A stretch of DNA of 64,000 nt. Origin: Spongiibacter sp. IMCC21906. GTDB lineage: Bacteria; Pseudomonadota; Gammaproteobacteria; Pseudomonadales; Spongiibacteraceae. Made by a program: the position numbers and the translations under genes. The stretch covers positions 2,433,001 through 2,497,000 of the forward strand of contig NZ_CP011477.1 in assembly GCF_001010805.1 (NCBI RefSeq), in the 5' to 3' direction. Of this stretch, positions 1 through 64,000 are shown piece after piece. Below the pieces are notes generated by a model. That model was given only the letters and a program-made list of their open reading frames with translations, was not told the origin of the DNA and did no database searches. Numbering within the stretch: position 1 is the stretch's first letter; each line of letters begins with the position of its first letter.

Positions 1-1492
1 CGTTATTTTGTTCTTTAGACAACCAACGTCCGGCAATAGGTGCCACCAGAAACAGCGAGATTAACCACGATCCGGCCAATGAAAAAATCACCGCCAGGGC
101 AATCGGGCCAATAAACTCACCCGATGGCCCTGGCATTAAAGCCAAGGGCATAAAGGTCAGCACGGTGGTAAGAGTAGAACCAAGCAGGGGCACCCAAAGA
201 TGCTTGAGTGTTCTTCCCGCCGCCGCACTGGCAGAAAACCCCTCCAACCGATAGCGGCGAACGGTATCAGCGACCACAATGGCGTTATCTACCATAATGC
301 CCAAGGCGACAATCAAACCGGTCACCGACATCTGGTGAATAGGTAGCGCCACAAACCGCATTACCGCCAAAGCAAACAACATCGTTAGTGGTAACGACAA
401 CGCCACCACCACTGCCGAGCGCCAACCTAAAGTAAATAGCAAGATGACAAAAATCAGGCAAAAGCCCAAGGCGATATTGCCCAGCAACTCTCTTAAGCGA
501 ATATCGGTATAGCGCTCTTGAACAAACAATTCCTCAAGAACGATTTCTTCTGGCAAAGCGGCAGAGAGCTCTGCCGCCACCGTACGCACATCCGCCGTCC
601 ATTTGTCTCCCCGAAAATCTGGCAGCATTCGGGCAGCAATGGCAACACCTCTATCGCCATCAAAAAAAGCCAACTCTGAGGGGCTATCGGGCTCACCTCG
701 GTACACATCGGCAATATCCTGCAACTGTAGCGAGCCCCCCTCCTGTAAACTCAACAAGGGCACCTGCCGCACGCGCTCCACTTGGTCAAAACCGCCAATA
801 AGCTCTATCGATTGGCGGCGAGTACTGCCACTTAATTCACCTGCCGACACCTTGGCATCGCTGCCACCAATCAACGCTGCGACTCTCGGTACATCTAAAT
901 TGACTGCTGCCGCCTTAACCGTATCGACTTTAACTTGTATCTCTTCTTCGGCCTCACCCCACAGTTTGACCAGATCGGTTCCCGATACATTGCGCAGGCG
1001 GTTTGCCAACTCTTCGCTGTAACGGCTTAATCGTAATGGATCGGTATGAGTAGGATCTTTCCAGCGCAGTGCGGCTATCCAGGTAAAGGCGTAGTTGCGG
1101 TCGCTGTCGACTTGCGGCTGCCCCGCCCCCGCAGGTAGCACGCTTTCAACCTGAGCCACTTTATCCCGCAGCTCTGCCCAGAGTTGATCGGTATGAGCCG
1201 CATCTACACTGTCTTTCAGTTCGACCACAATGGCCGAAACTCCGGGCCGGGCATTGGAGGTAATGTGTTTCACCTCAGGCATTTGTCTGATGGCCGTTTC
1301 CAAGGGTTCGGCCACCAGTGCCTCAATACGCTCGGCACTGGCACCGGGAAACGGCACAATGACAATGGCTGCGCGGTTGGCAAAATGCGGGTCTTCCAAT
1401 CGTGGCAAATGACTTAGCGCCGAAAACCCGGCAACGACAATAAGCGCAATGGCCAGCGCAATATAACGAGGGTTACTCAGCGCGCGAGGCAT
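1..1492 (-). CDS. RND multidrug efflux transporter, inner-membrane pump (3' part cut by window edge)
   Basis: The reading frame runs open from an ATG at 1492 to the left edge, giving the first ~497 residues of a protein that is usually ~1020-1050 long. It starts with a membrane helix (about residues 9-28), then a porter domain with the family-typical stretch 'VPFPGASAERIEALV', then several helices including 'VTGLIVALGIMVDNAIVVAD' (TM4 with the paired Asp residues of the proton relay). That identifies the AcrB/HAE-type proton-driven exporter of the inner membrane. The start overlaps the last 20 bases of the adaptor gene, so the two are translationally coupled; substrate cannot be told. A TetR gene and an operator lie upstream of the pair. 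The stop lies outside the window. Confidence 0.93.
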   Translation of the reverse strand, partial: MPRALSNPRYIALAIALIVVAGFSALSHLPRLEDPHFANRAAIVIVPFPGASAERIEALVAEPLETAIRQMPEVKHITSNARPGVSAIVVELKDSVDAAHTDQLWAELRDKVAQVESVLPAGAGQPQVDSDRNYAFTWIAALRWKDPTHTDPLRLSRYSEELANRLRNVSGTDLVKLWGEAEEEIQVKVDTVKAAAVNLDVPRVAALIGGSDAKVSAGELSGSTRRQSIELIGGFDQVERVRQVPLLSLQEGGSLQLQDIADVYRGEPDSPSELAFFDGDRGVAIAARMLPDFRGDKWTADVRTVAAELSAALPEEIVLEELFVQERYTDIRLRELLGNIALGFCLIFVILLFTLGWRSAVVVALSLPLTMLFALAVMRFVALPIHQMSVTGLIVALGIMVDNAIVVADTVRRYRLEGFSASAAAGRTLKHLWVPLLGSTLTTVLTFMPLALMPGPSGEFIGPIALAVIFSLAGSWLISLFLVAPIAGRWLSKEQNN

Positions 1493-2666
1493 CACCACCT
1501 CCAGCGGCATTTATTGCAGAAGCATTTACTTCAGAAGCATTTACTTCAGGGACATTTACTTCAGAAGCATTGCCTACAGCGGGCTTGCCTTTTACATCAT
1601 CAGCATTGGCCTGCCCGGCCAGCACCACGGCTTGTCCCGGCGCCAAACGGTGAACACCTTCGGTCACTACCAAGCTTCCGTCTGCCAACTCGCCACTCAG
1701 ATAGACACGGCCACGGTGATGATATAGCGCCTCCACCGAATGTTTTTGTACTTGATAACCCTCGGCATTTTTCTGTAAGCCATAGACCGCCCACGTTCCC
1801 CGCACGTCTTCCAGCAAGGCTTGGGCCGGCATCCAAAACCCTGTTGCCTCACGGTGCTGAGGGAGATGGATATAAGCTGTATTACCGTCTACTGCGGAGG
1901 TGTTTTCTGGCAAGGCCACCCGAATGGTCCGGGTCTGGCTGCGCCAATCCAAGTTGCTGGCCACCGCAATCAGATTGGTGTCAATGTCGCCAAAATCACC
2001 AGACACTTGCATGGACTGGCCCATAACCAAATCTCGGCCCAATCGATCTGAAATCCCAAAAACCGCCTCTGATTCGCCGGTTTCAACCAGTTGCATCACC
2101 ACCTGGCCTTGGCCAACCACTACCCCTTCTTCAACCTGCACCTTGGCAACCTCACCATTAAAAGGGGCTTTTAATTCGGTTTTTTCCAATTGCAAATTTA
2201 TCGCCTTCAGCTGGGCATCTATCTGAGCTGACTGAGCCTGACTGGCGGTCACCTGGGTTTCTAACTCCTCCAACTGACCTTCGGAAACATAGGACTTTTC
2301 CCGCAAGGCTTTATAACGCACCACATCCCGCTGTAACTGCGACAACCGTGCATTGAGTTCTTGCTGTCGTGCCTTTAATTGATCTCGTTCAATATTGAGA
2401 CTGCGCCGATCTAATTTGGCCAGCAGCTCTCCGGCCTTTACTGCCTGGCCATCGTCCACCAGCACCTGTTGCACAACCCCAGCCTGCTCAAACCCAATAT
2501 CCGCCCGCTGGCTACCCAGCACCCTGCCCGCAAACACCCGAAACACCTCATAGCCATCTTGACGATGAACGGGCTCAGTAATCACCGGCTGCAGAGGATT
2601 TGCCACCGTGTAAAAGCTGATGAAGGTAGCAATAAACGACAATAGATAAATAGGGATACGGTTCAT
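1473..2666 (-). CDS. RND efflux periplasmic adaptor (HlyD/AcrA-type membrane fusion protein)
   Basis: 397 residues. An N-terminal hydrophobic segment (about 5-22) acts as signal or anchor. A biotinyl-lipoyl half-domain ('VDDGQAVKAGELLAKLDRR', about 71-89), a coiled-coil hairpin (about 90-160), the second lipoyl half ('APFNGEVAKVQVEEGVVVGQ') and beta-barrel/membrane-proximal domains follow. This is the order in AcrA/MexA adaptors, which link the inner-membrane pump to an outer-membrane channel. First gene of the operon, preceding the RND pump. The last ~35 residues are an odd low-complexity tail built from 'NASEV'-like repeats encoded by tandem 15-base units. No outer-membrane channel gene is seen, so it may lie downstream outside the window or the pump may use a shared TolC. 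Confidence 0.93.
   Translation of the reverse strand: MNRIPIYLLSFIATFISFYTVANPLQPVITEPVHRQDGYEVFRVFAGRVLGSQRADIGFEQAGVVQQVLVDDGQAVKAGELLAKLDRRSLNIERDQLKARQQELNARLSQLQRDVVRYKALREKSYVSEGQLEELETQVTASQAQSAQIDAQLKAINLQLEKTELKAPFNGEVAKVQVEEGVVVGQGQVVMQLVETGESEAVFGISDRLGRDLVMGQSMQVSGDFGDIDTNLIAVASNLDWRSQTRTIRVALPENTSAVDGNTAYIHLPQHREATGFWMPAQALLEDVRGTWAVYGLQKNAEGYQVQKHSVEALYHHRGRVYLSGELADGSLVVTEGVHRLAPGQAVVLAGQANADDVKGKPAVGNASEVNVPEVNASEVNASAINAAGGGDASRAE
1515..1574. repeat. Four tandem 15-bp units in the adaptor gene tail
   Basis: Units at 1515-1529, 1530-1544, 1545-1559 and 1560-1574 share the pattern TTCAGAAGCATTTAC with a few changes; a weaker part-copy precedes them at about 1505-1514. Since 15 is a multiple of 3, unit number can change without a frameshift. 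On the minus strand they encode 'EVNAS' pentapeptides at the C-terminus of the adaptor, just before the stop. Confidence 0.85.
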
Positions 2667-2681
2667 AGCGCAAAGCTTCTT

Positions 2682-2730
2682 AGACTAGTCAGTCCAGAAT
2701 ATAGTTAAAACAAACTGGACTGTCTAGTCT
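2682..2730. promoter_or_regulatory. Probable TetR operator between the efflux operon and tetR
   Basis: Two 16-base arms, AGACTAGTCAGTCCAG at 2682-2697 and CTGGACTGTCTAGTCT at 2715-2730, are inverted copies with one mismatch and a 17-base spacer. Each arm also carries a smaller near-palindrome around CTAG. The site lies 16 bases before the adaptor start and 47 bases before the TetR start, where a repressor could block both divergent promoters. Binding is inferred from position and symmetry. Confidence 0.75.
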
Positions 2731-2776
2731 ACTTTTGATTAAACTTTGTTGAGTATTTAAACCACAGGCGATATCC

Positions 2777-3406
2777 GTGACCATTCAAGAAGACCCCAGC
2801 AAAAGCAAAAAAGGTCGCAGTAAAAGCGAAGAAAAGCGCTTTCAAATTATGGCTGCTGCATCTGAGCTTTTTTTAGAACAAGGCTATGAAAACTGCAGTA
2901 TGGAAGCGATTGCCAAACTGGCCGGGGTGTCCAAGCAAACGCTTTACAGCCACTTTGGCGGCAAAGAGCAGCTGTTTAGTGACGCTGTAGAGGCGACCTG
3001 TCAACAATACCGAATTTGGGATAACTTAGACGCCAGCGCGAACTGCTACGACTACCTGGAAGCATTTTGCATTAGCTTTGCCGAATTACTGGTCAGCCGC
3101 GAGGCGCTGGGGGTGATGCGGGTGTGCGCCGCCGAAGGCGGACGCTCTGACGTGGCTGAGTTATTTTGGCAGGCCGGGCCAGTCAAAATGCGGGCAAAGC
3201 TCAAAGAGTTTCTTAGCGAGCAACAACGGCAAGGCCAACTTCACTTTGCCGATGTGGATACTGCGGCTTCGCAGCTTATTGCCATGCTTCACGGCCAGAC
3301 CCATACCCGTCTGCTACTGGGGCTAGATAGCAGCTATGACCCCAAGCAGCTAAGCCGTTACGCCATTTCTTGCGCGCAACTATTTTATAAGGCACATCAA
3401 GATTGA
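2777..3406 (+). CDS. TetR/AcrR-family transcriptional repressor
   Basis: 209 residues from a GTG start. Residues ~20-70 form the TetR helix-turn-helix: 'FQIMAAASELFLEQGYEN', then 'IAKLAGVSKQTLYSHFGGKE', the recognition helix in its usual form. The rest is helical and resembles the AcrR-type C-terminal ligand-binding/dimerisation domain; residues ~98-130 ('LLVSREALGVMRVCAAEGGR') fit that family. It is divergent from the RND operon and separated from it by a strong inverted repeat, so it most likely represses the pump and itself until a toxic ligand binds. Its 3' end overlaps the 3' end of the convergent MscS-like gene by 10 bases. Confidence 0.93.
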   Translation: MTIQEDPSKSKKGRSKSEEKRFQIMAAASELFLEQGYENCSMEAIAKLAGVSKQTLYSHFGGKEQLFSDAVEATCQQYRIWDNLDASANCYDYLEAFCISFAELLVSREALGVMRVCAAEGGRSDVAELFWQAGPVKMRAKLKEFLSEQQRQGQLHFADVDTAASQLIAMLHGQTHTRLLLGLDSSYDPKQLSRYAISCAQLFYKAHQD

Positions 3407-3957
3407 ATACCGGGTTTAGCAGGCTCTTGAACTTCCACGGGGCTTGGCAGCTCTTCTGTTGGTGCAGGCTTCTTAGCAAGTAATTTGATCACGGGTTTTT
3501 GCAACAATGCACTATTGGGATAAGTCACCGTGCTGCCGTCATCCCGGCGTATCAAAACATGAAACGACGCCACCTCGACGATCTCCCCCGAAATATCCTC
3601 ATCAGGATCGACAACTTTTACCCGATCCCCCACCCTGTAGGGAAAGCCAAAAAAGATAATCATCCCCGCCGTTAAATGGCTGAGAATCGACCACTGCGCA
3701 AACAGCGCAATGCCGATAACCGCCAGCACCGAGGACAGAAAGATAAATAACTGTTGATACCCCAAACCCAAAATAAAGCAGAACACCATCACCGCCAACA
3801 CAATCATCAAGGTGTTGAACAGCTTGCGAATAAACAACACTCGCATTAACGGCACTTTGCGCGCCCGGGCAAATTCATCTAAAAAACGATTTAGTACACG
3901 GCTCAATAATAACAAGCCAATTAAAGCGCCCAACAATATGAGGACTTTTAACAACAT
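3397..3957 (-). CDS. Small MscS-family mechanosensitive channel-like protein
   Basis: 186 residues, short against ~286 for E. coli MscS. It has an N-terminal helix (about 2-20), a second one (about 48-72), then a pore-helix-like segment (about 75-105) and the conserved MscS beta domain: 'FFGFPYRVGDRVKVV' and 'SFHVLIRRDDGSTVTYPNS'. The large C-terminal cage domain of MscS is missing and is replaced by a short Pro/Glu-rich tail. Probably an inner-membrane channel or channel-like protein that opens under osmotic stress; members of this short subgroup are common and mostly unstudied. Convergent with tetR, otherwise alone. Confidence 0.85.
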   Translation of the reverse strand: MLLKVLILLGALIGLLLLSRVLNRFLDEFARARKVPLMRVLFIRKLFNTLMIVLAVMVFCFILGLGYQQLFIFLSSVLAVIGIALFAQWSILSHLTAGMIIFFGFPYRVGDRVKVVDPDEDISGEIVEVASFHVLIRRDDGSTVTYPNSALLQKPVIKLLAKKPAPTEELPSPVEVQEPAKPGIQS

Positions 3958-4091
3958 TGTATTTCCCTTTTCATGTTCTCAGCGCGTTGTTCTTGATACA
4001 CAGTTTATGAGCATACCGGTTTTCAAGGTCTTGATTTAAACGCGGGGTTTATCAGATGCTCATTCAAGATGACGGCGCCGACTTCAGAGCC

Positions 4092-6053
4092 TTATTTTTT
4101 AAAGGGTCTGCGGAGTTTTCGCAAGTGCTGCAGGCCATTATTATACCCGCCGCTGGGTAGTACATTCTCCCGATGCTGATACATATTTGCGGTATATGCT
4201 GTGGTCACCTCTGCCAACCACGGCGCCCACTCGGGTGCTTGAGACTGTACCCGAAGCAAAAATGCTGCCGGGGTTTCGCCAGGCTCTCGGCTTACACCTC
4301 GACGCGCCAGTGCGCGGCAGCAGCGCAAATACTCTCGACTGAAGGGGTCTGCACTCTTCGACCGGGGCAGTCGCATAGACGATAAAGCGATGTACAACAG
4401 CGGCAGGCCACCCGCCAACATCACCACCGCCAACAAGCGCATGGGGCTGACTTCACCTAATAATTTGCCAAGCAACTGCCATTGCCGCTGCTCATCGTAA
4501 TTCAACACCCAACGTGCCCAGGCATAATTAATACTGTCCATGAAGTAACGCATTTTGGTGGCCCAGGCAAAATGCCGCAGCGACAAAGGCGCATCTTGAA
4601 GAAAACTGCCCTGCTCTCGCATTAAGGCATCAGCGCCAAGCTGAATACGTGAGGGTGCGACAAAGCTGGTGGGATCAATCCGCTGCCAGCCCTCGTCGTC
4701 TAACCATACTTCTACCCATGCATGAGCGTCGGATTGATGCACCATCAGATAATTTTCCGCCGCGTTGAGTTCGCCGCCCTGATACCCCACTACCAACCGT
4801 GCGGGCACACCGGCAGCGCGCATTAAAAAAGCAAAGCTGCCTGCAAAGTGCTCACAAAATCCCTGCCGAGCCGTAAACAAAAACCCATCCACGTTGTTCT
4901 CACCCAGCGTCGGCGGGTTCAAGGTATAGATGAAGTCATTTTGCAGAAAATATTGCTGCGCAGCGGCAACCCGCTGGCGAGGATCCTCCAACTGCCGCCA
5001 CTGATTCGCCAAGACTCTGGCTTTGGGATTGCCCGCCCCTGGCAAGCTCGTATTCCGTCGCAGCGTATCGGGATACGGCTCGGGCTTGCGACGGCTAATG
5101 TCACTTTCTACGCGGTAGCTTAAGCGGCCACTTAACGGCCGTTTAGGTGACCAGACATAGGCACTGTTGCTGCGAATATCATCACGATGGATGTCGGCAA
5201 CGGCAAGACTGTACAGCCATTGATGAAAGCCCGGTTCCAAGGTCACGGTATACCCTTGGCTGTCGTTGAGGTTTGTCGGAGCGGCTTTAAGAATTTTACG
5301 CCACGGCGCCTCCGTCCAGCGCCGACCATCAAAGTCTTCAAACACCAAGCCCCGCCAATACAGATCTTGCTGCCGGGGCGCTTCGCCCTCAAAGCTGACG
5401 CGAAAAGCTAACTCGCCAGAACGGCTGAGTCTGGCGACATCACCAAATTCCAAACTATCGGACATACCGGTGCGGGCGTCTTTACCTGGCAAAGGCATAG
5501 ACCACAGCGGCCCAATTCTGGGAAAAATTAAAAACAACGCCAACATCAACGGCAGTGACTGCGCCGCCATAAGCAAACTCAAACGCAACATGGTCATGGG
5601 CTCATGGCGTTGACGATGCAGCGATTGCTGGGCAATTAAAATCACCAGCAATTGCCCCAACGCGATCAATACTGAGCCAATTTGCTGCGAGAATAAAAAC
5701 CCACTGGCGACCAAAAAATAACACAGCAGCAATAGCAACCAATGATCCCGGGCGCTTTTTAGCTCCAGCAATTTTAGTGTTAACGCGCAGACCAGAATGG
5801 CCAACATGGCCTCAAGATTGACCAAGCGCTCAAACTGCCAGTAGACCAGCGCTATCACCAACGCAGCCAAAGCAAATTTCTGCCAACTGGGAGGAAATGC
5901 GCTGCGGCCCTGGGCAATGCGCCAATACCAATACGCCACGGCCAGCCACGCAGGAAACGACCACAGCGGCAAAATATCCAAGCGCGGCAATATCGCCACA
6001 GCCTGTGCCAGCAGCAACCACACTACCGAATAACGCCCCTGCAGCAGCATCAC
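4092..6053 (-). CDS. TgpA-type membrane transglutaminase (DUF3488 + transglutaminase core)
   Basis: 653 residues. Roughly six membrane helices fill residues 10-180 (DUF3488 part), followed by a periplasmic region holding a transglutaminase-like fold with C400 ('RQGFCEHFAGS'), H444 ('SDAHAWVEVW') and D460 ('RIDPTS') as the catalytic triad. A last helix near 545-560 precedes a C-terminal cytoplasmic part of the DUF4129 type. In Pseudomonas TgpA is an essential periplasmic protein with transglutaminase activity; the natural substrate is unsettled. Last gene of the moxR-DUF58-tgpA operon, overlapping the DUF58 gene by 4 bases, a widely conserved trio. Confidence 0.93.
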   Translation of the reverse strand: MMLLQGRYSVVWLLLAQAVAILPRLDILPLWSFPAWLAVAYWYWRIAQGRSAFPPSWQKFALAALVIALVYWQFERLVNLEAMLAILVCALTLKLLELKSARDHWLLLLLCYFLVASGFLFSQQIGSVLIALGQLLVILIAQQSLHRQRHEPMTMLRLSLLMAAQSLPLMLALFLIFPRIGPLWSMPLPGKDARTGMSDSLEFGDVARLSRSGELAFRVSFEGEAPRQQDLYWRGLVFEDFDGRRWTEAPWRKILKAAPTNLNDSQGYTVTLEPGFHQWLYSLAVADIHRDDIRSNSAYVWSPKRPLSGRLSYRVESDISRRKPEPYPDTLRRNTSLPGAGNPKARVLANQWRQLEDPRQRVAAAQQYFLQNDFIYTLNPPTLGENNVDGFLFTARQGFCEHFAGSFAFLMRAAGVPARLVVGYQGGELNAAENYLMVHQSDAHAWVEVWLDDEGWQRIDPTSFVAPSRIQLGADALMREQGSFLQDAPLSLRHFAWATKMRYFMDSINYAWARWVLNYDEQRQWQLLGKLLGEVSPMRLLAVVMLAGGLPLLYIALSSMRLPRSKSADPFSREYLRCCRALARRGVSREPGETPAAFLLRVQSQAPEWAPWLAEVTTAYTANMYQHRENVLPSGGYNNGLQHLRKLRRPFKK

Positions 6054-7018
6054 GCCTCCGCCAAGGCCAGGGCAGCCAGCACGTTTTCTAAATGCGCCTC
6101 ACCACTGCCTAACTCAATTTCGCGCTTGGGCAACCGCAAACCAAACTCCACCCCGGCGGTATCGCACTGCAATGCCCAAGCACACAACGTACTTAAGCGC
6201 TGCTCAACGGTGAGTCCAGCCAAATCGGCCCAATCCAGCATCAACTGCTGGGACTCTCTTTGCTCAAAATATCGGCTGATCAGCCCCTGCCCTTTTGCCA
6301 GTGCTTTCCAATGAATACGCCTTGGCGGGTCACCCAGTTGATAGGCCTTAAACCCCGAAAACTCATCGCTATCCCCGCGCAAATCCTGCCCCATTTCGCC
6401 CCCGGTGCCCGCATTAAGTGGCAGCGGTCGATGGGCCTGGGGAGCGGGATAGACCAGACATTGCCAATCCAGGCGGGACAATGACCAACAGCGCAGCAGG
6501 CCCAGCGGAAAATAACTTCGCAACTGCAGCCGGTCGGGGTGCAGCAAACCTCGATGCTGCGTGGCGCAGTGAATCTGCAGTTCACGGCTGTAATTTAATT
6601 GATCTGCTTCCAGGCTGAAACTCAACTCAGATTGCTCGAGGAAACCAATATATATTTGCTGACGCGGCCGCTGCGACGCCTCTACATACAGTTTAAACAC
6701 CGCCGTTTGGCCAGCAAAAACCGGTTCTGCCGCACCCGCTTTTAAGCTGATGCCCGCGATATTGCGATAACTATGCAAAATGGCAACTAACAACAAACTG
6801 AACAACCAAAAACTCAGCGCAAAAATTAAATTGTTTTGGTAGTTAATAGCCAATAACAGCAAGGTTGCCAGCATGCCTAAAAATGCCAGCCCGGCTCGGG
6901 AGGGGAAAATAAAAATACGACGATGATTAAGAAAAAGCTGACGCTGAACAGGATTGCGCTTGTCCAGCCAGCGGTTGAGGTGGGGCTGCCACAATTTGGC
7001 AAGGGGCCACTTCATCAC
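6050..7018 (-). CDS. DUF58 domain protein
   Basis: 322 residues. Two adjacent helices at about 42-80 put it in the inner membrane. The C-terminal half carries the DUF58 signature 'FSGFKAYQLGDPPRRIHWKA', where Tyr-x-x-Gly-Asp-x-x-Arg-x-Ile-x-Trp is the conserved core. DUF58 proteins are related to von Willebrand factor A domains and are thought to be partners of MoxR ATPases. Start and stop overlap both neighbours by 4 bases, so the three proteins are made together. No enzyme activity is known for the family. Confidence 0.93.
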   Translation of the reverse strand: MMKWPLAKLWQPHLNRWLDKRNPVQRQLFLNHRRIFIFPSRAGLAFLGMLATLLLLAINYQNNLIFALSFWLFSLLLVAILHSYRNIAGISLKAGAAEPVFAGQTAVFKLYVEASQRPRQQIYIGFLEQSELSFSLEADQLNYSRELQIHCATQHRGLLHPDRLQLRSYFPLGLLRCWSLSRLDWQCLVYPAPQAHRPLPLNAGTGGEMGQDLRGDSDEFSGFKAYQLGDPPRRIHWKALAKGQGLISRYFEQRESQQLMLDWADLAGLTVEQRLSTLCAWALQCDTAGVEFGLRLPKREIELGSGEAHLENVLAALALAEA

Positions 7019-7932
7019 ACCACAACCGGCACCTTGGATAACAACCGCTGGACTAAATCGATAGCGCCGCTCTGGCCTTCTGCAGAGGGTTTGACCCGAT
7101 GAGCAACCACCGGCTCTAATAACTGCTGAATATCATCTGGCAGCACATAATCTCGACCCGATACCAGCGCCCAAGCTCTGGCACATTGCAACAGTGACAT
7201 AGCTGCACGGCTAGACAGTCCATAAGCGTATTGCCCGTCTTCACGGGTAAAGGCAATCAAGCGTTGTAGATACGCCACCACCGCTTCGCTCACCGTGATG
7301 CGGTCCACTGCGGCTTGCAGTTCTTGTATTCGGGTTGCATTGAGTATCGGCGTCAACTCGTCGAGGTGATTGCGGGGATTGCCTTCCATAAGCAAGCGAC
7401 GCTCGGCCCGCTCGTCCGGATAACCCAATGAAATACACATTAAAAAGCGATCCAACTGGGACTCAGGTAAGGGAAAGGTGCCAGATTGAAACCAAGGGTT
7501 TTGGGTGGCCATAACAAAAAACGGCTGGGGTAATTTGCGGGTTTGGCCCTCAACCGTGACTTGATACTCAGCCATGGCCTCAAGCAATGCACTTTGCGTT
7601 TTGGGACTGGCGCGATTAATTTCGTCGACGAGTAAAAACTCGGTAAAAATAGGCCCCGAATGAAACTGAAAGCTGCCGCTATCTTGATCAAAAATCGACA
7701 CTCCCAGCATGTCCGCAGGCAATAAATCGCTGGTGCATTGCACCCGCTGATATGCCAGCCCCGCCGCTTTGGCAAAGGCTTGTGACAAAGTGGTTTTACC
7801 CACGCCGGGCAGGTCTTCTATTAACAGGTGTCCCCGGGCAAGCAAGCAACACAGCGCTTGCTTGATGGGGCCTTCCTTACCCAATACAACGCGGCCAACT
7901 TCCTCACTAAATTGCTGGAGAAGATCAGTCAT
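7015..7932 (-). CDS. MoxR-family AAA+ ATPase
   Basis: 305 residues, the usual length. Walker A 'GVGKTTLS' at 43-50, Walker B 'LLVDEIN' at 100-106, sensor 1 near 'VMATQNP', arginine-rich 'ESQLDRFLM' box and the C-terminal lid 'GLSSRAAMSLLQCARAWA'. MoxR ATPases act as chaperones for assembly of metal or VWA-domain proteins. First gene of the moxR-DUF58-tgpA operon; it begins 2 bases after the metZ stop on the same strand, so it could be read through from the biosynthetic block. Confidence 0.95.
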   Translation of the reverse strand: MTDLLQQFSEEVGRVVLGKEGPIKQALCCLLARGHLLIEDLPGVGKTTLSQAFAKAAGLAYQRVQCTSDLLPADMLGVSIFDQDSGSFQFHSGPIFTEFLLVDEINRASPKTQSALLEAMAEYQVTVEGQTRKLPQPFFVMATQNPWFQSGTFPLPESQLDRFLMCISLGYPDERAERRLLMEGNPRNHLDELTPILNATRIQELQAAVDRITVSEAVVAYLQRLIAFTREDGQYAYGLSSRAAMSLLQCARAWALVSGRDYVLPDDIQQLLEPVVAHRVKPSAEGQSGAIDLVQRLLSKVPVVV

Positions 7933-7934
7933 AA

Positions 7935-9146
7935 CTACAGCGCATCCAAACCACGCTGCATATCCTTTTTCAAATCGACAATATCTTCCAGGCCGACCGC
8001 TACCCGAATCAGGTTGTCAGTGATACCCGCTTGATCTCTATCCTCTTGGCTGAGGCGACCATGGGTCGTTGTGGCCGGATGCACAATCGTTGTTTTAGCA
8101 TCACCCAAATTTGCGGTAATCGACACCAGTCGGGTCGCGTCAATAAAACGCCAGGCAGCAGCTTTATCGCCGCTTACTCTAAACGACAGCACTCCACCAA
8201 AAGCCGATTGCTGGGATTTGGCCAAGGCGTGTTGCGGATGGCTTTCTAAACCTGAATAAAACACTTTGTCGATGCCCGCTTGCTCAGACAGCCACTGAGC
8301 CAAGGCCAAGGCATTGCTGCTATGGGCCTGCATACGCAGACGCAATGTTTCCAAGCCTTTGAGAAAAACCCAGGCATTAAAGGGGCTCATACTGGGACCG
8401 CAGCTGCGGATAAAGCCCAGTACTTCGTCCATATGCTCTTTGCGCCCTACCACCGCACCGCCAACACAACGGCCTTGGCCATCGAGGTATTTGGTAGCCG
8501 AGTGCACCACAATAGCAGCACCCAAACTCAAGGGTTTTTGCAGTGCAGGAGTACAAAAACAGTTATCGACCACCAGCAGGCTGCCGTGCTCTTTGGCCAG
8601 CGCCGACAAGGCTTTGATATCGGCAATTTCTGCCAGTGGATTAGAGGGCGTTTCTAAAAACAGCAGCTTGGTTTCTGGACGCAATGCATCGCGCCACTCT
8701 TGTGGATTGAGCGGCGAAACATAGCTGGTACTGACCCCCAACTTGGCCAGGTATTTGTTCAACAACACGGTGGTGGTACCAAACACACTGCGGGAACAAA
8801 TGATGTGATCCCCAGACTTCAGCAGCGCCATGCAAGTGCTGAGAATTGCAGCCATGCCCGATGCGGTGGCTACCCCCATCTCGGCTCCTTCCATTGCCGC
8901 AATGCGGTCTTCAAAGGTGCGCACCGTGGGGTTGGTATAACGAGAATACACATTGCCCGGCTCTTCGCCCGAAAAACGCGCCGCCGCTTGAGCGGCTGAG
9001 CCAAACACATAGCTTGAGGTGGTGAAGATAGGCTCGGAATGCTCACCTTCAGGGCCGCGCACTTGCCCTGCTCTAACGGCTAAAGTATCGAGCTCTGCCT
9101 CGGCAAGAACGGCTACGCGCTGTTGTTGATAGTCTTCCTCTGTCAT
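7935..9146 (-). CDS. metZ: O-succinylhomoserine sulfhydrylase
   Basis: 403 residues from the ATG at 9146, preferred over a TTG 12 bases upstream because a GGAAAAGAG ribosome site sits just before the ATG. PLP-dependent Cys/Met metabolism family: N-terminal 'TLAVRAG', substrate segment 'YSRYTNPTVRTFE', and the PLP lysine in 'HSATKYLDGQGR' (about K219). It makes homocysteine directly from O-succinylhomoserine and sulfide, bypassing cystathionine. The 'EGEHSEPIFTTSSYVF' segment is what I recall for Pseudomonas MetZ rather than MetB. It follows purF by 43 bases on the same strand, as in Pseudomonas. Confidence 0.95.
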   Translation of the reverse strand: MTEEDYQQQRVAVLAEAELDTLAVRAGQVRGPEGEHSEPIFTTSSYVFGSAAQAAARFSGEEPGNVYSRYTNPTVRTFEDRIAAMEGAEMGVATASGMAAILSTCMALLKSGDHIICSRSVFGTTTVLLNKYLAKLGVSTSYVSPLNPQEWRDALRPETKLLFLETPSNPLAEIADIKALSALAKEHGSLLVVDNCFCTPALQKPLSLGAAIVVHSATKYLDGQGRCVGGAVVGRKEHMDEVLGFIRSCGPSMSPFNAWVFLKGLETLRLRMQAHSSNALALAQWLSEQAGIDKVFYSGLESHPQHALAKSQQSAFGGVLSFRVSGDKAAAWRFIDATRLVSITANLGDAKTTIVHPATTTHGRLSQEDRDQAGITDNLIRVAVGLEDIVDLKKDMQRGLDAL

Positions 9147-9189
9147 GCTCTTTTCCAAAATCTGCCTCTGAGAAGAAGCATTGAAATCT

Positions 9190-10710
9190 TTAGGACACGT
9201 CGTTGTGCAAACCGATCAGTGCGCCATCCCCAACAGCGGCGTTGCGTGCTGTTTGGTTATCGTCGCTGCGATCGGCAGCAAGCTTATCCAGGTAAGCCTG
9301 ATCTACATCGCCAGTCACGTAATTGCCAGTAAACACCGCGCAATCAAACTCCTGGATATTGGAATTACCTTCAGCAGAACAATACACCAGATCTTCCAGG
9401 TCTTGATAGATCAACCAATCGGCGCCAATTTCTTCCTGAATCTCGTCGACACTGCGACCATGGGCAATCAACTCGGTTGCCGCAGGCATATCAATGCCAT
9501 AAACATTCGGGTAACGCACCGGGGGGGCGGCAGAAGCGAAATACACTTTTTTGGCCCCGGCATCTCGAGACATTTCAATAATTTGCTGGCAGGTGGTGCC
9601 CCGTACAATAGAGTCGTCCACCAACATCACATTTTTATCTTGAAACTCAAGACCGATGGCATTGAGTTTTTGCTTAACCGATTTTTTGCGTGCGCTCTGC
9701 CCCGGCATAATAAAGGTGCGGCCGATATAGCGGTTCTTCACCAGCCCTTCCCGAAACTTCACCCCAAGCCGCGCCGCCATCGATTGCGCGGCAATCCGAC
9801 TTGAATCGGGAATAGGAATAATAACGTCGATATCGTGATCAGGGTGATCTCGCAATATCTTATCTGCCAAGCGCTCGCCCTGGCGCAACCGGGATTTGTA
9901 AACTGATACGCCATCCATAATGGAATCGGGACGGGCAAAATACACATGCTCAAAAATACAGGGATTTAAACGGCTAGACGTCGCGCACTGACGAATAGTG
10001 ATATCGCCATCGCTGCTGATAAATATTGCTTCGCCGGGGGCAACATCTGCCACCAATTTAAAGCCCAGCGCATCCAGCGCCACACTTTCTGAAGCCAACA
10101 TATATTCGTTGCCAGCAGCCGTTTCTCGCACGCCGTAAACCAGCGGCCGAATACCATTGGGGTCACGAAAGCCGACAATACCGTAACTGGCCACCATCGC
10201 GACCACGGCATAGCCGCCCCGGCAGCGTTGATGCACACCGCCAATCGCCGCAAAAATATCATCGGCTGCAGGAATTAACTTACCCAACCGCTGCAATTCA
10301 TGGGCAAATATATTGAGCAACACTTCAGAGTCGGACTCGGTATTAAGATGTCGCAAATCTGATTGGAACAACTCCACCGACAGAGCTTCTGAATTGGTCA
10401 GATTGCCGTTGTGCGCCAAGCTAATGCCATAGGGGGAGTTAACATAAAACGGCTGGGCCAATGCCGGGCTAGAGCTGCCCGCAGTGGGATAGCGAACATG
10501 GGCTATGCCCATATTGCCCATTAAGCGCTGCATATGACGGGTGTGGAAAACATCTTTAACCAGCCCATTACCCTTGCGCTGGTTTAGCTTGCCATTTTCA
10601 CACGTTACGATACCGGCCGCGTCCTGGCCTCGATGCTGTAGTACGGTGAGCGCATCGTAAAGATCCTGATTTACATTGTTTTTGGCGACTATGCCGGCAA
10701 TGCCACACAT
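9190..10710 (-). CDS. purF: Amidophosphoribosyltransferase
   Basis: 506 residues, full length. It begins MCGIAGIV, so after Met removal Cys1 is the N-terminal nucleophile of the glutamine amidotransferase domain (residues ~1-235). The phosphoribosyltransferase domain holds the PRPP loop '[13 protein letters not shown]' around residue 365. It catalyses the first committed step of purine synthesis, PRPP + Gln to phosphoribosylamine. It follows cvpA by 37 bases on the same strand, the classical cvpA-purF pairing of gammaproteobacteria. Confidence 0.98.
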
Positions 10711-10747
10711 GCAGTGTTACCTCATTTGGGACGCTATCAAAAAAACA

Positions 10748-11272
10748 TCAGCTCGAATGGCTGGAGAAAAAAGACGACCCCCAAGAAACAAGGTCGTTAA
10801 AGGTTTGTTCGGACCAGTCACTCATCATGGTGAACTCGGGGATTAATTGTGAAGCTCGCCACCATTGATCTTGCTCAATGCCGTTTAGCATTGACGGTAG
10901 CAATACCACCAGGGCGAGCACCACAATTAGCCCTCGGGCGGTGCCAAACATCATTCCCAGTAGTCTATCTGTGCCGCTAAGCCCGGTGCGTTTAACCATT
11001 TCAGCAACTAAGTAGGTCAGCAGACTGCCAACAACCAAGGTGCCAGCAAACAACAATACGTAGGCTAGAATTTCTTGCAGGTAGGGTTTCTCTACCAGCG
11101 AGGCCAGTAATGCCACCATTTGCTGATGAAAGGCCACTGCAATAAAAAAAGCCGCAGCCCACGATGCAAGCGACAGCGCTTCGCGAACAAAGCCGCGAAT
11201 CAGACTGATCAATGCGGAGGCGCTAATGACGGCAATAATCGCCCAATCTGCCCAGTTAAAGCTTGTCAGCAC
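10748..11272 (-). CDS. cvpA: CvpA family membrane protein
   Basis: 174 residues with four predicted membrane helices (about 10-28, 33-50, 65-88, 102-122) and the CvpA hallmarks 'SLIRGFVREALSLASW' near the N-terminus and 'DRLLGMMFGTARGLIVV' near 101. Named for colicin V production, it is an inner-membrane protein of unclear molecular role, linked to envelope homeostasis. Upstream of purF as in E. coli and Pseudomonas. Confidence 0.95.
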   Translation of the reverse strand: MLTSFNWADWAIIAVISASALISLIRGFVREALSLASWAAAFFIAVAFHQQMVALLASLVEKPYLQEILAYVLLFAGTLVVGSLLTYLVAEMVKRTGLSGTDRLLGMMFGTARGLIVVLALVVLLPSMLNGIEQDQWWRASQLIPEFTMMSDWSEQTFNDLVSWGSSFFSSHSS

Positions 11273-11359
11273 CGCGTCCGGCTCTCCTGATGGGATGAGC
11301 TGCGGATTCTAACAAGCCAAAGAGCCCAGCCCAAGCAGCAATTGCGCGGGAGTGGGAAA

Positions 11360-12040
11360 TTACCCTTCAAAACGGGTCACAATTGACTTCACCGCAAAGC
11401 CTTTATCAATTTCTTGTTTCAGTGATCGCGCTCGACTCTCTTCGATAACGGGGCCCACTTGAACCCGGTAAAGACTGCGGCCGCCGCTGCTGTAACTATC
11501 GTAAAAAGCTTTGTAGCCACGGGCTTTTAGCTTGCCGACCAAGGCATCCGCATTGGCTTTCTGACCAAAGCTGCCCACTTGCACCACCCACGCCTTGGGT
11601 AGACCACGCTGGTCTATTTTGGACGCGCTTTTTGCTTCGGTTTTGCTAGTCTCGCGCTCAGGCTCAGTTTTAACTGCGGGCTTGGGTGCAGGCTCGGGCT
11701 CGGGCTTGGGTGTTGATTCCGGCTTGCTTTGGGATTCGGATTTAGGCTTTTCTGAAAACAAGCTCGGTGGCTCTGCACCAGCGCGAACACCTTCACCGCC
11801 ATCAACCTCCTCGTCGCTAGGCGCTAAGGTTTTTTGGGGAGGTAAACGATTATCTGCCACCGACGGCACGCCTTCTGGCTCTTGAGGGCTTTGTTCCAAT
11901 ACCGGCTCAATACGCGGAGACGGCGGAATCTGGGTTTCTCTGTCTACCCGGTTATCCACCGAACCGGTAAACAACAAAGACCAAACAATGACACCCAAAC
12001 ACAATAAAACCAGTGCCCCTACCAACCGTTGCCGCATCAT
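11360..12040 (-). CDS. dedD: SPOR-domain cell division protein DedD
   Basis: 226 residues. One N-terminal helix (about 7-27), a long periplasmic linker rich in Pro, Glu, Lys and Ser (28-145) with 'KPES/KPEP' repeats, and a C-terminal SPOR domain (about 147-224, 'AWVVQVGSFGQKANADALV', 'YRVQVGP'). SPOR domains bind denuded glycan strands at the division septum; DedD is a non-essential divisome protein. Its ATG shares one base with the folC stop. This position between folC and cvpA is conserved. Confidence 0.93.
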   Translation of the reverse strand: MMRQRLVGALVLLCLGVIVWSLLFTGSVDNRVDRETQIPPSPRIEPVLEQSPQEPEGVPSVADNRLPPQKTLAPSDEEVDGGEGVRAGAEPPSLFSEKPKSESQSKPESTPKPEPEPAPKPAVKTEPERETSKTEAKSASKIDQRGLPKAWVVQVGSFGQKANADALVGKLKARGYKAFYDSYSSGGRSLYRVQVGPVIEESRARSLKQEIDKGFAVKSIVTRFEG

Positions 12041-13323
12041 TACTGTTGTCCTCCAGCAAAACTCTGCTCGTCCATTACAGCCACTATTTCAGCAACCGTA
12101 AAGAAAGAGCCAAAAACCAGTATTTCATCTTCTGCACGGGTGCTGGCAACAACCTCTGCTAGCGCCTGCCCGGCACTGTTGTGCAAGCGATACTGCCGCC
12201 CCAAACCCTGCAACACATCGCCGATCGTTGCCGCGGCCATAGCCCGGGGCGTGGAATGCAGTTGCAGTATATGCCATTGGTCTATGGCGGAGTCACACAT
12301 AGACAGCATTTCATCCACCGCCTTATCGCTTAACGCCGAAAAAATAGCGACTCGCCGCTGGCCGTTATCTAAGACTGGCAAGGTCGCCAGCATCGCCCGC
12401 AGCGCAGCGGGATTGTGGGCAACGTTCAAACGGACCTTGCGCTGCCGATAAAGGCGACTTTCGCCCCGCCCAATCATAGAGACGTTTTGCAGACCTTGCC
12501 GTATCGCGGACTCATCAACCACTAAAGCGAGTTGGGACAAGGCTTGCAGCACTGTTGCTGCATTGTCCAGCAACACCGCCGGGAGAGGAAGGTCGCGGTA
12601 AGATTTGCGCTCGCTCTGCTGCCCCCTTCCCCACCAGTGCCAGGAGGTAGCCTCTCGGCTAAAGCCAAAGTCGATATCTCGGCACAGCAATCCTGCTTTT
12701 ATTTCTTGAGCATGGTCCACGACGCTGTCCACTCGCAGGGGGTCACCCATGACGGCAGGCTTTGTCGCACGGAAAATACCGGCTTTTTCCCGGCCAATCT
12801 GTTCTCGGGTGGTGCCCAACCAGGCTTGATGGTCCAAATCGACTGAACTGACAATAGCAACGTCAGGGTCAATAATATTGACCGCGTCTAATCGTCCCCC
12901 TAGTCCCACCTCTAAAATCAGCACATCTAACTCGGCCTGCTGAAACAGCCATAATGCGGCTAAGGTGCCAAATTCAAAATAGCTTAAAGGCGTGCCCCCT
13001 CGAGCTTGATTAACCGCGCTAAACGCCCGGCATAAATCGGCATTACCGGCTTGCTGGCCATCCAGGCAAACACGCTCGTTGTAACGCAATAAGTGGGGAG
13101 AAGTATAGGCGCCGCAGCGATAGCCAGCCGCCGTTAAAATAGAAGAGAGAAGCGCAACACAGGAACCCTTGCCATTGGTCCCCGCAACACTAATAACAGG
13201 AATATCAAAACGGATGGCCAGAGCCGCTGCCACAGACGCGGCTCTCTCCAAGCCCAACTCAATTTCTTGCGGATGCTGCTGCTCAATCCAATGCAGCCAC
13301 TCATCAAGGGTGGAGAAAGCCAT
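12040..13323 (-). CDS. folC: Dihydrofolate synthase / folylpolyglutamate synthase
   Basis: 427 residues. Mur-ligase fold with P-loop 'GTNGKGS' at 48-54 and 'SPHLLRYNERV' next to it; 'EVGLGGRLDAVNI' gives the Mg-binding site; the C-terminal domain carries the 'NPAALRAML' segment. It adds Glu to dihydropteroate and to reduced folates. It starts 10 bases after accD on the same strand, the usual accD-folC-dedD arrangement. Confidence 0.97.
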   Translation of the reverse strand: MAFSTLDEWLHWIEQQHPQEIELGLERAASVAAALAIRFDIPVISVAGTNGKGSCVALLSSILTAAGYRCGAYTSPHLLRYNERVCLDGQQAGNADLCRAFSAVNQARGGTPLSYFEFGTLAALWLFQQAELDVLILEVGLGGRLDAVNIIDPDVAIVSSVDLDHQAWLGTTREQIGREKAGIFRATKPAVMGDPLRVDSVVDHAQEIKAGLLCRDIDFGFSREATSWHWWGRGQQSERKSYRDLPLPAVLLDNAATVLQALSQLALVVDESAIRQGLQNVSMIGRGESRLYRQRKVRLNVAHNPAALRAMLATLPVLDNGQRRVAIFSALSDKAVDEMLSMCDSAIDQWHILQLHSTPRAMAAATIGDVLQGLGRQYRLHNSAGQALAEVVASTRAEDEILVFGSFFTVAEIVAVMDEQSFAGGQQ

Positions 13324-13333
13324 CAGCCCTAAA

Positions 13334-14206
13334 TTACTGTTGATAAAAGGTCATATTGCCCAGCAGACGAGACAGCGTGTCGCGCATGTCTTTACGATGC
13401 ACAATCATGTCAATGGCACCGTGGGCCAGCAAAAACTCACTACGCTGGAAGCCAGGTGGCAATTTTTGACGGATGGTTTGCTCAATAATATTCGGGCCAG
13501 CAAACCCGGCGCGAGCACCCGGCTCAGCAACATTGATATCACCCAGCAGAGCCAAACTGGCAGAAACCCCACCGTAAATAGGATCGGTCATCACCGAGAT
13601 ATACGGAATGCCATTTTGCTTGAGGCGTTCAAGCACGGCGCTGGTTTTGGCCATTTGCATGAGTGAAATTAGCGCTTCCTGCATTCGGGCACCGCCTGAA
13701 GCAGAGAAACACACCAGCGGACGGCGCTCTTTTAAGGCGACATTAGCTGCTTGGGCAAACTTCTCCCCCACGGCCGAGCCCATAGAACCGCCGTGGAAGT
13801 TAAATTCAAATGCGACAACAACAACGGGGACTTCTTTAACTTCACCTTTGAAAGCCAGCAACGCATCTTTTTCGCCAGTACTTTTTTGCGCGGCGCTGAG
13901 ACGATCTTTGTATTTCTTTTTGTCTTTAAATTTCAAGCGATCAACCGGCTCGATATCGGTCAGAATTTCTTCTCGGCTGGACTCATCAAGAAACAGAGCA
14001 ACACGGCGACGGGCCCCCACGCGCATATGGTGATCGCACTTGGGGCAGACTTCCAGATTGCTTTCCAGCTCGGGCCGATAAAGCACAGCGTCACATTTAA
14101 CACATTTTTTCCACAAACCTTCTGGGACAACACCGCGTTTGTCCCGTCCCTCTTCTGGTTCTGTTCGCCGCACCCCTGATGGCAGAATCTTATCGACCCA
14201 ACTCAT
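13334..14206 (-). CDS. accD: Acetyl-CoA carboxylase carboxyltransferase, beta subunit
   Basis: 290 residues. The zinc finger is formed by C35, C38, C54 and C57. The crotonase-like carboxyltransferase domain follows, with the acyl-CoA oxyanion region '[12 protein letters not shown]' and '[16 protein letters not shown]'. With AccA it transfers the carboxyl group from biotin to acetyl-CoA, giving malonyl-CoA for fatty acid synthesis. It lies 88 bases downstream of trpA on the same strand; the gap has only a short AGGCCTT/AAGGCCT dyad without a clear T run. Confidence 0.98.
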
Positions 14207-14294
14207 ATTTTCTTCCTGTCTTTTATGGTTCTACATTTTGCTACGACTGTATATTCAAGGCCTTAAAAGGCCTCACGCATCCCAACACCGTTTG

Positions 14295-15125
14295 CTAGGA
14301 TGACTGGCTACTCACCATATCCACCGCCTCGCGGATTTCAGCAATCAACGCCGCTGCGCTTTCAACTGCGGGCACAGTATCCTGAGAAGCTTGCGCCTTG
14401 GCAAGCCGCTCAATTAACGCACTACCCACAACAACACCTTCGCATAAAGGTGCCAAAGCAGCGGCAGATTTACCGTCTTTTATACCAAAGCCCACGGTAA
14501 CCGGCAGTGTAGTATGCCGCTTAATCACCTCAAGCTGTCTAGCAACCGCCTCTGTATCCAGATTCCCTGCACCCGTTACGCCTTTTAAGGACACGCAGTA
14601 CAGATAACCCGTTGCCAGCGAGACAATTTTCTTAACCCGGTCTTCGCTCGTGGTTGGTGCCAACAGAAAAATAGTGTCAATTCCATTGTCACGCAAAACA
14701 TCAACTTGCTCGGCAGCCTCTTCCGGCGGAAGGTCGACAGTCAACAGGCCATCCACGCCTGCCGCACTGGCGCGCTCGGCAAACACCTTAAAGCCCATGC
14801 GCTCAACCGGGTTAGCATAACCCATCAATACCACCGGCGTATTGGAATCTTGCTGCCGAAACTCACGGACCATTTCCAGCACCATGGTCAAGGAAACTTT
14901 ATTCTCCAGCGCTCGCTCGTGAGCCAGCTGAATAGTTGGGCCTTCGGCCATAGGGTCCGAGAACGGCACGCCCAACTCGAGAATATCCGCGCCTTGTTTT
15001 ACCAGCTCGTGCATCAACGGCACCGTGGTATCCAACGCCGGATCACCGGCAACAATATACGGCACCAGTGCTTTACGACTGCGGGCAGCCAGCTCCGCAA
15101 ATACAGCGTTTAAACGGCTCAACAA
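14295..15125 (-). CDS. trpA: Tryptophan synthase alpha chain
   Basis: 276 residues, TIM barrel. 'PYIVAGDP' marks strand 1; catalytic Glu is E50 in 'LELGVPFSDPMAEGP'. The second catalytic acid, Asp60 in the Salmonella enzyme, aligns with E61 here, a conservative change that may simply be a family variant. The phosphate-binding loop 'VGFGIKDGKSA' lies near 215. It cleaves indole-3-glycerol phosphate and passes indole to TrpB. It begins 9 bases after trpB. Confidence 0.97.
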   Translation of the reverse strand: MLSRLNAVFAELAARSRKALVPYIVAGDPALDTTVPLMHELVKQGADILELGVPFSDPMAEGPTIQLAHERALENKVSLTMVLEMVREFRQQDSNTPVVLMGYANPVERMGFKVFAERASAAGVDGLLTVDLPPEEAAEQVDVLRDNGIDTIFLLAPTTSEDRVKKIVSLATGYLYCVSLKGVTGAGNLDTEAVARQLEVIKRHTTLPVTVGFGIKDGKSAAALAPLCEGVVVGSALIERLAKAQASQDTVPAVESAAALIAEIREAVDMVSSQSS

Positions 15126-15134
15126 TCCGCTCCT

Positions 15135-16358
15135 TTAATCAATGCCAATGCCGTCGAGTGTCGCGACGGTATGAATGTCTTTGTCCCCACGACCAGAGAG
15201 ATTGATCACAATACTCTGCTCAGGGCTCATTGTTTTTGCTAGTTTTTCGGCGTAAGCCACCGCATGACTGGATTCCAAGGCGGGCATAATGCCTTCAACC
15301 AGCGTTAACTTGCGGAAAGCAGCGAGGGCTTCATCGTCGTTAATGGCAACGTAGTTAACCCGGCCAATATCTTTTAACCAAGAATGCTCAGGCCCCACAC
15401 CGGGGTAATCTAAACCTGCAGAGACCGAATGGGTATGCATGATTTGACCCGCGGCGTCCTGCATTAAATACGTGCGGTTACCGTGGAGAATGCCGGGAAT
15501 ACCATCACTTAAAGGCGCGGCATGTTCACCCGTTTGCACACCGTGGCCACCGGCTTCAACGCCGTACATTGCCACGCCGTCATCGCCTAAAAAGGGGTGG
15601 AACAAGCCAATGGCATTAGAGCCACCGCCAACACAAGCCACCAGCGCATCGGGAAGTTTGCCGGTTTGATCCAAACACTGGGCGCGCGCTTCGCGGCCAA
15701 TCACCGACTGAAACTCCCGAACCAGTTTGGGGTAAGGGTGTGGACCTGCTGCCGTGCCGATTATATAAAAAGTGTCGTCGACATTGCTGACCCAATCACG
15801 CATCGCCTCGTTCATGGCGTCTTTCAGGGTTTTGGTGCCAGACTTAACCGATACAACATGGGCACCCAGCAATTTCATGCGATATACATTCAACGCTTGG
15901 CGACGAATATCTTCTTCGCCCATAAATACATGGCATTCCATACCCAAGCGGGCCGCTACCGTCGCAGAGGCAACGCCATGTTGGCCGGCACCTGTTTCCG
16001 CAATAATACGGTTTTTCCCCATGTATTTAGCCAGCAATGCTTGGCCAATGGTGTTATTTACCTTGTGAGCCCCCGTGTGGTTGAGATCTTCACGCTTCAG
16101 GTAAATCTGCGCACCGCCCACTTCGCTAGACCAGCGCTTGGCATGGTACAGCGGCGAGGGACGCCCCACGTAATGGGCTAAATCCAGATCGAATTCTTGC
16201 TGAAAGCTGGGTTCTTTGCGCAGTCTTTCAAAGGCTTCAGACAATTCGTCGAGGGCAAACATCAGCGTTTCTGAAACGAAACGGCCACCATAAGGGCCAA
16301 AATGGCCAGTATTGTCTGGAAATTGACTGAAATCGGTTTTAATAGCTTGGTTACTCAC
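15135..16358 (-). CDS. trpB: Tryptophan synthase beta chain
   Basis: 407 residues from a GTG at 16358. That start gives '[10 protein letters not shown]', has AGGAG 10 bases upstream, and overlaps the trpF stop by 8 bases; a longer frame reaches 16391 but would overlap trpF much more. PLP lysine K99 in 'HTGAHKVNN', phosphate loop 'GGGSNAIG' near 236-243. It condenses indole with serine to tryptophan in an alpha2-beta2 complex with TrpA. Part of a trpF-trpB-trpA operon. Confidence 0.96.
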
Positions 16359-17019
16359 TACTCGTTGACTCCTGTAAGTCAGCTCGCGCAACGGCGGCTA
16401 AAAAGTCTATCAAGGCTTGCTGACATTTTATGCCGGGGCCGCTTTCTACACCGCCACTCACATCCACAGCCCAGGGTTGAACCTCTGTGATAGCGGCTTG
16501 AATATTGTCCGGCCGCAAACCACCAGCCAACACCAGCGGCAGTGCTAATTCACCTGGAATCCGCTGCCAGTTAAACACTTCACCCGTACCGCCCGGCACG
16601 CCTGGTCGATAGCTGTCCAGCAATAAGCCACAAGCTTGGTGATGCTGCTGAGCAAATGCGACAACATCAACCTCGTCTTTCATTCTCAAGGCTTTCAGGT
16701 ACGGTCGACCAAACTGCTGACAATAATCCGGCGACTCGCTACCGTGAAATTGCAAAATATCTAAGGGGCATTGTGCCAGCACTTGCCTGACAACATCGGG
16801 ATTTGCGTCGACAAACAAGCCCACCGTGCTCACAAAAGCAGGCAACGCGGAGATGATGTCTGCAACCTGCTCTGCCGTGACAGCTCGAGGACTTTTTTCG
16901 TAAAACACAAACCCCAAGGCATCGGCACCCGCCGCCACCGCTGCCAAAGCATCGGAGACTTGGGTAATACCGCAAATTTTTACGCGGGTTCTTTGCACTT
17001 GGATGTGAAGACCTGTCAT
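16351..17019 (-). CDS. trpF: Phosphoribosylanthranilate isomerase
   Basis: 222 residues, TIM barrel. The general base Cys is in 'RVKICGITQ' near residue 16 and the general acid Asp in '[16 protein letters not shown]'. It isomerises N-phosphoribosylanthranilate in tryptophan synthesis. It is a stand-alone gene, not fused to trpC, and leads trpF-trpB-trpA. An in-frame start a few codons later (before 'RVKICG') cannot be excluded. Confidence 0.95.
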
Positions 17020-17073
17020 TCGTGGGAGCGAATAATAGCAAATTCAACAGCTTGCTGTCTGTAGATCCGGGAA

Positions 17074-17943
17074 CTAAGGACGGAGAAATTCCGTGTTCAC
17101 AAACACCGGCCCCGGCCGATTTTGCGGCAAGTTGAAGTGCGCGGGATAACTCACGTCAACGAGATACAAGCCATAGGGCTTGGCAGTAACGCCGCCTTGG
17201 GTACGATCCCGACTGGCCAGCACCTGCGCCGTCCAGCCCGCAGGCTGTTCACCACGTCCAACCGCAATCAAAACACCGGCGATATTACGTACCATATGGT
17301 GCAAAAAGGCATTGCCCTGAATATCCAGAACAATAAAGTCCTGCCAGCGCCGTACTTCGGCAAAATGAATATTGCGCATCGGTGAATGGGATTGACAGGA
17401 CGACGCCCGAAAGCCACTAAAGTCTTGTTCGCCCAACAATACCTGGGCCTCGCGGTGCATTAATTCTGCATCTAAGGGCACATCAACGTGGGTCACCAAA
17501 CCGGCAAGGTGGGCAGTTGGCTGCTGACGGTTCAAAATAATATAGCGGTAACGTCTGGCCGTGGCTGAAAACCGGGCGTGAAATTCATCGGTCACCGGCT
17601 CCGCCCACTTCACCACAATATCGCTGGGCATTTGTGAGTTACAGCCTGTCACCCAGGCTTTACGAGAACGCATCGCTGGAGCATCAAAGTGCACCACCTG
17701 ATGTGCCGCATGCACTCTGGCGTCGGTTCTGCCTGCGCAAATTACGGTGACGTCTTTGGCTGCAATTTTGCTCAGGGCTTTTTCCAGCTGCTCTTGAACA
17801 CTGGGCATACTAGGTTTGCTTTGGCGCTGCCAACCCCGGTAATTTTGACCTTGGTATTCCAAGCCCAAAGCAATGCGCCCCTCCGGTAGAGGGGCGCTAT
17901 CGATACGCAGAAAAGCGTCTTTTGAGTCGGGAAGCTGGGGCAT
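17074..17943 (-). CDS. truA: tRNA pseudouridine(38-40) synthase
   Basis: 289 residues. Conserved 'GLEYQGQNYRGWQRQ' at the N-terminus and the catalytic Asp D74 in 'GRTDARVHA'; 'HHMVRNIAGVLIAVGRGE' is the typical C-terminal motif. It converts U38-U40 of the anticodon stem-loop to pseudouridine. It abuts fimV with no spacer (fimV stop, then ATG), the conserved fimV-truA-trpF order. Confidence 0.97.
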   Translation of the reverse strand: MPQLPDSKDAFLRIDSAPLPEGRIALGLEYQGQNYRGWQRQSKPSMPSVQEQLEKALSKIAAKDVTVICAGRTDARVHAAHQVVHFDAPAMRSRKAWVTGCNSQMPSDIVVKWAEPVTDEFHARFSATARRYRYIILNRQQPTAHLAGLVTHVDVPLDAELMHREAQVLLGEQDFSGFRASSCQSHSPMRNIHFAEVRRWQDFIVLDIQGNAFLHHMVRNIAGVLIAVGRGEQPAGWTAQVLASRDRTQGGVTAKPYGLYLVDVSYPAHFNLPQNRPGPVFVNTEFLRP

Positions 17944-20900
17944 TTACAACTGTTCTAATAACAATAAAGCTTCTTTCTTTTGCTGTTCATTGCCCTCGGC
18001 AATGACCTCATCAAGAATATCTTTGGCACCGTCATTGTCACCCATGTCCACATAGGCTTGAGCCAAGCCCAGCTTGGTACTGACATGGTCGTCATCATCT
18101 AACAAGAAGCTATCATTATCAGACTCGTTCAGGTCTGCATCAAACTCATCAAACACGATATCTTGCAGATCTATGCCATCTTCCAGCGCATCGGTTTGCT
18201 CAGCCTCAGCTGCTTCGCTGACATGCTCTTCTGACTCTCCTTTTAAACTCTCTTGATCAGCCTCGCTTGAATCCTGCTCCTGAACAGACTCTTCCGGAGC
18301 GGAGGGCTCTAAATCAGCATCAAAAGAAAGCTCACTATCGTCTTCCAAAGAGAGATCAAACTCTTCGCCAGCATCCAATGCCTCATTTGCTTCAGAATCA
18401 GAAAGCTCAAACTCAACACTATTGTCTAAACCCGATGCTATAGCGCTGTTGTCCAAATCCGCCGTTTCGCCAACAGGGTCAGGGGTGGTAGCCAAGTCAA
18501 ACTCGCTGGCACTGCGCTCTAGACTCAATTCTCCGTCGGCTTCGGCATCGGCCTCTGCCAGAAGATGATTTACGCTGCCATGGCCCTCTTCATCGTCTTT
18601 CTCGCCTTCAAACTCAGGCAGCAAATCGTCAGAGCTCGACAGCTCATCCAATGCCGAAGTGGTATTCTCTTCACTACTGGAGTCAAAGGTGTCATCAAGG
18701 TCGAAATCTAACTCGCCATCAACATCTGCTAGCGGTGCGGCTTCTTCCAGAGAAACATTCTCTAAAGTCGAATCATCATCAAAATCAAAATCCAGTGCAG
18801 CCAGGTCATCATCCAAGGACGCCAACTGATCGGCTTCGTTGTTGACGCTGTCGGACCCCGCAGCTGCATCGCTTTCAGTATTTTCGTCCACAATGGCTTC
18901 TGGTGCAGATTCATTCAATGCCGCAATTTCATCTGCCGACAACTCAGCACTTGGCTCAGCCGAAACGGCTTGATCTGACGGCGCCTCATCAATATCTAAA
19001 GGCTCGTTGTTTAAAGAGGCTGCATCAAAGTCCAGCGAAAATTCATCCTCACTGGCCGATCCAGGAGAATTAAAGTCATCGTTTTTTAATGACGCCTCAT
19101 CCCGCTCAGAAGCTGGATCTTCTTTTGTGCCTTCATTAAACGTGTCTTCATCAAATTCGAAATCAAATATATCTTCGTCATCTAGCTTTGCTGCCGCCAC
19201 GTTGTTTGTATTATCAGCGCCTTCAATATTTTCAAATTCAACACTGGCATCAGCGCTATCTGCTGGCGCAGTATCGACAACGCCACTGTCGGCAGTGCTA
19301 TCAAATGGTGAGTCCGAACTACCAGTGTCACGCAGCCAATCACTGACGCCCTCTGTTGCAGACATAGACTCTTTAACACGGGCTATCGCATCCGTATCAC
19401 CTAAGGCTTGAAGTTCTGCATAAGCTGTTTCAAAACCGCTGCGATTGTGGGTATCCAAATACACATCAATCAATTTAAGTCGCAGTTCGCTGTTCTCAGG
19501 GTCTTGAGCAATCGCATTCTTTAGTAGTGCTGCGGCTTGGTCATAGCGGCCATAGGCAGCGTAAATATCCGCCTCTGCTGCCGCATCGCCCATTTGTGGT
19601 TGAACGGCGTTCTCACTGACGCCATCATCTTGCAGCTCAGCGGTGATATCGCTTTCGCTTACTTCTTTATTATCTTCTTCGCTTACAGCTTCAGCACTTT
19701 GTTGATCGTCATCTTCAACACGGCCCTTCTGCTCTTCTTCAGCAAAATCCAAGTCGGCCACGGCAGCAAAGACGTCTTCCGGATTCTCACCCTCTAAAGA
19801 CAGTTCCTGCTCATCTACGAGGTCAAAATCAGTTTGTTCGCTGCCAATATCCGCAAAAGCAGCGGGGGTGATTTCTGGCGTTACCTCATTGTCAAAATCT
19901 GAAAGATCTTCGTCTTGTTCCCGCTGATTCGCTCGTTGCTTTAACCACAATACAAGCAAGGCCAACAATGCGAGAATCCCACCCAGCAACCACAGCAAAC
20001 GCTGCTTGTACCAGGATTGTTGCGTGGTATTGGATGTTGAATTATCGGCTTGCGACGCGGTTGAAGGCGCTGCAGGCTCCTCGGCCATGTCCGAGCTTTG
20101 CTCGTCCACACCGTTTTCGGCACCCTTTGACGCCTCTGTAGACTCTGGGGCAGACGCCCCATCCTCTGCTGCTTCATTGTCGCCGGTCATCGCCAATTGG
20201 CTGTTTGCTTGTGCCTCGTTTGCTTCAGCCTTGCTAAGCTGTTGCTCAAGCATCTGTGCTTCTGATTTAGCACTGGCATCGGTAGAGGGTTCACCGGACT
20301 GCAACGCTGCAAGCTGGTCATTCTTTAATTGCACCAAAGATTTCAGGGCGGCAATCTGTTGCTCCATGGCCTGAGCTCTTTGCACCATCGCTGAGTTTTC
20401 AAGGCGGGATTTTTCAGCCTCTTCTTCAGCGGCCTGCAAACGCTCTTTTAGTTGCGCACTGTCGCCATCGGCACTGCCACTATCACCGGCGCTGGCAATC
20501 GAAAACTTGGCATCATTCGTACTATTGTTGTCAGCCGCCGCTTGACGGCTCCCTCCGGTAAGCTGGGGGGCAGTCGCTGACGATGTCGTAGAATTACTGT
20601 CAGAAGAAGGACTGCCAGCAGAGCTACCCGCACGCCAAGCTTCATCCTGTCGCTTTAATTCTTGCAAGGCATTTCTATGGGATACGGCTTTGACTTCCGC
20701 CTCACTGGGTAACGCCAACACATAACCAGATTTTATGCGGTTGACATTATTAGCAATAAACGCCTCAGGATTTTTTTCAAGCAAAGCCAGCATGGTTTGC
20801 TGAGTCGTCACATAGGGGCTGGGTTTAAAGCGGCTAGCCAACTTCCACATGGTGTCTTGATGTTGAACCCGGTAGCTTGACGGTGCCGAAGACTCGGGCA

Positions 20901-21495
20901 AAGATGCTTGCATATCCTTGGCCCGAGGAGCGACATCCGCAGGCCCCGTCGCGGCGGATTCTGCCGCTACAGGCTCAGGGCGAGTATTGCGCATTACCGG
21001 GCCAGAGCTAGAGGGCTCAACCGCATTAGTGGTCGGCCTAACTGCGGGGCTGTTATTCCGCACAGGCGCCGACACCCGCGAAGCCGGCGCATCATTAAAA
21101 ACCGGTAAATCTAATAAGACAGTGTATTCACGCAGAATGCGGCCGTTAGGCCAGCGCGCTTCGATAATAAAATCGAGGTAGGGCTCCACCACAAAGCTGT
21201 CACTGGTAATAACAACCCGACCACGGCCATTGGCATCTACCTCTACCACAAAGCTGAGGGAGGACAGAAACTGGCTGCGATCAACACCGGCATTTTCAAA
21301 AGCATTGTTGTCAGCAAGCGTAACGAGAATTTGTTCGGCACTGAGGTCGCCAAGATCACTGAGGGGAATACTGGCTTGCAAGGGCTGATTCAAGGCTGAC
21401 TTTAAATTGAGTTCTCCCAAGCCAAGTGCAGCTACCACACCACTTTGCAGGGCTGTAAAAGCCAATACCGCCGAAGCCAGCTTCGTTCTCACCAT
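17944..21495 (-). CDS. fimV: FimV polar hub protein
   Basis: 1183 residues. Signal peptide (1-23), an N-terminal FimV domain with 'LGELNLKSALNQPLQASIPL', a LysM peptidoglycan-binding domain (about 207-265, 'YRVQHQDTMWKLASRF'), a coiled-coil stretch (about 350-440), one membrane helix (about 500-518, 'LLWLLGGILALLALLVLWLK'), a TPR-like part (about 635-700) and a very long acidic Asp/Glu/Ser/Ala region (about 530-1120). It ends with the FimV C-terminal domain 'KLGLAQAYVDMGDNDGAKDI'. In Pseudomonas FimV marks the cell pole and activates type IV pilus and cAMP signalling. Relevant here because the reduced flagellar locus in the same window also contains a pole-associated ATPase (FleN). Confidence 0.95.
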   Translation of the reverse strand: MVRTKLASAVLAFTALQSGVVAALGLGELNLKSALNQPLQASIPLSDLGDLSAEQILVTLADNNAFENAGVDRSQFLSSLSFVVEVDANGRGRVVITSDSFVVEPYLDFIIEARWPNGRILREYTVLLDLPVFNDAPASRVSAPVRNNSPAVRPTTNAVEPSSSGPVMRNTRPEPVAAESAATGPADVAPRAKDMQASLPESSAPSSYRVQHQDTMWKLASRFKPSPYVTTQQTMLALLEKNPEAFIANNVNRIKSGYVLALPSEAEVKAVSHRNALQELKRQDEAWRAGSSAGSPSSDSNSTTSSATAPQLTGGSRQAAADNNSTNDAKFSIASAGDSGSADGDSAQLKERLQAAEEEAEKSRLENSAMVQRAQAMEQQIAALKSLVQLKNDQLAALQSGEPSTDASAKSEAQMLEQQLSKAEANEAQANSQLAMTGDNEAAEDGASAPESTEASKGAENGVDEQSSDMAEEPAAPSTASQADNSTSNTTQQSWYKQRLLWLLGGILALLALLVLWLKQRANQREQDEDLSDFDNEVTPEITPAAFADIGSEQTDFDLVDEQELSLEGENPEDVFAAVADLDFAEEEQKGRVEDDDQQSAEAVSEEDNKEVSESDITAELQDDGVSENAVQPQMGDAAAEADIYAAYGRYDQAAALLKNAIAQDPENSELRLKLIDVYLDTHNRSGFETAYAELQALGDTDAIARVKESMSATEGVSDWLRDTGSSDSPFDSTADSGVVDTAPADSADASVEFENIEGADNTNNVAAAKLDDEDIFDFEFDEDTFNEGTKEDPASERDEASLKNDDFNSPGSASEDEFSLDFDAASLNNEPLDIDEAPSDQAVSAEPSAELSADEIAALNESAPEAIVDENTESDAAAGSDSVNNEADQLASLDDDLAALDFDFDDDSTLENVSLEEAAPLADVDGELDFDLDDTFDSSSEENTTSALDELSSSDDLLPEFEGEKDDEEGHGSVNHLLAEADAEADGELSLERSASEFDLATTPDPVGETADLDNSAIASGLDNSVEFELSDSEANEALDAGEEFDLSLEDDSELSFDADLEPSAPEESVQEQDSSEADQESLKGESEEHVSEAAEAEQTDALEDGIDLQDIVFDEFDADLNESDNDSFLLDDDDHVSTKLGLAQAYVDMGDNDGAKDILDEVIAEGNEQQKKEALLLLEQL

Positions 21496-21840
21496 AATAA
21501 AATCACCGTATGTGTTCCGTGTCTGTCAGCGGTATAATTGAGTGCTTTGTTTACAAGACCTTTGTGGTTTCAAAGATTTTAGCGCACCCATGAATGCTCA
21601 AATTACAATATTAAACCCAACTCTTTACTCAGAAATCAGCGAAGTTCTGCATTGAATCGCCAAGCCTGTATCAGCTATCAGCACCATCAACTACGCTGCT
21701 GTTGTGTTTTGGCAGAGCAGCGCGTCATTAAGACTGATTGTCCTTAACAAGCGCTGCCACATAACTGCCGCAACGCTGCCTCAGTAGATGAAGCCTAAGT
21801 TATCACAGAGTGACGTAGAGGTTCCCTCGCTAAATAGTAG
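21496..21840. other. 345-bp gap between usg and fimV
   Basis: No convincing gene, repeat or hairpin terminator. It is A/T-richer than the flanking genes and must hold the fimV promoter. No well-spaced -35/-10 pair stands out on the minus strand; the best is a TTGTAA / TATACC pair near 21530-21560 with too short a spacer. Confidence 0.4.
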
Positions 21841-22794
21841 TTATATATCACTTTTTATCAAGATTTCCAGCGCGGAAGCAATGTTTGTTATTACCCCATC
21901 CCGCAAATTATCGCCAATTAATGTGCAGCGAAGGCGTTTATCGCTCCGCTTATCAATGCGAATATCTGCAATATCGATGCCGAGATCATCTGGCAAGCTT
22001 GCAGGAGAAACGTGCTCAGATATGTCACTCGCCAAACGGAAGCGGGATTTAGCCCCTAACGACTGCAGTAGTGCGGAGTAATCGATGGTCTCATTACAGT
22101 CCACAATAAGACTAATATTGTGACCGTAAAATACCGGTGCGGTAATCACATGACAGCGCACATCAACCGGAGCCTCAAAGTACTCAGCGAGTTGCTGTTC
22201 GATTTGATTGGCAAACAAACCAGCTTGATCTGCCACCACATTAAAGGCAATTTGCTGCCCCAATGCTTTCTGCTCTATCGGCTGGCCGTTAAGTAACCGA
22301 GCTGACTCATAGGCAAGAGCATCAATTCCCTTCTTACCGTGGTAAGACACCGGCAGACATATCGCTGCATCTACCGCAACCGGTACTTGATCAAGCAGGC
22401 CTAACAACGCAGCGCAGTGACTTGCCGCGGCACCGGCAATAGAAAACTGGCGCTGGCCCGGCGCCAAGTCTTCGCCAAAATACCACGCGCCCTGGCCGCG
22501 CTGAGCCAGACTGTCAGTGCCATCTAAAATCAGCACGTCTGCATCTAACAATGCGTCTATAGCACGCTCTGCCAGTTCTTGATCATCCAGAAAAATCGCT
22601 GCCGCAATATCTGTGGCAACAATATCTTCTGGAGAGCGCACTGCGACCGGACGTCCGCGCCAAATCAGGCTGTCACCGTCGGCGTCAGCCGTGACCGGCA
22701 GAATACTGCCGATAGCCTGATTGTCACTTAAGCGTTCCAGCAGGGCATCGACGCCGGGGCCTAGCTCACAGTAAATTGCCAGCGAAATTGCCAT
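21841..22794 (-). CDS. usg: USG-1-like aspartate-semialdehyde dehydrogenase paralogue
   Basis: 317 residues. The C-terminal domain is clearly of the Asd family ('APVFYGHNISLIVDCNE' matches the substrate-binding segment), but the N-terminal NADP-binding motif GxxGMVG seen in the neighbour is missing. A Cys (C127, 'ASHCAALLG') sits about where the Asd nucleophile should be, in a changed context. I take it as the Usg protein, an Asd relative of unknown function conserved between asd and fimV in Pseudomonas. Its start shares one base with the asd stop. Probably not an active dehydrogenase. Confidence 0.88.
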   Translation of the reverse strand: MAISLAIYCELGPGVDALLERLSDNQAIGSILPVTADADGDSLIWRGRPVAVRSPEDIVATDIAAAIFLDDQELAERAIDALLDADVLILDGTDSLAQRGQGAWYFGEDLAPGQRQFSIAGAAASHCAALLGLLDQVPVAVDAAICLPVSYHGKKGIDALAYESARLLNGQPIEQKALGQQIAFNVVADQAGLFANQIEQQLAEYFEAPVDVRCHVITAPVFYGHNISLIVDCNETIDYSALLQSLGAKSRFRLASDISEHVSPASLPDDLGIDIADIRIDKRSDKRLRCTLIGDNLRDGVITNIASALEILIKSDI

Positions 22795-23915
22795 TACTTA
22801 ATATCACCCATCAAAATACGCAGCATTCGACGTAAAGGCTCTGCGGCACCCCATAGCAGCTGGTCACCCACCGTAAAGGCGTTGATGTACTGATCACCGA
22901 GGTTGGTTTTACGCAAACGGCCAACCGGGACCTGAAGCGTACCGGTTACCGCTGTGGGGGTTAGCTGTGAAAGCGTGGACTCTTTATCGTTAGTGACCAC
23001 TTTCACCCAATCATTTGCCGAAGCAATCGCGCTTTCAATGGCATCCATCGAGGCGGATTTATTCAACTTAATAGTCAGCGCCTGACTGTGGCAGCGCATG
23101 GCGCCGATACGCACACAGGTGCCATCAATGGCCAACGGCGAGTTTTCGCGACCGAGAATTTTGTTGGTCTCGGCTTGCGCCTTCCACTCTTCACGGCTTT
23201 GACCATTTTCCAAGGCAGTGTCAATCCAGGGTAACAAGCTGCCACCCAAGGCGTGGCCAAAGTTGTCCGTTGGAAAATTCCCAGAGCGCATGGTTTCAGC
23301 AACCTTGCGGTCAATATCCAAAATATTGCTGCGGGGGTCGGCCAGCTCTGTGGCAACGCCGTCGCGAATACTGCCCATTTGCTCAATCAACTCGCGCATA
23401 TTTTGGGCGCCCGCGCCAGAAGCGGCTTGGTAAGTTTGGGCACTCACCCACTCCACCAATCCTTCCCGGAACAAGCCGCCAATACCCATCAGCATCAAGC
23501 TGACAGTGCAGTTACCACCGATAAAGTTTTTGACGCCTTTATCCAAGCCCTGTTTAACCACATCGAGGTTAACCGGGTCCAGAACGATAATGGCGTCATC
23601 TTTCATACGCAGTGACGACGCCGCGTCAATCCAGTAGCCATTCCAACCGCTATTGCGCAAAGGTTCGAATACCGACTTGGTGTAATCACCACCCTGACAG
23701 GAGATAATAATATCCATTGCCGCCAGCTCGTCGATGTTGCTGGCATCTTTCAAGGCCGGGATCTCACGGCCAATATCCGGTCCCTGACCACCCACATTGG
23801 AGGTAGTGAAAAAAACCGGCTCGATACCCGCAAAGTCATTTTCTTCCAACATGCGGCCCATCAATACTGAACCGACCATGCCGCGCCAACCAATAAACCC
23901 TACTTTTTGCATCAT
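22794..23915 (-). CDS. asd: Aspartate-semialdehyde dehydrogenase
   Basis: 373 residues. NADP-binding 'GWRGMVGS' at 9-16, catalytic C136 in 'GGNCTVSLM', and '[16 protein letters not shown]' carrying the substrate-binding His. It makes aspartate semialdehyde for lysine, DAP, threonine and methionine. It follows leuB by 44 bases in the conserved leuB-asd-usg-fimV order. Confidence 0.97.
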
Positions 23916-23959
23916 TACTTCCTCTTGATTCTGTGTGTTTCAGCCTTAACTTTTTGTCC

Positions 23960-25045
23960 TTAGCTTAAGGCCTCGATAACCGCATCGCCCATCTCCGTTG
24001 TGCTGACTAACTTACAGCCCTCAGAAGCAATATCGGCGGTGCGTAAACCTTGGTCCAGAACACGACTGACCGCATCCTCGATAACCTGCGCAGCGGCTGC
24101 TTCGTTTAATGAATAACGGAGCATCATGGCCACTGACAAAATAGTCGCCAAGGGATTGGCCTTGTTCTGGCCAGCAATATCCGGCGCGCTGCCATGACAA
24201 GGCTCATACATGCCTTTGCCATTCACATCCAACGACGCTGACGGCAGCATACCAATCGAGCCGGTCAACATGGCGGCAGCATCAGAGAGAATGTCACCAA
24301 ACATATTGCCGGTCACCATCACGTCAAACTGCTTGGGTGCTCGCACCAGTTGCATCGCAGCGTTGTCCACGTACATATGGCTGAGTTCAACATCGGGATA
24401 GTCCTTGGCCATATCCTGCACCACTTCCCGCCACAACATCGTGACCTCAAGCACATTCGCCTTATCAACACTGCACAAACGGCCGCCACGCTTTTGCGCC
24501 AGCTCAAAGGCAAGCTTGGCAATACGACGAATTTGCGATTCGTTATAAACGTAGGTGTTGTAACCTTCGCGCTCGCCATTTTCCAGCTCGCGAATACCTC
24601 GGGGCTGACCAAAATAAATACCACCCGTCAGCTCACGAACAATCAGAATATCCAAACCCGCAACCAACTCTGGCTTTAGCGACGAAGCATCGGCCAACTG
24701 AGGATACAGCAGTGCCGGTCGCAAGTTGCCAAACAAATCCAGTCGCGACCGAATCGCCAACAAACCAGCTTTTTCTGGACGCTCTGCTGGCGGCAAGGTA
24801 TCCCATTTAGGGCCACCCACAGCGCCCAACAAAATGGCATCGGCGGCGTCACACAAGGCAATCGTTTCTTCAGGTAATGCCGTGCCCTTCGCATCAATCG
24901 CGGCGCCACCGACCAGACCGTCTTCAAGCGTTAGGTTCAAACTGTGTTGATCATTGACCAGTGCTAGTACGCGGCTGGCTTGCGCCATAATTTCCGGACC
25001 AATGCCGTCACCGGCCAAGATTGCAATTTTCTTTGTATTACTCAC
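23960..25045 (-). CDS. leuB: 3-isopropylmalate dehydrogenase
   Basis: 361 residues. '[16 protein letters not shown]' at the N-terminus, active-site Tyr in '[15 protein letters not shown]', and the family signature '[20 protein letters not shown]'. It oxidatively decarboxylates 3-isopropylmalate to 2-oxoisocaproate in leucine synthesis using NAD. Third gene of leuC-leuD-leuB. Confidence 0.98.
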
Positions 25046-25069
25046 GGGAAATCCTTATTTCAACGTTGC

Positions 25070-25714
25070 TTAACCAGCCCGGAATAACCAGGGAGATTTT
25101 TGCTGCCATTTGACTTCATAAGCTTTAATGTCGTCGGCATCTTCAAGGGTGAGGCCGATATCATCCAAACCGTTAATGAGGCAATGCTTACGAAAACTGT
25201 CCACCTCAAAACTAATGCTCTCACCAGACGGAGTTTGAATAGTCTGGGTGGGCAAATCTACCATCAGCTTGTAACCGTGTTCGGCATACATCTCTTTAAA
25301 CAAGCTATCAACTATATCTGCTTCTAAAACAATAGGTAAAACGCCATTTTTAAAGCAGTTATTAAAGAATATATCGGCAAAACTCGGCGCGATCACACAG
25401 CGAAAACCGTAATCTTCCAAGGCCCAAGGCGCGTGCTCACGACTCGAACCACAGCCAAAATTCTCCCGAGCCAGCAATATTGAGGCCCCCGTATAGCGCT
25501 GTTCGTTTAAGGGAAAATCCGGGTTTAATGGCCGCTCACTGCAATCCTGCCCGGGCTGTCCCTCATCCAGATAACGCAGCTCATCAAACAGATTGGGACC
25601 GAAGCCACTGCGTTTAATGGATTTCAAAAACTGCTTAGGGATGATCATATCGGTATCAACATTGGCGCGATCCATTGGCGCGGCAATACCGTTTAATGTC
25701 GTAAAAGGCTTCAT
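25070..25714 (-). CDS. leuD: 3-isopropylmalate dehydratase, small subunit
   Basis: 214 residues, swivel domain of the aconitase family: '[19 protein letters not shown]' near the N-terminus and '[15 protein letters not shown]' with the substrate-binding Ser/Arg. It forms a heterodimer with LeuC. The start overlaps the leuC stop by 4 bases. Confidence 0.98.
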
Positions 25715-27147
25715 GCTGCACTCCCTTTGGTAAACTCACGCACATCAACAAAGTGACCCGCAATCGCAGCGGCGGCGGCCATGGCGGGGCTCACCAAATG
25801 GGTACGCCCCCCAAAGCCCTGCCGCCCTTCAAAATTACGGTTAGACGTGGACGCACAATGCTCCCCTGCCCCTAATTTATCGGCATTCATCGCCAAGCAC
25901 ATTGAGCAACCGGGCTCCCGCCACAGCAATCCCGCCTCACTAAAAATCTTGTCCAGTCCTTCAGCCTCAGCTTGCTGCTTTACTAAACCTGAACCGGGAA
26001 CCACCAAGGCCTCTTTAATATTGGCGGCAACTTTTTTGCCCTTGACGACGCTGGCCGCTTCTCGCAAATCCTCAATACGAGAATTGGTACAGGAACCAAT
26101 AAAGACTTTATCCAGCTGAATATCGGTGATTTTCTCGCCGCCTTTCAGCCCCATATATTTCAACGCCGATGCGCAGGCACTACGTTTTGCCGGGTCAGAA
26201 AAATCCTCTGGCGTGGGCACAACGCCCCCAACAGGTCCAACCATTTCGGGGCTGGTCCCCCACGTGACCTGTGGTTCAATCTCGGCGCCGTTTAATTCAA
26301 TAACGGCATCAAATGCGGCATCGGCATCGCTGTGCAGGGTGTTCCAATAACTCACCGCATCGTCCCACTGCTCAGCTGTCGGTGCAAAAGGTCGACCTTT
26401 AACGTAGTCGATGGTGGTTTGGTCTACAGCAACCATACCCACTCGGGCACCGGCCTCAATGGCCATATTACAAATGGTCATGCGGCCTTCCATTGACAGC
26501 TTGCGAATGGCTGCGCCACCAAACTCGATGGCATAACCCGTGCCGCCCGCCGTACCAATTTTGCCAATCACCGCCAGCACGATATCTTTTGCCGTGACGC
26601 CGGGACCAAGTTCACCGTCGACACGAACCAGCATGTTTTTGCTCTTTTTCTGAATCAGGCACTGGGTCGCCAACACATGCTCGACTTCAGAGGTGCCAAT
26701 CCCGTGGGCCAGCGCGCCCAGCGCGCCGTGGGTAGCGGTGTGGGAATCGCCGCACACTACCGTCATTCCCGGCAAAGTCGCGCCTTGCTCCGGGCCAACA
26801 ACATGAACAATACCCTGACGAATATCATTAATAGAAAATTCGGTAATCCCAAATTCATTACAGTTATCGTCCAGGGTTTTAACCTGAATGCGAGACACCT
26901 CGTCTTCGATACCCTCAACACCGCCACTGCGCTGCAACTTTTCTGTTGGCACATTGTGGTCTGGCGTCGCCAAATTGGCATCGATGCGCCACGGGCGACG
27001 GCCCGCCAGACGCAAGCCTTCAAAAGCTTGCGGCGAGGTTACTTCGTGAACCAGCTGCCGATCGATATAAATCAAGGCAGTGCCATCGTCACGGGTTTTG
27101 ACCACATGGTCGTCCCACAATTTGTCGTATAAGGTTTTAGCCGTCAT
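25711..27147 (-). CDS. leuC: 3-isopropylmalate dehydratase, large subunit
   Basis: 478 residues. The [4Fe-4S] ligands are in 'IGSCTNSR' and '[11 protein letters not shown]'; '[16 protein letters not shown]' is the other aconitase motif. It isomerises 2-isopropylmalate to 3-isopropylmalate. First gene of the minus-strand leucine operon, divergent from a LysR gene. I see no Leu-rich leader peptide in the 122-bp gap, so control by the LysR protein is more likely than attenuation. Confidence 0.98.
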
Positions 27148-27239
27148 CGCCGTCTCTTCCGTTTAACCATCTAGCTTGGATTGGTGATATTTTAGGCAAG
27201 GCCATCCAATAAAACAAATTCATATTTTTTATTATTTGA

Positions 27240-27254
27240 ATTCCAAAAAGGAAT
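27240..27254. promoter_or_regulatory. LysR-type box upstream of lysR and leuC
   Basis: ATTCC-AAAAA-GGAAT is a perfect 5-bp dyad that also fits the T-N11-A rule for LysR regulators. It lies 15 bases before the LysR start and 92 bases before leuC. A weaker ATTCA/TGAAT dyad overlaps to the left (about 27219-27241). Binding is inferred. Confidence 0.5.
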
Positions 27255-27269
27255 AGATAAACTTAAAGC

Positions 27270-28154
27270 ATGGATACTCAAGCCCTGAATGCCTTTCTCG
27301 CGGTGGCAGAAAACCAATCGTTTTCACTGGCTGCAGAGCAGCTACACATTACCCAACCCGCAGTAAGCAAACGTATTTCAAGTTTAGAAAAGCAACTGGA
27401 CTGCCGATTATTTGACCGAATCGGCCGCCACGTTCATCTTACCGAGGCCGGGCGCGCTCTACTTCCCCAGTGCCGCAAGATATTACAGGATATTCGCGAA
27501 GCTGCCCGTAGTATTCACGATCTTCAAGGCGGCATTTCAGGTCGTTTATCCATGGGCATCAGCCACCATATTGGTCTACACCGTCTGCCACCTGTATTGC
27601 GAGAATTTAGCCAACGCCACCCCGACGTGCAGCTGGATATTGATTTTATGGATTCAGAACGGGCCCACGACCGCATTTTACACGGCGAAATGGATCTGGC
27701 GGTGATCACCCTCTCTCCCGTTGCCGACCAGCATTTGCAGTCCATCCCTGTCTGGGAAGATCCCCTCATGGTCACCATTGCTGCAGACCACCCACTGGCA
27801 AGCCAGAAAGAGGTCACCGCCGAGATGCTCAGTCACTACACGGCGATCCCACCGGGTCTTAACACCTACACCGGCCAGATCATTAAGGAGCTGTTTGACA
27901 CCAAAGGACTGGAAATGAATATCGGCATGTCGACCAACTACCTGGAGACCATTAAGGTGATGGTGGGTATCGGGCTTGGCTGGAGTATTTTGCCGTTGAC
28001 GCTGCTAGATGACACCGTGGTGGCGCTGCCGCTAAAGGGCATGCCTCTGCAACGGATTTTAGGCTGCGTACACCATCGCAGCCGAAGTCTGTCGAATGCC
28101 GCTCAAGCCTTTATTACGTTACTGGAAGCCGAGGCCATCAATGCCAAACATTAA
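27270..28154 (+). CDS. LysR-family regulator divergent from leuCDB
   Basis: 294 residues. N-terminal winged helix-turn-helix (about 1-60): 'MDTQALNAFLAVAENQSF', 'AAEQLHITQPAVSKRISSLE'. Residues ~90-290 are the two-lobed effector-binding domain of periplasmic-binding-protein fold. A LysR gene in this position next to leuCDB is also found in Pseudomonas; the inferred role is control of leucine synthesis, with a ligand I cannot name. It is convergent with the MobA-like gene, 20 bases away. Confidence 0.92.
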   Translation: MDTQALNAFLAVAENQSFSLAAEQLHITQPAVSKRISSLEKQLDCRLFDRIGRHVHLTEAGRALLPQCRKILQDIREAARSIHDLQGGISGRLSMGISHHIGLHRLPPVLREFSQRHPDVQLDIDFMDSERAHDRILHGEMDLAVITLSPVADQHLQSIPVWEDPLMVTIAADHPLASQKEVTAEMLSHYTAIPPGLNTYTGQIIKELFDTKGLEMNIGMSTNYLETIKVMVGIGLGWSILPLTLLDDTVVALPLKGMPLQRILGCVHHRSRSLSNAAQAFITLLEAEAINAKH

Positions 28155-28174
28155 GAGCCAGGCACTGACCTCCA

Positions 28175-28768
28175 TCAACGATTTTTGGGGCTAAGTTGAA
28201 CAAGCAGTGCAGCCATTGCTGCAGGGGTATCCCCATCGAGATAAATGCCCGGATCACTCACCACAATGACATCACAGCACTCGGGATGATCCGTAATAAT
28301 CGCTTTGCCACCCCGGTCTCCACACAGCTGGCTTAAAGCCGGAAAAAAACGGCGTCCAAACACCACTGGGTGACCTTGACGGCCATCACATTGCGGCAAA
28401 ACAATGCGCTCAGGGCTGGCCGATGCCGCCAAGGCAGCCAAGGTGCTCACTCGTATTAACGGTAAATCTGCAGGCATCAACATAACAGCATCTAGCGCCG
28501 AGTCAGTCATCACATCATTGAGCATATCGGCAATGGTGCCACCCATCCCCTCCTGCCCACGCGGGCAGACGATAGTCTCACCCACTAGCAAAGGAGCAAT
28601 ATTATCATGACGACGAATACCAACCCGAGCCTCGACCCCCGCTTTTTTCAGTCGTCGCAGCATGGCATTGACCAATAAACCGCCATCGGGCATGCGTACA
28701 CTGCGCTTATCCTGCTCGCCAAATCGGCGGCTTTGTCCGGCCGCCAGCAAAAGCGCCAACACCTTCAT
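28175..28768 (-). CDS. MobA/MocA-like molybdenum cofactor nucleotidyltransferase
   Basis: 197 residues, NTP-transferase fold: 'LLLAAGQSRRFGEQDKR' at the N-terminus for nucleotide binding and 'VMLMPADLPLIRV' with the metal-binding Asp. The downstream half has 'LPQCDGRQGHPVVFGRRFFP', typical of MocA, the CTP:molybdopterin cytidylyltransferase. It shares one base with the xdhC stop, so the two are co-expressed; together they suggest maturation of a xanthine-dehydrogenase-type enzyme encoded elsewhere. MobA-like guanylyl transfer is the alternative. Confidence 0.85.
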   Translation of the reverse strand: MKVLALLLAAGQSRRFGEQDKRSVRMPDGGLLVNAMLRRLKKAGVEARVGIRRHDNIAPLLVGETIVCPRGQEGMGGTIADMLNDVMTDSALDAVMLMPADLPLIRVSTLAALAASASPERIVLPQCDGRQGHPVVFGRRFFPALSQLCGDRGGKAIITDHPECCDVIVVSDPGIYLDGDTPAAMAALLVQLSPKNR

Positions 28769-29718
28769 TATTTGAATTTGGCCCGCAAGGAGGTGAGTTC
28801 CGCCATAATCGCCACCGCAATCTCCATCGCCGTTTTGCTGCCGATAGCCAAACCCACTGGCGCTCGGAGCTTAGCCAACTGCGCTTCGCTGACATCTAGC
28901 TCTAACAAGCGTTGGCGACGCTTATCTGAGGTACGCTGAGAACCCAGCGCCCCGACATAAAACAACGGCTGGGTCAGCGCCTCCATGAGCGCCATATCAT
29001 CAATTCTGGGGTCGTGGGTTAAGGTGATGACAATACTGTGGTTATCGCTTGCCCGCTGTCTCACTACATCATCCGGCATCCCTGAAACCAGCTCTACGCC
29101 AGGGAGTGGCCATTGATCCAAACGCTCCGGCCGAGGGTCGGTCACCAACACGCGATAATCCATCGCCAACGCAATCTCGGTAATACAGCGGGCCAACTCA
29201 TTCGCCCCCACCAAAAGCAGTTGGTAATGAGGACCAAAATCCTGCTGTAATCTGTCTTCGCTCAACTCTAAGGCAGCGCAATACTCACGCTCGGCTAACT
29301 GCCAATCACCGGACTGTAAACACACCAGACGGCGAATCGCCCGGCGTGAACTCAATGCAGAGCTAACTCGCTCTATTAAAGGCAAATGTCGGGCATCCAG
29401 ACGCTCCACCAGAATTTGCATTCGCCCACCACAAGGTAAGCCGAATCGCTCATTCTCTTCAGCACTAAGACCAAACTCGATAAGTTCGGGATGCTTCTTC
29501 GCCAACGTTCCCTCTGCTAACCGCTGCAATAAATCATCTTCTATACAACCGCCAGATAAAGAGCCACTCAACTGACCATCATCACTAAGCAGCAACAATG
29601 CGCCCTGGGACCGAGGTGAAGCGCCAAAGGTTTTGGCAACCGTACACAACCAGGCCACTTTACTTTCTCGCAAGGCAGCAGTGGCAGCGGTTAAAACAAT
29701 GTCATCTGATGAACGCAA
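28768..29718 (-). CDS. XdhC/CoxI family molybdenum hydroxylase maturation protein
   Basis: About 316 residues. N-terminal XdhC-CoxI domain ('VAWLCTVAKTFGASPRSQGA', 'SGSLSGGCIEDDL') and a C-terminal Rossmann domain ('YRVLVTDPRPERLDQWP', 'YVGALGSQRTSDKRRQRL'). XdhC binds molybdenum cofactor and helps sulfurate and insert it. The start is uncertain: the frame is open to 29751 but that TTG lies inside a terminator hairpin. The TTG at 29718, with GGGAAT upstream, is chosen; no ATG is available near. Operon with the MobA-like gene. Confidence 0.85.
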   Translation of the reverse strand: MRSSDDIVLTAATAALRESKVAWLCTVAKTFGASPRSQGALLLLSDDGQLSGSLSGGCIEDDLLQRLAEGTLAKKHPELIEFGLSAEENERFGLPCGGRMQILVERLDARHLPLIERVSSALSSRRAIRRLVCLQSGDWQLAEREYCAALELSEDRLQQDFGPHYQLLLVGANELARCITEIALAMDYRVLVTDPRPERLDQWPLPGVELVSGMPDDVVRQRASDNHSIVITLTHDPRIDDMALMEALTQPLFYVGALGSQRTSDKRRQRLLELDVSEAQLAKLRAPVGLAIGSKTAMEIAVAIMAELTSLRAKFK

Positions 29719-29736
29719 AGTTGATATTCCCAAATA

Positions 29737-29761
29737 CAAAAAACGCCGCAAAAGCGGCGTT
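29737..29761 (-). terminator. Rho-independent terminator after the first TonB receptor gene
   Basis: On the minus strand AACGCCGC-TTTT-GCGGCGTT forms an 8-bp G/C-rich stem with a 4-base loop, followed by TTTTG. It is about 40 bases past the stop of the 861-residue receptor and about 20 bases before the xdhC start. Confidence 0.85.
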
Positions 29762-29800
29762 AATATTAATGCTTAAACAAGACTCAAACCGAAATTCAAA

Positions 29801-32386
29801 CTAGTACCAGCGATAGGTACCTTGAATTGCAATGGTGCGAGGCTGCTCAATAAAACCGTAATGGCCAATGCTACCAAATATGTTACTGGAAAGCGGCGTA
29901 TCGTTTGAGTAAGAAATGACGGTCTCATCGGTTAGATTTTTAACCAAGGCCGCAACTTCCCAACCCTTACCGGGGTCCGCCAGAGACACCCGTAAATTGG
30001 TTTTTACGTAAGCGTCTTGCTGCTGGCTAGGATCCAGATTCTGAGAAGAGTTGTAGTCACCCGTAAAGACAAAGTCCGCCGCGCTACGCAACTCCAGATC
30101 TTTCAGTATCGAGGTGGTGTAAACCAAACCTATATTACCGGAATAGTCTGCCACGTACTGATTCGTCTTGCCTTTGTAGTCACAAAACTCAACACCGCTA
30201 ACCTCTCTGTCTGGCTCTTGACCCTGAAAGCACTGACCGTTCTCGTAGTCCGTAAACTCAAAGTCCAAAAATGCCAGCGCCCCTGTGATCATTAACTTTT
30301 CCGTCAAAGCGACCCGGCCATCCAGCTCAAGCCCCATGGTCTCGGCAGCACCCGCATTACCCACATTAAAGCCCAAAGTACCGTCAAAAATACTCACCTG
30401 CAGGTCGTCATACTTGGTGTAAAACAACGCCGTATTAAGCTCTGCAGCGCCACCCCAAAGCGAGGTTTTTGCACCAAATTCAATGCTGGTTGCCTGCTCT
30501 TCTTCGTACTCAAAGCTACCCACTAGCATTTGCGGATCAGCAAGATTTTGCAATGGGCGAATGGAGTTAGTATCTGGTGACGCGTTAGACCGAGCGTCGT
30601 AACCACCCGATTTAAAGCCTCGGCTCAAAGTAGCGTACAACATCACATCGTCGCTATAGTCGTACTGAAGATTTAATGATGGCGAAACATTGCTCTCGGT
30701 ACGGGAACCAGTCAGGTTGTGTCGCTCAGCTGAAAAGTTCTTCGCCACAACCGTATCCACTTCACCTTCAGGGATACGCTCGCCGGTTTGGATATTGGCA
30801 AAATCTAAGCTGCGACTACCATCTTTTTTCTCGTAGGCGTAGCGCAAGCCCAGGGTTGCCCGAAACAGATCTGTGACATTCCACGTGGTTTGTAAAAACA
30901 CAGAGAACAGCTCGGTGTCACTGCTGAAATACCGAGGTGTACCCAGGTTACGAATCGCATCCCCTGCATCACCAATACCGCCCAACTCAGGTAAACCCGC
31001 ATCAAAAAATGGTTGCAGAATGGCTTCCAGCGGCGTGCCAGCAAAGGTCCCTTCCACAACATCATCCAACGGCCCACCCGTCAAATCGCCACTCTGAGGA
31101 CCTTCACCACGGCCACCCACTTCCTGGATATCCGCTGCATTGATTAAGCCCGGAAGAATATCGCTCTCTACCCGAATGCTATCGTAGAAATCCAATTCAC
31201 TGTACTGAACAAAGGCGCCACCGATAAACTCAAAGGTTTCCCCAACAGGCGATACCCAACGCAGCTCTTGGCTAAATTGTTTGTACTCTTCTTCTGCGGC
31301 CACGCTAAATAATGGCGCGCCCGTAAAATCACAATCACAAAGCTCATCGGTTTGATAACCAAGTAAACCAGTAATAAAAGTGAACTGGTGACCATCACGA
31401 TAATAGTCTACGTTTAAGGTCGCATTACGGGTGTCGTTATAACTGAAGTCACCGTTGGAAGAACGCTTAAAATCTTGCCGATTGTTAAGCACAGAGGAAT
31501 CAGCATCAACCGTGGCCAGCACGATAGGACCGACACCAACTTCCGTAGAATCCAGGATTTCGGCATAAGTTTTTCCGGTAAAAGAACTTGTCGTCGAAGT
31601 TGACCGCTGATCATTAATAATTTCAATTTGACGACCATTCACATCAAAAGAGCCCGCCTCTAATTTCAGCGATGCCGTCAAATCGGCGCTGGCATCCCAA
31701 TCCAGAATAAGTCGGAAAGTTTGCTCATCTCTTTCAGGCTCATCACGGTTCAGGGTGATGTTTTCAATGTGGCCATCAATCTGGCGTTTACGAATTGCCA
31801 CCCGTGCGCCAAACTCATCGTTGAGGGGGCCAGAAGCGACAAAATCCAAAATGCGCTCATTGGTCTCTGGCTCATAGGTCAAGGAGACTAAACCTTCGGT
31901 TTCTTGACCGGGTCGTGCTGAGATTAAACTCAACGCACCAGCAATACTGTTTTTACCGAACAAAATATTCTGTGGACCACGCAATACTTCCACCCGTTCT
32001 AAATCGAGAAATGGGGCTCGGGTCAACTGAGCGCGACCATAGCTAATGCCGTCAAAATACATCCCTACCGATTGTTCAAAGCCGGGGTTGATACCCGAGC
32101 CAATACCGCGAATATAAATATTGGTACCAATCCCCGTCTCGGACATGGTGAGGTTGGGAACATAAGACTGCAGGTCTTCTATTTTGCCAATCCCGGCCTC
32201 CAGCATCTTATCGCCAGTGACCGCATTAACAGAAACCGGAACATCTTGCAGGCTTTCGGCCCTGATAGTGGCCGTCACGATCACCTCTTCCAGCACCGCT
32301 TGCGCAAAACTGGCACTACTGGCCAAGGCGACGCTAGTGGCTAGAAGAGTTTTTTGAAAAGATGAAAAAACACGTTTTAAGGCCAT
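29801..32386 (-). CDS. TonB-dependent outer-membrane receptor (copy 1)
   Basis: 861 residues. Signal peptide (1-28, 'SVALASSASFAQA'), then 'EEVIVTATIRAESLQDVPVS', which includes a TonB-box-like segment, plug domain (about 40-150, 'IRGIGSGINPGFEQSVGMYF', 'LRGPQNILFGKNSIAGAL') and a 22-strand barrel ending in 'GTYRWY' with a C-terminal aromatic. Imports a substrate across the outer membrane with energy from TonB-ExbBD; the ligand is unknown. It is a tandem paralogue of the next gene, mainly differing by an extra ~70 residues in one extracellular loop (about 400-465, Gly/Pro/Leu-rich). No TonB, ABC importer or regulator gene is adjacent. Confidence 0.93.
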   Translation of the reverse strand: MALKRVFSSFQKTLLATSVALASSASFAQAVLEEVIVTATIRAESLQDVPVSVNAVTGDKMLEAGIGKIEDLQSYVPNLTMSETGIGTNIYIRGIGSGINPGFEQSVGMYFDGISYGRAQLTRAPFLDLERVEVLRGPQNILFGKNSIAGALSLISARPGQETEGLVSLTYEPETNERILDFVASGPLNDEFGARVAIRKRQIDGHIENITLNRDEPERDEQTFRLILDWDASADLTASLKLEAGSFDVNGRQIEIINDQRSTSTTSSFTGKTYAEILDSTEVGVGPIVLATVDADSSVLNNRQDFKRSSNGDFSYNDTRNATLNVDYYRDGHQFTFITGLLGYQTDELCDCDFTGAPLFSVAAEEEYKQFSQELRWVSPVGETFEFIGGAFVQYSELDFYDSIRVESDILPGLINAADIQEVGGRGEGPQSGDLTGGPLDDVVEGTFAGTPLEAILQPFFDAGLPELGGIGDAGDAIRNLGTPRYFSSDTELFSVFLQTTWNVTDLFRATLGLRYAYEKKDGSRSLDFANIQTGERIPEGEVDTVVAKNFSAERHNLTGSRTESNVSPSLNLQYDYSDDVMLYATLSRGFKSGGYDARSNASPDTNSIRPLQNLADPQMLVGSFEYEEEQATSIEFGAKTSLWGGAAELNTALFYTKYDDLQVSIFDGTLGFNVGNAGAAETMGLELDGRVALTEKLMITGALAFLDFEFTDYENGQCFQGQEPDREVSGVEFCDYKGKTNQYVADYSGNIGLVYTTSILKDLELRSAADFVFTGDYNSSQNLDPSQQQDAYVKTNLRVSLADPGKGWEVAALVKNLTDETVISYSNDTPLSSNIFGSIGHYGFIEQPRTIAIQGTYRWY

Positions 32387-32478
32387 ATGACCTCCGAGGC
32401 TATTATTTTTTATTGGCTCTTTGTGGCTACCCTATAAGCAACCCCAAACACAGAAGCTTAGCTTCTCACTTTAGCTTT

Positions 32479-32497
32479 ATGTTTGCAATGAAAACAT
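32479..32497. promoter_or_regulatory. Palindrome upstream of TonB receptor copy 1
   Basis: ATGTTTGC-AAT-GAAAACAT is an inverted repeat with one mismatch, 92 bases before the start codon. A near-identical palindrome lies 95 bases before copy 2, and the block just beside it (CTTAGCTT-N2-CACTTT) is also shared. That makes it a likely common operator or activator site. Confidence 0.6.
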
Positions 32498-32540
32498 GGC
32501 GCAATTTTCTATATTCCCCGCAATATAAATTGTACTGCTA

Positions 32541-32564
32541 AAAAAATGCCCTGCAATGCAGGGC
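32541..32564 (-). terminator. Rho-independent terminator after the second TonB receptor gene
   Basis: On the minus strand GCCCTG-CATTG-CAGGGC is a 6-bp stem, followed by ATTTTTTT. It lies 34 bases after the stop of copy 2, so the two receptor genes are separate transcription units. Confidence 0.85.
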
Positions 32565-32597
32565 AATAAAATCACAAGGCATTATTCCTTCAGCATG

Positions 32598-34964
32598 CTA
32601 CCAACGCAGAGACAGCTGCAGCGCAACACTCCGAGGGCGCTCAACAAATGAATAATGACTGATGGCACCAAAGCTGCTGTTAGCCAATGGGGTATCATTG
32701 GAATAAGAGACTACCTCTTCATCGGTGAGGTTTTTCGCGACTAGCGCCACTTCCCAGCCATCGGCTTCACTCGCCAATGCCAGACGCATATTCACCTTCA
32801 CGTAGCCATCTTGCTCTTGGCTAGGGTCAAGGTTTTGCGAAGAGTTATAGTCATCGGTGAAGACAAAATCAGTAGAAGCACGGAATAACAGATTATTGGC
32901 TACCGGTTGCTCATAATTAAAAGCCAGGTTGCCTGAATAATCCGCCACGTACTGGTTAGACTTGCCTTCGTAGTCACAGAAATCCACACCGTTCACCGTC
33001 GCATCAGGCGTTTGCCCCTGATAACACTGCCCATTCGGGAAATCAGTAAACTCAAAGTCAAGGAATGCTAACGCTGCGGTCATACTTAAACGATCGGTAA
33101 TCGCCAATCGGGTATCCAACTCGATACCTTTGGTTTCAGCCGCCCCCGCATTGCCCACATTAAAGCCTAGTGTGCCATCGAAGATACTGACTTGAAGATC
33201 ATCGTATTTGGTGAGAAATGCCGCTACATTCAGCTCGAGACGACCGTCCATAAAGCTGGTTTTAGCACCGACCTCAAAACTGGTGGCTTTTTCTTTGTCG
33301 TATTCAAAGGCCCCCACAATCACCGATCCCGCTGCATTAGGAGCCGTGTTTGGCGACGCATTTGAGCGCGCATCAAAACCACCTGTTTTATAACCCTTGG
33401 TGACTGTTGCGTAGCCCATAACGCTATCACTGAAGTCATATTGCAGGTTTAACGATGGCGCAAATTGATCTTCATCCTGCTCACCAGAAAGGTTATGGCG
33501 TTCTATTTTAAATACGCTTGCCAACACCCCATCCACCGTACCCAAAGGCCGCTCATTACCGTCCAGGTCTGCAACTGTCAGGCTTCGGCTACCATCCTTC
33601 TCTTCAGAGGAGTATCTAACACCCAATGTGGCGCGAAAGCGCTCAGTTGCATTCCATGTGGTTTGCCAAAATACAGACCATAAATCAGAATCGGAAGTGA
33701 ACTCCCTTGGCGTGGTGGTATTGGCAATAGCATTTCCTGCTGCTGCCGAACCAGTACTCACAGCAATCGCTTGGGGAAGAATGGTGCCGTCTATGCGAAT
33801 AGAGTCATAAAAATCTAACTCGCTTTTCTGGTAGTACGCACCGCCGATATGCTCAAAAGTGCCTCCGGAAGCCGACACCCACCGAACTTCTTGACTGTAT
33901 TGTTCATACTCCTCATTGAACAACACATTAAACACATTGGCGCCGGTAAAATCACAGTCACACAGCTCATCAAACTCATAACCCAAAATACCGGAAATAA
34001 AAGTAAGCGTGCCTTCACCTAAAGCATAATCGACATTCAGGGTGACATTACGAGTGCGGTTATCGCTGTAGTCGCCATTGGATGAGCGTTTAAAATCCAA
34101 GCCCGTATTCAGCACCGAAGGATCGGCGCCAAAACCCCCTACAAGGGTTTGTGAATAGTTTGGATTGCCCACCGCCACGGCCCTGTCAGTGGTGATTTCC
34201 ACCTGCCGACCATCAACATTAAATTTGCCCAGTTCAAACTTCAACATGGCGGTCAAATCGGGGGTTGCATCCCAATCAAGTATCGCCCTGAACGTGCTTT
34301 CTTCTCGGGCTGGCTCATCGCGATTCAGCGTTAAATTTTCGATATAGCCGTCAAATTCCCGTTTCCGCAGCGCCACACGCCCACCCAGGGTGTCCGTAAT
34401 AGGACCAGACAACACCACGTCTGCTACTTTTTCACCGTGGTCTGGTTCATATAGCAATGAAACAAAACCTTCTTTTTCTTGCCCCGGCCGCGCCGATACC
34501 AAGCTCAGCGCACCCGCGATGCTGTTTTTACCATAAAGAATATTTTGCGGGCCCCGGAGCACTTCCACCCTCGCCAAATCAAGAAATGGCGCGCGGGTAA
34601 GCTGAGCGCGACTGTAAGCAATGCCATCAAAATACATGCCCACCGACTGCTCAAACCCTGGGTTAATACCTGAACCAATACCTCGAATATAAATATTGGT
34701 GCCTATGCCGGTTTCCGACATAGAAAGGTTCGGCACATACGCCTGCAGGTCCTCTATCTTATCAATACCAATTTCCTGCATTTTTTCACCGGAAACGGCA
34801 TTTACAGAGACAGGCACGTCTTGCAGGCTCTCAGCCCTAAACGTTGCCGTTACTAAGACCTCCTCTAGAACCGGAGCTGCAACAGCACTTGCACTACTGG
34901 CCAAGGCTACGCCGCTTGCTAAAAGGCTTTTTTGAAACGATGTGAAAACACGTCCTAAGGTCAT
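32598..34964 (-). CDS. TonB-dependent outer-membrane receptor (copy 2)
   Basis: 788 residues, close paralogue of copy 1: signal peptide (1-29), 'EEVLVTATFRAESLQDVPVS', plug motif 'YIRGIGSGINPGFEQSVGMY', and barrel ending in 'LQLSLRW'. The start regions 'LGRVFTSFQKSLLASGVALA' and 'LKRVFSSFQKTLLATSVALA' show the tandem duplication. It has a shorter loop near 395-420 than copy 1. Ligand unknown. It has its own upstream palindrome and its own terminator, so the copies can be expressed independently. Confidence 0.93.
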   Translation of the reverse strand: MTLGRVFTSFQKSLLASGVALASSASAVAAPVLEEVLVTATFRAESLQDVPVSVNAVSGEKMQEIGIDKIEDLQAYVPNLSMSETGIGTNIYIRGIGSGINPGFEQSVGMYFDGIAYSRAQLTRAPFLDLARVEVLRGPQNILYGKNSIAGALSLVSARPGQEKEGFVSLLYEPDHGEKVADVVLSGPITDTLGGRVALRKREFDGYIENLTLNRDEPAREESTFRAILDWDATPDLTAMLKFELGKFNVDGRQVEITTDRAVAVGNPNYSQTLVGGFGADPSVLNTGLDFKRSSNGDYSDNRTRNVTLNVDYALGEGTLTFISGILGYEFDELCDCDFTGANVFNVLFNEEYEQYSQEVRWVSASGGTFEHIGGAYYQKSELDFYDSIRIDGTILPQAIAVSTGSAAAGNAIANTTTPREFTSDSDLWSVFWQTTWNATERFRATLGVRYSSEEKDGSRSLTVADLDGNERPLGTVDGVLASVFKIERHNLSGEQDEDQFAPSLNLQYDFSDSVMGYATVTKGYKTGGFDARSNASPNTAPNAAGSVIVGAFEYDKEKATSFEVGAKTSFMDGRLELNVAAFLTKYDDLQVSIFDGTLGFNVGNAGAAETKGIELDTRLAITDRLSMTAALAFLDFEFTDFPNGQCYQGQTPDATVNGVDFCDYEGKSNQYVADYSGNLAFNYEQPVANNLLFRASTDFVFTDDYNSSQNLDPSQEQDGYVKVNMRLALASEADGWEVALVAKNLTDEEVVSYSNDTPLANSSFGAISHYSFVERPRSVALQLSLRW

Positions 34965-35059
34965 ATGACCTCCAAAGTTTGTTAATTATTATTGGTACAT
35001 TGAGATAACCATTGATGATCAACCCAATCCACTGGAACTTAGCTTGCCACTTTCAATAC

Positions 35060-35078
35060 ATGTTTTCAATGAAAACAT
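35060..35078. promoter_or_regulatory. Palindrome upstream of TonB receptor copy 2
   Basis: ATGTTTTC-AAT-GAAAACAT is a perfect 8-bp inverted repeat with a 3-base centre, 95 bases before the start codon. Its partner lies at 32479-32497 with a matching position and flanks. Confidence 0.65.
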
Positions 35079-35287
35079 GACGTAATCGGCTGTAATTTTT
35101 AAATACTAACTATTGTTATGACTTAAGCATTTATACGCGATTTATCACAATCTGATTTTAGTGTAGATGGGAATATGGACTTGTACATATTTCGGGGCAA
35201 ATTTAGCTGTAAAAAATCACACTTTGCTGCCAGAGCTACATTCAGCCAAGGCCTGATCACACTAACCCAATTGTCACTGCTGGAAGT

Positions 35288-35369
35288 CATTTTTGCCTCC
35301 GGCTAGGCGCCAGCCACTTGTTTAGTCACTCTAAACAAGTGGCTGGCAACAAAACTGGGGGCAAAAATG
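35288..35369. repeat. Large inverted repeat in the gap after the TonB receptors
   Basis: A perfect 17-bp stem (arms 35309-35325 and 35331-35347, loop TCACT) sits inside outer arms CATTTTTGCC (35288-35297) and GGCAAAAATG (35360-35369). The whole element is about 82 bp. It could be a bidirectional terminator or a small transposon-like remnant. It is the only notable structure in the 431-bp gap 34965-35395, apart from the palindrome and promoter region of receptor copy 2. Confidence 0.7.
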
Positions 35370-35395
35370 GTCCCAGCCCTACCTACAGGTTGTGG

Positions 35396-35869
35396 CTAAA
35401 AAATCCCCATACACAAGCCAGCCGCAAAAGCGGCACCAAGCTCTTCAGCACTTGCCAAGACTGTCGCATCTGGCGGACCACGGAAAATGCTCGGCTCTGT
35501 TGCAGAAATCCAAGGAATACCTTTGGCAATACGGGCAGCGAGTTGGGCGGCGTTACGGCCATCATTCCCGGTACATATCAACAAGCCATAGGGCAAATGT
35601 AACTCTCTATCAATAGCTGGATAAAAGCAGCGATCCAAAAACTCCTTCATTCCTCCAGCCATTGAGCCAGAATATTCAGGAAAGACCATTAAAATACCAT
35701 CAGCCCATATCACGTCCCGAGTGCCCGCCTCTGCCGCCCGCAATAAACGTGCAGAAATCGCCTCGTCGGCCTCTATAGCACCTTTATAAACAGCATACGC
35801 CAGCTGTTCATTGCGACCAGACTGGCTGTGATAGACAATAAGGAAATTCTTTTTTGCTAAATCTGTCAT
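35396..35869 (-). CDS. Flavodoxin-like / NAD(P)H-dependent FMN reductase family protein
   Basis: 157 residues with a flavodoxin fold: 'NFLIVYHSQSGRNEQLA' matches the FMN phosphate-binding loop, 'GILMVFPEYSGSMAGGMKEF' the second flavin loop, and 'YGLLICTGNDGR' the third. Probably a small cytoplasmic flavoprotein (electron carrier or quinone reductase). The partner is unknown; it stands alone, divergent from gloA. Confidence 0.8.
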   Translation of the reverse strand: MTDLAKKNFLIVYHSQSGRNEQLAYAVYKGAIEADEAISARLLRAAEAGTRDVIWADGILMVFPEYSGSMAGGMKEFLDRCFYPAIDRELHLPYGLLICTGNDGRNAAQLAARIAKGIPWISATEPSIFRGPPDATVLASAEELGAAFAAGLCMGIF

Positions 35870-36002
35870 TCTCTTAATATAGCCTCAACCTCAATACATA
35901 TTGCTTGCTACTGTAACGCCACCAGCAAAGCCCGTGAACTACTGAAATCACGATTCAAAGTTTTAACGGGGACTTATTGGCAAGTAGTACAAAGGAGCCA
36001 CA

Positions 36003-36443
36003 ATGAAGTATCTACACACCATGGTCCGGGTTCGCGACCTGAACGCCTCGTTAAATTTTTACTGCACCTTGCTAGGCCTCAAGGAAATATCGCGTTACGA
36101 CAGCGAAAAAGGCCGTTTCACATTGATTTTCCTTGCCGCGCCAGAAGATGCCGAAAAAGCTCAAAAAGACAAAACACCCACCTTGGAGCTGACCTATAAC
36201 TGGGACGATGAAGTTTATGAAGGTGGCCGTAATTTTGGCCACTTGGCATTTGCCGTGGACGATATCTACCAGCTATGCCAAAAGCTCCAAGACGGCGGCG
36301 TCACCATTAACCGACCACCCAGAGACGGTTATATGGCCTTTATCCGTTCGCCCGACAACATCTCAATAGAATTACTGCAAAAGGGCGACGCCAAAGCACC
36401 TGCAGAGCCTTGGCAATCGATGGCCAATACCGGCGAGTGGTAA
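36003..36443 (+). CDS. gloA: Lactoylglutathione lyase (glyoxalase I)
   Basis: 146 residues, vicinal-oxygen-chelate fold of two beta-alpha-beta-beta-beta repeats. The metal ligands fall where expected: H5, E62, H80 ('FGHLAFAV') and E123 ('SIELLQ'). It converts the methylglyoxal-glutathione hemithioacetal to S-lactoylglutathione, detoxifying methylglyoxal. It is slightly longer than E. coli GloA (135) by a C-terminal tail. An AAAGGAG ribosome site is 5 bases before the ATG. Confidence 0.95.
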   Translation: MKYLHTMVRVRDLNASLNFYCTLLGLKEISRYDSEKGRFTLIFLAAPEDAEKAQKDKTPTLELTYNWDDEVYEGGRNFGHLAFAVDDIYQLCQKLQDGGVTINRPPRDGYMAFIRSPDNISIELLQKGDAKAPAEPWQSMANTGEW

Positions 36444-36485
36444 GATTTCGTTTATATCGACGGATAGGAAAAACGAAAGAAAAAC

Positions 36486-39133
<2,648 letters not shown>

Positions 39134-39151
39134 TTATCCTGATTATAGCGA

Positions 39152-40363
39152 TTACATCAGCGTAAGCTGGCGACGCTCAAAGTCGCGAATCCGTTGGCGG
39201 TAGTGCTCAAGAGTTTGCTTGGTCGCGACACTGTGGGTTTGATCCCGAAGTTCACCGCCAAGATTATTAACCAAGCAGCGCGCCGTTTCCAACATGGCAT
39301 CAAAAGCTTTAATGCTATTTTTGGGGCCTGGCAAGTGCATAAAAAACACCAGCCCCGGTGTAGTGAAATCTTCGATACCGTCTAAATCAAAATCACCGGG
39401 CTCAACCAAGTTGGCAATACTAAATTGCACCGGACCAGTGCCATCTGATTTTTCATAGCGGTGAAAAATATTCATTTTTCCGTAGCGTACATCGCAAGCC
39501 AACAAAATTTGCAGCATATCTGAGCCATTAAACGGCTTGCCTGTGGGCGACAGGACATTAAGCACCATCAACTCTTGATGCTCAGGTTTCGTCTCGGCGC
39601 CAGACTCTGTTGTGGCGCGTTTTTTCTCATCTGCTCGTCGGCTGGCAGCAATGCTCGCCGACGGCTCAACCTCAAAAGCTCGGTCTTCACGTTTCGCTGT
39701 CAGACCCGCGCTCATGTCATCGGCTTGGTTTACGTTGGTTTTAGCCGCTGCAGTTTCAGAATCATCTATTTCAGACCGAGCTGACTCCGATGCAGTCTGT
39801 TCAAATTGATTGGGCTTAGCGTTTGTTGCTTCTGATTTGGGCACCTCAAATGAAGAGGTATCTCCAGACGGAGATGCCAAATCATCCTGCAAAGATCTTG
39901 TTTTATCTAATTCAGCTGATGCCGTATCGTCAATACCCACGTCGGCATCATGTTTAACTTGGTCGCCAACTGACTTCCTTTGCCGAACTGGCGAGACGTA
40001 TTCTTCACTCGGATCTCGAAATAGAATATCGTCATCGTCAAAGTCTTCGCCAGTGGTATTCACCTGGGGCCTGTCCACCGCTGGCTCTTGCCCTGACAAT
40101 CCGCTCGGCTGGCCGCTTTGAGTGGCTGTATTAGCACGCTTAACATGTAAGCTCGGCGATTCTCTCACTGCAATGACTCTTGCGGTGCCGCCGGGCAACT
40201 CAGGATTAATCATATCCTCATCGACATCATCCCGAGACTTACGAGACGCCACTCGAATCGTCTCTCGCCGATCATTGCGCATACGGCGATAGCCATCCAG
40301 CAAGACCGCCGCCGCTAGCAAACCACCTATAATAATTAACCAGTCTTTGACTGTGAGATCCAT
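39152..40363 (-). CDS. zipA: Cell division protein ZipA
   Basis: 403 residues from the ATG at 40363. An upstream in-frame start at 40396 exists, but 'MDLTVKDWLIIIGGLLAAAV' gives the usual N-out membrane anchor and aligns with known ZipA starts. A long charged linker (about 35-260, Asp/Glu/Ser/Lys-rich) leads to the C-terminal ZipA domain (about 265-400, 'LMVLNVLSPTGKPFNGSDML', 'FFMHLPGPKNS'), which binds the FtsZ tail. It tethers FtsZ to the inner membrane during division. Confidence 0.95.
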   Translation of the reverse strand: MDLTVKDWLIIIGGLLAAAVLLDGYRRMRNDRRETIRVASRKSRDDVDEDMINPELPGGTARVIAVRESPSLHVKRANTATQSGQPSGLSGQEPAVDRPQVNTTGEDFDDDDILFRDPSEEYVSPVRQRKSVGDQVKHDADVGIDDTASAELDKTRSLQDDLASPSGDTSSFEVPKSEATNAKPNQFEQTASESARSEIDDSETAAAKTNVNQADDMSAGLTAKREDRAFEVEPSASIAASRRADEKKRATTESGAETKPEHQELMVLNVLSPTGKPFNGSDMLQILLACDVRYGKMNIFHRYEKSDGTGPVQFSIANLVEPGDFDLDGIEDFTTPGLVFFMHLPGPKNSIKAFDAMLETARCLVNNLGGELRDQTHSVATKQTLEHYRQRIRDFERRQLTLM

Positions 40364-40580
40364 TACGAAGCCCTTACCCCGACCGTAACCGGTCACTATC
40401 TTATCTTTTGCTTTGCAGTTGGATTAAACGTCGCCGTTATTGTTCCACGCAGATTGTGAAATATCCACTGCTCCCCCGGTGTTCTAATTTGAGCACCTTT
40501 TTTACAGGCTATTTTAGCTCTCTATTTTGTCACCGCACGTCAACAACGAGCTTCTCGCGGTGCTTCCATTACCGGCTTTA

Positions 40581-43500
40581 TTATAGCGCGGCCATCTCAG
40601 CCGCCTTTTCAAGATCAACCGACACTAAGCGCGACACCCCTGGCTCGTGCATAGTCACACCCATTAGCTGATCTGCCATCTCCATGGTGATTTTGTTGTG
40701 ACTAATGTAAATGAACTGCACCTCAGATGACATCTCCTTCACCATGCGAGAGTAGCGCCCCACATTGGCGTCATCCAGCGGCGCGTCCACCTCATCGAGC
40801 ATGCAAAACGGCGCTGGATTAAGACGGAAAATAGAAAACACCAAGGCAATCGCAGTAAGTGCTTTTTCACCACCAGACAACAAGTGAATAGTGCTATTAC
40901 GCTTGCCCGGCGGTCGCGCCATGATAGAAATACCGGTATTGAGCAAATCGTCCCCGGTCATTTCCAAATAGGCATTACCACCACCAAACACTTTCGGGAA
41001 CAAGGCCTGCAAACCTGCATTTACCTTGTCGAAGGTGTCTTTAAAGCGGTTGCGGGTTTCCTTGTCGATGCGGCGTATTGCCGACTCCAGGGTTTCCAGC
41101 GCTTCTTCCAGGTCCTGATTCTGTGCATCCAGATAGTTTTTGCGCTCAGATTGTTGCTTGTACTCTTCAATAGCGGCCAAGTTAATAGGGCCCAAGCGAG
41201 CAATCCGCCGCCCCACCGACTCCAGCTCTTCCTGCCAGCGGCTTTGGCTGGCCTCTTCCGGCAAGCTATCCTTAACCGTCTCCAGGTCAAACTGCGCTTC
41301 TTGAAGTTGATCCTGCAGAGCCTTACGACGCACTTCCAGCCCTTGCCGATCAACCCGAGCTTGCTCCAGTTTGCCCCGAACGTCCTGCAGACGCAGGTCA
41401 ATACCTTGACGACGCTGCTCGTTTTCCCGCAACTGGTGAGCCACCTGGTCCAAAGCCCGGCGAGCCTCTGCCAACTCTTCTTCCACCCGCAGGCGCTTAT
41501 CCAAATTCGCTTCTAGCTCCATTCGCAAATCGTCAATGGGGCTATCGTTATCGCCAAGGGAGGCCTCGATCTGGGCGCGGCGCTGGGCCAACATCTCTAA
41601 TTGCTGTTCGCTACGGCTGATATTTTGCGCTACCGCATCGCGCTGGGTCCGCAATGACTGGTGCCGCATCGCCAATTGATGAGAGTGATCTTTACTCTGG
41701 CGGGCCTTTTGTCTGGCGGCATCCAGTACGCTACGACTATTATCTCGATCTTTCAGCAAATTCTCGCGCTTGCCAGAATCCTGCTCCATTGCCTCAATGG
41801 CTTCTTGCAGGGTCATTCTCGCTTCTGCCAGCGACTCTTGCTCTAGCTGAAACTGTTTCCGCTGCTCTTCAATATCCGCATCCAAACGCTGACGTCGAGC
41901 CAATAGCTGTTCATTTCTGGCTTGTTGCGCACTCAACTCGGCTTTAACTTCACTTTGCTTCCGGCTGTGCTGCTGCACATCGCGCTGGGCTGCCTCCCGA
42001 TCCTGCTCAAAAACTTTAAGCGATTCCCGGCTAGATTCCAGTGTGCTTAACAGTTCAGCCAGCGTGGCTTCCTGAACATCAACCCGCGCCTGCAAGTCCT
42101 GCAACTCCTGTTGCCGCTGCAATACCCCGCCTTGCTCCGCCTGGCCTTTGCTGACTCGCAGCCAATGGGCACCAAACCACAGTCCCTCTGGGGTAATAAC
42201 CGACTCGTCGGCAGCTAATGTGCTACGCATAGCCAAGGCGTCGTTGAGATCCGTCGCCGTTTTAATTTTTTGCAGCGCAGCAGCCAAGGCACCTGCCCCC
42301 GACACTTTATCGGCAAGACTGCCCGGCGTAGCAGTGACCTCATCAGCCACTTCAACAAAATTCAGCTGGCCTTGTTCCAGATCATTTAAAAGACTGGAAA
42401 CCGACGCCAAAGAGTCAATCTGCAAAGCTTGCAGCTGGTCAGCCAAAACTGTTTCTACCGCTGTCTGCCAAGTTTCATCGACGTTTAAATGCTCAGCCAA
42501 CACCGGCTGACTGCTGAGGCCGTGTTTTTCCAGCCAGGCTTGGGCCTTGTCATCATTTTGCCCTAACGCCGCTTGTTGCAGGGCCTCTAGCGAGGCGGCC
42601 CGACCACGTCCTTTTTGCAGCTCACTACGCAGGCGATCCAGTTCGTCTTCGCCCCGCTTGATATCGTCTCGGCAGCGTTCAATTTTAGGCAGCAGCTCGT
42701 CCAATCGCGCCTGCATGGACTCGCCTTCTAGTTCCATTTCTGCTGCTTGCTGCTGCAACAGCTCGATTTCTTCGCCATCGTCGTCGCCGACAAGGCCTCG
42801 ACGCTCCTGCTCAACTTTTTGAATGCGTTCCTGTAGCCGTTGCAAACTCAGTTCAAGATGTTGAATTCGAGATTGCTCTACCTCAGCACGCTGCCTCGGC
42901 TGGGCGGCATCCTGATTGAATTCGTCCCAGCGCTGTTGCCACGACTGCATGGATTCTTCTGCCACGACCAAGGCTTCGGTGGCCACTTCTTCCTCTGCTG
43001 CCAACATTTCCAGCTCGGGTGTTAACTGTTCCAGCTCTTCTTCCCAACGCAAGGCATTTTCCTTGTCGCCTTCTAGGTGCTGGCGCGTTTCAAGCTGGCT
43101 CGCCTCCAATTGCTGCAAATCATCACTGAGCTGACGCTGACGTTCTTGTTGATGCTGAATGGTCTGCTCGGCCTTGGCGATTTCAGTGCCGATACTGTAA
43201 AAACGGCCCTGAACTTCGTTAAAACTATCATTGAGCTGGCTGTGCTGATCCCGAGCTTGCTCGATGGCCGTGTCGACCGAAACCTGCTCGGTGACGACAG
43301 CTTCTCGGTCCAGCTCCAAGCGGCTGATGCGCGATTCCTTTTCTTTAACCTGATCGTCCAACTCGCTCCACTGCAATACCTGCAACTGCGCTTTGAGTAA
43401 GCGCTCGTCTTTTTTGTATTCGGTGTATTTTTCTGCCGCAGCGGCCTGGCGTTGCAAATGCTGGAGCTGACGTTCCAGCTCATCCCGCAAATCGGTCAAA

Positions 43501-44078
43501 CGCTCCAAATTCTCTTGGGTACGGCGCATGCGGTTTTCGGTTTCCCGGCGGCGTTCCTTATACTTGGAAATCCCGGCGGCTTCTTCAACAAACACCCGCA
43601 GCTCTTCTGGCTTAGACTCAATCAAGCGGGAGATCATGCCCTGCTCGATAATCGCGTAGCTGCGCGGGCCCAACCCAGTACCCAAGAAAATATCGGTGAT
43701 ATCCCGGCGGCGGCATTTGCTGCCATTTAAATAGTATTCAGACGTTCCTTCCCGGGTGACCTTACGGCGTATCGCAATTTCGCTGTAGCGGGCATATTCA
43801 CCGCCCAGTTTCCCGGCGCTGTTATCAAACACCAACTCAATAGAAGCCTGGCCGACGGGCTTACGATTGACCGAGCCGTTAAAAATAACGTCGGTCATCG
43901 ACTCGCCCCGGAGGTTTTTGGCCGAGCTTTCGCCCATTACCCAGCGCACCGCGTCGATGATATTAGATTTGCCGCAGCCGTTAGGGCCTACCACCGCAGA
44001 GAGGTTAGACGGGAAGTGAACCGTAGTTGGATCGACGAAGGACTTAAACCCCGCCAGTTTGATACTTTTCAGACGCAT
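40581..44078 (-). CDS. smc: Chromosome segregation ATPase SMC
   Basis: 1165 residues. N-terminal Walker A 'GPNGCGKS' (32-39), long coiled coils, a hinge region around 510-640 ('LAEHLNVDETWQTAVETVLA'), return coil, then signature 'LLSGGEKALTAIAL' and Walker B 'FCMLDEVDAPLDDANVGR'. It organises chromosomes, as a dimer with ScpA/ScpB. The smc-zipA-ligA order is conserved in Pseudomonas and relatives, which use SMC in addition to or instead of MukB. Confidence 0.98.
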   Translation of the reverse strand: MRLKSIKLAGFKSFVDPTTVHFPSNLSAVVGPNGCGKSNIIDAVRWVMGESSAKNLRGESMTDVIFNGSVNRKPVGQASIELVFDNSAGKLGGEYARYSEIAIRRKVTREGTSEYYLNGSKCRRRDITDIFLGTGLGPRSYAIIEQGMISRLIESKPEELRVFVEEAAGISKYKERRRETENRMRRTQENLERLTDLRDELERQLQHLQRQAAAAEKYTEYKKDERLLKAQLQVLQWSELDDQVKEKESRISRLELDREAVVTEQVSVDTAIEQARDQHSQLNDSFNEVQGRFYSIGTEIAKAEQTIQHQQERQRQLSDDLQQLEASQLETRQHLEGDKENALRWEEELEQLTPELEMLAAEEEVATEALVVAEESMQSWQQRWDEFNQDAAQPRQRAEVEQSRIQHLELSLQRLQERIQKVEQERRGLVGDDDGEEIELLQQQAAEMELEGESMQARLDELLPKIERCRDDIKRGEDELDRLRSELQKGRGRAASLEALQQAALGQNDDKAQAWLEKHGLSSQPVLAEHLNVDETWQTAVETVLADQLQALQIDSLASVSSLLNDLEQGQLNFVEVADEVTATPGSLADKVSGAGALAAALQKIKTATDLNDALAMRSTLAADESVITPEGLWFGAHWLRVSKGQAEQGGVLQRQQELQDLQARVDVQEATLAELLSTLESSRESLKVFEQDREAAQRDVQQHSRKQSEVKAELSAQQARNEQLLARRQRLDADIEEQRKQFQLEQESLAEARMTLQEAIEAMEQDSGKRENLLKDRDNSRSVLDAARQKARQSKDHSHQLAMRHQSLRTQRDAVAQNISRSEQQLEMLAQRRAQIEASLGDNDSPIDDLRMELEANLDKRLRVEEELAEARRALDQVAHQLRENEQRRQGIDLRLQDVRGKLEQARVDRQGLEVRRKALQDQLQEAQFDLETVKDSLPEEASQSRWQEELESVGRRIARLGPINLAAIEEYKQQSERKNYLDAQNQDLEEALETLESAIRRIDKETRNRFKDTFDKVNAGLQALFPKVFGGGNAYLEMTGDDLLNTGISIMARPPGKRNSTIHLLSGGEKALTAIALVFSIFRLNPAPFCMLDEVDAPLDDANVGRYSRMVKEMSSEVQFIYISHNKITMEMADQLMGVTMHEPGVSRLVSVDLEKAAEMAAL

Positions 44079-44205
44079 AGAATGCTAGGAAATCCGTTTT
44101 GTGGTGGTGACCGTTATTTTTCAGCAAAGCGAGATTATAGCCTGCCCGACTCTGAGTAAAAGCAGAAATTACAGGCTGCGACAGCCAAAGCAGCAATTAA
44201 GCGAA

Positions 44206-44229
44206 TTTTACGCCCTCATGGGCGTAAAA
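44206..44229 (-). terminator. Probable terminator after ccmI
   Basis: TTTTACGCCC-TCAT-GGGCGTAAAA is a perfect 10-bp stem with a 4-base loop, 67 bases past the ccmI stop. The T run is within the stem, so it is weaker than a classical terminator; it is symmetric and could also act on the other strand. Confidence 0.55.
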
Positions 44230-44296
44230 CAGCATAGAGAGAAGGAAGACAAACCATAAAAACCATCACCGGCAACAATCATGTTCTTAGTAGCGA

Positions 44297-45499
44297 TTAT
44301 TTTTCAAGCTGCTGATTAATCAGCAGCGTTAACGCTTTATCCTCACCGGCTTCGATGGTTTGCGGCGCGGCGATCCAATCTCCATGTTGACGAATAGCGG
44401 TGCCATTCAAGCTGATATGCGCCGTAATCACCAAATTGGCAAAATCCTTTAAAGTCTTGCCCTGTCGAATCACATCCGCGTCAGTGATGAATACCGACAC
44501 CGGCCAAGAGGATTGATTCACCCCCCGACGCACCGCCGCTACCGGCATAGGGTTGCCGTCATCGCTCTTGGCCACCACAAACAAAACCCCATCTGGCGTC
44601 GCCCCCAAATCAGGATCAACAGCAACGCTAACGCTCAAACCGCTCAGCTCACCTGCTGCCTGTGCTCTTTCCTTTGCCGTCGCCAAGCCTTGTTGAATGA
44701 CCGCCTGCTCACTGCTCCCGGCCGCCAAGCCCGGTAACAGTCGCTGCCAGTAGTCAATTGCCGTTAAATAATCTCCCTTGGCAAAGGCATCAATACCCAG
44801 CACACCCAGAGCCGTGGCTTGCCGGGGCGCAATCGCCAGCGCCTGTTTCAGCAACTGACGCATATCCCCATCCAATTGGCGGTTATTCGCCAAATAGCGG
44901 GCTTGAGCCAGCTGGGCCATCAGCTCGGCATCATTGGGAAAGAGCTCCAACAAGCGTTGGTAATACGGCGCTGCCCCGGCAAAATCACCCGCCTGACGAC
45001 GCAAACTCGCCATCATCGACAGATGATCCGGGCTATCCGGGCGCTTGGCCAAGGCGCTCTGCAAACGCTGCTCAAATTCCTCTAAAAGCTCAGGGCTAAG
45101 CTGCGGGGCTTCGACAATCTCCTGCTGCATTTGCCGCAATGCTAAATCTTCTTGGTAGCCCAACAGCTGATATAAGAGGATGGCCAGCAGAGGAATCAGC
45201 AGCAGTAATACATATAAACTGCGCTGTTTACTCTGCAAACCCTCAAAATCCGGACGCTGGTCGGTTTCATTTACCAGCTGCCGCTTGAGCTCCTGCTCTA
45301 GCTCTTCCAGCTGGCTGGCATCAATAAGGCCGGTGTTAAAATCGGCTTTTAACTCCTGCTGGCGTTGACGAAAGAAGGATTGCTGAGCAGCAAGATGGCG
45401 CTGTGCATTCACGGCTTGCGGTCGCTTACGCGCAGCAGCCAACACAATGATCAGCGCCACCAGCACGAGAATTCCCATACCCAGATAAAGCTCAATCAC
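44297..45499 (-). CDS. ccmI: c-type cytochrome biogenesis protein CcmI (TPR)
   Basis: About 400 residues from the GTG at 45499, which has GGAGG 8 bases upstream and overlaps the ccmH stop by 8 bases. Two N-terminal helices ('LGMGILVLVALIIVLAAA', 'LYVLLLLIPLLAILLYQLLG') flank a Leu/Gln-rich loop; then TPR-like repeats (about 145-255) and a C-terminal periplasmic domain. CcmI holds apocytochrome c for the CcmFH heme lyase. Last gene of the ccm operon. It corresponds to CycH or the C-terminal half of E. coli CcmH. Confidence 0.92.
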   Translation of the reverse strand: MIELYLGMGILVLVALIIVLAAARKRPQAVNAQRHLAAQQSFFRQRQQELKADFNTGLIDASQLEELEQELKRQLVNETDQRPDFEGLQSKQRSLYVLLLLIPLLAILLYQLLGYQEDLALRQMQQEIVEAPQLSPELLEEFEQRLQSALAKRPDSPDHLSMMASLRRQAGDFAGAAPYYQRLLELFPNDAELMAQLAQARYLANNRQLDGDMRQLLKQALAIAPRQATALGVLGIDAFAKGDYLTAIDYWQRLLPGLAAGSSEQAVIQQGLATAKERAQAAGELSGLSVSVAVDPDLGATPDGVLFVVAKSDDGNPMPVAAVRRGVNQSSWPVSVFITDADVIRQGKTLKDFANLVITAHISLNGTAIRQHGDWIAAPQTIEAGEDKALTLLINQQLEK

Positions 45500-45977
45500 G
45501 CTGAGAACCTCCCCGCGCATCATCACCCTCATCCATTAATTGGCTTAAGCGTTGTTGCTCCGCTGTGCTCAACTCTCCGCTGACCGGCACATCACCACTG
45601 CGACGCGCCGACAGCCGCCACCACACCAGCCCGCCTAACAACACCAAGGCGATAGGACCAAGCCACAATACCGACGTGGCCGCCGACATTCGGGGGCGAT
45701 AAAGTACAAAATCGCCGTAGCGCTGGAGCATATATTGGGTAATTTCAATATCGCTTTTGCCCGCCATAATCATGCGATGAATTTCTCTGCGTAAATCTTG
45801 AGCAATGGCCGCATCAGAGCCAGATAGATTCTGGTTCTGGCATTTGGGACAACGCAGCTCATCGATAAAATTCTGGTAGCGTTGCCGCTGCACATCATTG
45901 TCAAAGCGATAGGTTTCGATCACCGCAAAACTCGACACCGAAAACAACAACGCCAATATCAATACCAGGGGCTTCAT
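45492..45977 (-). CDS. ccmH: Cytochrome c maturation protein CcmH
   Basis: 161 residues from the ATG at 45977, which overlaps the ccmG stop (ATGA). Signal peptide (1-18), the redox motif 'LRCPKCQNQN' at 41-50, then a C-terminal membrane helix ('LWLGPIALVLLGGLVWW'). It reduces the CxxCH disulfide of apocytochrome c for heme ligation. It is the short form, with CcmI as a separate protein. Confidence 0.94.
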   Translation of the reverse strand: MKPLVLILALLFSVSSFAVIETYRFDNDVQRQRYQNFIDELRCPKCQNQNLSGSDAAIAQDLRREIHRMIMAGKSDIEITQYMLQRYGDFVLYRPRMSAATSVLWLGPIALVLLGGLVWWRLSARRSGDVPVSGELSTAEQQRLSQLMDEGDDARGGSQRD

Positions 45978-46528
45978 TGCGACGACTCGTTCAGCTTCGC
46001 TAGCTGGGGCAAAAACTGCCTGTCCCAAACTTGTTGATCCAAGGCGCCCTGGTAACGAAACCGCACAATTCCCTCAGCATCGACCAAATAGGTTTCGGGG
46101 GCACCGGTCACGCCCAAATCAAGACCAAACACCCCGTCGGGATCAAACAAGGTCGCCACATAGGGGTTACCTTTTTCTGTTAGCCAATTTTTGGCTTCCG
46201 GCGCATTGTCCTTGTAATCCACTGAATAAATGCGCACACCCTCTTGCGCCAACTTTAGTAAAAAAGGGTGTTCAAAATGACAACTGGGACACCAGGTTGC
46301 CCACACATTTAACAAAAACCAATCGCCGCCCAGTAAATCCGCGCGCGTTAGGGTTTGACCGGTGCTCAACTCGGTTAGAGCAAAGCCTGGCAAGGGTTGA
46401 TCAATCAAGGCCGAAGGCATGGCGGTGGGACTGTATTCGCCAGTTTGCACTCGCTTCTCAACGCCAAAAAAAACCGCCGCCAAAATGACAAAAATCACCA
46501 GCGGCAGAAAAAGCTTAAGCCTTTCCAT
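45974..46528 (-). CDS. ccmG: Thiol:disulfide interchange protein CcmG (DsbE)
   Basis: 184 residues from the ATG at 46528 (14-base overlap with ccmF). An N-terminal anchor helix (4-21) and a periplasmic thioredoxin fold with active site W-C80-P-S-C83 ('WATWCPSCHFEHPF'); cis-Pro in 'GVTGAPETYLVD'. It passes electrons from DsbD to CcmH/apocytochrome. Confidence 0.95.
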   Translation of the reverse strand: MERLKLFLPLVIFVILAAVFFGVEKRVQTGEYSPTAMPSALIDQPLPGFALTELSTGQTLTRADLLGGDWFLLNVWATWCPSCHFEHPFLLKLAQEGVRIYSVDYKDNAPEAKNWLTEKGNPYVATLFDPDGVFGLDLGVTGAPETYLVDAEGIVRFRYQGALDQQVWDRQFLPQLAKLNESSQ

Positions 46529-48503
46529 AGTCGACTCCTGTGTTATCGGCAACGGTACCGGGTTTGCCTGTGACTCGATAACGACGATCAAAAATCGCTA
46601 GCAGGCCGCCTAATGCCATTAACACCCCACCGCCCCATATCCACCGCACAAAGGGTTTTATATGAATTCGTACCGCCCAGGCATCGCGACCCACTGGTTC
46701 GCCCATCGCCACATACACATCTCGCCATATACCGGCATCAATCGCCGCCTCGGTCATCACCTGCTGACCTCTGGCGTGATAGCGCCGTTTTTCCGGGTGC
46801 AAGTCGGTTATGATTTTGCCGTCTTGAAAGAGGGTGAAATGGCCTTGTTGGCCGCGATAATTTGGGCCTTCAAGTGGGTTGATGCTGTTAAAACGAAGAC
46901 GGTAACCAAAGGCGCTTTCGGCTTCTTCTCCCACCGCCAAACGAAGATCCCGCTCATCGTGAAAGCTGGTAGTCATCGCAACCCCTAAAATACTGCAAGC
47001 CAAGCCCAGATGGGCGATCAACATGCCATAATAAGACGGACTCAGACGCTTCAAACCTTTTGCCAAACTGCTGGCGTGGCGCAGCTTAAACCGTAAATTC
47101 ACGACGCTGCTACTCACGATCCAAGCGGTCAGCAAAACCCCCAGCGTGGCGCCAATATGAAATTCGCCACCCAGCCAAGCAGGTAAAATCAGTGCCAGCA
47201 AGGCACTGGCAACAAAAGCGCCCAACATGGTGGGCCACCAATCTTGCCAGCGACTGCGCTTCCACTGGGTAGATGGGCCAAGGCCCAGAGCCAAGCCCAG
47301 CAAACAACACAGCGGTACAAAAATAGCGTTGAAATACGGTGGCCCCACAGAGTATTTACCCAGCCCTGCAAAATCCATAACCAGCGGAAACAAGGTTCCC
47401 AGCAACACGGTGAGGGCTGCCACAATCAACAGGATATTATTGACCAGCAGCAAGGCTTCTCGAGACAGTTTAGTGAAGGAGACATTGCGATTTTCGCTCG
47501 GTGCTTTAAAGGCGTACAAGGTTAAAGAACCCCCCACGACCAACACCAAAAAGCCCAAAATAAACATGCCTCTAGTAGGGTCAGCGGCAAAGGAATGCAC
47601 CGACGTTAATATCCCTGAACGGACCAGGAAAGTCCCCAGCAGGCTCAATGAAAAAGCAAAAATTGCCAGTAGCAACGTCCAACTTTTAAAAGCGCCGCGC
47701 TTCTCAGTGACAGCCAAGGAATGGATCAAGGCCGTACCCACCAACCAAGGCATAAATGAGGCGTTTTCTACCGGGTCCCAAAACCACCAGCCACCCCAGC
47801 CTAATTCGTAATAAGCCCACCAGCTTCCCAAGGTGATGCCGACGGTCAAAAACAGCCAAGCGATATTGGTCCAGGGCCGTGACCAACGCGCCCAGCTGGC
47901 ATCCATTCGACCACTGAGCAAAGCGGCAATAGCAAAGGCAAAGGCCACGGAAAAACCAACATAACCCACGTATAACATGGGCGGATGAATCACCATGCCG
48001 GGATCTTGCAGCAGCGGATTAAGGTCCTGGCCCTCTGCTGGAATATTAATGAGATGGCGGGCGAAGGGATTGGAGGTAAACAGCGAAAAGCTGAAAAAGC
48101 CCACGGCAATCATGCCCATCACCGACAGCACTCGGGCCAGAATATCCAAGGGTAACTGCCGAGAAAACAAGGCCACCGCGATGGTCCATAGCGTCAGAAT
48201 TTCCAACCACAGCAACAGCGAGCCTTCATGGCCACCCCACAAGGCGCTGAACTTATACGCCACCGGTAATAAAGTATTGGACTGGGCAGCAACAATATCG
48301 ACGGAAAAATCGTCGCTGATAAACGCATAGACCAGGCACAGCGTTGAAATACTGGTAAACACAAACTGCCCCAGCGCCAGATAGCGCCCCGAGGCCATTG
48401 CTGCTGCATCTCCCCGGTAGACGCCGACCATCGGCAAAATGGCCAAAGCCAACGCAAAACAGAGCCCCAGAATTAAAGCAAAGTGACCTAGCTCAACTAT
48501 CAC
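46515..48503 (-). CDS. ccmF: Cytochrome c heme lyase subunit CcmF
   Basis: 662 residues with about 15 membrane helices. The heme-handling WWD motif 'WWFWDPVENASFMPWL' lies near 235-250, and conserved periplasmic His residues ('MVIHPPMLY', 'TALIHSLAV') flank it. It forms the heme lyase with CcmH/I. The GTG start shares GTGA with the ccmE stop. Confidence 0.97.
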   Translation of the reverse strand: MIVELGHFALILGLCFALALAILPMVGVYRGDAAAMASGRYLALGQFVFTSISTLCLVYAFISDDFSVDIVAAQSNTLLPVAYKFSALWGGHEGSLLLWLEILTLWTIAVALFSRQLPLDILARVLSVMGMIAVGFFSFSLFTSNPFARHLINIPAEGQDLNPLLQDPGMVIHPPMLYVGYVGFSVAFAFAIAALLSGRMDASWARWSRPWTNIAWLFLTVGITLGSWWAYYELGWGGWWFWDPVENASFMPWLVGTALIHSLAVTEKRGAFKSWTLLLAIFAFSLSLLGTFLVRSGILTSVHSFAADPTRGMFILGFLVLVVGGSLTLYAFKAPSENRNVSFTKLSREALLLVNNILLIVAALTVLLGTLFPLVMDFAGLGKYSVGPPYFNAIFVPLCCLLGLALGLGPSTQWKRSRWQDWWPTMLGAFVASALLALILPAWLGGEFHIGATLGVLLTAWIVSSSVVNLRFKLRHASSLAKGLKRLSPSYYGMLIAHLGLACSILGVAMTTSFHDERDLRLAVGEEAESAFGYRLRFNSINPLEGPNYRGQQGHFTLFQDGKIITDLHPEKRRYHARGQQVMTEAAIDAGIWRDVYVAMGEPVGRDAWAVRIHIKPFVRWIWGGGVLMALGGLLAIFDRRYRVTGKPGTVADNTGVDYGKA

Positions 48504-48973
48504 GTCCCAGTCGACTCCTTGGCTGCCGCGGCTTGCGCAGCCGCCCTCGCCTCGGTCTTTTTCAGGGCATCACTCACTTCAGGGGGCATATAATTCTCAT
48601 CGTGTTTCGCCAGTACTTGGGTGGCATAAAACACGCCATCGCTCCCGAGGTTTCCCGAAACAACGACGCCCTCACCCTCGGCAAATAAATCGGGGAGAAT
48701 GCCTTCATATTCAACCGGGACTACGGCGCTAAAGTCGGTAACCACAAACTGTACCTTTAGACTATCCTCACTGCGTTTGATACTGCCCTCTTGTACCATG
48801 CCCCCGGCGCGAATCTTTTTGTCCAATGGTGCTTTACCGGCAACAATGTCTGCCGGGGGATAAAATAAATTGATATTTTCTCGCAGGGCGTAACCTAAAA
48901 AGGCCGCCGCAACCGCGACAAGCAACAAGATAAAGATGACGATCATTAATCGTTGTTTACGGACAGGATGCAT
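48500..48973 (-). CDS. ccmE: Periplasmic heme chaperone CcmE
   Basis: 157 residues. An N-terminal signal-anchor (10-28), OB-fold, and the heme-binding H124 in 'VLAKHDENYMPPEV'. It carries heme covalently from CcmABCD to CcmF. The last ~25 residues are a Lys/Ala-rich tail. It shares one base with the ccmD stop. Confidence 0.97.
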   Translation of the reverse strand: MHPVRKQRLMIVIFILLLVAVAAAFLGYALRENINLFYPPADIVAGKAPLDKKIRAGGMVQEGSIKRSEDSLKVQFVVTDFSAVVPVEYEGILPDLFAEGEGVVVSGNLGSDGVFYATQVLAKHDENYMPPEVSDALKKTEARAAAQAAAAKESTGT

Positions 48974-49164
48974 TAGCCCTCACTCCTCTGAGCCGATTGT
49001 TCCCGACGCAGCACGGCGCGAATCCGTTGCTCTGTTAGCCGTCGGCGTCGAGCTGGCGCCATCACCAACGCCAGCAAGACCAGCGCAGAAATGCCGTAAC
49101 AAAACCAAACATAGCTGCCGTGACCATCCATGCTCCACAACGCAGAAAAACTCTCAAAAACCAC
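48973..49164 (-). CDS. ccmD: Heme exporter protein CcmD
   Basis: 63 residues from a GTG with a GGGAGAG ribosome site. One helix (about 16-37, 'SYVWFCYGISALVLLALVMA') followed by an Arg-rich cytoplasmic tail, the CcmD hallmark. The small protein helps release holo-CcmE from CcmABC. Position between ccmC and ccmE supports the call. Confidence 0.9.
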   Translation of the reverse strand: MVFESFSALWSMDGHGSYVWFCYGISALVLLALVMAPARRRRLTEQRIRAVLRREQSAQRSEG

Positions 49165-49168
49165 GCGT

Positions 49169-49903
49169 TTACTCTCCCACCAGCGTTTTCACCCAACGGG
49201 TGTTGCGCTCTCGTTCCAAAATTTCGGCTCGGGTATAACTCAATACCATCCAAGCAAAAAACAGATACATGCCACTGATCGTTGCCAATAACGGCCTTAG
49301 CATACTGGGATGGATGGACGATTCACCAACAAATTTGATACTGGCGGGTTGATGCAGGCTATACCACCACTCCACCGACCAATAAATAATAGGAATATTC
49401 ACCGCACCAACAATGGCCAGCACCGCACAGGCCTTGGCTGCCGCGTCACGATTTTCAAAGGCTTGATGCAGGGCAATAATGCCTAAATACAAAAAGAACA
49501 GGATCAGCACCGAGGTAATTCTGGCATCCCACACCCACCAGGTTCCCCAGGTCGGCTTTCCCCAAACTGCGCCGGTAAGCAGCGCTAAAAACGTTAGCGA
49601 AGCTCCAATTGGGGCAATGGCTTTCATCACCATTGCCGCCAGTTTCATTCGCCAGATCAAATGAATGGCACCAGCGGTGGCCATTACCATATACCCGCCC
49701 ATGGCCACCGCCGCAGCGGGAACATGAATATAAATGATTCGAAAACTATTACCTTGTTTGAAGTCTTCTGGCACAAATGCCAGCCCCCAAACACTGCCCA
49801 ACACAAGCAGCACCACAGCTGGCAAAGCTAACCAGGGAATCAAACGGCCGCTGAACTGATAAAACCAGCGTGGCGATCCCCATTTATGTATAAAAGCCCA
49901 CAT
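49169..49903 (-). CDS. ccmC: Heme handling protein CcmC
   Basis: 244 residues from the ATG at 49903 ('MWAFIHKWGSPRWFY'), six helices, periplasmic WWD motif 'WGTWWVWDARIT' and 'IYIHVPAAAVAMGG' with a heme-ligand His. It attaches heme to CcmE. A 163-bp gap separates it from ccmB, unusual in an otherwise overlapping operon; it may hold an internal promoter, though I see no clear one. Confidence 0.95.
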   Translation of the reverse strand: MWAFIHKWGSPRWFYQFSGRLIPWLALPAVVLLVLGSVWGLAFVPEDFKQGNSFRIIYIHVPAAAVAMGGYMVMATAGAIHLIWRMKLAAMVMKAIAPIGASLTFLALLTGAVWGKPTWGTWWVWDARITSVLILFFLYLGIIALHQAFENRDAAAKACAVLAIVGAVNIPIIYWSVEWWYSLHQPASIKFVGESSIHPSMLRPLLATISGMYLFFAWMVLSYTRAEILERERNTRWVKTLVGE

Positions 49904-50072
49904 TGCCAAAACCGATACCCTAAGCTAGTAAATTCAACATGCCTTGCAAATATTCATTAACACTCAAAGCGACTGCATGCTTGAGGTCATTACGTCCTCG
50001 ACACACGTTTAACAACTGCAACGCCTCATTGTAAAACAGCACGGTCCTTCGCACTGTAGTCCATTGGTCCCA

Positions 50073-50762
50073 TTATTGGTCTACGCTGATCCGTAACGAC
50101 GCTGAAATAGCCAATGGTGCCAACGCAATCGCGAGCAATAAAAACCCCGCCAGCACCGATAACTGCGGCAAATACGCCGCCGATTCTGCTGCAGACTGGA
50201 CGGCACTGCTGCCAAAAATCAGCACCGGAATATACAGGGGTAGCGTAATCAATGACAGCAACAGCCCCCCTTTTCGCAGCCCCACCGTTAGCGCAGCCGC
50301 GATGGCACCAATAAAGCTCAACACCCCAGACCCCAGCAGTAAACTCATCATCATTACTGGCATTCCGGTACTGGGCATTTGCAGAATTAATGCCAGCACC
50401 GGCGAAATCAAACTCAACGGTAGTCCGGTCATCAACCAATGAGCCAAGACTTTAGCCATAACTTGGGGATATAAGGGCACAGGGCTGAGCAGCATCTGCT
50501 CAAGACTGGCATCGTCAAAGTCGCCCCGAAACAAATGGTCCGTCGCCAACAAAGACGCGAGCAGTGCCACCACCCAGACGATGCCCGGTGCCAATTGGCC
50601 CAGCAGCGCTGGATCGGGGCCGATGCCCAATGGAAACAGCGAGCAGACCATCAAGAAAAAAATCAGCGGGTTGCTCCACTCACTTCCCCGGCGCAACGCT
50701 GCCGAGAGATCGCGGCGCAATACCGCCATCGCCACGCCAAACAGACTAATGGAGGCTGACAT
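50073..50762 (-). CDS. ccmB: Heme exporter protein CcmB
   Basis: 229 residues with six membrane helices, 'RRDLSAALRRGSEWSNPLIF' at the N-terminus and 'DDASLEQMLLSPVPLYPQVM' in the cytoplasmic loop. It is the permease partner of the CcmA ATPase. The ATG at 50762 overlaps the ccmA stop. Confidence 0.95.
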   Translation of the reverse strand: MSASISLFGVAMAVLRRDLSAALRRGSEWSNPLIFFLMVCSLFPLGIGPDPALLGQLAPGIVWVVALLASLLATDHLFRGDFDDASLEQMLLSPVPLYPQVMAKVLAHWLMTGLPLSLISPVLALILQMPSTGMPVMMMSLLLGSGVLSFIGAIAAALTVGLRKGGLLLSLITLPLYIPVLIFGSSAVQSAAESAAYLPQLSVLAGFLLLAIALAPLAISASLRISVDQ

Positions 50763-51390
50763 CACCGCCTCCCAACTCCAGCAACCGGTGCTGCCCTTGT
50801 GTATTGAGCGTGTGGTGGGTGGTTAGCAATACCGCCCCACCCTCGTTACAAAAAGCCTCCAACCACCCCTCGATCTCCGAGACACCTTGCTGGTCTATCG
50901 CGGTAAACGGCTCATCCAGTATCCACAACGCGGCCGGTTGGCAAAATAAACGGGCCAGTGCCGCACGACGCTGCTGACCCGCAGATAAGCTGGAACAGGG
51001 CTGCTGTTCAAAACCTGTTAAACCGACTTTGTTCAACGCAGCAAACAATTTTGTCTCTGCCACCACCAAGCCCTGAATAGCGCAGGACCAGCGCAGATTT
51101 TCCAGCGGACTCAGCACGGCTTTATTACCCAAGCCATGACCGAGATAAAGGGTATCGCTGCGAAATTGCGCTAGCACCTTTGACATCTCTTCGCCCCGCC
51201 AGAACACCTTGCCCTCATAACGGGAGGACAGGCCCGCCAAAATCCGTAACAGGGTGGTTTTGCCACTGCCATTTGGCCCGGCGATTTGCAGCATTTCTCC
51301 GGCGAACAGAGAGAAACTCAACGAGGAGAACAGGATGCGGTCGTCACGTTCACTAAAAAGTTGTTGAATTTGCAGAAGGGGATCAGCCAA
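50746..51390 (-). CDS. ccmA: Cytochrome c biogenesis ATP-binding protein CcmA
   Basis: 214 residues, ABC ATPase: Walker A 'GPNGSGKT' (38-45), signature 'SLSAGQQRRAALARL', Walker B 'LWILDEPFTAID' and the switch His in 'LLTTHHTLN'. With CcmB, CcmC and CcmD it releases holo-CcmE. First ccm gene, lying 125 bp after the reduced cheA on the same strand, just as ccmA follows the chemotaxis genes in Pseudomonas. Confidence 0.96.
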   Translation of the reverse strand: MADPLLQIQQLFSERDDRILFSSLSFSLFAGEMLQIAGPNGSGKTTLLRILAGLSSRYEGKVFWRGEEMSKVLAQFRSDTLYLGHGLGNKAVLSPLENLRWSCAIQGLVVAETKLFAALNKVGLTGFEQQPCSSLSAGQQRRAALARLFCQPAALWILDEPFTAIDQQGVSEIEGWLEAFCNEGGAVLLTTHHTLNTQGQHRLLELGGGDVSLH

Positions 51391-51515
51391 AACCGCGCTC
51401 GCCAGTGGGTAAAAAACTCGGCCAAGTATATACGAAGTGAAGACAATTTCCCCGCACCGGGATTTTCAATTCTCGAACCGAAGTTAAAGAACCGGAGGGT
51501 TAACCCAAAAAAGAA

Positions 51516-52340
51516 TTAAACTTGGTTCTTACGCTGGGACCACTGTGCGACATCATTAGCCAACAAATCCAAATACGCCATTGCCCGACGACGCTCTTCG
51601 CGACTGCCGCCATCCTCTAGCTTCAAGAGTAAATCCCGCACCCAGCACAACTCTCGACTAAAGTAATGCAGCTCTTCAACAACACGTTGGTCTACCATTG
51701 CCGCCGCAGCCTTGTTTTGAACAACACGGCTATCGTCATTTCGACTATCACCACCATCTTGCCACCAGCTCTTTGCCGTATCCGTCGTTAAATCTGGCAA
51801 GCTCTGAGCCTCCGCGTTATGGCTGAGAATATCCACCTTGGCTTCCGGCGCAGCTGTTGTGGGCTTGTGATGTAAACCGCCTGTCTTCTGCTGGGACGAA
51901 GACGCAAATGAGGGGATTGAGTCGGTAGGCGTATGAACATGATAACGGGGCTGCTCTAACGCCTGTTGTAAACGACGGCTCAACTCGCTATCGACTACCG
52001 GTAACGCATCACCCCGCTGGGCGCAGGCAAACATCTCGGTCAAACTAGAAACTACAGCATCAATCAAGTTCAGCAAGGCCGGGCTCAATACAGCACGACG
52101 CCCCCGCATTTGTTGAATCACATCAGCCCCAGACAAGGACAGCTCCGCAATGGATTCCATTTCCATCACCCGGGCACCCCCATATAGGGTATGAAAACTG
52201 CGATGGATATTGTCGAGAATTCGCTGGCTATCGTAGCCGTATTGCAACTCACTTACCTGCATCACCAAGCGTTCGACAATTTCCTCAGCCTCCGCCAAGA
52301 AAATAGTCAATAAGCCATCGCCACCTTCACTGTCTAGCAT
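51516..52340 (-). CDS. Truncated CheA-like protein (P1 + P3-like, no kinase domain)
   Basis: 274 residues against ~650-750 for CheA. Residues ~8-115 are a CheA P1-type Hpt domain with the phospho-accepting His at H50 ('RSFHTLYGGA'); the CheA form is H-S-I-K-G-G, so the usual Lys is Tyr here. A Ser/Pro/Ala linker (about 130-215) follows, then 'VVEELHYFSRELCWVRDLLL' (about 217-270), which resembles the start of the P3 dimerisation helices ('VDQLINLVGELV' in CheA). The ATPase P4 and CheW-like P5 domains are absent with no remnant before ccmA. It could receive or store phosphate but cannot make it. It is the last gene of the reduced flagellar locus. Confidence 0.75.
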   Translation of the reverse strand: MLDSEGGDGLLTIFLAEAEEIVERLVMQVSELQYGYDSQRILDNIHRSFHTLYGGARVMEMESIAELSLSGADVIQQMRGRRAVLSPALLNLIDAVVSSLTEMFACAQRGDALPVVDSELSRRLQQALEQPRYHVHTPTDSIPSFASSSQQKTGGLHHKPTTAAPEAKVDILSHNAEAQSLPDLTTDTAKSWWQDGGDSRNDDSRVVQNKAAAAMVDQRVVEELHYFSRELCWVRDLLLKLEDGGSREERRRAMAYLDLLANDVAQWSQRKNQV

Positions 52341-52395
52341 CTTGACTTACATCCTCGATATTGGCGGCGTATCGCCCGCACATTCAGAATTGACC

Positions 52396-52875
52396 TTAGG
52401 GAGAAAAGCAGGCCAGCATCGCCGCGAGCTTTTTCTCTAGCATTGCGGCAGTAAAAGGCTTAAGTAAAAAACCATTAACGCCAGCCTGCGCCGCATGGCT
52501 AATATCCTCGCGATTGGCCTGGGATGCCGTCATTAAAACTGGCGTTTCCCACAAACGCTTATCCGCTCGAATTGCCCTGAGTAAATCTAAGCCGGTCATT
52601 TCCGGTAAGTCCAAATCGCAAATCAAAAAATCTACCCGTTGATTATGCAACGACGTTAAAGCACTCAGCCCTTCACTGGCTTCGGAAATATGTCGACAAC
52701 CAATATCCATCAATAAATTACGTAGCATTCGCCGCATACACGCGGTTTCATCCACCAATAAAATTCGCAATTCAGCCCGACGTAACGGTTTAACCCGTTG
52801 ATCACCGCGATCATCGCCATCCACACTGCCTTCGCCAAAAGGATCTGGGCCCATGCCATCAAAATGACGGTTCAT
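52396..52875 (-). CDS. cheY: CheY-like single-domain response regulator
   Basis: 159 residues: a ~34-residue acidic/Gly-rich N-terminal extension and a receiver domain that aligns with CheY along its length ('MRRMLRNLLMDIG', 'LLRAIRADKRLWETPVLM', 'AAQAGVNGFLLKPFTAA'). Phospho-acceptor D87 ('LICDLDLP'), acidic pocket D42/E43 and K139 are present. Against E. coli CheY as I recall it, Thr87 aligns with Ala (a Thr is one place earlier, T116) and Tyr106 with Phe, so the switch coupling may differ. Its start overlaps the fleN stop (ATGA). The partner FliM keeps the CheY-binding peptide. Confidence 0.85.
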   Translation of the reverse strand: MNRHFDGMGPDPFGEGSVDGDDRGDQRVKPLRRAELRILLVDETACMRRMLRNLLMDIGCRHISEASEGLSALTSLHNQRVDFLICDLDLPEMTGLDLLRAIRADKRLWETPVLMTASQANREDISHAAQAGVNGFLLKPFTAAMLEKKLAAMLACFSP

Positions 52876-53708
52876 ACGCGCTGGGCTTCCGCAGCAATGG
52901 ACTCTGAGCTTAAGAGCTGTTCAACAAAAAATTCCAAATGCCCCTGCGAGCGCATCGCCATGGGCCAGGCACTCACCTCTTCTGCCAAACGTTTCAGCGC
53001 CCGCGCCGCCGGGCTGCCAGGGGCTGCTGTTAATAACAATTGCTGCTTACGCACGGCATTACGTAGCGCTTCATCAAACGGAATCGTGCCAGCATATAGC
53101 AAGCCAACATCCAGAAAGCGGTCGCAAACACCTTGCAGCTTTGCAAACAGTGCTCGGCCTTCTGTCTCGCCTTTGACCATATTGGCTAAAATTCTAATTC
53201 GCCGTTTGCCGTAATCTTGGCTCAGTACTTTTATCATCGCGTAAGTATCGGTAATGGACGACGGCTCATCGCACACTACCAACAAAACATCCTGGGCCGC
53301 AGCCACAAAACTCACCACCGAATCGCCAATACCCGCCGCCGTATCAATAATCAACACATCCAGTTGCGATGCTAATTCGCTGAAAGCGCGAATAATGCCG
53401 GCATGATGCAAGCTATCCATCCGCGTTAACCGACGCGTGCCTGACGATGCCGGAATAATCTTTAGTCCAGACGGACCCTCCAGCATAATGTCCAGCAAAC
53501 TGCATTCACCATCTAATACTTGCTCAATATTTTTAGTGGCTTTTAAGCCCAGCAACACATCAACATTTGCCAAACCAAAATCCGCATCAAGCAGCGCCAC
53601 GCGTTGTCCCGCTTCGGCAAGAGCGCAGCCAAGATTAATCGACACATTGGTTTTACCTACGCCGCCTTTGCCGCCACTGACTGCAATCACTTGTACTGGC
53701 TTAACCAT
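52872..53708 (-). CDS. fleN: FleN/FlhG-type MinD-like ATPase
   Basis: 278 residues from the ATG at 53708, whose ATGGTTAA overlaps the stop of the upstream gene. Deviant Walker A 'GGKGGVGKT' at 12-20, 'LLDADFGLANVDVLLGL', 'IIDTAAGIGDSVVSFVAAAQ' and 'VVCDEPSSITDTYAMIKVL' match Pseudomonas FleN closely; the end 'GHLEFFVEQLL' is also typical. FlhG/FleN sets flagellar number and delivers FliM/FliN to the forming C-ring; in Pseudomonas it also restrains FleQ. The usual partner FlhF, which lies just upstream in flagellated relatives, is absent. Confidence 0.93.
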   Translation of the reverse strand: MVKPVQVIAVSGGKGGVGKTNVSINLGCALAEAGQRVALLDADFGLANVDVLLGLKATKNIEQVLDGECSLLDIMLEGPSGLKIIPASSGTRRLTRMDSLHHAGIIRAFSELASQLDVLIIDTAAGIGDSVVSFVAAAQDVLLVVCDEPSSITDTYAMIKVLSQDYGKRRIRILANMVKGETEGRALFAKLQGVCDRFLDVGLLYAGTIPFDEALRNAVRKQQLLLTAAPGSPAARALKRLAEEVSAWPMAMRSQGHLEFFVEQLLSSESIAAEAQRV

Positions 53709-54252
53709 GCTCGCCTCCCACTCGAGGGAAAATAACATCCCAACGTAAACCCAGCCGATACTCGCCGAGCTTTCTTGCCCCAGCCATCGCCATTATTTTT
53801 TTCAGTAGCCGTTCATCAACATCGTTCACTGTTAGCAATATCACAAAATGTCCCAACGCCACTTCCTTTAAGAATGGCTTCAGGGCGGGAAGATCTTGAG
53901 ACAGCCCCAGCAAACCGCCGAGCCAAGCACTAAACCCCAACACACACAGCGGCAAACTCCACAGCGTGGTCGTGCGTAGTGCCCCCTCGGGCAAGCTCCA
54001 CAGCGACACCAATAAAATGGCGGCCAACAGCCCCAGCACCAAGCCCCAAAATCCCCACAAAATACTTAGCCTAAGAACACTTTTAGTTTCAAAAAATGAC
54101 GCCACCGGCAAGCCTTTCTGGCTTATCGCTGCCGATGATTCCGTTACCACCGACCACTTCCAGCCGACTAAGTGACGCTGGTTCAGTAATTCTGCGACGG
54201 CTGTCACTGTCTCCAGATCATTGCAGGCATATATCAAACGCTTTGAAGCCAT
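53701..54252 (-). CDS. Unknown two-helix membrane protein in the reduced flagellar locus
   Basis: 183 residues, not recognised. Residues 1-55 look like a small alpha/beta unit ('KRLIYACNDLETVTAVAELL'); helices at about 62-84 ('GFWGLVLGLLAAILLVSLW') and 97-117 ('LWSLPLCVLGFSAWLGGLLG') are Gly-rich with GxxxG-like spacing; residues 130-180 form a second alpha/beta unit ending 'YRLGLRWDVIFP'. This architecture recalls DUF1269-type or general-stress membrane proteins, weakly. It sits exactly where fliO-fliP-fliQ-fliR-flhB-flhA-flhF would be in the ancestral cluster and overlaps fleN by 8 bases. It may be a membrane partner of the FleN/FliN complex. Confidence 0.8.
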   Translation of the reverse strand: MASKRLIYACNDLETVTAVAELLNQRHLVGWKWSVVTESSAAISQKGLPVASFFETKSVLRLSILWGFWGLVLGLLAAILLVSLWSLPEGALRTTTLWSLPLCVLGFSAWLGGLLGLSQDLPALKPFLKEVALGHFVILLTVNDVDERLLKKIMAMAGARKLGEYRLGLRWDVIFPRVGGEHG

Positions 54253-54266
54253 TTACGCGCCAGCCT

Positions 54267-54677
54267 TTATTTCAGGGACTGAAGTCGTTCAGAGGCACTG
54301 ACAACCTCCGTTAAGCGAATTGCCAATTTCTCATCTACCACGACCACCTCGCCCCTCGCAATTAAAGTCCCGTTGACCAGCACATCCAAGGCTTCCCCCG
54401 CCTGCCGGTCCAGTTCGACAACACCGCCTTGATGCAACTGCAGCAAATCCCGAATGGCCATATCCGTACCGCCCACTTCCAGGGTCAAGCGCACGGGAAT
54501 ATCCATCACCCGTTCCAAATCGGGTTCGGCAGCATTGCGGTTTTGCAGGCGCTCGTCCCCAATGCTGGTATTTGCCCGTTCTAAGTCGACACCGTCCGCT
54601 TTTGAATTCCCCGAAGCGCTTATCTCTGCTTTCAATGCGTCTCGCTGACGTCGCAAATCATTATTTTGGTCATCCAT
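54267..54677 (-). CDS. fliN: Flagellar motor switch protein FliN
   Basis: 136 residues. A charged N-terminal region (1-55) with a short amphipathic helix, then a full SpoA domain (58-128): 'MDIPVRLTLEVGGTDMAIRD', 'GGVVELDRQAGEALDVLVNG', 'GEVVVVDEKLAIRLTEV'. The length is normal for FliN. It builds the base of the C-ring with FliM. It lies 65 bp after fliM and 14 bp before the membrane-protein gene. Confidence 0.94.
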   Translation of the reverse strand: MDDQNNDLRRQRDALKAEISASGNSKADGVDLERANTSIGDERLQNRNAAEPDLERVMDIPVRLTLEVGGTDMAIRDLLQLHQGGVVELDRQAGEALDVLVNGTLIARGEVVVVDEKLAIRLTEVVSASERLQSLK

Positions 54678-54742
54678 ATTTTTCCTGCTTTACACCTTTA
54701 CCCGCGTGACGACCGACTCACCACGACAACAATCACGTTTGA

Positions 54743-55693
54743 CTACAAGGACTCGTTTAACTTGAGTGCCAGTTTGTTATTGATAATGCCTAGGCTTGCC
54801 CGATACAACGGCATGCCCGCTGCTTTTAACACGGCCTGATTCTGATGCCCCAGCTGGATCACATCACCGGCTTGCATCTGGGTCAATGTTCGCAAGCTGA
54901 TATTTTTTTCTGCCAGAGTACAGTGGGTGCTGACCCGGGTATCCATCACCGCACTGCGAATAGACCGACGCCATAACGGGTCGTCGCTAAAGGAACGGTC
55001 CAGCAAGTCGGGCCGCATCAGTGTATTGCGGACCGGTTCCAAGCAGGACATGGGAAACACCAGATGAAATTCGCCACCGGTGCCCTCACTGTCAACCACA
55101 AAGCGGCTCACCAAGACCGGGTCGGCACTGCCCGCGATAACCGCCATCACCGGATTCACCTCCCGGCTAACAACCTCACACTGTAGGTTTAACAACGGTG
55201 ACCAGGCAGCATTGAGGTCATCTATTAACAAACGGGAAAAACGCTCAATCAAACGCTGCTCAGCAACACTAAAATCCCGACCATCTACGGCCGAACCGCG
55301 GCCACTGCCCCCAAATAACATATCGAGCAAACGAAAGATCAGCCGCGCATCGGCCATGATCATCGCAGCCCCGCCCAGCCCAGCCAAACGCAGCAAACTG
55401 AGGCTACTAGGGATATAAAGACTGTGTTGATAGGCACCATAACTGCTGAACTGCAGCGACTGGGGAATAATTTCGGTGGGACGACCCAATAAGCGAGAGA
55501 GGCTGGCGCGAAACTGCTCGGCAAAGCGCTGATTTAAACGCTCCAAGCCCGGCAGAGACTCTCGCCGAATATGACGCCGACTGGCCAGGTCAAAGGGCTG
55601 GGCATCGTTTGCGGCCCCATTGGCACTGATATCCTGCGTGTCGACATTGCTAAGCAAGGCATCGATTTCTTCTTGACTGAGGATATCTTTCAT
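54743..55693 (-). CDS. fliM: Flagellar motor switch protein FliM
   Basis: 316 residues, near normal length (~325-335). The N-terminal CheY-P binding peptide is intact ('ILSQEEIDALL', residues 4-14). The middle CheC-like domain (about 40-230) keeps the FliG-contact motif as 'LFGGSGR' at 126-132, and the C-terminal SpoA domain (about 245-315, 'LRTLTQMQAGDVIQL') pairs with FliN. All three parts of a working switch protein are present. It follows the Hpt gene by 51 bp. Confidence 0.94.
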   Translation of the reverse strand: MKDILSQEEIDALLSNVDTQDISANGAANDAQPFDLASRRHIRRESLPGLERLNQRFAEQFRASLSRLLGRPTEIIPQSLQFSSYGAYQHSLYIPSSLSLLRLAGLGGAAMIMADARLIFRLLDMLFGGSGRGSAVDGRDFSVAEQRLIERFSRLLIDDLNAAWSPLLNLQCEVVSREVNPVMAVIAGSADPVLVSRFVVDSEGTGGEFHLVFPMSCLEPVRNTLMRPDLLDRSFSDDPLWRRSIRSAVMDTRVSTHCTLAEKNISLRTLTQMQAGDVIQLGHQNQAVLKAAGMPLYRASLGIINNKLALKLNESL

Positions 55694-55744
55694 TACGTAA
55701 CCTGCACCCTTTAGCTTTTGGCCTTTAATGTGATTGCTGAGCGC

Positions 55745-56098
55745 TTAATGAGTCACCTGCTTCCAACTCGCCAGCTCACGCTGATAATCGTCTAATGCCT
55801 GGCGAGCCAGGCCCAGCTCCTGCCGTGCACCATCAAAAACACCATTTCGCCCTCGTCGCTCCAGCTCCAGCAATCGCTGGGATAAGCCCACTGCACCAAC
55901 ACTGGCCGCCGCACCTTTTAAAGTGTGGGCAAGCTTTTGCAAAGTCTCAGCATTTTCGCCATCAATCGCAGCTTGCATCAAATCAAACTGCAATATCGCA
56001 TTATTGGCAAAAACCGCTAATAGCTCATCAAGGTCGTCTCCCATCACCTCTTGGAGTTCATCAAGAAAATTCCGGTCTATGCTGCTTAAACTGCTCAT
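55745..56098 (-). CDS. Stand-alone Hpt phosphotransfer protein
   Basis: 117 residues, a complete Hpt four-helix bundle with the canonical 'LAHTLKGAAASVGA' motif and phospho-accepting H58. No other domain. It fills the position between fliG and fliM where fliH-I-J-K-L would be in a full cluster. Hpt proteins relay phosphate between a hybrid kinase and receivers; here the likely receiver is the CheY-like protein of the same locus, which has lost its own CheA kinase. That link is inferred from position. Confidence 0.88.
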   Translation of the reverse strand: MSSLSSIDRNFLDELQEVMGDDLDELLAVFANNAILQFDLMQAAIDGENAETLQKLAHTLKGAAASVGAVGLSQRLLELERRGRNGVFDGARQELGLARQALDDYQRELASWKQVTH

Positions 56099-56162
56099 AT
56101 TGAATGCATCCGTTTATTCAACTGCTTTATACATACCGCTATTGCCAACGCATTGGCAGCGA

Positions 56163-57188
56163 TCAGCTTATCCCTAATTTTCGAGAATCAATAATAATCT
56201 CGCCCAAATCAGCCAATTTTCGAGCCACACCAAGGATTTCGTCCCGAGCTTCAACCGAAGCCGCTTGATAGCCCTTAACACCATGTCGCAGCTTTTGACT
56301 TAACTCACTGCGTCGGCCCCTACTTAACGCCTTTAATATGCGGCTACGACTGGCATGGGGTAAATCCATAACCGCGGTAGCCAACAAGTCCACCGCAAGA
56401 GGCTCAATGACTTTTTTCAATTCTTGACTGGGCAAGCTAAGCAACTCATTAAAGTCGAACATCATCGCTTCAATTCGGGCGGCTCGTTGGGGCTCCATAC
56501 TGCTCAGCGCCGCCAGCAAGTCGCTCTCTTGCTGCGTCGAAAGTTCTTTAAGCAAATCTGCCGCCAGTCGCTCCCCTTTCACCTGTTGCTTTAACTCAGA
56601 GCCACTGCCGTTAAGGTGACTAGACAATACTGCGTCTAACTCTTCAAGTGCCAACGACGAGATATTTTCCAGGCTCGACAAACGGTCTAACAAGTCTTGA
56701 CGCTGGCCTTCAGGTAGAGACATTAATACCTGGCTGCCCTGCTTTGGACTTAAACACGCAACCAGAACCGCCTGAATTTGCGGATGCTCGTTGCGCATAA
56801 TTTCAGCGATACTGTGTGCATCCAGCCAGCGCAATTTGGCAAGCTGACTATCAGAAGACAAGGCTGACAAGCGTTCACCCAACAAGCGGCCACGCTCACG
56901 GCCTAAAGCATCGTCGAGCATATGTCGCATATCTTCACGACTATACGAGCGAATATTAGACGCTTGAGCAGCATCGTGAATAAAGCGCTGCAACACGCGG
57001 TTGCTTGCGCCTTCACCGTAATCTTCTAAGTTCAACATGGCACTGCTCAACCGCTGCACATTTTCAGGGGGCAACTCCCTCAGCACCGCGATGGCTTGAT
57101 CACGATCCAGCGACATTAAAACCATTGCCGCCTGCTCAGTATTACTGAGACTGCTTAAATCTGCGGAGAACTTTTGGCTACGACTCAT
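56163..57188 (-). CDS. fliG: Flagellar motor switch protein FliG (torque residues changed)
   Basis: 341 residues, normal length. N-terminal domain for FliF binding (about 12-100, 'LSNTEQAAMVLMSLDRDQAI'), middle armadillo domain with the FliM-binding EHPQ motif at 134-137 ('MRNEHPQIQAVLVA'), and a C-terminal domain with MFxF as 'MFDF' (243-246). In a gapless alignment to recalled E. coli FliG the five torque-helix charges become M274 (K264), G291 (R281), Q298 (D288), K299 (D289) and Y307 (R297). The GGVK-type motif opening the C-terminal part is also changed ('QQVKGERLAA'). Structure is kept, stator contacts probably not. The ATG overlaps the fliF stop by 11 bases. Confidence 0.93.
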   Translation of the reverse strand: MSRSQKFSADLSSLSNTEQAAMVLMSLDRDQAIAVLRELPPENVQRLSSAMLNLEDYGEGASNRVLQRFIHDAAQASNIRSYSREDMRHMLDDALGRERGRLLGERLSALSSDSQLAKLRWLDAHSIAEIMRNEHPQIQAVLVACLSPKQGSQVLMSLPEGQRQDLLDRLSSLENISSLALEELDAVLSSHLNGSGSELKQQVKGERLAADLLKELSTQQESDLLAALSSMEPQRAARIEAMMFDFNELLSLPSQELKKVIEPLAVDLLATAVMDLPHASRSRILKALSRGRRSELSQKLRHGVKGYQAASVEARDEILGVARKLADLGEIIIDSRKLGIS

Positions 57189-57939
57189 CCTGCTCCATCC
57201 ATTGACTCAGTACATTGGCGATGCGACGTGGCTCGTGCTGGGATAAGGCCTGCAAGCCCTCCGAGGCCGACTCCCCATGACGGAGGGGCTTGCGACCAGT
57301 GACACCATGGGCAATCGCGCCATAAGCAAGCGGACTACGATCAAACGACCCACGATAAGCAGACTGCCAAAACATTAGCCCGAATAAACCGCTCAAAAAA
57401 ATGGCCAGCCCCACCAACACAATATCCAGATCACTAAAACTGGCATACCACAGCTGGTTCGCATTATCGAGAAAGGGCCGCGCAACCAATTGAAGCGTCG
57501 CCAGCTCTTCCTGCTCGGTCACATTAGCAGCGTTCATACCCAAGGCGGGTAACAGCAACTGCCTAATTAAACGTTGTAACTCGGGATCAATCGACTCCCT
57601 ATTGAGCAATATCACCACTTTAACGGCATGCTGATTATTGCCAATCGTAGAGTCAGACGCAGCTGACACCCCGGCGTAATGCACTAACAGCCGCATATCA
57701 TCGGGGGTAATGATTGGCCGCAGCAATGTCCGCAATTTGGTTTCTAAAACCGCTTCGCGCTGGCTTTGCAAATCGTAGGGGTTAACGTCGGTGCCAATGG
57801 CCACTGGCTTATGTTCAGCGCCAAATAGATTCGAAGAGGGAAAGACCAAGCGAACCAATACAGCCGATAAGGACAGGCACAGCACAAAAAACAGCAGTGC
57901 TGTGGTAATGCTTCCCCTGTGTGTCCTTAACTGCGGCAA
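57178..57939 (-). CDS. fliF: Minimal FliF-like MS-ring protein (RBM3 + TM2 + FliG-binding tail)
   Basis: 253 residues against ~550 in FliF. The start is TTG with GAGG 7 bases upstream; the nearest ATG (57952) is out of frame. TM1 at about 11-32; a ~135-residue periplasmic part in which 'REAVLETKLRTLLRPIITPD' and 'QLLLPALGMNAANVTEQEEL' match the two halves of the FliF RBM3 region; TM2 at about 172-191; and a cytoplasmic tail ending 'LSQHEPRRIANVLSQWMEQD', which matches the FliG-binding helix of FliF (E. coli: 'NDPRVVALVIRQWMSND'). RBM1, RBM2 and the long beta-collar insertion are missing. The frame is open with normal base use, so it reads as a reduced protein rather than debris. Confidence 0.8.
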   Translation of the reverse strand: MPQLRTHRGSITTALLFFVLCLSLSAVLVRLVFPSSNLFGAEHKPVAIGTDVNPYDLQSQREAVLETKLRTLLRPIITPDDMRLLVHYAGVSAASDSTIGNNQHAVKVVILLNRESIDPELQRLIRQLLLPALGMNAANVTEQEELATLQLVARPFLDNANQLWYASFSDLDIVLVGLAIFLSGLFGLMFWQSAYRGSFDRSPLAYGAIAHGVTGRKPLRHGESASEGLQALSQHEPRRIANVLSQWMEQDES

Positions 57940-58168
57940 CGTCCGACCTCATACGATCAAGCTGTCGATATTTTGACAAACCACCAAGAAACGGGCGCAA
58001 AAACTGTCGAAATATTGACACAAAAGCTGCTTTTATAAGCAAAAACAGCCACTTGTCGTAAAGGTAGCAGGTTTCAGGCCAGCTTTTCGCTTACTATGCA
58101 CGCGCCATAGATTAGCCAAGGGACGGTGTTACCAGCTTGCTCACCAGCGTATTTATTATTAACGGTGT

Positions 58169-59068
58169 TTAGTGCAGCTGGGTCACTTCAATAAAGTCGT
58201 TTTCATGCACGTCGGTCGGAATATTACCCGCATCCACCGTCTGCGCGGAATCAAAACCATACTCCTGGCGCTCACCACTGCGGTCAATTTCCAAGCTGGC
58301 AAAATCAAAGAGATTGCCGTCGGCCATTTGCGACGGGGCAATGTTTTGCATAGATGAAAATATTTTCTCGATACGGCTCGGGTCGCTCTTTTCCCAATCC
58401 AGCAGCATCTGGCGGATATTTTGGCGCTGCAAATTTTCCTGCGATCCGCAAAGGTTACACGGAATAATCGGAAATGCTTTGCTCTGGGCGAATTGCTCTA
58501 TATCCCGCTCCCGACAATACGCCAAGGGGCGAATAACAACATTACGGCGATCATCAGACAACAGTTTGGGCGGCATTCCTGCCATTCTTGAACCGTAAAA
58601 CATATTTAAAAACAGTGTTTGAACAATATCGTCTTTATGATGACCCAAAGCAATTTTGGTGGCGCCAATCTCTTCGGCAAAGGCGTAAAGGGTTCCTCGT
58701 CGCAGTCGCGAGCACAGGCCGCAGGTCGTTTTACCTTCTGGGATTTTTTGCTTAACAATCGAATAGGTATCTTTATTGACGATGTAATATTCAATACCCA
58801 GCGTATCCAGGTATTCTGGCAGAATATGCTCGGGGTAACCCGGCTGCTTCTGGTCCATATTCACCGCCACCAGATCAAATTTGATCGGCGCGCTCTTCTG
58901 CAAATTCATCAGAATATCCAGCATGGTGTAGCTGTCTTTACCACCAGACAGACACACCATAATGCGATCGCCCTCTTCTATCATGCAGTAATCGTCAATC
59001 GCTTGACCGGTATGACGGCGGATGCGTTTTTGCAGCTTGTTAAATTCCAGCTTAGACAAGGTGGTCAT
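58169..59068 (-). CDS. ttcA: tRNA 2-thiocytidine(32) synthetase
   Basis: 299 residues. PP-loop '[12 protein letters not shown]' (SGGKDS at 41-46), C116/C119 in '[12 protein letters not shown]' and a third cluster Cys in '[15 protein letters not shown]'. It thiolates C32 of several tRNAs using an Fe-S cluster and ATP. It lies upstream of the reduced flagellar locus on the same strand with a 229-bp gap, so it is probably separate. Confidence 0.96.
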
Positions 59069-59521
59069 GGGGCCAACCTACTCGGGAGTGTGGGTAGAAA
59101 CGAAAGGGCGGCATTATATAGAAACGGACAAATTACAGCCAATGCTTACGGCGGCCAGAAACGCTAAAGTCCATTCAATCACGCTATTTGATCGCAAAAC
59201 CGCCGCCAGTTTGCACTTCTGTCACACGGTCCACTGGCAATCTTTGCCCGACATGCTTATCATTACCGCGCCAAAAATACCTGGCACGAGGTGTAAAGGT
59301 ACCTCTAATGCGTTTCTGGTAAATTCCTGCCCAGCACCCGCTCAGCGATAATGTGCGGTAAAGTACTTGGCCAAGAATGAGTTAAATGTATTAGAGGTGC
59401 CTTTTCACGGCCAGACCCCGGCACGGGTGCAGCGTCGGAAGGTGTAATCCACCTCCGATTGCACCCGCTCTCAAATTCTTGATCAGAGTCTTTTACCAAA
59501 TACCAACAAAGGGAACGCTCC
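59069..59521 (+). promoter_or_regulatory. 453-bp ttcA-mdh gap with a structured mdh leader
   Basis: At 59425-59466 a compact three-step hairpin forms: GGGTGCA/TGCACCC (7 bp), TCGGA/TCCGA (5 bp) and GGTG/CACC (4 bp) with a TAATC loop. It ends 55 bases before the mdh ATG and has no T run, so it is not a classical terminator. Further up, AAAGGTACCTCTAAT (59295-59309) has an inverted near-copy ATTAGAGGTGCCTTT (59390-59404). These may be leader-RNA control elements. No gene is evident; an AAGGGAACG ribosome site precedes mdh. Confidence 0.5.
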
Positions 59522-60502
<981 letters not shown>

Positions 60503-60550
60503 ACCGGTTTAGCACCCTGGCGATTCACTCATCGCTAGACCGCTAACGTC

Positions 60551-60580
60551 AAAAGCGACCTCCGGGTCGCTTTTTTTGTT
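60551..60580 (+). terminator. Rho-independent terminator after mdh
   Basis: AAAAGCGACC-TCCG-GGTCGCTTTT is a strong stem with a stable TCCG-type tetraloop, followed by TTT, about 50 bases past the mdh stop. Confidence 0.95.
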
Positions 60581-60682
60581 TTAAACCACCAAAAGATCTA
60601 AAAACGTAATTCAAAGCCGCTTAATCACCCCCGTGTGACACACACCTCCCCAGCGATACCGGCGGCAACGGCGGTCTACTGG

Positions 60683-60704
60683 ATACCGGCTCAGAGGCCG
60701 GTAT
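60683..60704. repeat. Small REP-like palindrome
   Basis: ATACCGGC-TCAGAG-GCCGGTAT, an 8-bp perfect stem with a 6-base loop, flanked by GG and GACG. Short elements of the type GGATACCGGC...GCCGGTATGACG are commonly dispersed in bacterial intergenic regions. Only one copy is visible here. The rest of the gap 60581-60893 shows no gene; it should hold the promoter of the DUF4344 gene. Confidence 0.5.
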
Positions 60705-60893
60705 GACGACAAAAAAGCACGCTGAGCAGAAGGCTTTACAAAACTTTTCTGCTAAAAACTGGCAGTTTCCTCACCCCCATCTATACTCACAATGACACAC
60801 ACAAAACGATGGAGGACATTGCCCCACATTTACAAAATCTGCAAAAAAGAAGTCAACTGAAGTACTCCAAAAAATAATAGTCAGGAGATTACT

Positions 60894-61709
60894 ATGCTCT
60901 CAGTTCACCGTTACTCAAAAAACCTTATTATCGCGCTGCTGTTGTCCGTGTTTGCCGTTCCAGCCGTTGCAAGTAGTATCAACGTCGTCTACGACGAAGC
61001 GACCTCGCGCTCTTCAAAACGTGTTCAGGCCTTATTTCTGGATTCCAATATTTCTTCTCGATTAATAGAAGTTGCCGAGCAAGATTGGCGAATCCCCGAC
61101 GGTCTCACCCTCCATTTTGTTGATTCTGACGAACCAGAAATGTATTACGGCGCGGGTAACAACGAAATCGTTGTGTCCTACGCGTTTTTACCTGATTTTC
61201 AGAAACAATTGAAAAAAGTTGGTATTGGCAACAGCAAGCAAGAGCGCTTAGAAACCTCGCTGCGTTTTACCCAGATTTTGATGTTTATGGAGTTGGGTTA
61301 CGCCATGTTCGATAAGGCCGATGTCATTACCACCGGCCGAGGTGAGCAAGAGTCCGTCGCATTTATGATCTCCACCATTATGGAATCGGACAAACGCCAC
61401 GGCATCGACACCTTTGAAGTACTAGGCGCGTTTCTTGCCCTTTCACACGAAGCCTCAATCAGCCCCGAAGGGAGCGAAATTCGTCAGTATTGGGGGAATC
61501 GTGGCTTGATTATGAAACCGCCCTACGACGAGTTTTGCCTCATTGTCGGTAGCGCAACAGAAAAGTACCAAGACCTAGCCAACCAGCTGAAATACTCAAC
61601 AGAGCGGGTTAGCGAATGTCAGGATAAATTCGCTAACAATAACAACAGCTGGATGAAGCAGCTGCAACCCTTCCAACGCTCAAAGGTAAGCGTCGCAGCC
61701 GATCTTTAA
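60894..61709 (+). CDS. DUF4344-like protein with degenerate metallopeptidase motif
   Basis: 271 residues. Signal peptide (1-27, 'LLLSVFAVPAVASS'), then a domain resembling the DUF4344 putative metallopeptidases: 'NEIVVSYAFLPDFQKQL' and, where members have an HExGHA zinc motif, 'MFMELGYAMFD' here. Both His ligands are thus replaced (Met and Tyr), while the downstream 'GRGEQESVAFMISTIM' keeps the pattern of the family's 'GREEDAADQ' segment. Probably a secreted or periplasmic protein without zinc-peptidase activity. A strong CAGGAG ribosome site precedes the ATG. Alone, with its own terminator. Confidence 0.75.
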   Translation: MLSVHRYSKNLIIALLLSVFAVPAVASSINVVYDEATSRSSKRVQALFLDSNISSRLIEVAEQDWRIPDGLTLHFVDSDEPEMYYGAGNNEIVVSYAFLPDFQKQLKKVGIGNSKQERLETSLRFTQILMFMELGYAMFDKADVITTGRGEQESVAFMISTIMESDKRHGIDTFEVLGAFLALSHEASISPEGSEIRQYWGNRGLIMKPPYDEFCLIVGSATEKYQDLANQLKYSTERVSECQDKFANNNNSWMKQLQPFQRSKVSVAADL

Positions 61710-61733
61710 GCGCCGCCAATCCCCTTCCCGCCA

Positions 61734-61766
61734 GCCTACCGCAGCATTGCCGCGGTAGGCTTTTTT
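61734..61766 (+). terminator. Rho-independent terminator after the DUF4344 gene
   Basis: GCCTACCGC (61734-61742) pairs with GCGGTAGGC (61752-61760), 9 bp with a 9-base loop, followed by six T residues. Confidence 0.95.
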
Positions 61767-61942
61767 ACTCCTCTATATTCATTACCGTCGCACCAAATTC
61801 CGTATGTCATATACCGCTATATTGTTAAAAAACAAGCAATTATCGCGATCTCTGTGCAACTTTCTTTGACACAAGCAAGGCCCTACCGGTTAAATGGTAA
61901 TGCTAATTTCCCCACTGTCACTTACGCATCCTGGACCTTTGA

Positions 61943-63658
61943 TTGAACGCCACGACCATTAACACACTCTTTTTGATTGGGTCCGTACTGGTTGCGGCGA
62001 GCATTCTATTCAGCGCCATGTCCTCTCGGTTGGGCATTCCCATCTTGGTGATTTTTCTCGGCGTTGGCATGATGGCCGGGGTCGATGGCTTTGGCGGCAT
62101 TGTTTTTGACAACTATCCTCTCGCCTATTTAGTCAGCAACCTGGCATTGGCGGTCATTCTTCTCGACGGCGGGATGCGCACCCGTACCAGCAGCTTCAGG
62201 GTGGCGCTGCGACCAGCCCTTTCTCTTGCCAGTGTTGGGGTATTGATTACAGCCAGCCTGACTGGAGGGCTGGCCGCTTATCTGTTTGACCTGCCCTGGC
62301 TAGAAGGCATGTTGATTGGCGCTATTGTCGGCTCAACCGATGCCGCTGCGGTATTCTCGTTGCTGGGGGGCCAAGGCCTTAACGAGCGGGTCTCCTCCAC
62401 CCTGGAAATCGAGTCGGGCAGCAACGACCCAATGGCCATGTTCCTGACCATTGCCTTGATTGACCTCATTGCCGCGGGCCAAAGTCAGATTGGCATTGGC
62501 ATGTTGTGGCATTTACTGGTGCAGTTTGGGCTGGGTCTGTTTTTTGGTTTAGCCGGGGGCTGGCTGCTTTGGCGTCTGATCAACCGGGTCGAATTGGCCA
62601 ATGGCTTGTATCCTCTGCTGGCGGTAAGTGGCGGGTTAATTATTTACGCCGTCAGCACCGGCCTTGGCGGCAGTGGCATTCTGGCTATTTATCTCTGTGG
62701 TTTGATCATTGGTAATCGGCCCATTCGCAACCGCCACGGCATTTTGCATATGTTCGACGGCTTGGCCTGGCTCAGCCAAATCGCCATGTTCTTGGTGCTG
62801 GGTTTATTGGTCACCCCCAGCGAGATGCTGCCCATTGCCCTGCCTGCACTGATATTGGCGCTGTGGATGATCTTGGTTGCCCGCCCCGCTGCGGTGTTTA
62901 TCAGCCTTGCACCGTTTCGCAACTTTAACCTGCGTGAGCGGCTGTTTATTTCTTGGGTGGGTTTGCGGGGCGCGGTGCCGGTTATTCTGGCTATTTTTCC
63001 GATGATGGCCGGATTGGAAAATGCCCAGCTATTTTTCAATACCGCGTTTTTTATTGTCTTGGTCTCACTGCTCATACAGGGCAGCAGCTTAAGCTTTGCT
63101 GCCCGCAAAGCCGACGTATTAATACCGCCTATTCCCATGCCCATCTCTCGGGTAGGTATGGAGGTGCACCAAGCCAGTCAATGGGAATTATTCGTCTACG
63201 AGCTGGGGCCAGAGAAATGGTTTATCGGCAACGAACTCCGCGCGTTGCATTTACCCACTGGCACCCGCATTGCCGCGCTGTTTCGGAATAAAGTCCTGCA
63301 ACACCCCAGCGGTAGTACCCAGTTATTGGCCGGGGATATTCTCTGCGTTATTGGCCACGAGGCCGACTTGCCCGCACTGGGAAAACTGTTCAGCGAGCCA
63401 CCAAAACAAGCTTTGGATATGAGCTTTTTTGGCAGCTTTTTGCTCGACGCCAATGCCCGCTTGGGTGACTTGGCGGCGATTTATCCCATACCCTTAAAAG
63501 AGATTGACCCCGACGAAACCATCGGCAATTTTGTCAATCAGCGCGTAGGGGGCAAAACCGTCTTAGGTGACCACATACAGCACTGGGGGATGATCTGGAC
63601 CGTTGCCGAAATGCAGGGTGAGCAGCTCCACAAAATCGGTGTGAAGCCCGTCAGCTAG
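61943..63658 (+). CDS. nhaP2: K+(Na+)/H+ antiporter, NhaP2/CvrA type
   Basis: 571 residues from a TTG start. That start gives '[19 protein letters not shown]', which aligns with the known NhaP2 N-terminus 'MDATTINSLFLIG'; no ATG is available in frame. About 12-13 membrane helices span 8-390 with the CPA1 motifs '[20 protein letters not shown]' and '[18 protein letters not shown]' (ion-binding Asp). The cytoplasmic part holds a TrkA-C/RCK_C-type domain (about 405-480). It extrudes K+ in exchange for protons and protects against high potassium or alkaline stress. Confidence 0.94.
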
Positions 63659-63675
63659 CTTCTAATCTCACTACG

Positions 63676-64000
63676 CTACTCGGGCTTGGTGGGTTCAGCA
63701 GCGCTGCCATTTTCATTATTAGCGCTCTTATCAGCATGCTCCTCGGTTCGTGGGTCCATTTCAAACGCGGCCGGTGACGTCGCGGCCATCGGAATAAACG
63801 GCTCGGTTTCGTCCACAACCGGTAACACATGACTTTTTCGGCGCCGTGAAATACCAAAGGCAAACAACAGCAGGCAGCTTCCTGAATACAAAAACAGCCC
63901 ACCGGGCCCAAACAACGACATCACCCCCGAGGCGATGGGAGCACCAATCGCCGAGCAAACACCCAGCACAAAAAGAATGCCACTGCCCACCATCACAAAC
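63676..64000 (-). CDS. C-terminal end of an MFS transporter (cut by right edge)
   Basis: The open frame runs to the right edge (a GTG at 63996 is only an internal codon). The visible ~107 residues hold two membrane helices ('GILFVLGVCSAIGAPIASGV', 'GLFLYSGSCLLLFAFGIS') with the Gly-rich pattern of the last helices of major facilitator transporters of the YcaD type, then a 57-residue Glu/Asp/Pro-rich cytoplasmic tail. Function cannot be named. Convergent with nhaP2, with a 17-bp gap. Confidence 0.75.
   Translation of the reverse strand, partial: FVMVGSGILFVLGVCSAIGAPIASGVMSLFGPGGLFLYSGSCLLLFAFGISRRRKSHVLPVVDETEPFIPMAATSPAAFEMDPRTEEHADKSANNENGSAAEPTKPE

Follow-up and report, generated by a model that had tools for sequence, protein, structure and literature searches.

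In the window, by which we mean the whole 64,000-nucleotide stretch of DNA analysed, one finds a nine-gene locus that encodes a second switch set, different from that of the working flagellum of the same genome. The locus is very probably what remains, in its original place, of the polar flagellar-chemotaxis cluster ancestral to the family: the rotor-switch and its regulators, with swimming left to another flagellar system. It is probably kept as a regulatory device, and its most likely mode of action, which we put forward tentatively, is that of a flagellar assembly-checkpoint circuit without its flagellum.

All nine ORFs are open and lie on the minus strand at 51516..57939 (ORF calls with Pfam and NCBIfam; Table 1), as a sequence-only reading of this DNA had said. 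The complete C-ring set that it named is confirmed by Pfam and NCBIfam matches to FliG, FliM, and FliN, which are encoded together here and in 19/19 relatives. FliM scores 248.2 bits with TIGR01397 (cut-off 219.6) and FliN 103 bits with TIGR02480 (cut-off 84.05); the NCBIfam fliG model gives FliG' 154.7 bits, below its cut-off of 226.7. An injectisome, with an SctQ-type C-ring and an export gate, is not what is found: the FliN and FliM models outscore SctQ by far, and the ORFs of the window include no export gene.

The FleN, CheY, stand-alone Hpt, and kinase-less CheA of the same reading are each matched by domain or, for FleN, by comparison with the Pseudomonas aeruginosa protein (E 2.7e-104); the true start of FleN possibly lies about 10 codons downstream of the called one. 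Judged by position, the stand-alone Hpt is HptB-like, and it has an Hpt counterpart in four of the six ordinary clusters compared. A SpoIIE search for HsbR, which we take to be the partner of HptB, turned up a pair of proteins 394-395 aa long, with a third match that is weak. In CheA', Pfam gives Hpt alone, with no HATPase (P4) kinase domain, and two segments align with the CheA of genome G524. The 183-aa membrane protein, found in 17/19 relatives, has no family match above cut-off in Pfam or NCBIfam; its model (pLDDT 86) matches the ActD-like 6btm_D in Foldseek (E 2.6e-4, TM-score 0.37).

Table 1. Features of the reduced locus, with positions in the window
Feature	Position	Strand	Remarks
FliF' (reduced FliF)	57178..57939	-	253 aa, TTG start
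FliG'	56163..57188	-	N, M, and C domains (Pfam FliG_N/M/C); EHPQ present, torque charges gone
Stand-alone Hpt protein	55745..56098	-	Pfam Hpt 42.7 bits; HTLKG phospho-acceptor motif
FliM	54743..55693	-	TIGR01397; N-terminal peptide LSQEEIDALL
FliN	54267..54677	-	TIGR02480
Membrane protein, 183 aa	53701..54252	-	TM hairpin inside split ferredoxin-like domain
FleN/FlhG MinD-type ATPase	52872..53738	-	match to P. aeruginosa FleN
CheY-type receiver	52396..52875	-	Pfam Response_reg; own copy has both the acceptor Asp and the acidic pair
CheA'	51516..52340	-	Hpt (P1) domain and C-terminal helical segment like CheA P3
FleQ-like box GTCGATATTTTGAC	57964..57977	.	upstream of FliF', whose start is 24 bp away
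FleQ-like box GTCGAAATATTGAC	58006..58019	.	42 bp from box GTCGATATTTTGAC

The very short FliF that had been proposed is upheld by profile comparison. FliF' consists of TM1, a periplasmic RBM3-like domain, TM2, and a FliG-binding tail; RBM1-2 are missing, and it is not the full FliF of an MS ring. No Pfam or NCBIfam family matches it at E<=1, yet its profile aligns with five FliF proteins in hhalign at 94.9% probability (E 4.5e-8). The best PDB matches of its model, whose mean pLDDT is only 68, are to the FliF S-ring/RBM3 (Foldseek E 3e-3, probability 1.00; none below 1e-3). The iterative FliF profile drifted onto FliG, so FliF' in the relatives was assigned by position and tail motif; that of G011 has no BLAST match. 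The protein evolves fast (dN/dS 0.21-0.34), and across the genomes it shrinks, in the end to the FliG-binding helix alone. This FliF-type C-terminal helix is kept in 20/20, also in genomes that have lost the periplasmic domain or every TM segment. In 8/20 genomes FliF and FliG are naturally fused, and the FliF-FliG of G010 is without any TM segment, that is, without a membrane anchor.

The pattern of interaction motifs kept and torque parts lost, also part of the sequence-only reading, is seen in FliG', and FliM too keeps its motif. EHPQ, presumably the FliG-FliM contact motif, is found in all 20 FliG' proteins, and the locus FliM carries SQxE[IV]DALL in 20/20. The torque charges, which we take to be those of Escherichia coli FliG K264, R281, D288, D289, and R297, are all present in 9/9 reference FliG proteins; FliG' retains at most one of the five per genome. 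Three of these positions are kept in 0/20, the K264 position is basic in three genomes and the R297 position in one, within a stretch where the alignment is uncertain. FliG' also matches the FliF-FliG fusion structure 8z4d (phmmer E 4.3e-43). The phospho-sites vary more: CheY is missing its acceptor Asp in 2/20 and one acidic-pair residue in 9/20, and CheA' its His in 1/20.

When related genomes are searched for the nine-gene set, as had been suggested, the reduced locus is found in 20/21 family genomes, and because the gene order is the same in 19 relatives, chance is excluded. Frames are open in these relatives, and dN/dS is 0.019-0.061 for FliG, FliM, FliN, FleN, and CheY (two usable pairs), in the same range as neighboring ttcA and ccmABC (0.014-0.103). 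With neither stop codons nor relaxed selection in this core, the proposal of a maintained, non-torque switch set under selection rather than decay holds. The locus adjoins ccmABC and follows the gene order of the ordinary polar flagellar-chemotaxis clusters found in other families, and it looks like the ancestral cluster reduced in place. The FliM tree counts in favor of descent from an ordinary polar cluster; trees of FliG and of FleN give no such confirmation, which we count against descent in place.

The idea of a switch without a flagellum, on the other hand, has to be given up. The genome encodes a full flagellar set in a separate cluster with a second fliF, fliG, fliM, and fliN (G000:C1:1844853-1898683), and all 20 family genomes with the reduced locus also encode another FliM. 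In trees, the other flagellum's FliM groups with G130, a member of another family, and its FleN and FliG place among ordinary ones. Two FliM matches are also seen in six non-family genomes (G371, G394, G458, G550, G601, and G613). Of the absences that had been listed, what stands is confined to the window. Its 239 ORFs of at least 60 aa were searched against 57 proteins from the flagellar region of the same genome, to which one CheA and one CheW of the relative G006 were added, a query set without stators and CheB/CheR. Matches fell on four of the nine locus proteins (FleN, FliN, FliM, and FliG) and on two other ORFs only, both to one TonB-receptor-like gene of the flagellar region. Genes for export, rod, hook, and filament are thus absent from the window, though not from the genome.

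Upstream of the operon, strict pairs of FleQ-like boxes are found in 16/20 genomes, with one site in two and none in two, and an additional box lies before fliM in 12/19 relatives. In G018 and G019, FleN is absent from the locus and the boxes are absent too. The FleQ motif is GTCaNTAAAtTGAC in the cited part of PMC8125075; within the part of PMC10723142 cited here, FleN is required for efficient FleQ-DNA binding, and tandem FleQ boxes are typical of repressed biofilm promoters. One should keep in mind that genome-wide enrichment of the box pattern over a reversed control is weak or none (5+4 rows vs. 1+2 in the own genome, 3+3 vs. 1+4 in G010, and 9+8 vs. 4+8 in G011). Away from the locus the genome encodes a FleQ homologue (E 4.2e-111 to FleQ) with a FleQ-like box upstream. 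Such homologues were found by following the boxes in the four genomes looked at (own, G017, G011, and G006); a PF06490 search gave only weak matches (<=29.3 bits) and did not pick up the FleQ homologue. They have neither the Pfam FleQ domain nor the LFRS stretch of P. aeruginosa FleQ, presumably part of its c-di-GMP site.

As a whole explanation, we propose an assembly checkpoint of FleQ, FleN, and the C-ring that has survived the loss of its flagellum, and, arguing from sequence, we give it a little less than an even chance. The FleQ homologue would control the operon via the paired boxes. The FliF' tail would fold onto FliG', which would recruit FliM via EHPQ, and FliM would then recruit FliN, in whatever ring or cluster the proteins may form. 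FleN and CheY may compete for the exposed FliM N-terminal peptides, with phosphate passed to or from CheY by the two Hpt proteins; as its output, the complex would withdraw FleN from FleQ depending on phosphorylation state. Support for such a circuit comes from the kept EHPQ, FliG-binding helix, SQxE[IV]DALL, and FleN, and from the boxes and the FleQ homologue. In the portion of PMC12826062 cited here, the FliM N-terminus and FlrA/FleQ are both bound by FlhG/FleN, which may pass the state of C-ring assembly on to transcription. We count against the circuit the missing FleN and boxes of G018 and G019, the phospho-site losses in CheY and CheA', the weak genome-wide box enrichment, and FleQ homologues without the LFRS stretch and the Pfam domain. 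Our hold is looser on the further idea that the rotor-switch may be a stand-alone phosphorylation-gated regulator, whose C-ring proteins would have the sole task of capturing and letting go of FleN and CheY; it would serve neither export nor torque, and in G010 its FliF-FliG has no anchor. An assembly checkpoint would then have outlived the organelle that it checked.

Other uses, among them the signaling platform, polar positioning, and partitioning suggested by the sequence-only reading, should be weighed against this checkpoint. A mini C-ring might put FleN at the pole, setting flagellar number or excluding septa, which we regard as unlikely. FliF, FliG, FliM, FliN, and FleN, all kept here, are the set needed for such a role in Campylobacter jejuni, with FliH and FliI dispensable, but no stable FlhG-C-ring contact was detected there (both from the cited part of PMC6946799). 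The C-termini of FleN do look like the end by which P. aeruginosa FleN is targeted to the membrane; against this, G010 has the unanchored FliF-FliG noted above. With MinC in 17/21 family genomes, a Min system is available, and of the four without MinC (G010, G018, G019, and G020), G018 and G019 also lack the locus FleN; replacement of Min by the locus is therefore unsupported. A FleQ-independent membrane signaling platform, serving the type IV pilus/Pil-Chp or some other phosphorelay, would suit the two Hpt proteins and receiver, the extra membrane protein, and a 1891-aa CheA-like protein of the genome, read as ChpA. Against it, the phospho-sites are not kept in all genomes, and we find this reading quite improbable.

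Slightly less probable again is a mixed ring, in which locus FliM, FliN, or CheY would join the working C-ring and add a CheY-sensitive switch. The genome's other FliM reads LEPEELEAFM where the locus FliM has SQxEIDALL, the two FliN share 58% identity across 78 residues, and flagellar-type CheA/CheW are absent from this genome. However, identity between the sets is only 27% for FliM and 30% for FliG, FliG' without torque charges would spoil torque, and the locus is kept also alongside the ~690-aa CheA with CheW that 12/21 family genomes encode. Since the relatives' other FliM have related peptides (LDPEELEALM and LEQEEIDALM), we do not claim that the other FliM has lost its CheY peptide. A decaying relic without function is scarcely credible: the FliF reduction series, the phospho-site losses in some genomes, and the fast evolution of FliF' would fit it, but conserved gene order with intact frames in 19 relatives, the invariant interface motifs, the conserved boxes, and purifying selection on a locus fixed in the family (20/21) lead us to reject it.

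Partial flagellar sets are mostly seen as decay or as retained export machines. Here, the rotor-switch half is retained under purifying selection family-wide, with a natural FliF loss series and FliF-FliG fusions. Since the genes for the swimming flagellum lie elsewhere, a deletion of the locus would leave them intact, and this offers a clean setting for the roles of C-ring proteins and FleN apart from motility. We found no described system of this kind in the open-licence literature, to which our search was confined; the nearest relatives are compared below from the parts of the papers cited. The polar C-ring under FleQ/FlrA-FleN/FlhG control in Pseudomonas, Shewanella, and Vibrio (PMC12826062, PMC10723142) has the same FliF-FliG-FliM-FliN, FleN, CheY, Hpt, and CheA parts in the same order, the FliM peptide, and FleQ-like boxes, whereas the locus is without export gate, rod, hook, filament, FlhF, and FliA, its FliF is reduced, its FliG is without torque charges, and a complete flagellum is encoded separately. 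The FlgSR/FlrBC/FleSR checkpoint of MS ring-rotor-fT3SS (PMC7064773) shares the FliF-FliG complex as a transcription signal, but needs an export core, which the locus does not have; in Vibrio cholerae it works without FliM or FliN, and the locus has no such kinase. C. jejuni likewise puts FliF, FliG, FliM, FliN, and a MinD-like ATPase, FlhG, to non-motility use, in division and flagellar number (PMC6946799), though its proteins are those of a working motor and not a separate reduced set. Lysobacter enzymogenes also keeps part of a flagellar set for another use (PMC9927559), but there the export genes are kept, FleQ is absent, and there is no flagellum, whereas here the locus keeps the rotor-switch and the genome keeps FleQ. 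Engineered FliF-FliG fusions in Salmonella and Vibrio, made for structures of the MS ring (PMC6079021, PMC11481574), join the FliF tail and FliG in one chain as the locus does; those of the locus are natural, occur in 8/20 genomes, and have dispensed with most of FliF.

The locus (window 51516-57939) is filled by nine genes, all on the minus strand, for FliF', FliG', Hpt, FliM, FliN, a membrane protein, FleN, CheY and CheA' (primes mark reduced forms). Seven were confirmed by domain searches, and the nine-gene locus proposed by the sequence-only reading is real; FliF' and the membrane protein had no family match over the cut-off in these searches. FliF' is the "very short FliF" of that reading. 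Three features identify it as a reduced FliF: the profile comparison (94.9%, E 4.5e-8, second half of FliF'), the fold (top match FliF S-ring/RBM3, E 3e-3, from a predicted model with mean pLDDT 68) and the FliG-binding tail. CheA' does lack the kinase, as had been claimed, and comprises only a P1 (Hpt) domain and a C-terminal helical segment resembling CheA P3. The model of the membrane protein (pLDDT 86) shows a TM hairpin inside a split ferredoxin-like domain; its nearest PDB structure, ActD, is a weak match (E 2.6e-4, TM-score 0.37), and it has no counterpart in ordinary polar flagellar-chemotaxis clusters, sampled as 40-kb stretches from six other families.

Coordinates of features in the window and in compared genomes (G000, own genome; C, contigs; L, loci)
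Feature	Location	Strand	Remark
Membrane protein	window 53701-54252	-	ActD-like model (alternative complex III)
Other flagellar cluster	G000:C1:1844853-1898683		fliL through fliD and fliS/fliT-like genes, named from order, length and similarity
FliM of the other cluster	G000:C1:1845404-1846348		
CheW domains	G000:C1:253596-262235		
Sigma-54 activator gene	G000:C1:2688502-2689788		
ppk/ppx palindrome sites	G000:C1:18647-18660; G014:C1:1527311-1527324; G010:C40:9385-9398		
Box-like palindrome	G000:C1:1255578-1255591		192 bp before gene read as mreB
Box-like palindrome	G014:C1:77783-77796		181 bp before gene read as fimV/hubP-like
FliF-FliG fusion of G010	L071:6227-7375		
Shared upstream stretch	G019, L069:20-5733; G010, L071:1-5714		

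The proposal of a switch without a flagellum does not hold. The 3.48-Mb genome has two flagellin-domain genes, a second FliM, a second FliN and a separate fliL-to-fliD cluster with FliF and FliG. In an NCBIfam check that covered FliM, FliN, FliF, FliG and FleN of this cluster, FliN, FliF and FliG exceeded their cut-offs, FliM scored 148 bits against 219.6, and FleN matched MinD models under their cut-offs. This working-flagellum FliM and its relatives are unusually divergent, with an altered N-terminal peptide; identity is 34% to G130 and 20-29% to every other genome matched. The activator of the cluster is closest to FlrC. A CheW domain search revealed no flagellar CheA/CheW in this genome, because its three CheW domains, one within a 1891-aa protein, lie in a region that we take to be a type IV pilus system. 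Twelve of the 21 family genomes have five CheW domains each, one in a protein of CheA size (683-715 aa), nine have two or three, and the locus occurs in both groups.

The window-type FliM is present in 20/21 family genomes, always together with the other FliM; only G020, whose assembly is 70% complete, is without it. Comparison of 19 relatives' neighbourhoods (14-16 kb each) established that the gene order recurs: the order ttcA, FliF'/FliG', FliM, FliN, CheY, CheA', ccmABC is identical in 19/19, and the membrane protein (not found in G010 and G019), FleN (not found in G018 and G019) and a stand-alone Hpt are each present in 17/19, the Hpt match in G018 and G019 being CheA' itself. MinC had no match in G010, G018, G019 and G020 and is present in the other 17 family genomes. 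A FliM profile run on 390 genomes from the order gave 416-547 bits for the 18 family members among them and at most 367 for the others; because six genomes outside the family have two FliM matches, the locus is confined to the family only as far as sampled.

The selection supposed from the sequence is borne out gene by gene. For the two main pairs, of moderate divergence (G016/G017 and G002/G011), dN/dS is 0.019-0.061 for FliG, FliM, FliN, FleN and CheY, inside the span of the neighbours ttcA and ccmABC (0.014-0.103). In these pairs Hpt spans 0.013-0.081, the membrane protein and CheA' span 0.066-0.130, and FliF' lies at 0.21-0.34. In the G012/G013 pair, where dS is small, the five genes lie at 0.026-0.123 and the neighbours at 0.017-0.219, with Hpt, CheA' and the membrane protein at 0.20-0.31; two further pairs near saturation gave 0.039-0.087 for the five where defined.

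At the five torque-charge positions of FliG (E. coli numbering), in a stretch where alignment is uncertain, three are kept in 0/20 FliG' and the remaining two in 3/20 and 1/20, none retaining more than one, versus all five in 9/9 reference FliG. EHPQ of FliG', presumably the FliM-binding motif, FliM SQxE[IV]DALL and the FliG-binding helix are each found in 20/20. FliF' is a gene of its own in 12/20 and fused to FliG in 8/20. Of the fused forms, those of G004, G018 and G019 retain a periplasmic domain, and those of G001, G007, G012 and G013 carry a FliF stretch of 107-125 aa that includes one or two hydrophobic segments. In G010, 48 FliF residues without a hydrophobic segment are fused to FliG; since no membrane protein was found there either, the G010 complex may be cytosolic. 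The 5.7 kb upstream of the locus, to inside ttcA, are 97.5% identical in G019 and G010, which are of different genera and whose loci nevertheless differ strongly; either ttcA contains the breakpoint of a recent exchange, or one of the two assemblies has a chimeric contig here.

In all six ordinary clusters, fliM, fleN, cheY and cheA follow the window's order; within the 40-kb stretch four have fliG upstream and three have fliF there, four have ccm genes downstream, and four have a window-like Hpt on the fliI/fliJ side, ahead of fliL/fliM. The locus FliM is 35-38% identical to these clusters versus 27% to the genome's other FliM, and FleN 57-60% versus 48%; CheY is 46-51% identical to them. FliG (29-33% to the four clusters with fliG versus 30% to the other FliG) and FliN do not discriminate. 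The midpoint-rooted FliM tree, which carries long-branch warnings, places the 20 window-type sequences inside the order's FliM with support 93/99, just below the tool's mark of 95/80, and apart from 12 other-flagellum FliM and that of G130. Quick trees of FleN and FliG did not settle descent. Among the best 80 of 547 named relatives, at 32-39% identity, are Pseudomonas, Marinobacter, Vibrio and Shewanella. An ancestral cluster reduced in place is the simplest account, and we are largely confident that the locus is a selected, non-torque switch that arose in this way.

Paired boxes GTCA-W6-YGAC, 39-52 bp apart, sit ahead of the first gene or overlap its start. Of the 20 genomes, 16 have strict pairs, G004 and G007 have a single strict site each, and G018 and G019 have none; an extra box at the Hpt-FliM border, absent from the window, occurs in 12/19 relatives. 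PMC8125075 gives the FleQ motif as GTCaNTAAAtTGAC for P. aeruginosa and as GTCAaAAAAtTGAC for P. putida, and biofilm promoters repressed by FleQ-FleN typically carry tandem boxes (PMC10723142). The own genome has seven GTCA-W6-YGAC sites, two being the locus pair, and a genome-wide scan placed no strict box within the other flagellar cluster. Because enrichment over a reversed control is small (5+4 versus 1+2 rows; 3+3 versus 1+4 in G010), the weight of the boxes rests on place and conservation. A third box of the own genome lies 110 bp upstream of a sigma-54 activator gene whose product has P. aeruginosa FleQ as its best solved relative (E 4.2e-111) and shares with it the HTH stretch RRTTLxEK. 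Homologues in G017, G011 and G006, reached via the boxes, likewise have upstream boxes; in the own genome, G017 and G011, however, the box could serve a divergent gene next to it. In three genomes the palindrome GTCATTTTAATGAC/GTCATTAAAATGAC lies between two divergent genes taken to be ppk and ppx, and the table lists two further box-like palindromes.

According to a review (PMC12826062), FlhG/FleN contacts both the FliM N-terminus and FlrA/FleQ, and it can signal C-ring assembly to the transcriptional level. In C. jejuni, polar FlhG and correct division need FliF, FliG, FliM and FliN, not FliH or FliI, and the same source reports that stable FlhG contact was not detected (PMC6946799). The window keeps the FlhG/FleN-FliM-FleQ circuit and has lost what only the motor needs. 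FliF', FliG', FliM and FliN would form a complex whose FliM peptide would bind FleN and CheY, and this binding would tune FleQ. We advance this mechanism tentatively, at somewhat short of even odds. The main objections are two genomes (G018 and G019) without FleN and boxes, phospho-sites that are partly lost, and the absence of an assigned output gene. The CheY acceptor Asp is missing in G014 and G004, one acid of the CheY acidic pair in 9/20 and the CheA' His in G004, losses that count against intact phospho-signalling; in all 18 genomes with a stand-alone Hpt, the His motif of this protein is intact.

We found no described system of the same kind in the open-licence literature. Flagellar remnants with new uses are already known, as with the export genes of Lysobacter (PMC9927559). 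The Lysobacter remnant keeps export genes, whereas the window locus keeps the rotor-switch without export or torque; as far as we have seen, a rotor-switch kept in this way beside a complete other flagellum is new.
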